Positions 1-41,034 of a stretch of 41,034 bases of DNA are shown here, in pieces; the first letter of the stretch is position 1, and every line of letters begins with the position of its first letter. The position numbers were made by a program, and so were the translations under genes. Under the pieces are notes generated by a model that saw only the letters and a list, made by a program, of their open reading frames with translations, was not told the DNA's origin and made no database searches. The DNA comes from Bacteroidota bacterium (lineage in GTDB: Bacteria; Bacteroidota; Rhodothermia; Rhodothermales; UBA10348), in the NCBI GenBank assembly GCA_022571255.1, contig JACZYD010000011.1, positions 1 to 41,034 of the forward strand, in the 5' to 3' direction.

Positions 1-1
1 T

Positions 2-112
2 GCGGCGGAGAAGGGGTCGTCGGTTTTACTGATCCTGGACGGACCGGACGAAGAAGAAGCGGCCGCAGCACTCACAGAACTGTTTTCCACTGGATTTGGA
101 GAAGTCCAGTAG
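2..112 (+). CDS. ptsH: HPr family phosphocarrier protein, C-terminal fragment (5' end outside window)
   Basis: Frame 2 reads AAEKGSSVLLILDGPDEEEAAAALTELFSTGFGEVQ*, typical of the HPr C-terminus, immediately upstream of ptsI. Confidence 0.8.
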   Translation, partial: AAEKGSSVLLILDGPDEEEAAAALTELFSTGFGEVQ

Positions 113-130
113 TAATTCACACTCTCAACA

Positions 131-1936
131 ATGTCTGAAATCCCCGCCAGAATACCTGCAGTCGAATTGCCGGAAGAGGAAGAGTGGAGCGCTGACGGCG
201 TCGGTGTTTCTCCGGGCATTGCCATTGGACCCGCATATCTGTATGCAAGGATCTCACTCGACATTCGGAAAAGAGAACTCAGCGATGAGGAGCTTGCTGC
301 TGAGCCCAAGCGGTTTGAGGACGCAATTCTGCGCGCCGAACGTGATCTGAAAAAAATAATCGACGTTACGCGTGACAAACTGGGTGAGGAAAGTGCAGTC
401 ATTTTCGAAGCCCAATTGCTTATGCTGCGCGATGTTGAAATGTATCCTGCCGTTCTCCGATACGTTTCCCGGCACCGTATCAATGCAGGATACGCGGTGC
501 ACAAAGTGATGTCCAAGCAGCAGCTGATACTCGAAACGAGTGAGAGCGAATACCTTCGCGAAAGGGCCAACGATGTCCAGGACGTACAGGACCGGATTAT
601 TCGCCACCTGCGAAGAGGCAGAATTCTTTCTTCCATCGACCCGGAAACCATCGTAATTACCGAAAGCCTGACGGCAGCCGACATTGTACTGTTCAGCAGG
701 CGGGGCATTCTTGGCTGTGCGACCGACTACGGTGGTCCCACGTCACACGTATCCATCATGGCCCGCGCATTATCGGTCCCGTCCGTGGTCGGATTACCCG
801 CCGTAACCAACAGGATTGAGAATGGGAATTCTATAATTCTGGATGGGATTCGAGGACGGTTGATCGTAAATCCGGGTAAGGAGACGCTCAAGAAATATAT
901 TTCCCGGCAGGCCCGGTACCGGAGGTTGATTCATGAAGAAAAGAAATTGGTCTCTCTTCCAACCCAGACCCTGGACGGCCACCGGGTCGGTCTGGAAGCC
1001 AACCTTGAACTGCGCGAAGAGATTTCGCAGCTGAAAGAATACGGAGCCGAGGGAATTGGTCTCTTCCGAACCGAAATACTGCTTCTGATGGAGGGACGGA
1101 TCTCCGTATCAGAAGATGAACAGTTTGTGGTATACGAAAAAGTTGTTGCTGCAGCGGCTCCTGGCTGCACCACTTTTCGCATTCTGGACCTCGGCGGAGA
1201 CAAACTACTGCCGATGTCACATCGAGAACGCAATCCCTTCCTGGGATGGCGTGGTATCAGGGTCATGCTTGATCGACCGGAAATCCTTGTGCCGCAGCTG
1301 CGTGCTATACTCAGAGCAAGTGTAACGGGAACTACTCGGATACTGCTTCCGATGATCACAGATCTGAAGGAGGTCAGGCAGTTCCGCTCTATCATGGAAG
1401 ACACGATCTCAAAGATGGTAGAGGAAGGCATCGAGATCAATACTGCGGTTCCTCTCGGAATCATGGTCGAGGTGCCTTCCGTGGCGCTGCTTGCGGAACA
1501 GTTTGCAAAAGAGGTGGACTTCTTCTCTATCGGAACCAACGATCTTACGCAATATGTCCTCGCTGTCGATCGAGGAAATGACCTTGTTGCCAATATTTAC
1601 AAGGATCTGCACCCTGCTGTCCTCCGGCTCATCCATCTGACCATTGTCGCTGCAAAAGCGGCTGGTATTCCGGTTGGCCTTTGCGGTGAGCTTGCCACCA
1701 ATCTGAGGGCAGTGCCCATTCTTGTCGGACTGGGCATCGATACTCTCTCCGCCTCTCCGGTTTATCTTCCATCCATAAAGCGAATTATACGCGTAATGAA
1801 CCTCAAAAACGTAGAAAAACTGGCCAGACGTGTTCTATTGTGTAACGATACGGATCAAATGGATACGCTTCTCGACGCATGGATGGACGAATATGCAGTG
1901 GGGATGTCTCTTTTTATCGAGAGAGATACGGATTAG
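131..1936 (+). CDS. ptsI: Phosphoenolpyruvate--protein phosphotransferase (PTS enzyme I)
   Basis: 601 aa ORF. Contains the phospho-His motif GGPTSHVSIMARAL, plus GIGLFRTEILLL, FFSIGTNDLTQYVLAVDRGN and GLCGELA. Confidence 0.97.
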   Translation: MSEIPARIPAVELPEEEEWSADGVGVSPGIAIGPAYLYARISLDIRKRELSDEELAAEPKRFEDAILRAERDLKKIIDVTRDKLGEESAVIFEAQLLMLRDVEMYPAVLRYVSRHRINAGYAVHKVMSKQQLILETSESEYLRERANDVQDVQDRIIRHLRRGRILSSIDPETIVITESLTAADIVLFSRRGILGCATDYGGPTSHVSIMARALSVPSVVGLPAVTNRIENGNSIILDGIRGRLIVNPGKETLKKYISRQARYRRLIHEEKKLVSLPTQTLDGHRVGLEANLELREEISQLKEYGAEGIGLFRTEILLLMEGRISVSEDEQFVVYEKVVAAAAPGCTTFRILDLGGDKLLPMSHRERNPFLGWRGIRVMLDRPEILVPQLRAILRASVTGTTRILLPMITDLKEVRQFRSIMEDTISKMVEEGIEINTAVPLGIMVEVPSVALLAEQFAKEVDFFSIGTNDLTQYVLAVDRGNDLVANIYKDLHPAVLRLIHLTIVAAKAAGIPVGLCGELATNLRAVPILVGLGIDTLSASPVYLPSIKRIIRVMNLKNVEKLARRVLLCNDTDQMDTLLDAWMDEYAVGMSLFIERDTD

Positions 1937-2013
1937 GTATCTGTTTTTGCCCCCGTGGTAGTGGGAACGCGGGCGCATTCTCTGCGTGGCATAGGTCCGG
2001 AACGTATTTCTTG

Positions 2014-4989
2014 ATGATCGATGTACCCGTAAACTGCATGACAGGTCAACTCAAACACCTGGTTACGACTTTATTGGTCTGTGCAATGCCACTTTGTGTA
2101 GTTGCGCAAACGAGTTTTCATTTCGGGTACAACAAAATCCAATATGAGGATTTTGACTGGAAGGTCATGGAGACCGAGCATTTCGACATCTACTACTATC
2201 CAGAAATGCTCGAACTCGCTGAAAAGGGGGCCTTTTTTGCCGAGGAGGCTTACGGTGAACTTCAGAACCGTTTCAATTTCTCATTGAATCACCGCGTTCC
2301 GCTTATTTTCTATTCCTCGAACCTGCACTTCAAGCAGACAAATCTTACACCCGGGTTCATCCCGGACAACGTGGGTGGATTTTTTGAATTTACGAAAGGT
2401 CGCGTTGTGATTCCGGCCAACGGAAATCTGCACCGATTCCGGCGTGTCGTCAGACACGAGTTGGTCCACGTATTCATGTTCAACAAGGCGAGCAGGGTCA
2501 TGCTCGATCACCGCAAACCGCGCGGACGTCAGATGCCTTTGTGGTTTACGGAAGGGCTGGCCGAATACTGGTCCGGAGAGCCGGACCATCAGCATGAGCT
2601 GGTGTTACGCGACGCACTGTATTCGAACCAGTTCGTGCCTATGGAGAGTCTGTTTCGGATTTACGGTACGTTTACCATGTATAAAGAAGGAGAAGCAATC
2701 TGCCGGTTTCTTGCCGAAACATACGGGGAAGACAAGCTCCTTCAGATCGTCGAGAATTTCTGGATCTCTCCCAATTTCTCGCAGATCCTGGAGATAACGA
2801 TGCAGGACAGCTTTGCAAACATTTCTCATAAGTTCAATGTCTGGCTGAAGATGCAGTACTACCCGGAACTTCCTGATTTGGAAGTTCCGTCGATCATCGC
2901 CGGCGGTTTGTCTTCCAAGGGTTTTAATGCCAAGCCGACGTTTTACCGAAGCGCCAACGGGGAACGAAGCGTTTATTTCGTCGGCAATCACAGTGGATTC
3001 AGTAGTGTGTTCAAGATCGATCTGGACGATGATTATCGACCGCTCAGCAAACCGGAAATTCTGGTCGAGGGAGGCAGAAATGAAAAATTTGAAGCGTTTC
3101 ATCTCTTTGAAAGCCGCCTTTCCATTTCCTCCGGAGGGAAGTTGGCATTTGTCACACAGAGTGGCAAGAATGATGTGATTCACGTCTATGATCTGGAAAA
3201 GAATCGTCTTGAGGCTACGTACCGATTCGAAAATCTGATCGCGGTTTATTCACCAACGTGGAGTCCAGATGCTACCAGGATTGCCTTTGCTTCGATCGAT
3301 GAGTCAGGCTACAGTGATTTATATGTATATCACATAGAAGAGCAACAGCTGCAACGTCTTACGCATGATTCGTATGACGATAGAGATCCCTCCTGGAGTC
3401 CGGATGGAACCCGCATCGCCTTTATTTCCGATCGTACTCCGTTCGGAAAAGAAGGATCATATAACGTGTTTACATACGGTGTTTCGGATGGCAGGATACA
3501 GTATGTAACCCACGGGAAACGGGTTGACTTTGCACCTTCATGGAGCCCGGACGGCGACTGGTTGATTTTCAGCAGCTCAACCCAGGATTCAACAGGGCGA
3601 TTCTCTGCGCAGGATATCTGGGTGGCCGACATGAGTTATGATCTGGGCATACCACCGGCGCTTGCGTCTGTGGATAATATGTCTGCGCCGGATGAACCAC
3701 CGGCATGGCGCAGTTTGCGTAGAATTACAGAGGTTACTTCGGGTACGTATGACCCCGTATGGACTCCGGATAATCGAATTCTTTTTACGGCGATCGAAGG
3801 GTTGCAGTTTTCCATTCGGCAACTTCCCAATGCCGATTCGCTTGTGGCCACTCCGCGTTTCGAGGAATATACGGATCTGGCTCAGGCAGAAAATGCCACG
3901 TGGGAGTATGAGAGCATAAAACTGGGCGAAGGGGCCCACGACGGCATATTCAAGAAAAAAATCAAGTTGGACCTCGCACAGGGCGCTATCAGTCAGAGCC
4001 CGGTTCTGGGAACTACCGGTGGGCTTGTTCTGGCTTTTTCTGACATCATGAGTAATGATCGTTTTTTTATCACCCTCTTCAATACCGGACAAATTCAAGG
4101 GCGCTTTTTTCAGGATATCAGCCTTCAATTGTCCCGGGTCCAGCTGCACAAGCGGGCAAACATCAGTTATGGTATTTATCGATATGCCGGCTTGCGATAC
4201 GACGTGTCGGACCCGGACGCCAACATATCCATCCCCCGATTCCGCGAAACGAACTACGGCGGATTCGGAGGCGTGAGTTATCCCATATCCAAGTTCAGGC
4301 GTATTGAGTTTTCAACCTCGCTGAATTGGAGCCAGAAACAGATCGTAGACCAGGGAATCCAACGTGATGCCCTGCTTCTCTCGAACAGTATTTCTATTGT
4401 TCACGACAATGCACTGTACTGGATCAACGGACCTATCGGTGGATGGCGGGCCCGTCTGATGGCGGCGTACACCACGGATATCTGGTATTCGAATGTAAGT
4501 TATTACAGCCTTTTTGGAGATGTTCGCATTTATACACGGCTTTCACGAGGCATAACGCTCGCCTCTCGATTCATGGTTGGAATCAATAATGGACGAGAGG
4601 CAAGGCTTTGGGTCATGGGCGGCAGCTGGGACCTTCGCAGCGTCGGACTTTTCGACATTCGAGGTCGAAAAATATGGTTTACGTCGCAAGAATTGCGTTT
4701 CCCGGTGGTACCTGCACCGGCAATACATGCTCCTCTGCTTGAGGTGCTTGGTGTATCGTATCTGGGAGGCGCGTTGTTCGTGGACGCGGCTCATGCGTGG
4801 AACGACGGCTACAATACCGTACAACCGGAAATCTTTGCGGGGGAAACGATCGGGGCTGCGGGTGCGGGGCTGAGGCTGAATATGTTCGGTGTGCTTGTTC
4901 TTCGTTGGGATATCGGCTACAGATATCGGCAAACATTCAAATTCAGCAAGCGGAATTTCAGCCGGTTTTTCTTCGGTTACAATTTTTAG
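2014..4989 (+). CDS. Multidomain envelope protein: gluzincin (peptidase MA-like) + TolB/PD40 propeller repeats + C-terminal outer-membrane barrel-like region
   Basis: ORF 1879..4989. An internal ATG at 2014 (or 2038) gives a signal peptide (LKHLVTTLLVCAMPLCVVAQ). HELVH...FTEGLAEYWSGE zinc motif; repeated 'PTWSPDATRIAFAS', 'PSWSPDGTRIAFIS', 'PSWSPDGDWLIFSS'; C-terminus ends ...RYRQTFKFSKRNFSRFFFGYNF. Confidence 0.85.
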   Translation: MIDVPVNCMTGQLKHLVTTLLVCAMPLCVVAQTSFHFGYNKIQYEDFDWKVMETEHFDIYYYPEMLELAEKGAFFAEEAYGELQNRFNFSLNHRVPLIFYSSNLHFKQTNLTPGFIPDNVGGFFEFTKGRVVIPANGNLHRFRRVVRHELVHVFMFNKASRVMLDHRKPRGRQMPLWFTEGLAEYWSGEPDHQHELVLRDALYSNQFVPMESLFRIYGTFTMYKEGEAICRFLAETYGEDKLLQIVENFWISPNFSQILEITMQDSFANISHKFNVWLKMQYYPELPDLEVPSIIAGGLSSKGFNAKPTFYRSANGERSVYFVGNHSGFSSVFKIDLDDDYRPLSKPEILVEGGRNEKFEAFHLFESRLSISSGGKLAFVTQSGKNDVIHVYDLEKNRLEATYRFENLIAVYSPTWSPDATRIAFASIDESGYSDLYVYHIEEQQLQRLTHDSYDDRDPSWSPDGTRIAFISDRTPFGKEGSYNVFTYGVSDGRIQYVTHGKRVDFAPSWSPDGDWLIFSSSTQDSTGRFSAQDIWVADMSYDLGIPPALASVDNMSAPDEPPAWRSLRRITEVTSGTYDPVWTPDNRILFTAIEGLQFSIRQLPNADSLVATPRFEEYTDLAQAENATWEYESIKLGEGAHDGIFKKKIKLDLAQGAISQSPVLGTTGGLVLAFSDIMSNDRFFITLFNTGQIQGRFFQDISLQLSRVQLHKRANISYGIYRYAGLRYDVSDPDANISIPRFRETNYGGFGGVSYPISKFRRIEFSTSLNWSQKQIVDQGIQRDALLLSNSISIVHDNALYWINGPIGGWRARLMAAYTTDIWYSNVSYYSLFGDVRIYTRLSRGITLASRFMVGINNGREARLWVMGGSWDLRSVGLFDIRGRKIWFTSQELRFPVVPAPAIHAPLLEVLGVSYLGGALFVDAAHAWNDGYNTVQPEIFAGETIGAAGAGLRLNMFGVLVLRWDIGYRYRQTFKFSKRNFSRFFFGYNF

Positions 4990-5022
4990 GGTGGTGGCCT
5001 GTTAACCGAACTCCAGTTTAAT

Positions 5023-6201
5023 TTGCAGGATTATTTGCACATACGTTCGATTCTCGTTGTCTTGCTGCTCATGTCGGTCGGTGGTTGCGGCAGCCTGAAG
5101 GTTGATACCATCTCTGTCGTTACCCAGGATGATTGGCGACAGGATAGTGGAACTCCATCCCGGGATCGCGTCGTATCTACTGAATTCAGTTTTCCTCTGG
5201 AGAAGGCGTGGCACATAAACGTCGGAGCTGCGTTCGGACCGAGCTCACCGCTGCTGGTGGGGCCGACCCTTATCGTCGGGACCAGACGCGGTGATCTCTA
5301 TGCGGTCGGAACAGAACGTGGAGAGAAGGTCGGCTCCAAACGTTTTGGTGAAGCCATCGAGGGCAATATCCTGATTGAAAGAGAGGTCGTCTATATCCCG
5401 TCGTTTACGGGAAAAGAGAATATGACGGCGTATGATCTTACAGAAGGAAAAAAATTATGGGCAGTCCAGGGGGTGCCTTTCAAGGCCGGCCTCGTCTCCT
5501 CGAAAAACGTTCTTGTGGGCGTTGATATTGGCGGCGTCATATGGGGAAGAAACCTGACATCCGGAGAAGAACTGTGGTCTTTCAAAATGGAAGACGGATC
5601 ATCCGGGCAGACGACACCGCTGGTTCTGGCCGATGGATCGATAGTCGTAGCAGGAGATCAAGGGCTTGTCATTGCACTGGATCCTGAGAATGGAACGATT
5701 CTCTGGAGTACGGCGCTCGACGAACCGGTATATGCATCGCCGTCCGCGTCGGGAGATCTGATTTTTGTGCCAACCACTACGGGTGTGTTATTGGCTCTCC
5801 ATCAAAAAAACGGTTTGCTGATCTGGCGCACACGTCTGGGGCACGATGAAGTCAAACTCACAAGCGCCGGAATAGACCGTCAGGATTTATATGTCGGCAC
5901 TTCCGATGGACAGTTTTTAAGTCTGAATGCTTTCACAGGGGAGATCCAGTGGAGATTTGATGGCCCGCATTCATTTTCTTCGCCGCCATTGATCACCCGT
6001 AAATATGTACTGGTCGGAACGCTGGGACGCAAACTCTACGCATTCGATCGCGTAACGGCGCGTCTGACGTGGGAAACGGAACTCGACGGAAGGATCAAGT
6101 CTGCCATGGCAGCCCGAAATGGAGAACTCTTCGTGCTTGCTGAACCGCGGCACATCTACAAGTTCAAATCGAGGGAGGTGCCCGATGAGGCTATCGATTA
6201 G
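5023..6201 (+). CDS. PQQ-binding-like beta-propeller (BamB-like) lipoprotein
   Basis: TTG start; lipobox LLLMSVGGC; repeated propeller blades such as VGTRRGDLYAVG, GTILWSTALDEPVYASPSASGDLIFVPTTTGVLLALHQKNGLLIWR. Confidence 0.85.
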   Translation: MQDYLHIRSILVVLLLMSVGGCGSLKVDTISVVTQDDWRQDSGTPSRDRVVSTEFSFPLEKAWHINVGAAFGPSSPLLVGPTLIVGTRRGDLYAVGTERGEKVGSKRFGEAIEGNILIEREVVYIPSFTGKENMTAYDLTEGKKLWAVQGVPFKAGLVSSKNVLVGVDIGGVIWGRNLTSGEELWSFKMEDGSSGQTTPLVLADGSIVVAGDQGLVIALDPENGTILWSTALDEPVYASPSASGDLIFVPTTTGVLLALHQKNGLLIWRTRLGHDEVKLTSAGIDRQDLYVGTSDGQFLSLNAFTGEIQWRFDGPHSFSSPPLITRKYVLVGTLGRKLYAFDRVTARLTWETELDGRIKSAMAARNGELFVLAEPRHIYKFKSREVPDEAID

Positions 6202-6982
6202 AATCGTCAATAGCACAATGGTTGTCCTGGTCTGCCTCCTGGCAGCGGCCTCCTGGCAAGACGGGGCAATGGCGCAGAGCAGGTGGATTCGGATCGATAC
6301 CAACCGGCCCGAATCCAACGTATATGCAGACTCTACATGGCTGGGGCTGGCAAATATGGATATCTATCGTCTCCCGGAAGGAGCCCGACAAATTTCGCTG
6401 ATTCCGGCGATTGCGGATGTATGGTCAATACCTTCCGTTACCTTCGATCTTACTACACTTTTGGCCGATACGACTGACCTCGAACTTGACTTCCCATATT
6501 ATTATTCGCTCGAATCGATACCGTCTGGTGCAAATGTGTACATCGGGAGAATTTCTTCCGGTGATGCCATCGGTACAACGCCGATGTTATATGAGTCTGA
6601 ATTTCCGGTTGAAAATGCGTTTGTTTTTGAACTGGATGGATACCGGCTTGAGCATATTTTCCCCTTGTCAAATCTCTGGAATCGAAATCTCGTCTCCCTG
6701 CAAAGTGAAAAGGATTTGTACCTGGGCTTGCCTGAAGCAAGCACAGATGCTCCGAAAGCACGTCGGAGATGGATTGACTATCTGGCGGTTTCGGCTGTTG
6801 TTGCAGGTGGGGTACTCGCCGTACATTACAAGACTCAAGCGAATAATCTCTACGATAAATACACGCAGACCGGTGATCCGGACGTGCTGACGCGGGTGGA
6901 GGCATTGGACACACGCTCTGCAATCGCCTTGGGTACCATGCAGGTTGGTTTCACGGTAGTTGTTTTCAGGATAGCATTTTAA
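6185..6982 (+). CDS. PEGA domain-containing protein
   Basis: ATG at 6185 gives MRLSIRIVNSTMVVLVCLLAAASWQDGAMAQ signal peptide; PEGA-like 'SIPSGANVYIGRISSGDAIGTTPMLYE'; overlaps the upstream CDS end by 17 bp. Confidence 0.7.
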   Translation: MRLSIRIVNSTMVVLVCLLAAASWQDGAMAQSRWIRIDTNRPESNVYADSTWLGLANMDIYRLPEGARQISLIPAIADVWSIPSVTFDLTTLLADTTDLELDFPYYYSLESIPSGANVYIGRISSGDAIGTTPMLYESEFPVENAFVFELDGYRLEHIFPLSNLWNRNLVSLQSEKDLYLGLPEASTDAPKARRRWIDYLAVSAVVAGGVLAVHYKTQANNLYDKYTQTGDPDVLTRVEALDTRSAIALGTMQVGFTVVVFRIAF

Positions 6983-7028
6983 TGGCCGCCTAGGTTCGTT
7001 CGGTCTCTATGATAATCAGCAGGAAATA

Positions 7029-7484
7029 ATGCTCCGTACTCGTCTTTACAACGACATGAAAGAAGCAATGCGCTCCAAAGATCGTGTCCGATTACAAACA
7101 ATTCGTTCGTTGCGTGCTGCGCTAATGCAAAAAGAGATCGAATTACGAACCAGTGAAAACCAGGAAGTCACTGAACAAATGGCAGAAGCCGTATTGCAAA
7201 AACAGGCTAAACAGCGCCGGGATTCTATCGGCCAGTATACAGAGGCCGGGCGCGACGACCTCGCAGCTGTGGAGATTGAAGAACTGTCAATCATAGAAAC
7301 CTATCTTCCTGAGCAACTATCTGATGATGCAGTTCGTAGCATTGTGACCGGAGTGATTGCGGAAGCCGGGGCTACATCGATGAAAGATATGGGTCGCGTC
7401 ATGGGACCCGCGATGAAGTCACTGAAGGGTCGCACCGATGGAAACCTGGTTCAAAAAATAGTGCGCGAGTTACTGAGCACTTGA
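7029..7484 (+). CDS. yqeY: GatB/YqeY domain-containing protein
   Basis: 151 aa; MLRTRLYNDMKEAMRSKDRVRLQTIRSLRAAL ... YTEAGRDDLAAVEIEELSIIETYLPEQLS ... MGRVMGPAMKSLKGRTDGNLVQKIVRELL. Confidence 0.95.
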   Translation: MLRTRLYNDMKEAMRSKDRVRLQTIRSLRAALMQKEIELRTSENQEVTEQMAEAVLQKQAKQRRDSIGQYTEAGRDDLAAVEIEELSIIETYLPEQLSDDAVRSIVTGVIAEAGATSMKDMGRVMGPAMKSLKGRTDGNLVQKIVRELLST

Positions 7485-7498
7485 GACAATTCTGAAAT

Positions 7499-8074
7499 TT
7501 GAGTATCGGATTCCTCGACATCGCTATTATCGTAGTCCTGGTGCTGGGTCTGGTTCGTGGGGCTGCGATCGGGCTGATCAGACAAACCACCAATCTGGTG
7601 GGTCTTGCTCTGACCATAATTCTCTCCGTTGCGTTGACGAGGCCCGTTGGCCTGATTATTCAGTCTGAAACGGGATGGCCTCATGAGGCATCGTTGGCGG
7701 TCGCCTTCCTTGCCATATTCCTTGTTGTCAAATTGGCTACCGTGCTGGTTGCGAAATCGGCGGATAGCGCGGTAGATGCTCTTCATCTCGGCTGGGTGAA
7801 CAGGCTTTCCGGCAGTTTATTTGGTGGATTCAAAGCAGCGCTGCTTTTGAGCATCGTTTTTCTGGTTCTCGGACTCGCCAAATGGCCTGACCATGAAACA
7901 AGTCGGCAATCATCCTTCTATGACCCGGTGGCTGCGCTTCTCCCACAGACATGGGATTACGTGTCCGGGAAAGCCCCGATTCTGGACGAATACCGTAAGA
8001 AAATTGAAGTGGAAGCGCGGCAAGGAATTGAGCGACTCGGCGTTCAGACTCCCGATTCAACCAGTGGTCGTTGA
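7499..8074 (+). CDS. CvpA family membrane protein
   Basis: TTG start; FLDIAIIVVLVLGLVRGAAIGLIRQTTNLVGL and later TM helices typical of the CvpA family. Confidence 0.85.
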   Translation: MSIGFLDIAIIVVLVLGLVRGAAIGLIRQTTNLVGLALTIILSVALTRPVGLIIQSETGWPHEASLAVAFLAIFLVVKLATVLVAKSADSAVDALHLGWVNRLSGSLFGGFKAALLLSIVFLVLGLAKWPDHETSRQSSFYDPVAALLPQTWDYVSGKAPILDEYRKKIEVEARQGIERLGVQTPDSTSGR

Positions 8075-8121
8075 ATCACACTTGCTTGCGCTTGCAGCAG
8101 GCACAACCCGGCCATCCCATC

Positions 8122-8982
8122 TCAATTCGAGCTGCCGGGAGAGAATCGAATCCCGCCACCGAAAGTGGTTCTATCCTGGGATACGGTTATTTTCTCCATG
8201 CCCGAACCGGTAGCCGAGTCCCTGGACATTTCAGCCGTCATCCGGGCGAACGTACCGAATATTCCCCAGCCGTTTCCGATCTCAATCTTTAGAACGACGT
8301 CGATCTGATCCTTTCTTGCATCAGGACCCGCGGTCAGCCAGCGAAGATCGTATCCACCCCGAATCAGGAACCGGTCAATGACGACGAGGGAAACGCGGGC
8401 AGATCCCCCGAAAGAACCACCCGTCCTGGTTTCTCCAGCAGGATCGCCGAGATCGCTGAAAACAATCTCCCCGAAACGATAGGTATTGAAAGCAGCGTGG
8501 CCCATGGCGCGAATAATAAATCGGGTCTTTTCTGCTCCAAAATTAAACCCTGGCCCTACGCTGAGTGCTACCCAGTCTGCCCATAAATCTTCCAATCCTG
8601 TCTCGTTATAATCCAAAAAAGTAAAATGTGTGCCCCACGGCGTTTTCTGAATTTCTGTATCGAGCGCAGTAAGACGATATCGAAACCGTTCTTTATTCGT
8701 CTCTTCGTCGAACTGGATCCCGACTACAATATGGAGCATATCAAAATAACTGTCTGCACTTACCTGCGGAAGAAGGTCGAAAACAGGCATTGCCCGCTTA
8801 GTACCCAGTACTATCTGTCCGAAGTTATTGTCAGAATCGTAGCGACCCTGAACATATATTTCAATCGGCGCGACGTCCATCACTTGAGCCTGAACAAGGA
8901 CCTGACTTCCGCAGAGCAGCAGAATGAAAACGGTGCAGAATGAAACGTGTCGGCGGTGCAAGCTGCGTTGAGGATGAAGCAC
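8122..8982 (-). CDS. Hypothetical exported protein, probably outer-membrane/beta-rich
   Basis: 286 aa ORF with N-terminal signal sequence (VSFCTVFILLLCGSQVLVQAQ); no confident family. Confidence 0.65.
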   Translation of the reverse strand: MLHPQRSLHRRHVSFCTVFILLLCGSQVLVQAQVMDVAPIEIYVQGRYDSDNNFGQIVLGTKRAMPVFDLLPQVSADSYFDMLHIVVGIQFDEETNKERFRYRLTALDTEIQKTPWGTHFTFLDYNETGLEDLWADWVALSVGPGFNFGAEKTRFIIRAMGHAAFNTYRFGEIVFSDLGDPAGETRTGGSFGGSARVSLVVIDRFLIRGGYDLRWLTAGPDARKDQIDVVLKIEIGNGWGIFGTFARMTAEMSRDSATGSGMEKITVSQDRTTFGGGIRFSPGSSN

Positions 8983-8989
8983 TATAGAA

Positions 8990-9979
8990 TTAATACGACT
9001 GTTCTGTTACAGAATTATTTTTGTCTCCGTCATGAATGCTTAGCCGGGCGTTGAGTTCTCTTTTCTTTCGGACCCTTCCATGCCGCATTATCAAGAGCCC
9101 GATTATGGTGGATACACCGCCGATAATCTGGCCCTGGGCAATACGTTCATCGAGAACGAGAAAACTTGCGATCAGGGCAATTACCGGCACAAGGTTCTGA
9201 AAGGCCGAGGCATGAGAAGCTCCGACAGTTTTTATTGCATAATTCCACATGACTATCGCAATTCCGGTAGACATACTTCCCGAAAAAAATATGGCAACCC
9301 AGATGAGATAATGGATTTCTCCCCAACGAACGCTCTCCCAGTAAGGTATCGAAACCAGGGCCAGAAGCGGAATCGAAATAATCAGAGCCAGGAAGGTGAT
9401 ACCAACCGGTGTCACTCTGTCGACGAGCTTTCGTGTCAAAACGGTGTTCAGACTCCAGAGCATCGTGGCACTGAGCATGATGAGGTTTCCGATCAGGTAC
9501 GTGGAATTGAGCTCAACCGTTTTTCCTCCGGACAGGACAACAACAGCCGTACCCGCCATGGTGACTGCAATTCCTGCCCAACCGGTGAGGGTTAATCGTT
9601 CGAGCCCAAAAACAATAGAGAGGAGCGCCGTCCACAGGGGCAAACTGGCCATGATCAGCGCAGCTGTGCCGGCCGATGTGTTGTCGAGCCCGATGATAAA
9701 AGCCATCTGATAAAACCACCAGCCCACAACAGCAATTGTGATGATCTCTCGGGGATATCGTATCAGTGGCTCAAAAAACGATTGGCCGAGTGATTTCTGC
9801 CTCCTACCGTGTAAGACAGACAGTACCACTCCTGCGGAAATGATTCTGAATACGTTCATGATGTGCGGATGCATGAAATTCAGGATATATTTCACCAGTA
9901 CGAAATTCGTCCCCCAGATCGTAACAACAAGCAGGAGCGTCAACTCAATTTTGTAACGATGTACAGCTCGCACAGACAT
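8990..9979 (-). CDS. EamA/DMT family transporter
   Basis: 329 aa, about ten TM segments, internal duplication; TIWGTNFVLVKYIL, WFYQMAFIIGLDNTSAGTAALIMASLPLWTALLS, WNYAIKTVGASHASAFQNLVPVIALI. Confidence 0.92.
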   Translation of the reverse strand: MSVRAVHRYKIELTLLLVVTIWGTNFVLVKYILNFMHPHIMNVFRIISAGVVLSVLHGRRQKSLGQSFFEPLIRYPREIITIAVVGWWFYQMAFIIGLDNTSAGTAALIMASLPLWTALLSIVFGLERLTLTGWAGIAVTMAGTAVVVLSGGKTVELNSTYLIGNLIMLSATMLWSLNTVLTRKLVDRVTPVGITFLALIISIPLLALVSIPYWESVRWGEIHYLIWVAIFFSGSMSTGIAIVMWNYAIKTVGASHASAFQNLVPVIALIASFLVLDERIAQGQIIGGVSTIIGLLIMRHGRVRKKRELNARLSIHDGDKNNSVTEQSY

Positions 9980-10166
9980 GTTTTATTTCAGTGAAAAGGA
10001 GGGTGCGCGGAATCTAAGACCTGTTGACACTTCTTGAAAGCGTTTGGAAACGATGTGTGACAAGGTCCCGTTATAATCGTCTTCATTTTGGCGCAAGAAC
10101 TTTTGTAACTTCCTTTTCCACTCGTTGTCACCGTTGAATTCTCACCACAGTGAACCAATCGACGCC

Positions 10167-10511
10167 ATGGGAAAATTGTCAGACGAAGGAATCAGCAAGT
10201 TATACTTCACCATCAGTGAGGTCGGCGCAATGGTCGAAGAAGAGGCCCACGTTCTGAGATACTGGGAAACCGAATTCCGTCAACTGAGACCCAGGAAAAA
10301 CAAAGCCGGAAAGCGTATTTATACGCGTGCCGATATTGATACGGTTTATCACATCAGGCGCCTGCTTCGCAACGACAAATACACCCTGGAGGGTGCCAGG
10401 CAGGCGATGGCGGAAAAGCCCGAGCAAAAAAAGACAGGTACGGGAGAAAATGGAGACCTTTCGCAGGTGCGTGAGTTTCTGATGCAGGTCCTGGATAGAA
10501 TCGAGCCCTGA
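10167..10511 (+). CDS. MerR family transcriptional regulator
   Basis: KLYFTISEVGAMVEEEAHVLRYWETEFRQLRPRKNKAGKRIYTRADIDTVYHIRRLLRNDKYTLEGARQAM. A TTG at 10125 is an alternative start. Confidence 0.88.
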   Translation: MGKLSDEGISKLYFTISEVGAMVEEEAHVLRYWETEFRQLRPRKNKAGKRIYTRADIDTVYHIRRLLRNDKYTLEGARQAMAEKPEQKKTGTGENGDLSQVREFLMQVLDRIEP

Positions 10512-10647
10512 AACAGATCAGAGATCGCCGAGAGGATTCAGGCCGATGGCGGCGGAGCAGGCAGGGGCGAGTCGGTAGCTGTCGTTTGCTCCATGCCGGG
10601 AACCAGCCACAGATTCAGCAATAGGAAGGCATCCGGTTCATTACTTT

Positions 10648-10721
10648 CGGGACGTGGCGCAGTCCGGTAGCGCACTTGCATGGGGTGCAAGGGGTCGTGG
10701 GTTCAAATCCCGCCGTCCCGA
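10648..10721 (+). tRNA. tRNA-Pro (anticodon GGG)
   Basis: Cloverleaf by eye: acceptor CGGGACG/CGTCCCG, anticodon arm CTTGC-ATGGGGT-GCAAG, T-loop GGTTCAAATCC; CCA not encoded. Confidence 0.93.
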
Positions 10722-10823
10722 CAGAGATACGAGGCAACATTATGTGTTGCAACAGGGAGCACGCGGATAAATTATGGCACTCCCCACAGGGGCACCCCCA
10801 AACTCCCCAAGGCTTATCTTGCC

Positions 10824-11120
10824 ATGCCACCGGTGAAAAAAGAGATGGTGATTCAAGGCAGACGTTTCCGAAGGCCAGATTTTGTTCGTACAAAATGCGA
10901 CGTACACAATTGGATGAGCGGAGTGATCGTCGTCGCTGAGCATCGATACTACACGCTCACCAATGAACAAGGAGAATTCACATTGAGCAATGTTCCTCCC
11001 GGAACCTACGAGCTCGTGATCTGGCACGAATCGTTAAGGCGTACCAGCCAGCCGATTACCGTAGGTCCCGAGGGCGTGCATGATCTGCAAATCGTCGTCG
11101 GCTTAAACGACACGGATTAA
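10824..11120 (+). CDS. Carboxypeptidase regulatory-like domain fragment (possibly truncated gene)
   Basis: CDVHNWMSGVIVVAEHRYYTLTNEQGEFTLSNVPPGTYELVIWHESL matches the C-terminal region of carboxypeptidase-regulatory-like proteins. The open frame, and apparent homology, extend upstream of this ATG; no signal peptide. Confidence 0.6.
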   Translation: MPPVKKEMVIQGRRFRRPDFVRTKCDVHNWMSGVIVVAEHRYYTLTNEQGEFTLSNVPPGTYELVIWHESLRRTSQPITVGPEGVHDLQIVVGLNDTD

Positions 11121-11256
11121 GCTCAGGCTCACGCGAACTGTCTCGAATGTGTTGATACGATCAGACTCGTGCTCCGATGATGGTTCCGGTTTTCGACCGA
11201 CAAGTATAGATGGACGAGCGGAACGCGTATTCGGCCTGCTCCTTCATCTCTGACGT

Positions 11257-11300
11257 CTGTACCGAGTCCTTAGACAATCTGTACCGAGTCCGTAGACAAA
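11257..11300. repeat. Two tandem copies of a 22-bp repeat
   Basis: ctgtaccgagtccttagacaat / ctgtaccgagtccgtagacaaa, period 22, two mismatches. Confidence 0.85.
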
Positions 11301-11327
11301 AGGAGTTGACTTCCATTTATTGCATTC

Positions 11328-13025
11328 TTATTGCCCCGTTCCGGTCGAGGAATGGTTCTCGTAAGTCGTATAGATCCTGTCGGTTGAGTACTCGCCGTTG
11401 GACAGTCTGACGCGCTGCCCGGCGACGTCACGGACGCCTTCGAGTACGATCACTTCGGCTTCCACTTCCAGTGACGGAAGAAGGCCCGGAAGGCGCTCAA
11501 GCGCGGTAGAGCTGTAAATCACAATAGCGTCACCGCCGATTCTGAATTCGAGAGGTTTGCCATAATTTACCTCTACGGTCTCTCCGTCCCCGTCGCCGCA
11601 ACCGGTGTAGTCTTTCGGAATGTGATGATACACGGAAAGCTCGTAAATAAGTGGTTTTCCGGCAGATTCCTCGTCATAGATTCGGATCGAGAATGCACCG
11701 TCTCGATTACCCGAATCATTCTGCACGTTGCTGGGCTGGGTGCCGCGCATTGCGCAAAGATCATCGAACGTTACGCGAAACGCATTCAGCTCATTGACAT
11801 TGAAGACTCTGTCCAGACCCTCGGCGGGAGATTGACCCGCCGGAGCAGACCAGCTATCGGTATCGAAAGTCAGAATACCGGAGCTCATTTCCGGACTGGA
11901 AACCGTCACGCGAACGTTTGTAAAGCCCCCGCCGCCGATGACATCTGCCCAGCAAAGTCCACCGTTCGTTTTGCATCCTGCAGAAAGAAGGTCTATAAAT
12001 GTACGGTCGTACTTGTCATCGTACTGGTGTTCGTGATAAATTTCGTTTGTGTTTGGACCGTTAAAAACGTCTACATCGAAGTGCCCGCCTGGTAATCCAA
12101 GATCTTCAGTAGAGGAACCAGTTCCAGACAATGTTCTCATAACAAGCGCTCCGTATACCGAACTGGCTTCTTTCAGCTCTGTTTTCGGACGATCATCATT
12201 GATGGCGTAGACGAGTCCTTCCCAGCGCGACGTGCCCTTCATTTTGAGTTCTCCGTTGACGAGTACGACGCCATATCCGACAGCATTTCCCTCCATTTCA
12301 AATTTACCATTCACAATCAGAACACCCGGTGAATCGGGAGAACCGAAGACATCGTTTCCCCTCATTTTAAGGTCTTCATTGTAGACTACCGCGTACGGAT
12401 ACGAAAGAATATCGGTACGCAGTTGATCAAGGTCGACTGGAGACGCACCGGTCACAATCGAGTTATTGCCATACTTGCCCGTAATCTGGGATCCGTCGAG
12501 CTCGTCAAGAATAGTGGCTGCCGATTCACCAAGTGTGACTCGCATCCCGAAGGTGGGACTGTTGCCGCCTGAGCCGATTTCTCCCAGAGGCTCCGTGTCA
12601 TATCCGGTGATCAGATATTTATTGCCATCGCCCCTGGCTGTTTTTATGGGTCCGTCTATGGTGACGGCGTCAAGGAGAGATTCGCCGGTTCGAACGACGA
12701 TGCCGGACACGGAGTGCGACGCATTGCCGACATATGCCGTTGCAGCGAGACCAACCTCATCCGTCGCATTGGTGACGGCTGAAAAACTGAGAAGAGCGTC
12801 TCCATACATGATATCTACATTCTCTGTTCGATATCCGTCGAAATCTTTGATTGACGCGTTTGTCAGAATATTGAAAAATGTGGTCGCCGCTTCTCTCGCC
12901 AGGACCTTTTCTGTATACTCGGTCTGTGCCTGTTCAAGTTTGATTTCGGCGTCAATGCGCGATGTGGAGACGCCAATCATTACGATGGTGGATGCGATTA
13001 CCATCAGCATTGCTACCTTTCCCAT
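11328..13025 (-). CDS. PilX-N-terminal-like / DUF7305-like pilus-assembly-type protein
   Basis: 565 aa; N-terminal hydrophobic helix MGKVAMLMVIASTIVMIGVSTSRIDAEI; repeated 'DSPGVLIVNGKFEMEGNAVGYGVVLVNGELKMKGTSRWEGLVYAI' strands. Confidence 0.6.
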   Translation of the reverse strand: MGKVAMLMVIASTIVMIGVSTSRIDAEIKLEQAQTEYTEKVLAREAATTFFNILTNASIKDFDGYRTENVDIMYGDALLSFSAVTNATDEVGLAATAYVGNASHSVSGIVVRTGESLLDAVTIDGPIKTARGDGNKYLITGYDTEPLGEIGSGGNSPTFGMRVTLGESAATILDELDGSQITGKYGNNSIVTGASPVDLDQLRTDILSYPYAVVYNEDLKMRGNDVFGSPDSPGVLIVNGKFEMEGNAVGYGVVLVNGELKMKGTSRWEGLVYAINDDRPKTELKEASSVYGALVMRTLSGTGSSTEDLGLPGGHFDVDVFNGPNTNEIYHEHQYDDKYDRTFIDLLSAGCKTNGGLCWADVIGGGGFTNVRVTVSSPEMSSGILTFDTDSWSAPAGQSPAEGLDRVFNVNELNAFRVTFDDLCAMRGTQPSNVQNDSGNRDGAFSIRIYDEESAGKPLIYELSVYHHIPKDYTGCGDGDGETVEVNYGKPLEFRIGGDAIVIYSSTALERLPGLLPSLEVEAEVIVLEGVRDVAGQRVRLSNGEYSTDRIYTTYENHSSTGTGQ

Positions 13026-13504
13026 AACGGAATTCCATAGTTAAAGTATTTTGACTATTGTTTTACCGGATACATCATCGGGGTTGTGGGATGTACGCGG
13101 TGAGGGATCAGCAGGTGTACAGAGCGCATTCAGTTGTATTCTGTGCTGCACGTTGTTTCGTATCGACCGTGGCTCCAGGCGTTTTAAATGAAGAGAGGAA
13201 CGGGAATCCTCTCTCCTTGAGTACTCGATATGCACAATCACGAGACCGGCTACCGGGCAATAACGTCGTCATCGAAAAAGTCGCTGCGCCAGTCTCTGGA
13301 TATTTATTTATTACGACCGGTTTAATGGGCTGGCTCCAAAACGTCGCACCTCCTGCACTCTGTGCGGCAGGTCTGTCGATCTGTTCCGGGACGCCGTGGG
13401 TTATTTTGAGGCGCAAATGAGGATCCAGAGCCAATGTAAAAAGTAATACGCCGCTACCGATAAAAACGCGGTCATTGAACACTCGGATCTCGAAGAGGCC
13501 ATTC

Positions 13505-14161
13505 ATGCTCACCCAGGCAGTAGAAGACTATTTAAAAAAGATCTACAAACTCCAGGGTAAAACGGCCGTCTCTACAACGGAACTTGCCCAGGCCCTGAAA
13601 GTCACGTCGGCTTCGGTTACCAATATGCTTAAACGTTTGGCGCAGATGAAGATGGTTGAGTACGAATCATACAGGGGAGTACGCCTGACGGCCGCCGGTG
13701 AGAAAATCGCTCTGGAAATCATCCGCCATCATCGACTTCTGGAGACCTATCTGAAGGAAATACTGGGGTATTCCTGGGATAAAATGCACGAGGATGCCGA
13801 ACGCCTCGAGCACCATATCTCAGAAGAGTTTGAAGAAAAAATAGACGCATTATTGGGATATCCGACTCATGACCCGCACGGTCATCCCATCCCGACACGC
13901 GACCTTGAAATTGCCGAGCCCGTCACATCTCCACTTGCCCAGGCAGAGACGGGCCGGGTCGTTGTCATTCACCATCTTTCGGATACGGACCCGGAAATGC
14001 TTCACCACCTCGAAGATATCGGTCTGATGCCTCAGACGGCAGTCAGCGTTGTCAAAAAAGCACCTTTCAAGGGCCCTCTTACGGTTCGGATCGGGAAACA
14101 GGAGAAAGTGATAGGTTACGAATTGGCGAATCATGTCTTTGTGACAGAAACAGATCTCTGA
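13505..14161 (+). CDS. DtxR/MntR family metal-dependent transcriptional regulator with FeoA-like C-terminal domain
   Basis: MLTQAVEDYLKKIYKLQGKTAVSTTELAQALKVTSASVTNMLKRLAQMKMVEYESYRGVRLT...HHRLLETYL; C-terminal SH3/FeoA-like LEDIGLMPQTAVSVVKKAPFKGPLTVRIG. Confidence 0.93.
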   Translation: MLTQAVEDYLKKIYKLQGKTAVSTTELAQALKVTSASVTNMLKRLAQMKMVEYESYRGVRLTAAGEKIALEIIRHHRLLETYLKEILGYSWDKMHEDAERLEHHISEEFEEKIDALLGYPTHDPHGHPIPTRDLEIAEPVTSPLAQAETGRVVVIHHLSDTDPEMLHHLEDIGLMPQTAVSVVKKAPFKGPLTVRIGKQEKVIGYELANHVFVTETDL

Positions 14162-14242
14162 CAGGGCTTTCTCAAGGCCTTTCTGTTCCCCTCTTCGTAA
14201 CTTCGGGCGATCGCGCATATCTCTAACCAGAGACCGAACATT

Positions 14243-16840
14243 ATGTCCAGTTACCCTCTGAGCACCGGCAATCGTCGGCTGGTTCACATCGGTTTTATTC
14301 TTACGCTTGGTATCGTCGTGGCCGCCGCAGGCCCTCGATATACAAATGCACAACACGCTGCTTCACAAAGTAACGATGCGAACTACGATCTTGCGGCCCG
14401 ATTCGCCCCGTACAAGATTCAGAAGCTGATTTACAGCACGTCCGTCAGCCCGAAATGGATCGAAAACAGTGAATCGTTCTGGTACAAGTGGGACACGGCC
14501 GAAGGTTCATCCTATTTCATCGTGGATCCCACCAAAAGTGATAAACGAGAGGTGTTCGACAATGATCGCATTGCCGCAGAGCTTTCGCGTATTACGCGTG
14601 ATCCGTGGGACGCAAAACATCTTCCGATCGAAAAAATCAAGTTCATCAGTGATACGACGCTTCGTTTCGATGTAAAATCGTCGCAGGACGAAAAGAAAGA
14701 AGATGTGGAGTCTGAGGAAGAGCAAATCGACGACGAGCAGGATCAGGAAGAGGACAACGGGAAGCCTGAAAAATCAAAACCGAAGAAAATAGTCTTCCAC
14801 TTCGAATACGATATACCATCTCGCACCCTTCGCGAGCTGGCCGACTGGGAAGAGCCGGACAATCATCCATCGTGGGCATCCATTTCACCGGATGGACAAA
14901 CCGTCGTTTTCGCCAGGAATCATAATTTATGGTCAATGAGCGCCGAAGATTATGCGCTGATTCTGGAAGCTCGCGTCGGAAAAACGGGTGATGACGCCGA
15001 TGACGCTGAAGACGATGTCGAGATCGAAGACAAGCAGCTGACATTTGACGGTGTAGAACACTACAGTTATTCGGGCAGTTCGCGGCAAAAGGACAACGAG
15101 CGTGAAAAGAAAAAAAACAAACGCAAACGAGCCGGAATCTCATGGTCTCATGATTCGTCCAGGTTTTCCATCATCCGAAGAGACCAGCGTGAAGTGGATG
15201 ACCTCTGGGTAATCCATTCCGTAGGCAACGAACGACCCGAACTGCAGACCTATAAATACGATATGCCGGGCGAAGAAAATGTGACACAGAACGAAGTCAT
15301 GATTTTTGACTTCGCCGCAGATTCCGCCCGAGTTCTTGATGTGGCCGCGTTCGTAGATCAAAGTCTTTCAGTACAGACAGCGAGGCAATTCTCATATCCG
15401 GACAGCGATGAACCACGCCGCTCGTTATGGCTTTCGTCGGACCCGGATATATTCTATTTCTATCGCTCTTCCCGCGACCTCAAGCGAGTTGACGTCCTTC
15501 GAGCCAATGTTACCACGGGAGAGATCGAGACAGTGATTGAAGAACGCCTTAACACATACATTGAAACCCAGCGTCTTGAGTTACTGGATTCAGGAGACCT
15601 TGTGTGGTGGTCCGAGCGCGACGGCTGGGCTCATTTGTATCGATTCGCTCCCGATGGTATCCTGAAAAACCAGATCACCAGTGGTCCGTTCTCGGTTCGC
15701 CGTGTGCTTGATATCGACCAGGACGCCGGTGTGATTTATTTCACAGCCAATGCCCGAGAGAAAGGGGAAGACCCATACTACCAGCATGTGTACCGCGTGA
15801 AGCTGGATGGGTCGGGGCTTCGACTCCTCAACGCCGGTAACTTTGACTCCCGCCCGAGTCTGGGAGCGTCAAAACGATTCTTCGTCAATAACTATTCCCG
15901 GGTGGATACGACACCCGCCTCCGCGCTTTTGAATGTATCCGGCTCCATGATAATGGATCTGGAAACGGCAGATTTCAGTCGCCTCCTGGACGCCGGATAT
16001 CATTTTCCCGAACCGTTTACTGTGAAGGCAGCAGACAACGTGACCGATTTATACGGCGTGATGTATAAACCTTTCGACTTCGACTCGACACGATCGTATC
16101 CGATTGTGGAATACGTATATCCGGGACCGCAGACGGAATCGGTCTCAAAATCATTTTCCACCAGTCGTTATGAAACTGCTCTTGCTCAATTCGGGATGAT
16201 CGTGGTCAGCGTGGGCAACCGGGGTGGACATCCGGCCCGGTCGAAATGGTATCACAATTTCGGCTACGGCGATCTGAGGGATTATGGTCTCGAGGACAAG
16301 AAAGTCACCGTGGAGCAGCTCGCCGAAACATTCAAATATATCGATATCGACCGGGTTGGCATTTACGGGCATTCCGGAGGAGGCTTCATGTCAACGGCAG
16401 CCATGCTGGTCTACCCCGATTTCTTCAAGGTCGCGGTCTCATCGTCTGGTAACCACTCGAACGACGTTTACAATCGATGGTGGTCGGAGAAGCACCACGG
16501 CGTGGAGGAAGTCGTGAGCGATTCCGGCAAGGTGTCGTTCAAATACGATATTGACAAAAATCCGGATCTTGCCGGGAATCTGAAAGGCCACCTTTTATTG
16601 ACCACAGGCGATGTGGACAACAACGTTCATCCCGCCAATACATACCGCATGGTTGACGCGCTCATCAAAGCCAACAAACGGTTTGACTTTTTTCTGTTCA
16701 CGGGCCAGAGACATGGATACGGAGATATGGGTGATTACTGGTTCTGGCTGCGCGCCGAGTACTTCGTAAAACACCTCCTCGGTGATTCGCGCTGGACGGT
16801 CGACATCACAGAATTGAATCGAGAGAAAGCAAAAGGCTGA
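14243..16840 (+). CDS. S9 family peptidase (prolyl oligopeptidase / DPP IV-like)
   Basis: 865 aa; catalytic nucleophile motif GIYGHSGGGFMSTAAML; DPP IV N-terminal propeller; LTTGDVDNNVHPANTYRMVDALIKANKRFDFFLFTGQRHGY with catalytic D and H. Confidence 0.93.
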   Translation: MSSYPLSTGNRRLVHIGFILTLGIVVAAAGPRYTNAQHAASQSNDANYDLAARFAPYKIQKLIYSTSVSPKWIENSESFWYKWDTAEGSSYFIVDPTKSDKREVFDNDRIAAELSRITRDPWDAKHLPIEKIKFISDTTLRFDVKSSQDEKKEDVESEEEQIDDEQDQEEDNGKPEKSKPKKIVFHFEYDIPSRTLRELADWEEPDNHPSWASISPDGQTVVFARNHNLWSMSAEDYALILEARVGKTGDDADDAEDDVEIEDKQLTFDGVEHYSYSGSSRQKDNEREKKKNKRKRAGISWSHDSSRFSIIRRDQREVDDLWVIHSVGNERPELQTYKYDMPGEENVTQNEVMIFDFAADSARVLDVAAFVDQSLSVQTARQFSYPDSDEPRRSLWLSSDPDIFYFYRSSRDLKRVDVLRANVTTGEIETVIEERLNTYIETQRLELLDSGDLVWWSERDGWAHLYRFAPDGILKNQITSGPFSVRRVLDIDQDAGVIYFTANAREKGEDPYYQHVYRVKLDGSGLRLLNAGNFDSRPSLGASKRFFVNNYSRVDTTPASALLNVSGSMIMDLETADFSRLLDAGYHFPEPFTVKAADNVTDLYGVMYKPFDFDSTRSYPIVEYVYPGPQTESVSKSFSTSRYETALAQFGMIVVSVGNRGGHPARSKWYHNFGYGDLRDYGLEDKKVTVEQLAETFKYIDIDRVGIYGHSGGGFMSTAAMLVYPDFFKVAVSSSGNHSNDVYNRWWSEKHHGVEEVVSDSGKVSFKYDIDKNPDLAGNLKGHLLLTTGDVDNNVHPANTYRMVDALIKANKRFDFFLFTGQRHGYGDMGDYWFWLRAEYFVKHLLGDSRWTVDITELNREKAKG

Positions 16841-16913
16841 ATCGTTGGATTACAGACAGGCTGAGGCCCGTTCACACAAAGCACAGGGCGTTTCCAGAAA
16901 ATATCAACAGGCC

Positions 16914-17804
16914 TCAGTTCAGACTGAAGACCCGGTTGATGATGAAGCCCAGACGGAAATCGCCCCTGAAGAATTCTTCTGAGTTCCGTGCAATCACGTG
17001 TTGCTCGGTCAGGTAATCGCTGGTTTTCAGGTAGATTACAAACACGTGTCCACCGGTTTCTATATTCAAAGCAACCGCAAATGCATTCTCCGTTGCGGTG
17101 GTGCGGTCGCCGAACACGGGAATGTATTCTACCAGCAGTGCAACGCGATCATTGACGAGGATCCGTCCTCCAAGTGCGACCGCAAAATGCGTTTTTTCTT
17201 CCACGTGCATGTCTGTTTCACCGTTGTGCTCAGTAGAAACCGTGTTAAAATGTGAAATCATAGGCGACACCTGAAGGCTTATTTTGTCTGACATGCGCCT
17301 CGCAAGCATCACGGCTCCGAGATAATTAAGACGGTCGCTGAACTCGAATCCGTTCGATTCTGTCATTATGCCCATATCGCCTTTCAGAGCAAGTTCAATG
17401 GGCATTTTTCCATCTTTCGATTGCCTGAGCAGGTTGGCCTTGAACCTGAAATCATAGAGTTTATCAAATTGTGATCGCCCTACTCCAATGGACAGTCTGT
17501 CCGAGATACCGTAATCTAATCCGAATCTGATATTAGCCGGTCCGTCCACTCCCCATAACGATTGTACACCTTCATCGACTCGGCCGAAGACGTGCATTAT
17601 TGTAAAGTTGAGATTTCCTGCCGGCAAATTCGAAACCGAGCTGGTTACGACGATATTCTGTGACAGAAAAAGTTCGTCCACCGGACCGCCGGGATCCACA
17701 AGACGGCGTGGTATCTGAGCCTGCACCGTTCCCGCACCAATAGAAAGGGCGAGAAACAGAAAGAGGCATACCGGGCGATATTTTATTCCGGAAAATTGTT
17801 TCAT
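16914..17804 (-). CDS. DUF5777-like outer-membrane beta-barrel protein
   Basis: Signal peptide; NLNFTIMHVFGRVDEGVQSLWGVDGPANIRFGLDYGISDRLSIGVGRS pattern. Confidence 0.7.
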   Translation of the reverse strand: MKQFSGIKYRPVCLFLFLALSIGAGTVQAQIPRRLVDPGGPVDELFLSQNIVVTSSVSNLPAGNLNFTIMHVFGRVDEGVQSLWGVDGPANIRFGLDYGISDRLSIGVGRSQFDKLYDFRFKANLLRQSKDGKMPIELALKGDMGIMTESNGFEFSDRLNYLGAVMLARRMSDKISLQVSPMISHFNTVSTEHNGETDMHVEEKTHFAVALGGRILVNDRVALLVEYIPVFGDRTTATENAFAVALNIETGGHVFVIYLKTSDYLTEQHVIARNSEEFFRGDFRLGFIINRVFSLN

Positions 17805-18358
17805 TGCGAGTTCATTGGATCAAGCGTTGCGGTGATTCGAATTTTCTGTATTTCATCTACTTTCACAATCAGCAGTTTTGGTGGAACGATATTATAGTCC
17901 TCCAGATTGAGATCCCAACCCGCATCAAGAACAAGCTGGTCGCCGATCAACTGCAGTACTCCCGATAAACGGACATTTTTCTTCACGCCATGAAGCGTAA
18001 AAACTCCCTCGACCATGGCTGCCTGGCCATCTGGAATAGACCTGTCAAAATCCGTAATCAGTTTTCCGTAAAATTCAGCAAATGGATATTCTTTTATATC
18101 GAGTGATAGTCTCATATCTTTGTCCCGCTTTCCGATACCTGTTTTCAACGTAGAAAGATCCACATAAAAATCTACCGTAGAATCGGCCAGATTTATCACG
18201 CCTGTAAGGTGTTCAGACGTACCGGTAAACGTGAAAAAGGGCACACTCGATATGAATTCCACCGTGCCGGTCTGTGTCATCCACGATTGTCCTGCCACGG
18301 TCTGGGCACCGATGAACGCAATAAAAACCAGTATCTCAGCTGTCGATCGTACCATCAT
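17801..18358 (-). CDS. YceI family protein
   Basis: 185 aa; signal peptide; GTVEFISSVPFFTFTGTSEHLTGVINLADSTVDFYVDLSTLKTGIGKRDKDMRLSLDIKEYPFAEFYGKL; 4-bp overlap with downstream gene. Confidence 0.88.
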   Translation of the reverse strand: MMVRSTAEILVFIAFIGAQTVAGQSWMTQTGTVEFISSVPFFTFTGTSEHLTGVINLADSTVDFYVDLSTLKTGIGKRDKDMRLSLDIKEYPFAEFYGKLITDFDRSIPDGQAAMVEGVFTLHGVKKNVRLSGVLQLIGDQLVLDAGWDLNLEDYNIVPPKLLIVKVDEIQKIRITATLDPMNSQ

Positions 18359-18568
18359 CGATTCTTTCGCTCATGATTGCGATTCCAAGTGGACGCCGAG
18401 CGGGTAGCCCTCTCGACATTCGAGAACCAATTTGAGGCGCCAGCCCAAGTGTATCGACGAGACGGCTCTGCAAATCACACACGCAATCTCAATACAGTAA
18501 TCATTCAAAGTTCTGACCGGGCTGATTTATCCAAAATACCTGATCTGTGTCGACCGCACAGAACCTTG

Positions 18569-19462
18569 TTAAAAAGGAGCTGTCCGAACCTGTTCCATAA
18601 GGGCATCCGTTTTCCCCACAGCGTCGCGGCCGTTCATTTCGTAGACCCAGAATCGCTCGACACCTTCGTTTCCCATAAATAACTGCATGGTACCCTGCGA
18701 TTTGTACTCAGCAATCATCCAGTTGGCAATAATATTATAATTAAGCCTTCCGTCAAGCCCGAGTGGCGTGCTTCGATCAAAAACGAATGGTCCGTCCAGA
18801 TATATTTTTGTGGCGGGATGACCTTCGAGTTCCCTGTACGCGGCGACCGCATCGTCGAGACCACCGGATGTAAAACTACCCAGGATTACCGGTCGATTCC
18901 CGAAAGGCATGCGACTGACCGCCTCGATCGCAAGAATCGTCGCGGCTTTATGATGAGAATGGAAAGGTTTTATGGGAAGGTGGGTAAACACGAAATCGTA
19001 TTCGCCTTGGGCCAGAAGGTGATCCAGCCGACCGGCAGCAAACTCACTGTCCCACACGTAGGCAAGAATCGAATCCTGATCCTCCGTCTTTCCTAAATCG
19101 GGCTGCTCCAGGAAGTAGAAATTCCTTATGCCGGCTATGGCACCGCCGGCCATCAGTTCCCTTTTACGGATGGCCGGCAGGTAATTCCTGGCCACATCCG
19201 GATCCGTCAACTCACGCCCGTATATCGATTCTGATAAAGTAGAAAAACGATAACCTCCTGCGCCGTCGGTCATCAGAGCAATATCCACGGTCCCGCCCAG
19301 TGCATGGGTGATGCGGTACATCGTCGCGGCAAACATGATCTCATCGTCCGGGTGCGCGGTGACCACGAGAACGCTAGGTCCATCGCCGAGGGCTTGAGCC
19401 GTTGCGACACGTTCAAAGACAGACGAAGCGAGGAATAAACAGATGGTGAACAGTGTGCGCAT
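18569..19462 (-). CDS. Secreted PIG-L family deacetylase
   Basis: Signal peptide; VVTAHPDDEIMFAATMYRIT (AHPDDE motif); ...FTHLPIKPFHSHHKAATILA. Confidence 0.9.
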   Translation of the reverse strand: MRTLFTICLFLASSVFERVATAQALGDGPSVLVVTAHPDDEIMFAATMYRITHALGGTVDIALMTDGAGGYRFSTLSESIYGRELTDPDVARNYLPAIRKRELMAGGAIAGIRNFYFLEQPDLGKTEDQDSILAYVWDSEFAAGRLDHLLAQGEYDFVFTHLPIKPFHSHHKAATILAIEAVSRMPFGNRPVILGSFTSGGLDDAVAAYRELEGHPATKIYLDGPFVFDRSTPLGLDGRLNYNIIANWMIAEYKSQGTMQLFMGNEGVERFWVYEMNGRDAVGKTDALMEQVRTAPF

Positions 19463-19664
19463 TGTATCCGTTGAGATTAGATGATGCCGGGAAATAGATA
19501 ATTGCTATATAAGAAACAATTGGGATTTCTGACTACTTTTTGGTAGCAGGTGCAGCGCTCCGTACCTTGAAGCTCACGCGATCGACGAGGCTGTCCTCTC
19601 TGGCAGCCTCGGAGATTCCTGACACGATTGTCGCGAAGCCATGTCGAATCTACCTTAGGCATTT

Positions 19665-22750
<3,086 letters not shown>

Positions 22751-22759
22751 ATCGGCTAT

Positions 22760-24283
22760 TTGACTGCTCTTGACTACATCGTTCTTGTCGGATACCTCAT
22801 CGGAGTGATCTGGCTCGGCCTGCGCCTGTCCGGTTCACAGAAAAATGTGAAGGACTATTTCCTCGGTGGAAAAGATCTTCCCTGGTGGGCAGTGTGTTTC
22901 TCTATCGTGGCCACTGAAACGAGCACGCTTACCATTATCGGCATCCCCGCCGTGTCTTTCGGAGGAACGATGGTTTTCCTTCAGATAACGTTGGGTTACC
23001 TGTTGGGACGCATCGTGGTAGCATTCGTTTTTTTGCCTCGCTATTTCGCCGGCGATCTTACAACTGCATATGATTTTCTGGGTCAACGATTCGGTCCGAG
23101 GTTACAAAGCCTCTCATCGATCACCTTTATGGGTACACGCCTTCTCGCCGACGGTGTGAGACTGTTCGCAACGGCCATTCCACTGAAAGTCATCACTGAT
23201 TCTATGGGACTAAGTGTGGGTTATCCAGCAATCATCATTGCCATCGGACTTCTCACGATGTCTTACACCTATTTTGGCGGACTTCGTGCAGTCGTATGGA
23301 TGGACGTGATGCAAATGGGACTGTATCTGCTCGCGGCTTTGGGTTCGATAGCCGTACTGCTCTCACAACTCGATCCAATTGCTCTGCAAAGTCTGGCCGA
23401 TTCCGGAAAAATGACCGTGATTGATTTTGGCAACCAGGGGCTGGTTGGCGTTTTGACACAACCTTACGTAATGATAACCGCCGTCGTTGGCGGCGGGATA
23501 TTTTCCATGGCGTCACATGGGACAGACCACCTGATAGTACAGCGACTCCTGGCGTGTAGAAATGTACGTGACAGCCAGAAAGCGCTGGTATTCAGCGCGA
23601 TCGTGATAATGGTTCAGTTTGCGATTTTTCTTGTCCTGGGTGTGCTGCTCTGGGCCTATTACGGTGGTGCATCGCTGGCGGAACTTGGCCTTTCGAGAGG
23701 CGATGAAGTATTTCCCCGCTTTATTCTTGAGGGCCTGCCAAGCGGGGTTTCTGGTCTGGTATTGGCAGGTATTCTTGCAGCTGCCATGAGTACGTTGTCC
23801 TCGTCATTGAATGCCTTGGCGTCGTCATCGATCAATGATGTGCTGGGAAAAATGAAATGGTGGGTGTCTGCAGGGTTCGACACGCTCAACGCCTCCCGAC
23901 TGATCACCCTCTTCTGGGGTGTCGTTTTCATGTTCTTCGCCACATTGTTTGAGAATCAGCAAAATCCGGTCGTTGAGTTGGGGTTATCGATTGCCTCGTT
24001 TACATACGGATCGCTGCTGGGTGTTTTCTTATTGGGGATGATTGACTCGAGAGTATCCGAGAAGGCAGCCATGACCGTTTTTGTGACTACGATTGTGGTC
24101 ATGGTGGCCGTCATTTTCGGCGTCTGGTACGGACCTGAAACAGGATGGATCTTTGATTTCCAACCATCACTCGAACGAATTCAATCCGATGGGCTGAAGG
24201 GTATTGCGTGGCCATGGTATACGGCCATAGGCGCGGCCCTGACCGTAGGACTTGGATCAATAGCATCGTATCTGCATAGGTAG
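22760..24283 (+). CDS. Sodium:solute symporter (SSS family)
   Basis: 507 aa multi-TM; VKDYFLGGKDLPWWAVCFSIVATETSTLTIIGIPA, GTDHLIVQRLLACRNVRDSQKALVFSA, AAAMSTLSSSLNALASSSINDV. Confidence 0.93.
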   Translation: MTALDYIVLVGYLIGVIWLGLRLSGSQKNVKDYFLGGKDLPWWAVCFSIVATETSTLTIIGIPAVSFGGTMVFLQITLGYLLGRIVVAFVFLPRYFAGDLTTAYDFLGQRFGPRLQSLSSITFMGTRLLADGVRLFATAIPLKVITDSMGLSVGYPAIIIAIGLLTMSYTYFGGLRAVVWMDVMQMGLYLLAALGSIAVLLSQLDPIALQSLADSGKMTVIDFGNQGLVGVLTQPYVMITAVVGGGIFSMASHGTDHLIVQRLLACRNVRDSQKALVFSAIVIMVQFAIFLVLGVLLWAYYGGASLAELGLSRGDEVFPRFILEGLPSGVSGLVLAGILAAAMSTLSSSLNALASSSINDVLGKMKWWVSAGFDTLNASRLITLFWGVVFMFFATLFENQQNPVVELGLSIASFTYGSLLGVFLLGMIDSRVSEKAAMTVFVTTIVVMVAVIFGVWYGPETGWIFDFQPSLERIQSDGLKGIAWPWYTAIGAALTVGLGSIASYLHR

Positions 24284-24289
24284 CCTATT

Positions 24290-26737
24290 ATGTCATTGCT
24301 CGGCAAATTTAAACTGGGTTCTAAATCTGTTCGCCCCGTCGGGACGACACTGGAGACAGGCGACACCTCGTCCGGACCTTCTGCCATGGGAAATCTCGCG
24401 GTCAAGATCGGTATTTTTCTGGCCTTGATCGTGGTCAGCATGCTCACTTTTCGGCGCGGGAGTGATTTTGAATACGCAGTCGTAGTGGACGATGTCTGGA
24501 GGTGGGATGATCTTGTGTCTCCGTACGATTATCCCATTTTGAAAACGGAGGAAGAGCAGGCGGCGGATATCCGGGGAATTCGGATATCGACATTACCGAT
24601 TTTCATTGTTTCGGAAGACATAACCAGGATATTCCAGGAATCTCTTGATTCGGTGTCGGTGGTACTCGAGGACGTACTCTCTCTTTATGCAGATTTCCGT
24701 ATCAGTCAATCACGAGGGCGGATTAACGAGGCGATTCAGGACTCGCTTTCCTTTGTGCGGGCACGATCAGAAATCACCCTTCAGTTGTCGGACCAACAGT
24801 GGGATGACTTGCAGGAATCTTACGCAAACAGTGTCCCTGGATATTCGTCTGCGTCCCGTACTCAATCTACTCAGACACTCGATCAGGAAATTGTCTCCCT
24901 CGTGTGGAATACCGGTACGCCGCTGTTGCGCCGCGGAGTCATTGATATTTCGCGTGAAAGTGTTTATGCAACCAGGATTACGGTCAGAAACGAGGAGACA
25001 CCGTTCCAGAGTCCCGCAACGCTCGCTGCGCTCTTGACTACGGAAGAAGCGTTCAGTAGCGCACAGGCTCGATTTCAAAATCGATATCCGAATAATTCTT
25101 CTCGTGCTGCGTTGGCCATGGTGCTGTTCTCCGCGACATTTTCTGCTTCCCATCGATATGATCGCCTCGGCACCGAGGCGCTCTGGGCCGAGCAGGAGCG
25201 TACCCTCTCGCCCACAATCAGTGTGGTTCGCGCCAATGAGATTATCGTTCGCAAAGGGGACATCGTTTCAGAGGATATTCTGCAACGTCTTGTTTCTCTG
25301 GAGGGACAACAGAGACAACGAAATGCATCTTCGTTATCATGGACACGATTCTCCGGACAGTTGATACTGACCATCTCCACGTATCTGATTTTTTTTCTGT
25401 TTCTATTTCTGCTGCGCGAGCCCATTTTCAGCGACAACAGGATGTTATTTCTTATCGCACTCCTCTTTTTTGCCATAATGGGGATGTTCGGGGTGGCTCT
25501 TCGTTATCCGTTACTGAATATGTACGTGGTTCCGATTGCGATCGTCGCGATTCTGTTGACAGTAATCTTTGATTCACGCGTCGGAATATTTGGAACGCTT
25601 ACCATGGCGCTGATGGGCAGTCACGTTCTTGATTATGATTTCGCATTCATGTACGCAACTCTTTTCGCCTGTACGATCGGTATTTTCAGCGTTCGTGATA
25701 TCAGAAACCGTGGGCAATTCTTTATAAGTGCCGGTCTTGTGCTGAGTGGGTATTTGGCGATTCTTGTTGCGACATATCTCTTGCAGAATAAGACGCTGGA
25801 TCGGCTGACCGACGAAATGATTTTTGTCGCATTGAATTCAGCCTTATTGTTGATGGCGTATCCGCTTCTCTGGGTTTTCGAGCGCACATTCAATATCACC
25901 ACTGATTTAACCCTCCTTGAACTCTCAGATACGAACCGCCCGCTTTTGAAGGAAATGAGTCTGAAAGCTCCGGGCACGTTCAACCATGTTCTTCAGGTAG
26001 CCAATCTCGCCGAGGCTGCGGCTTCTTCCATCGGCGCCAATGGCCTTCTGACGCGGGTGGGTGCTCTGTACCACGATATCGGTAAGACTGCCAAGGCAGA
26101 ATATTTTGTGGAGAATCAGGCCGGACTCAGCAATCCACACGACCATCTGAAACCCAGCATGAGCGCTCTTATTATTTGCAGCCACGTAAAAGAAGGGCTC
26201 GAACTTGCGCGCAAGAATAAGATTCCGAATGTCGTTCAGGACTTTATTCCGATGCATCACGGAACGACGCGGATAGAATACTTTTACCAGCGAGCCCTCG
26301 CCCAGTCCGAGAACAAAGGCGGAGCCGTGCTGGACTCAGACTTCCGGTATCCCGGCCCTAAACCCAACTCTGCGGAGACCGCGATTTTAATGCTTGCTGA
26401 CGGTGTCGAAGCGGCTGCGCGGGCACTCGACAAACCAACACACAAACGACTGGAGGGCCTCATCAACAGCATTGTCGATGTCCGAATGGACGATGGGCAA
26501 CTCGATGAGTGCACACTCACATTTGCCGATTTAAAACGGATTAAAGAATCGTTTTTAACAATATTAATGGGCGTTTACCACGTTCGAGTCAAATATCCCG
26601 GTGATGCTGACGGAGAACGGGAGAAAAAGGATACCGCTGTCAGATCCGGGGCAGACAAAGGGGATAAGAGTACGATCCCACGTCGGAATTCCAGTGACTC
26701 TTCAAGCGGGGATATGCTGACGGAGGCGCTCAATTGA
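24290..26737 (+). CDS. 7TM-HD family (PgpH-like) HDIG domain membrane protein, predicted cyclic-di-AMP phosphodiesterase
   Basis: 815 aa; extracellular region, multiple TMs, then FNHVLQVANLAEAAASSIGANGLLTRVGALYHDIGKTAKAEYFVENQ (HDIG). Confidence 0.92.
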   Translation: MSLLGKFKLGSKSVRPVGTTLETGDTSSGPSAMGNLAVKIGIFLALIVVSMLTFRRGSDFEYAVVVDDVWRWDDLVSPYDYPILKTEEEQAADIRGIRISTLPIFIVSEDITRIFQESLDSVSVVLEDVLSLYADFRISQSRGRINEAIQDSLSFVRARSEITLQLSDQQWDDLQESYANSVPGYSSASRTQSTQTLDQEIVSLVWNTGTPLLRRGVIDISRESVYATRITVRNEETPFQSPATLAALLTTEEAFSSAQARFQNRYPNNSSRAALAMVLFSATFSASHRYDRLGTEALWAEQERTLSPTISVVRANEIIVRKGDIVSEDILQRLVSLEGQQRQRNASSLSWTRFSGQLILTISTYLIFFLFLFLLREPIFSDNRMLFLIALLFFAIMGMFGVALRYPLLNMYVVPIAIVAILLTVIFDSRVGIFGTLTMALMGSHVLDYDFAFMYATLFACTIGIFSVRDIRNRGQFFISAGLVLSGYLAILVATYLLQNKTLDRLTDEMIFVALNSALLLMAYPLLWVFERTFNITTDLTLLELSDTNRPLLKEMSLKAPGTFNHVLQVANLAEAAASSIGANGLLTRVGALYHDIGKTAKAEYFVENQAGLSNPHDHLKPSMSALIICSHVKEGLELARKNKIPNVVQDFIPMHHGTTRIEYFYQRALAQSENKGGAVLDSDFRYPGPKPNSAETAILMLADGVEAAARALDKPTHKRLEGLINSIVDVRMDDGQLDECTLTFADLKRIKESFLTILMGVYHVRVKYPGDADGEREKKDTAVRSGADKGDKSTIPRRNSSDSSSGDMLTEALN

Positions 26738-27622
26738 GGACTCGGCGATACTGATCTTCAGTGGATAATGCCTGAGCATACCTGGAAGCGATTTACGTAT
26801 TCGAGGCTCTGCCGCCTCCGTATACAGGATCATATCACACTGACGAAGAAGAGGTGCGACGTGTTCATCCCCGTCATCAACGGAAACTGCGAGTACCTGG
26901 CCACTGAAACGAGTTTGTGCTCTGAGGTCCGATGTCAACGGACCGATAGCGTCCGCATAACGTGTGACCACACCGAGCGTTTCTCTCTCCAGTAGACGAG
27001 ATACCTGTCCCAGAGCGTCAGCATCAAGTTCTGTTTGAATCCCGATTATATCCGCGTTCGGTGCACTGGACAGAACAGTTCGGACCTCACGAAAAGGAAC
27101 CAGCACAAAATCGGCGTCAGCATGTTTTGCAAGCTCTTTTATGGTCGTCGGCACAATATCCTTCTGGAGTAGAGATCTCAGTTGAAGCGCACATTGCTGG
27201 CCCCATTCGATGAACGGACCCGCGGTTACGATCTTGTATGGGTAATCTTCGATTTCAAGAACCGACATCTGCTCCTGAATGAGGTACTCCACATCGGATT
27301 CTTCCAATCCAAGTCCAATAAGTTGTTGCAGCAGACCGCGAACTAAAGAAGCACCTCGCTCCATTCTGACCGATTTCTGTTCCGGCTTATAATCACAAAC
27401 CTCGTAGCCGCGTCCACCGCGCGCCTTGGCAAAACCCTCGCGTTCCAGAGCGGAGTATGCTTTACGTACTGTATGAAAGGAGATATCGAGTTGATCAGCA
27501 AGATTCCGAGTCGAGGGAAGGAGCTGACCTGCTCGATAGTGGCCGTTCACAATCAGGAAACGCAGTCTGCGTTCAAGTTGGATATGAATAGGATCGTCAG
27601 ACGAACGATCGATCTCGATCAT
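26702..27622 (-). CDS. GntR family transcriptional regulator
   Basis: IDRSSDDPIHIQLERRLRFLIVNGHYRAGQLLPSTRNLADQLDISFHTVRKAYSALEREGFAKARGGRGYEV winged helix. Confidence 0.88.
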   Translation of the reverse strand: MIEIDRSSDDPIHIQLERRLRFLIVNGHYRAGQLLPSTRNLADQLDISFHTVRKAYSALEREGFAKARGGRGYEVCDYKPEQKSVRMERGASLVRGLLQQLIGLGLEESDVEYLIQEQMSVLEIEDYPYKIVTAGPFIEWGQQCALQLRSLLQKDIVPTTIKELAKHADADFVLVPFREVRTVLSSAPNADIIGIQTELDADALGQVSRLLERETLGVVTRYADAIGPLTSDLRAQTRFSGQVLAVSVDDGDEHVAPLLRQCDMILYTEAAEPRIRKSLPGMLRHYPLKISIAESSIERLRQHIPA

Positions 27623-27647
27623 GGCGATACCTCCGTCCCTTTTTTCA

Positions 27648-28130
27648 TCAGCCGTCAGTTCCGGCGGCGTGTTTTCGTGCGGCTGACTCTAAATGGCCCA
27701 TCAAAAGTTCTCGTTCGGGCCACTCCGAAAGGAGGATACGATAAAACTCATGCCCGAGAGTAATCCGAACATTATTGATATCCCTTTGAACATCCAGAAT
27801 CCGATACCAGAGGAGCTCTTTTTTCGGTTCGGCGGCCGCAAGAAGCGATCGGAGCGCGAGATCCTTATCACGAAAATGCAGCTCGACGATTTCATCTCCG
27901 ATTCTGACGTGGGTCCATGCGCCGGCCACAAGGATTGCTGCCGGAAAGCCGATGTAAAGAACAAGTAAAACACTATATCCCTGCAGAACAGACGACAATC
28001 CTGCAATCATTACCGGCAGCATGCAGGCCGCCATCGGTCGCATCATTCTGAGTGAAAAGACATGACGTCTCGTTCGGTACCCTGGATGATCCCTGGATCT
28101 GAATTCCTTTATTTCGGAAACTGCGGTCAT
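27648..28130 (-). CDS. Hypothetical membrane protein
   Basis: ORF 27648..28160; ATG at 28130 avoids overlap with the upstream gene; two TM segments (MMRPMAACMLPVMIAGLSSVL, YSVLLVLYIGFPAAILVAGAW). Confidence 0.6.
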   Translation of the reverse strand: MTAVSEIKEFRSRDHPGYRTRRHVFSLRMMRPMAACMLPVMIAGLSSVLQGYSVLLVLYIGFPAAILVAGAWTHVRIGDEIVELHFRDKDLALRSLLAAAEPKKELLWYRILDVQRDINNVRITLGHEFYRILLSEWPERELLMGHLESAARKHAAGTDG

Positions 28131-28137
28131 GGCCAGA

Positions 28138-29157
28138 TTAAGTGGACCACGCTGCAGCAAAAGCGCGTGGAACAGGAAGGTCCGCTACGGTAACCAGCCC
28201 GGACGGAGCGTTAACAACGAGGGGAATCGCATTAATGAGCGTAGCAACCGTGGCCGTATCACCAAAAATACCCCCCCGAATCACGAGATCCACTGGAGGA
28301 TCACCGTGGACGTATACAGCATCACGTGGATCTTCGGCCCCGACAAACATTTTCAGGTCAAGAGAAATCACACAGTTTCCTTCGATGAATGCTTTGGCGT
28401 AATGATGAATTCCGGCGACCTGTCCTTCTTCAACCGTTAAAAAAGGGGTTACGACACGCCTCGGACTGACGATACATTCCAGGGTTTCATCGAGTTGATC
28501 AATTGGCCAGTCCATAGCCCGGGCGATCATCCTGAGTGATTCAACAAGACCGATGTGCCCGAACATTCCGGTCGCCTTCTTTTCCTCAAACGCGTCCGTC
28601 GATAATCCAGCTCCGACCTTCAGCTGAAGAGGAAACCGCCTGAGCCCCGCATCTACTTCGCGGTTGACCTCAATCAACGACACTTGATGGCATACTCCGG
28701 TAGCCATGATCGCAAGTGCATCCATAACATATCCCGGATTCACGCCCGTTCCGAGAACGGTAACGCCATTTTGTCTCGCGACCTCGTCCAGAGCCGCCGA
28801 TATCTCGGGATGCCTGTGGTACGGGAACGACAATTCTTCTGTCGAAGAGACCACGTTCGCGCCCGCTTCGACACATTGCACCAGCTGGTCTGACATACGG
28901 CTCAGAAAGGAAGACGTCGTATGTACAACAACATCCGGTTTCGTTTCTCGAAGAACAGCTTCCGCATCCGCCGATATGATAACGTCCGTTTTTATTCCCA
29001 GACCGGTGATTTCACCCACGTCTTTGCCGACCTTGTCCGGATCGATGTCGATTGCGCCCACGAGTTCGATCGACTGGTGTTTTGAAAGCAATGTCCGGAG
29101 GCACGACTGACCGATCGGTCCAACTCCGTATTGTACCACTCTGTAAGATGTGGGCAT
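28138..29157 (-). CDS. DapB-like / 2,4-diaminopentanoate dehydrogenase-like NAD(P)-dependent oxidoreductase
   Basis: YRVVQYGVGPIGQSCLRTLLSKHQSIELVGAIDIDPDKVGKDVGEI Rossmann; TTSSFLSRMSDQLVQCVEAGANVVSSTEELSFP; GTGVNPGYVMD. Confidence 0.85.
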   Translation of the reverse strand: MPTSYRVVQYGVGPIGQSCLRTLLSKHQSIELVGAIDIDPDKVGKDVGEITGLGIKTDVIISADAEAVLRETKPDVVVHTTSSFLSRMSDQLVQCVEAGANVVSSTEELSFPYHRHPEISAALDEVARQNGVTVLGTGVNPGYVMDALAIMATGVCHQVSLIEVNREVDAGLRRFPLQLKVGAGLSTDAFEEKKATGMFGHIGLVESLRMIARAMDWPIDQLDETLECIVSPRRVVTPFLTVEEGQVAGIHHYAKAFIEGNCVISLDLKMFVGAEDPRDAVYVHGDPPVDLVIRGGIFGDTATVATLINAIPLVVNAPSGLVTVADLPVPRAFAAAWST

Positions 29158-29218
29158 GCTGATAAGTACTTTGATGATTAACCGGTCTCGCTCTTATGGC
29201 CCGAACCGTTAAATTTAT

Positions 29219-29256
29219 TCCTCCTTCGACGATTCAATCCTCCTTCGACGATTCAA
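29219..29256. repeat. Exact tandem duplication of a 19-mer spanning the 3' end of pruA
   Basis: TCCTCCTTCGACGATTCAA at 29219-29237 and again at 29238-29256, identical and adjacent. Confidence 0.95.
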
Positions 29257-30910
29257 CCGGATCCGATGCTAAAAAAGGATAGTCAAAATCCAGCGCCGGA
29301 TTAAATGTTTCTTTGATCGTACGTGCTGAAACCCAGCGAATAAGGTTTAAATAAGAACCCGCTTTATCGTTCGTTCCCGATGCCCGCCCCCCCCCGAATG
29401 GCCGCTGTCCTACGACGGCACCGGGCGGTTTGTCGTTGATATAGAAATTTACTGCGTTATTGACCAGGCGGTCGGTTGTGCTCTGGATTACCTTGCGATC
29501 GCGCGCAAAAAGTGCTCCGGTCAGGGCATACTCCGATGTATCATCGAGCAGATCGAGCGTCTCTTCATACTTGTTATCGTCATACACAAAGATGGTAACG
29601 ACCGGTCCGAAGATTTCCTCGCACATACTCTGATACAGGGGATTCGTGGTCAGAAGAACCGTGGGTTCGATAAAATATCCTACCTCGTCCGAGTAGTTGC
29701 CACCAAACAGAATTTCAACCTCCGGGTCAGACTCGGCATGATCGATATATCCTGTAATGCTGTCGAAAGCTTTACGATCGATAACAGCGTTCATGAAGTT
29801 CGAAAAATCTTCGACAGGGCCCATTTTAATTCTGGAAAGTTGGTCCCCGACGGTACTTTGAATCTGACTCCAGAGTGATTCGGGCACATAGACTCTGGAT
29901 GCAGCGGAACATTTTTGTCCCTGGTATTCAAAACTGCCGCGTACAATGGCCGTCGCTACTGCCACAGGATCCGCGGACGGGTGAGCCATTATGAAGTCTT
30001 TTCCACCGGTTTCTCCGACAAGTCTCGGGTACGTGCGATAGTTGGAGAGGTTGTTTGCAACAACAGACCACATATACCGGAATGTGGGTGTCGAACCTGT
30101 GAAATGAAGTCCTGTGAATTCCGGGGACGAGAACACGTGTTTGCCGATTTCAGATCCGCGCCCTGGAATTAAATTTATTACACCATCGGGCAGACCCGCG
30201 GCCTCCAGGAGTTTGTACACATAGTACGACGAGAGATTTGACGTGGACGACGGCTTCCAGAGCACCGTATTTCCCATAAGGGCCGGAGCGGTGGGTAGAT
30301 TCCCGGCGATTGACGTAAAATTGAAAGGCGTAACCGCAAATACAAAACCCTCGAGAGCACGATATTGAACCCGATTCCAGACTCCAGGCCCCGATATCGG
30401 CTGGTGTCCGTAAATTTCCTCCATATAGAGCACATTGAAGCGAAAAAAGTCAATAAGCTCGCATGCAGAATCGATTTCGGCCTGATAGGCATTTTTACTT
30501 TGCCCGAGCATGGTTGCCGCATTGATGGTATCTCGCCACGGACCGGCCAGTAAATCCGCAGCCTTCAAAAAAATGGCTGCGCGGTCGGACCAGTCCATGA
30601 ACATCCAGTCGTGCCTCGCCTTCACAGCCTCCTCGATAGCTGCATTGATTTCTTTTTCCCCGCACTGGTGGGCAGTGGCAAGTTCGCGCGAGTGTTCGTG
30701 CGGAGCAACGATGGAAAGAACGTTTCCCGTTCTTAATTCCTTCCCGCCTATAATTGCAGGGATGTCCAACGTTTCGGCTCGCATTTCAGACAGCCTCTTG
30801 CACAGCGATGCTCGTTCCGGGGAACCGGGAGCATACGATTTGATGGGCTCATTAATGGGAAGAGGCGGGCGGGATGTCAAATTATTCATCAGGGTAATCG
30901 CTGGATTCAT
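29234..30910 (-). CDS. pruA: L-glutamate gamma-semialdehyde (1-pyrroline-5-carboxylate) dehydrogenase
   Basis: 558 aa ALDH; FTSIAGNLPTAPALMGNTVLWKPSSTSNLSSYYVYKLLEAAGLPDGVINLIPG; FEYQGQKCSAASRVYVP catalytic Cys; RPFGGGRASGTNDKAG. Confidence 0.95.
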   Translation of the reverse strand: MNPAITLMNNLTSRPPLPINEPIKSYAPGSPERASLCKRLSEMRAETLDIPAIIGGKELRTGNVLSIVAPHEHSRELATAHQCGEKEINAAIEEAVKARHDWMFMDWSDRAAIFLKAADLLAGPWRDTINAATMLGQSKNAYQAEIDSACELIDFFRFNVLYMEEIYGHQPISGPGVWNRVQYRALEGFVFAVTPFNFTSIAGNLPTAPALMGNTVLWKPSSTSNLSSYYVYKLLEAAGLPDGVINLIPGRGSEIGKHVFSSPEFTGLHFTGSTPTFRYMWSVVANNLSNYRTYPRLVGETGGKDFIMAHPSADPVAVATAIVRGSFEYQGQKCSAASRVYVPESLWSQIQSTVGDQLSRIKMGPVEDFSNFMNAVIDRKAFDSITGYIDHAESDPEVEILFGGNYSDEVGYFIEPTVLLTTNPLYQSMCEEIFGPVVTIFVYDDNKYEETLDLLDDTSEYALTGALFARDRKVIQSTTDRLVNNAVNFYINDKPPGAVVGQRPFGGGRASGTNDKAGSYLNLIRWVSARTIKETFNPALDFDYPFLASDPVESSKED

Positions 30911-31072
30911 TTTATCGTACGGCCAGAAGTTACATCAGCATTTTTGGCTTAGCGTTCAGTTCGCGCAATATTCGAGTCCCCGTTACGCGTCTTCTCCAGG
31001 CAGGATCAAAAGGGGTGTGGCATTCGTCTTGGGGCCATCATTCTTGAATCGTGTTAAGTCCGCAGGAACGCC

Positions 31073-32317
31073 TTGACCAGGAAATTTGAACATTCCATTG
31101 CCCTCCGGTATCTCCGCGGTGCCCAGGGTAAGTCTGAAGGCCGCAAGTTTTTGCGTTTTGTGACAACTATTGCCGTAACCGGTGTTGCGCTGGGCGTTTG
31201 TGCTCTGATAGTGGCCCTGGCGATCGTGCGGGGATTCAGTAACGAAATTGAAGACAAAATTATCGGATTTGGAGCCCAGATTCAGGTTGAAAACTTTCGG
31301 GATGCCCCGCTCCAGAAAGCGGACACACTCAGGGCAATGTTGCAGAAGTACTCGGGCGTATCCATTGTTGCTCCAGTAATTCAGGAATTCGTATTACTTC
31401 GGGGCCGCGGAAATCGTGCCGATGGGGTCAGTCTCAATGGTGTCGAATTTATTCCTGATTATCTTCGTAAGAATATGCTTACCGGAACGGCTGATCTGGA
31501 CCATCAGAGGGATAATGATGCTGCGATGGTGATAGGAATGTCGCTCTCAAGGAAATTGCGTCTGGATGTCGGGGATCGGGTGCACGCTTTTTCCTTACGC
31601 GGCCGGCGCGGAAATTCGATTTCCGTCCGTACGCCCCGACTGAAGCAATTCCGTGTAGTGGGAATCTACGAGACGTCTTTAGCTGATTTCGACGAAACAC
31701 AAGTTTTTGCGCTGATCGAAGTTTCTCGAGATTTGCTGGGTTACGGCTCGAATCAGGTTACTCGATTCGACTTGACGCTGACATCTGGTACTGATCCAAG
31801 AGTCATGGCCGACCGGATCGACCATGACCTGCCGTTTCCTGTGATGGCAAGATCCATCTATGATATCTTCCGAAGTCTGTTTGCATGGGTGAATTTGCAG
31901 GAGAGTATAATCCCGATGGTTATTGGAATAATCGTTCTGGTAGCCGCGTTCAACATCATCGGTACATTACTGATGATCATCCTGGAGAAAACACCTGAAA
32001 TTGGTGTCTTTGCAAGTATGGGGGCTTCCCGTCGAATGTTGAGGCGAATATTCCTGTACCTTGGACTGTACATCGGTATGGCGGGAGTAATCATTGGAGA
32101 GTTGGTTGCCGTGTTGTTTTCATGGCTTCAGCTCCGGTATTCAATAATCCCGCTTCCTAAAGAAGCATACTATATGAGTGCCGCTCCCATCGAACTCAGC
32201 ATTGTCGATTTTGTGGCCGTGGCGTTCATCACGATGCTGTTGTGTGGTCTGGCATCTTATCTGCCGGCCAGATTTGCTGCGAAAATTGAACCCATTCGGG
32301 CGATTCATCTTCGGTAA
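31073..32317 (+). CDS. FtsX-like / LolC/E family ABC transporter permease
   Basis: TTG start; FEHSIALRYLRG...GRKFLRFVTTIAVTGVALGVCALIVALAIVRGF; four TMs; NIIGTLLMIILEKTPEIGVFASMGASRRMLRRIFLYLGLYIG. Confidence 0.92.
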   Translation: MTRKFEHSIALRYLRGAQGKSEGRKFLRFVTTIAVTGVALGVCALIVALAIVRGFSNEIEDKIIGFGAQIQVENFRDAPLQKADTLRAMLQKYSGVSIVAPVIQEFVLLRGRGNRADGVSLNGVEFIPDYLRKNMLTGTADLDHQRDNDAAMVIGMSLSRKLRLDVGDRVHAFSLRGRRGNSISVRTPRLKQFRVVGIYETSLADFDETQVFALIEVSRDLLGYGSNQVTRFDLTLTSGTDPRVMADRIDHDLPFPVMARSIYDIFRSLFAWVNLQESIIPMVIGIIVLVAAFNIIGTLLMIILEKTPEIGVFASMGASRRMLRRIFLYLGLYIGMAGVIIGELVAVLFSWLQLRYSIIPLPKEAYYMSAAPIELSIVDFVAVAFITMLLCGLASYLPARFAAKIEPIRAIHLR

Positions 32318-32326
32318 TCATCAATT

Positions 32327-32572
32327 ATGTTCATTATTGTTCGGTATTATGCGATGCTCAGGGACGTGACAGACCAGAACGTTGAAGAGATGGAGGTGCC
32401 GCAAAACTGCAACGGTTCCGGACTGATCGAGGCGATTATTGATCGTTATCCTGAAGTAGCCGAATTCGCACCTTATCTCAGGTTGGCTACCGACACGGAG
32501 TACATCTCCAGAGACGCTATACTGACGGAGGGCAGCGAAATCTCTATTATTCCACCAGTCAGCGGCGGGTGA
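32327..32572 (+). CDS. moaD: MoaD/ThiS family protein (molybdopterin synthase small subunit)
   Basis: 81 aa; FIIVRYYAMLRDVTDQ...ILTEGSEISIIPPVSGG with C-terminal GG; adjacent to moaE. Confidence 0.9.
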   Translation: MFIIVRYYAMLRDVTDQNVEEMEVPQNCNGSGLIEAIIDRYPEVAEFAPYLRLATDTEYISRDAILTEGSEISIIPPVSGG

Positions 32573-32633
32573 ACGGACACAGTTTACTTAAGGCACCCGA
32601 TCGTATCGTCTGATTGAATCACTGCGTCACAAT

Positions 32634-33080
32634 ATGTCAGAAAACTCTTCCGTGCGAATAGGCCTCGGTCCCGATCCTATCCAGATCGATGGCCACGTGA
32701 ACTTTCTTCGGGGTGCCGAGGGCGGTGCGATTGACATTTTTCTCGGCACAACCAGACGCCGGACAAACGGAAAGGAGACTGTTTTGCTTTCCTATGAAGC
32801 CGCAAGTGAACTTGCAGTCGCTGAACTGTCCCGCCTTATAGAGGAGACCCGATCCAGGTGGCCTGTTCTGCGAACCGTCGTATTTCATCGAACCGGTCCT
32901 GTTTCCGTATCCGAAATATCGGTGTTTATTGGAGTTGCCACGCCTCACCGGAGCGACGCATTTGAGGCCTGCAGATACCTGATCGACGAATTGAAGAAGC
33001 GAATACCTATCTGGAAGCAGGAGACGTTCGCAGACGGTACGACAGATTGGGTAGAAGGCACCACACCTGATATTGACTAA
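32634..33080 (+). CDS. moaE: Molybdopterin synthase catalytic subunit MoaE
   Basis: 148 aa; GAIDIFLGTTRRRTNGKETVLLSYEAASELAVAEL...HRTGPVSVSEISVFIGVATPHRSDAFEACRYLIDELKKRIPIWKQETF. Confidence 0.95.
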   Translation: MSENSSVRIGLGPDPIQIDGHVNFLRGAEGGAIDIFLGTTRRRTNGKETVLLSYEAASELAVAELSRLIEETRSRWPVLRTVVFHRTGPVSVSEISVFIGVATPHRSDAFEACRYLIDELKKRIPIWKQETFADGTTDWVEGTTPDID

Positions 33081-34075
33081 TTACCCACTGTCCAGTTCGC
33101 CACGGGTTTGTTCATGTTTTCCCGGATCCGTTGTTCGGGGTCCGGATGCATGTCCGGAATAAATACATCGCCTGTCAGCTTCTCGAATAATTCGATATAA
33201 CGCAGTGAGATATCGATTACAAACTCATCGTCCAGATCAGGAAGAGCCTGGCCGACAAATCCTTGAAATCCATTCTCCATCAACCATACACGGACAAATT
33301 CTTTCGACAGTTGTCGCTGCGGTTTATCCAAGCGCAATAATTCTTCATAACTGTCCGAATAAAAATAGCGGGAGGAATCGGCCGTGTGGATTTCATCAAT
33401 AAGAATCAGCTTTCCACCGGGCAATCGTCCAAATTCATACTTCGTATCAACCAGAATCAACCCGTTATTTGCTGCGATTTGCGTTCCTCGTTCGAACAGA
33501 CTGAATGATTTTTGAGTCAGAAGGTCAACCGTCTCTCTGTCGAGGATGCCTCTTTTTACGATATCATCGACCGAAATGTCTTCATCATGACCCACGTCTG
33601 CCTTGGTTGCCGGCGTAAGTATCGGCGCTGAAAGCCGGCTGTTCTCACGCAATCCTTCGTCCAGTTTTACTCCACACAGTGCGTGAACTCCGGAGTCGTA
33701 GGTTCTCCACGCGTGCCCGGCGAGATAACCCCTTACCACGAATTCGACAGGAAGCGCATCGCACCGCCGTGCGATGGTAACGTTCGGATCGGGTACAGAT
33801 ACCACATGATTTTCAATGATATCTGCAGTGCGCTTGAACTGGAATGCGGCGAGCCTGTTGAGCACCTGCCCCTTGAAAGGAATGGTCTGGCGCAGGACAT
33901 GATCGAACGCAGAGATGCGATCTGTCGTGACGAGAAAAATCAACTCGTCTCCCGCGTATGTGTCACGGACTTTTCCTTGATACCGCTCACCAAGCTTCGA
34001 AAAACGAGTGTCACGCAGCGTATGGCCAAACTGTTTTTTGACCTGGTCTCTATTCACTGGCACAGTCTCACGCAA
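33077..34075 (-). CDS. purC: Phosphoribosylaminoimidazolesuccinocarboxamide synthase
   Basis: 332 aa; YQGKVRDTYAGDELIFLVTTDRISAFDHVLRQTIPFKGQVLNRLAAF; PVEFVVRGYLAGHAWRTYDSG; LIDEIHTADSSRYFY. Confidence 0.96.
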   Translation of the reverse strand: MRETVPVNRDQVKKQFGHTLRDTRFSKLGERYQGKVRDTYAGDELIFLVTTDRISAFDHVLRQTIPFKGQVLNRLAAFQFKRTADIIENHVVSVPDPNVTIARRCDALPVEFVVRGYLAGHAWRTYDSGVHALCGVKLDEGLRENSRLSAPILTPATKADVGHDEDISVDDIVKRGILDRETVDLLTQKSFSLFERGTQIAANNGLILVDTKYEFGRLPGGKLILIDEIHTADSSRYFYSDSYEELLRLDKPQRQLSKEFVRVWLMENGFQGFVGQALPDLDDEFVIDISLRYIELFEKLTGDVFIPDMHPDPEQRIRENMNKPVANWTVGN

Positions 34076-34298
34076 AATCTGAAACAGAGTAATGGATTTT
34101 GTTCATCGCCGGAACTCGATGTTATTTTGTCCCTGTAAAATTTAGGGTATGCTCATGCTGTATGCGAGGTGATCGGAGCTGAAAATTCGACGAAAACGCA
34201 GCAGCTTGATGGATCATTTTTCTTCCGGGCCTTTTCGAGATAAGAAGTACCGAATCGGTGGTTTTTCTCTGCGGGTAAATTTTTCATTTCGACGGACC

Positions 34299-36752
34299 AT
34301 GACGCATTTGTCCGACTCTCTCATCACGTTGCCGATAGAAGGCATGACGTGCGCCGCATGTGCATCGCGCGTGGAGCGCAGTCTCTCCACGTTGACGGGA
34401 GTATCTGATGCCAGCGTTAACTATGCCACCCATGAGGCGACGATTCGACTCAAAGGTGTTTCTTCCGCTGACCTTGTCCGCACGGTTGAGAACGCGGGAT
34501 ATGGTGTGCATACTCTTATCGCGGAAACGGTTCTGACCGGAAAAGGCGCTCGCGATCGAGAATCCGAATTGCGCAGCCGGTTGAGCGCAATGGAAGGGAT
34601 TCTTGAGGTCCACGCGGAAGGGGATACCGGTGATATTCTGATACGGGTCCGCTACATTCGCGACTCTGTCGCACCGCTCGAATTATCCGAGTTGTTCAAA
34701 CGATCTCACGGACGTCAAAGCCATGTTGCATCTGCGTCTGAAGTCCTCGACGATATACAACGTCGCGAAGAGAATCGATATAACACGACGCGGAAGCAGC
34801 TTATTTTCGCGGCCGTTCTGTCAGGCCCAATCTTCCTGATTTCCATGAGCCACGGACTGATTGAACTGGCAAATCAAAATCTGATTTTATTCCTGTTGAC
34901 CACGCCGGTAGTCTTTTATTCGGGCCGGCCTTTTTTCGTTCAGGCGTGGATCGCGCTCCGATTGGGCTCTGCCAACATGAATTCGCTTGTTGCACTCGGT
35001 GTAGGATCTGCCTATCTGTACAGCACCGTGGTCACTCTCTTCCCGAAATTTTTCAGCGGTTTGCCGGGTGGCTCGGCCGTTTATTTTGAGGCGGCATCCA
35101 TCATTATTGCTCTTATTCTTACCGGCCGACTCCTCGAAGCGCGTGCTAGAAAAAAAACAGGAGAGGCTGTTCGGGCCTTGTTGACATTACAGCCTGCAGA
35201 GGCGCGCATCATACGGAATGGCAAAATGGTGATGCTCCCGGTTGAGGAGTTGATCCTGGGCGACAGGGTTCAGGTGTTACCTGGCGAGAAAATTCCGGCC
35301 GACGGAATTGTACGAGAGGGAAATACCGAAGTCGACGAAAGCATGTTGACTGGAGAACCGCTTCCTGTTCATCGGACCGTGAGGGATCGTGTATGGGGCG
35401 GTACGCTGAATACGACCGGCGCATTCGTACTCGAAGTGTCCCGCCTGGGTGAAGACGCCATGGTCGCACAGATTATTCGAAGTGTTAAACAAGCACAAGC
35501 TTCAAGAGCACCGGTACAGGATCTGGCAGACCGGATTTCAGCCGTTTTTGTCCCTGTTGTTCTGTTGATTGCCCTCTCTGCAGCAATATTATGGTGGAAT
35601 TTCGGGCCCGAACCACACCTCAATAACGCGCTTCTGCGTTTTGTTACGGTACTCATCATTGCCTGTCCATGCGCTCTCGGGCTTGCCACGCCAACGGCGA
35701 TCGTTGTTGGAACCGGGAGAGCCGCCAGCCGGGGAATACTGCTTCGCGACAGCCGTATTTTTCAATTGAGTGCATCATTGACCACCGTGGTCATGGACAA
35801 AACCGGTACTCTGACCGAGGGGAAACCCGAAGTTGTTGCTGTAGAACCGGGAGACGGTTATACAGCCTCCGACGTGTTACTTATCGCTGCGCGTCTTGAA
35901 GAGAAGTCAGAACACCCGCTGGCATCAACAATCGTTTCGGCACATCATGCAGAACAGTTTGGAGTCAGTGAACTGGAGGAGTTATTGACCGCTGAGATAA
36001 CTTCTGTGCACGCCGATCCCGGTCTCGGCATTCAAGGCTTCTTGGGAAAGAAGGAACTGCGTATAGGAAACAGGGCATATATTGAGAGCGAGTTGAACTC
36101 GGACAAAGTCATACCTCCCCCTGAAATATGGAAGGAAAGGGGGTTTACCACCGTATCCGTCGCTTATTCGAAACAGTTCACAGGTCATATTGCCCTTTCG
36201 GACAAACCTCGCTTTGATGCAAAAGAAGGTGTTGCCAGGCTGAAAGAACTCGGGTTGAAGGTACTCATGTTGAGTGGTGACCAGAAGTCTGCAGCCCGGT
36301 TCATCGCCTCGACACTGAATATTGAGCGCGTCTATGCCGAAGTCCTGCCTGATGAGAAGAGAAAGATCATAGAGCAACTTCAACGCGATGGCGAAGTTGT
36401 TGCCATGGTCGGAGATGGAATAAATGACGCACCTGCACTCGCTCAGGCGGACATTGGAATAGCCATGGGAACGGGTTCAGACATTGCCATTGAGGCCGGT
36501 GAAATTACCGTCATGAGGGGTGACGTGGGAAACGTTGCAGAGGCAATCAGGTTTGCACGTAAGACGTTGCGTGTTATTTATCAAAACCTGCTTTTCGCTT
36601 TTGTCTATAATATTATTTTAATTCCGGTTGCAGCAGGTGTGCTCTACCCGTTCGTCGGCATTACGCTCAGTCCCGTAATGGCATCCGCTGCGATGGCCAT
36701 GAGTAGCGTATCTGTCGTTGCCAACAGTCTGCGTTTGAAACGCCTCACTTGA
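34299..36752 (+). CDS. copA: Heavy-metal (copper) translocating P1B-type ATPase
   Basis: N-terminal [28 protein letters not shown] (CPC); [51 protein letters not shown]. Confidence 0.96.
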
Positions 36753-36760
36753 CGTTATCT

Positions 36761-36988
36761 ATGAAGAAAATTTTCACGCTCACCGGGATGCACTGTGCCC
36801 ACTGCGTCCGCGCAGTGGAAGACATGTTTGATACAACGGCCGGGATTTCCGAGTCAAGGGTGCGTTTAGGATCTGTAGAATTCGTAGCGTCTGAATGCTG
36901 GAACGACGAAAACAAATTGATTGAAGCCCTCGAAATTGAAGGATTTCGCGTCAGCAACATTACGACCGTAAAGGAAGGATCGACATGA
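36761..36988 (+). CDS. Heavy-metal-associated domain protein, CopZ-like copper chaperone
   Basis: MKKIFTLTGMHCAHCVRAVEDMFDTTAGISESRVRLGSVEF, CxxC motif, directly after copA. The ORF could also start at TTG 36749, overlapping the copA stop. Confidence 0.85.
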   Translation: MKKIFTLTGMHCAHCVRAVEDMFDTTAGISESRVRLGSVEFVASECWNDENKLIEALEIEGFRVSNITTVKEGST

Positions 36989-36998
36989 CTGGGACTGG

Positions 36999-38393
36999 TT
37001 ATTTTCCTGCAGCCGCCAGCATTTCCTCAACGGTCGTCAATTTCACACGCGGTCTTCCGCTTTTCTGGCCCGCGCTGGTCTCCGCTTCATTGATTGTTTC
37101 CCAGTCAGAGTAGGAAATCCACCGAGGTTGTTTTTCTGAAACCATGTGTTGAGCGGCATCGATCGTCGCCTCTTCCGGGTGGAAATGATTTCCTCGCCGC
37201 AGATCCTCCAACATATGGTCGACCGTTTCAAAGGCATCCTGCTTGTTTGTCCCGATGACTCCAGTAGGTCCTCTTTTTATCCACCCGCCAACGTAGCATC
37301 CGATCACCTGCTGTCCCGATTCTTCGACGACTTTTCCTTCCTCATTTCTGACGACTCCCCAGTTTTCATGAAACGGCAGGCCCGGCACAGCCACACCCCG
37401 GTATCCTACAGAGCGAAACAACAGACCTGCCGACAATTCCAGTTTCTCACCGGTAGGACAGGCTCCCAGCCTGTGCTCGCCTCGTACCAACTTGTTTCTT
37501 GCGAGAGATATGGAAGAAACGCCTCCATCGTCGCCTGCTATGATCTCCGCAGGAGACAGCAGGAATCGGATAAAACACGTTCTTTTGGCCTCCGATCTTG
37601 ATCCGCCGACGAAAGAATTGATGATTTCCAGCTTTTTCATCGTCATCCGATCGGGGTTCTCCTCAAGACTTGCCTTGCTCAAGTCGTCCAATTTTGCCTC
37701 GTCCGCAAGCACTTCCGTCGATGCGTCTGAAAGTTGACCCATTTCCTTGATTTCAGGAAGCGTAAAGGCGGCCTGCGCCGGGCCACGTCGACCGATCATA
37801 TAAATGGCACGTACACGACTTTTTGAAAGCGCTTCAAGTGCGTGATCTGCGATATCAGTCGCAGCCAGTTCGTCAACGGTCTTGCACAATATTCTCGCCA
37901 CATCGATTGCCACATTTCCCATTCCGATAATGACTACCGATTCCTGCGAAAGATCAAAAACCAGTTCTCGATAGTCCGGGTGTCCGTTGTACCAGGCGAC
38001 AAATTCGGTGGCTGAATGACTTCTGGGAAGGTCTTCGCCCGGTATGCCGAGTTTCCTGTCTACTGCTGCACCGGTGGAAAAATACACATGGTGATAGTGT
38101 CGTTTCAGATCAGACAGATCGATATGGCGTCCATATTCCACATTTCCAAAATACCGGAAAGAAGGATTCGCGGCTGTGCGGTCAAAAATGCGCGTCACGT
38201 TTTTGATTTTTTCGTGATCCGGAGCGACTCCTGACCGGACCAGGCCGTAAGGAGTTGGAAGCTTTTCAAACATATCAACCTCAGACATGAACTCTGTCTG
38301 TTTCAGAAATCGCTCTGCAGCATAAAAGCCGGCCGGACCGGACCCAACGATTGCGATGCGTGCGGGATTGGACGAAGAACCTGGAGAGGTCAT
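36999..38393 (-). CDS. Ferredoxin--NADP reductase, adrenodoxin-reductase/FprA-like
   Basis: ATG at 38393: MTSPGSSSNPARIAIVGSGPAGFYAAERFLKQ...MFEKLPTPYGLVRSGVAPDHEKIKNVTRIFDR; VVIIGMGNVAIDVARIL; GWIKRGPTGVIGTNKQDA. Confidence 0.92.
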   Translation of the reverse strand: MTSPGSSSNPARIAIVGSGPAGFYAAERFLKQTEFMSEVDMFEKLPTPYGLVRSGVAPDHEKIKNVTRIFDRTAANPSFRYFGNVEYGRHIDLSDLKRHYHHVYFSTGAAVDRKLGIPGEDLPRSHSATEFVAWYNGHPDYRELVFDLSQESVVIIGMGNVAIDVARILCKTVDELAATDIADHALEALSKSRVRAIYMIGRRGPAQAAFTLPEIKEMGQLSDASTEVLADEAKLDDLSKASLEENPDRMTMKKLEIINSFVGGSRSEAKRTCFIRFLLSPAEIIAGDDGGVSSISLARNKLVRGEHRLGACPTGEKLELSAGLLFRSVGYRGVAVPGLPFHENWGVVRNEEGKVVEESGQQVIGCYVGGWIKRGPTGVIGTNKQDAFETVDHMLEDLRRGNHFHPEEATIDAAQHMVSEKQPRWISYSDWETINEAETSAGQKSGRPRVKLTTVEEMLAAAGK

Positions 38394-38535
38394 AAATCGT
38401 GACGCTGAGTCATAGAGCTTTCTGTTACGCGTGCGGCAAGTTATAACATTTCTATAAAATCTGGCCCCATCAATTCGGTCGTCAGCGAAACAGACCTTTG
38501 ATCCGTTTGTTGAGAGGCAGAACCGTCTCTTGAAG

Positions 38536-41034
38536 ATGGCTGGCGTAACCGGTAAGAGAGAAACGTATCGAAGGACCATCTTGCGGAAGACATCTGCGTT
38601 CATTTCGGTCTGTTCAAAGATTTCAGGGTGGAATAACAGCCTGGTATTTGTTCTTGGCTTATTGCTGGTTGGTGTGGCGTCTGCACAGGACCGTGAAGAA
38701 ATCCAATTCCCGTCAAAAACCGATACGTTGCAGGTTTTCGGACAGGGGCCGTTCCTGATTCGTCCTTTCTTGATTTCGGGCTCTGTAAGCGTGCGGATTG
38801 CAGACAGACAGCTCACAGAATCCGAATATTCCATCGACTATCGACGTGGCTTCATTGAGTTGCCGGATGTCGAATCGGGTCAAGAGCTCCAACTCATCAT
38901 TTCGTATAAGTATATCCCGATAGAACTGGCGACCAGTATCCGGCTCTGGCCACTCGTTCAATACCCGTCTGCCGACAAAGGGAAACAAGTTTCCCCGTCA
39001 CCGGTCACGTCGCGGTCTGTCGCAGCTTTTTCACCGAATCGCCTCCATTCCAGTGGATCGATTACTCGTGGTCTTTCCACAGGAACAGGGCAATCCGTTG
39101 GAATCGAATCCGGGCTCCGCATTCAGGTCGATGGAGAAATCCTGGACGGATTATTCCTGCGTGCGGCTCTCACCGACGAGAATACTCCAATTCTCCCCCA
39201 AGGGACGACTCGCCAACTCAACGATTTTGACAGGGTATTTATAGAGTTGAAGTCCAGCAGGGGAACGTTGCAACTGGGAGATTTTGATTCCCGGATTGAC
39301 GGAGGTCGCTTCGGCCGTCTGTACAGAAAACAACAGGGAGTCATGGCAACTGGAAGTATTTCAGCCGAAAACGGGATTTTCAATACCGCTACGGTTCGAA
39401 TCTCAGGTGCGGTCTCTCGTGGAATATTTCGAACCCAGCGCATTCAGGCTATCGACAGAGTGCAAGGTCCATACAGACTTGAAGGGCAGAACGGTGAGCG
39501 TTTCATCATTGTTATTCCGGGTTCAGAGAGCGTTTATCTGAATGGTGAACGACTTACACGGGGCGAAACAGAAGACTTTGTCATTGATTATGAAACCGGG
39601 GAAATTACATTTACCCCTCAACGAATCATCGGAGTTGATTCAAGGATCACCGCGGAATTTGAATACACGACAAGTCAGTTTACCCGTACGATGCTTGCCG
39701 CCGATGTCACTTCCTCTTTCGGCCGAATCGTCGACGGATCCGAGCGATTCAGCTTCGGAGCCACTCTGCTTCGAGAGACGGATGGAGAAGAATTCAGCAA
39801 TGAATTCGGCTTGACTGAAAAAGACATCGAGAACATCGAAAGAGCCGGGGATGATCTTGCCTTCAAAGGCGGAGCAATACCGGTGATCTATGATCCGGAA
39901 GCCTCTTTTACCCAATACCTGATCGAACAGCGCTTTGACGCAGATAACGAGCCTGTCAATATTTTCGTCGCTATTACGACGACGCCTCCTGATACATCAG
40001 TCGTGTTTCGTGTATCGTTTACACGACTGGGAACAAACCGGGGAAGTTATAAAAGAACGGGGCTCTCCACCAACGGAATAGCTTTCGAATATGTCGGATC
40101 TGACATGGCGGACTACGAACCCATTCAAATCCTGCCTTCTCCTGTTCTACAGCAACTGATAGATTTCCGAGGGCAACTGCGACCGTTTTCGAAATTCAGG
40201 ATTTCGGGTGAGTGGGCCGCTTCTGTAAACGACCTGAACCGACTTTCCGACCTTGACAACGCTGACAACAGCGGAAATGCGTACGACATTCGGGTCCTTG
40301 TAGATCCGTTCAATCTCGAGATCGCAGGCCGGTCACTCGGCGCCCTGAACGGAGCAGTATCCCGGCGTTTCCGGTCCGAATCATTTCGGACATTCAGCCG
40401 AACACGACCGATAGAGTTCACCCGGGACTGGAATATCAGAGGGCGACAAATAGACGTCCCCGGAGGTGTACAGGGGACGGAAAGAGAACTCGAGAGTGAA
40501 GTAAGAATGGGGTTGGACTGGTCCGATTCATCTTCTGTATCTGCCAGTTTATCCAGTATCAGACTGAGCGAATCGTTTGATGGATCGCGAGCGACCGGAT
40601 CGCTGACTATCAGGCGCAGCGCAGCGACACAGGCTTCTTTCGGTATCCAGTATATCGACACCATCGACAGAACAATTGAACAGACCGGAACGTGGCTCAG
40701 GCAGCAGGGCCGACTCTCGTATGGATTCTTCTCTGACCAGATTCGACCCTTTATATCCGTCGAGCGAGAAAATCTCGAACAACGAGATATGGCGTTCTTA
40801 GGGCTGTTAAAGTCAATTGGCATCGAAAAGGGTGCACGATTCAATCCGAGCGATCGACATCAGGAAATTTTTGCGGATGCCGCCAGAGAAGCGCACGAAT
40901 ACATGATTGAGAATTATCTGGATAGGGTTACTCCCCCCTTCTATCCTGATAGCGAATGGTATAGCGCCGTGCCTGTCAATGGCGTACCGACTGGCTTTGA
41001 TTGGGATATGCCAAACTACTTGGACTACGATGGT
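38536..41034 (+). CDS. Large exported surface/outer-membrane-type protein, open at window end; last ~85-95 codons resemble DUF1254
   Basis: ATG at 38536 opens an 833-codon frame without a stop to the window edge (not in the ORF track, apparently because it lacks a stop). N-terminus contains NNSLVFVLGLLLVGVASAQ. C-terminal part reads RDMAFLGLLKSIGIEKGARFNPSDRHQEIFADAAREAHEYMIENYLDRVTPPFYPDSEWYSAVPVNG. Confidence 0.75.
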   Translation, partial: MAGVTGKRETYRRTILRKTSAFISVCSKISGWNNSLVFVLGLLLVGVASAQDREEIQFPSKTDTLQVFGQGPFLIRPFLISGSVSVRIADRQLTESEYSIDYRRGFIELPDVESGQELQLIISYKYIPIELATSIRLWPLVQYPSADKGKQVSPSPVTSRSVAAFSPNRLHSSGSITRGLSTGTGQSVGIESGLRIQVDGEILDGLFLRAALTDENTPILPQGTTRQLNDFDRVFIELKSSRGTLQLGDFDSRIDGGRFGRLYRKQQGVMATGSISAENGIFNTATVRISGAVSRGIFRTQRIQAIDRVQGPYRLEGQNGERFIIVIPGSESVYLNGERLTRGETEDFVIDYETGEITFTPQRIIGVDSRITAEFEYTTSQFTRTMLAADVTSSFGRIVDGSERFSFGATLLRETDGEEFSNEFGLTEKDIENIERAGDDLAFKGGAIPVIYDPEASFTQYLIEQRFDADNEPVNIFVAITTTPPDTSVVFRVSFTRLGTNRGSYKRTGLSTNGIAFEYVGSDMADYEPIQILPSPVLQQLIDFRGQLRPFSKFRISGEWAASVNDLNRLSDLDNADNSGNAYDIRVLVDPFNLEIAGRSLGALNGAVSRRFRSESFRTFSRTRPIEFTRDWNIRGRQIDVPGGVQGTERELESEVRMGLDWSDSSSVSASLSSIRLSESFDGSRATGSLTIRRSAATQASFGIQYIDTIDRTIEQTGTWLRQQGRLSYGFFSDQIRPFISVERENLEQRDMAFLGLLKSIGIEKGARFNPSDRHQEIFADAAREAHEYMIENYLDRVTPPFYPDSEWYSAVPVNGVPTGFDWDMPNYLDYDG

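Follow-up and report, generated by a model that had tools for sequence, protein, structure and literature searches.

The window, i.e. the whole stretch of 41,034 nucleotides that was analysed, is the complete contig C196 of a draft genome (G000) that consists of 205 contigs and has a completeness of 99.24% and a contamination of 1.78%. Since the window is the whole contig, position 41034 is a true contig end. A single reading frame on the plus strand is stop-free from 38530/38536 up to this last base, and its translation terminates in ...RPFISVERENLEQRDMAFLGLLKSIGIEKGARFNPSDRHQEIF...NYLDYDG. The features that concern us here, including one on a second contig of the same genome (C44), are the following:

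36999..38438, minus strand: FAD-dependent oxidoreductase/ferredoxin-NADP reductase-like neighbour (named by reading its sequence), the synteny anchor on the window side
38536..40770, plus strand: surface-protein gene, 5' part (~62% of a normal length of ~1200 aa), with matches in relatives
40768..40790, plus strand: join zone, codons E-N-L-E-Q-R-D, which fit both HENLxQR of the surface proteins and E-x-I-E-E-K-D of the DUF1254 family
40771..41034, plus strand: apparently foreign tail, ~87 codons in the last ~260 bases, corresponding to the inter-domain region of a DUF1254/DUF1214 protein and cut by the contig end
C44:7512-6241, minus strand: surface-protein gene, 3' part (last 423 aa), with an orthologue match

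The first part of the frame belongs to a surface or outer-membrane protein family of this order. Residues ~35-750 align with relatives from a family of ~1200-aa surface proteins, with 54% for the orthologue from the same genus and 34-50% for other relatives, and the gene was matched in 59 of the 60 genomes searched (G000 and its relatives). The gene neighbours are also the same as in the rest of the family. What the C196 copy lacks is the last ~450 residues, which in the window are not continuous with the N-terminal ~750 and all but ~40 of which were found on C44. Among relatives whose matches extend far enough, the homology nearly always ends at residue ~746-757 of the window frame, and the orthologous frames, usually ~1200 aa long, run on beyond the C196 break. 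Considered as a whole (38536-40770 plus G000:C44:6241-7512), the gene is conserved throughout the order, and its neighbours were stable in those relatives that were checked.

No Pfam or NCBIfam family scored above cut-off for this surface protein. A DUF2460/phage-tail assignment for the body of the frame was rejected, as the matches were weak, below cut-off, and covered ~50 residues. The type IX secretion translocon SprA/Sov (TIGR04189) was rejected as well, with 23 bits over ~90 residues in the window frame against a curated cut-off of 200 bits; the orthologue L012 scored 26.9 bits, and the weak likeness (23-27 bits) is confined to a stretch of ~70-90 residues. The true SprA/Sov translocon of the genome is a full-length protein of 2667 aa on contig C60 (L057:1468-9468, minus strand) that scores 1773 bits. 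The C-terminus of the surface protein showed a weak likeness to the beta-barrel porin PF07642, below cut-off. Judged from sequence, the surface protein may represent an undescribed outer-membrane protein family that is partly related to the type IX translocon.

The initial annotation had held that this surface-protein frame turns into DUF1254-like sequence, and this was borne out by comparison with individual homologues. A phmmer search matched the tail to VPA0735 (PDB 2p3y, 3vb9; chain residues 253-324) with E = 8e-8, and full-length DUF1254/DUF1214 proteins were matched at up to 48% identity with E = 1.8e-17. Across the DUF1254/DUF1214 proteins (PF06863 plus PF06742, represented by VPA0735), the tail corresponds to the inter-domain stretch at 30-51% identity. 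It carries the R-D...L...GIEKG....P motif of this stretch and has its invariant columns in common with four full-length proteins. In contrast to those proteins, the tail comprises only ~87 residues, covers neither Pfam domain, and has no start and no stop. Searching Pfam and NCBIfam with the tail alone returned no match, because the tail falls between the two Pfam models: in the homologue L050, DUF1254 occupies residues 98-231 and DUF1214 residues 380-486, while the tail matches residues 269-340. An HMM search without DUF1254 similarity had been named beforehand as an outcome that would speak against the annotation. Pfam was indeed silent, but only owing to this inter-domain position, so that the test would have misled. 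As had also been noted from the sequence, the N-terminal DUF1254 domain is missing: PF06863 is absent both from the frame and from the whole genome. The same applies to the C-terminal DUF1214 domain (PF06742), which in the gene that gave rise to the tail would lie past the contig end.

With a full-length DUF1254/DUF1214 homologue as query against the draft genome, the tail itself was the sole match. Within the phylum, the tail was matched at E <= 1e-4 in 6 of 397 genomes, one of them being G000. The other five matches lie in open frames of ~490-560 aa, and the two of these that were scanned are both ordinary DUF1254/DUF1214 proteins. When a five-sequence alignment was used as query against a collection of 85,462 species, the nearest relatives of the tail were found in metagenome-assembled genomes from other phyla, namely of Desulfobacterota (L058, 51% over all 87 aa) and Woeseiaceae (45%), where the tail-like stretch is located mid-frame in intact frames of 473-484 aa; these distances are too large for a donor to be named. 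The tail alone as query found no relative in the same contig collection, and among plasmids the tail had no match at the nucleotide level. With a GC content of 0.482, the tail is near the body (0.508), so GC alone would not mark the tail as foreign and base composition is indecisive. Altogether, the tail apparently comes from another organism and is not part of the G000 genome. A separate, ordinary-looking DUF1254-type gene is present in another genome of the same order (G051, contamination 4%; L041:2846-4498 on contig G051:C76), and this was the sole clear match to the tail among the relatives in the 60-genome search. Its presence is compatible with lateral transfer and with contamination alike.

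Protein alignments from both sides place the switch in homology at about 40768-40790, a stretch of ~20 nt that lies inside the range of ~40,745-40,790 proposed from the sequence alone. At this point the surface-protein orthologues read HENLKQR or HENLRQRD and the closest DUF1254 relatives EEKIEEKDLTFLG, while the window reads RENLEQRDMAFLG. The frame stays open across the join because both genes encode a similar motif there (40768-40788) in the same register, and a join made where two genes briefly share sequence would be expected to show just this.

The missing end of the surface-protein gene was recovered with the C-terminal 468 aa of the orthologue L012 as query, which matched G000:C44:6244-7500 on the minus strand with 49% identity over 417 aa (E 3.6e-124). 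C44 is a contig of 7514 bp in which the frame of the surface-protein gene is open to the contig end, encodes 423 aa, and has a normal stop. In the orthologue alignment, 38-39 residues (~120 nt) separate the last window residue from the first C44 residue in nearly all sequences. A query covering this gap found the C44 side only, and no other part of the assembly contained the ~120 nt. The end of the window does not overlap with C44 at the DNA level, two chance 11-mers being all that they share, and a gap of ~120 nt therefore remains. As these nucleotides are missing from the assembly, the intact gene was deduced from its two ends together with synteny. The organism itself very probably has an intact surface-protein gene, made up of window positions 38536 to ~40770, the ~120 missing nucleotides, and C44:7512-6241 on the minus strand.

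Comparison with syntenic loci in relatives had been suggested as a check, and it turned out in agreement with this arrangement: the C196 genes, the intact surface-protein gene, and the C44 genes are contiguous in both G002 and G007. In G002, one contiguous stretch leads from homologues of window positions 31.7-38.4 kb through the intact gene to homologues of the C44 genes, which from reading their sequences we take to be MurA-, cysteine desulfurase-, fructose-bisphosphatase-, homoserine kinase-, and threonine synthase-like. The oxidoreductase, the intact surface-protein gene, and the C44 genes are arranged in the same way in G007, while in G001 the gene order is supported on the window side and, in part, on that of C44. 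The homologue of 36999..38438 adjoins the surface-protein gene in all three genomes (64-69% identity). The true continuation of the gene is thus located at a second contig end, in an order that relatives confirm.

These observations bear on whether the frame could encode a functional domain fusion, in which a beta-rich surface protein carries a DUF1254/DUF1214-type C-terminal module. The initial annotation had kept a real fusion as its alternative, and the continuous frame is all that speaks for it. However, no surface-protein orthologue bears the tail, and no fusion was seen in the relatives even though the gene itself is present in 59 of the 60 genomes. The tail moreover begins mid-protein, without a DUF1254 domain, and would take the place of the surface protein's ~450 C-terminal residues, a region that is conserved among family members and is to be found on C44. 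With the true C-terminus located there, a functional fusion is contradicted, and we consider it close to negligible. Somewhat less remote, yet still very improbable, is a genuine recombination or insertion event, in this strain or in a minority strain, which would have placed a foreign DUF1254/DUF1214 fragment inside the surface-protein gene at a true junction; C44 would then derive from other cells with the intact gene. This is consistent with the open frame across the join and the similar GC on both sides, and DUF1254 genes may plausibly be gained laterally, given that one occurs in G051, a genome from the same order. Three findings speak against it. The other half of the surface-protein gene starts at the end of C44, in the register that would be expected; the 99%-complete genome showed no further piece of a DUF1254/DUF1214 gene; and the position of the join, at a motif shared by the two proteins, is the one that a short-overlap join would predict.

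The 3' end on C44, the contiguous synteny of the relatives, and the absence of a fusion or of any other DUF1254/DUF1214 part are three independent results that together support a chimera, which the initial annotation had already preferred. We are therefore highly confident that the end of C196 is a mis-joined contig end, an assembly artefact rather than a gene fusion, and that the locus is biologically ordinary and holds nothing new. A piece of a DUF1254/DUF1214 gene of another organism would have been joined to the broken end of the ~1200-aa surface-protein gene, presumably at the ~20-nt stretch where both genes look alike. Either a short overlap of k-mers or a read that was itself chimeric could have produced such a join; we infer that its origin lies in the assembly or in the preparation of the library rather than in a living cell.

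This result removes a false fusion protein, and it illustrates a route that needs no reads: locating the missing gene end at another contig end, measuring the gap against orthologues, and comparing synteny. It is also a warning that draft genomes and databases can come to contain chimeric proteins with an unbroken frame where a contig ends in a short foreign piece. Chimeric contigs are a recognised artefact of metagenome assemblies, and GUNC addresses chimerism in prokaryotic genome assemblies (PMC8201837). A gene-level lineage check would be unlikely to flag a tail as short as that of C196. Compared with such chimeric contigs, C196 is alike in carrying lineage-inconsistent sequence on one contig, but differs in that its foreign part amounts to ~260 nt at the contig end, far below the scale of whole foreign genes.
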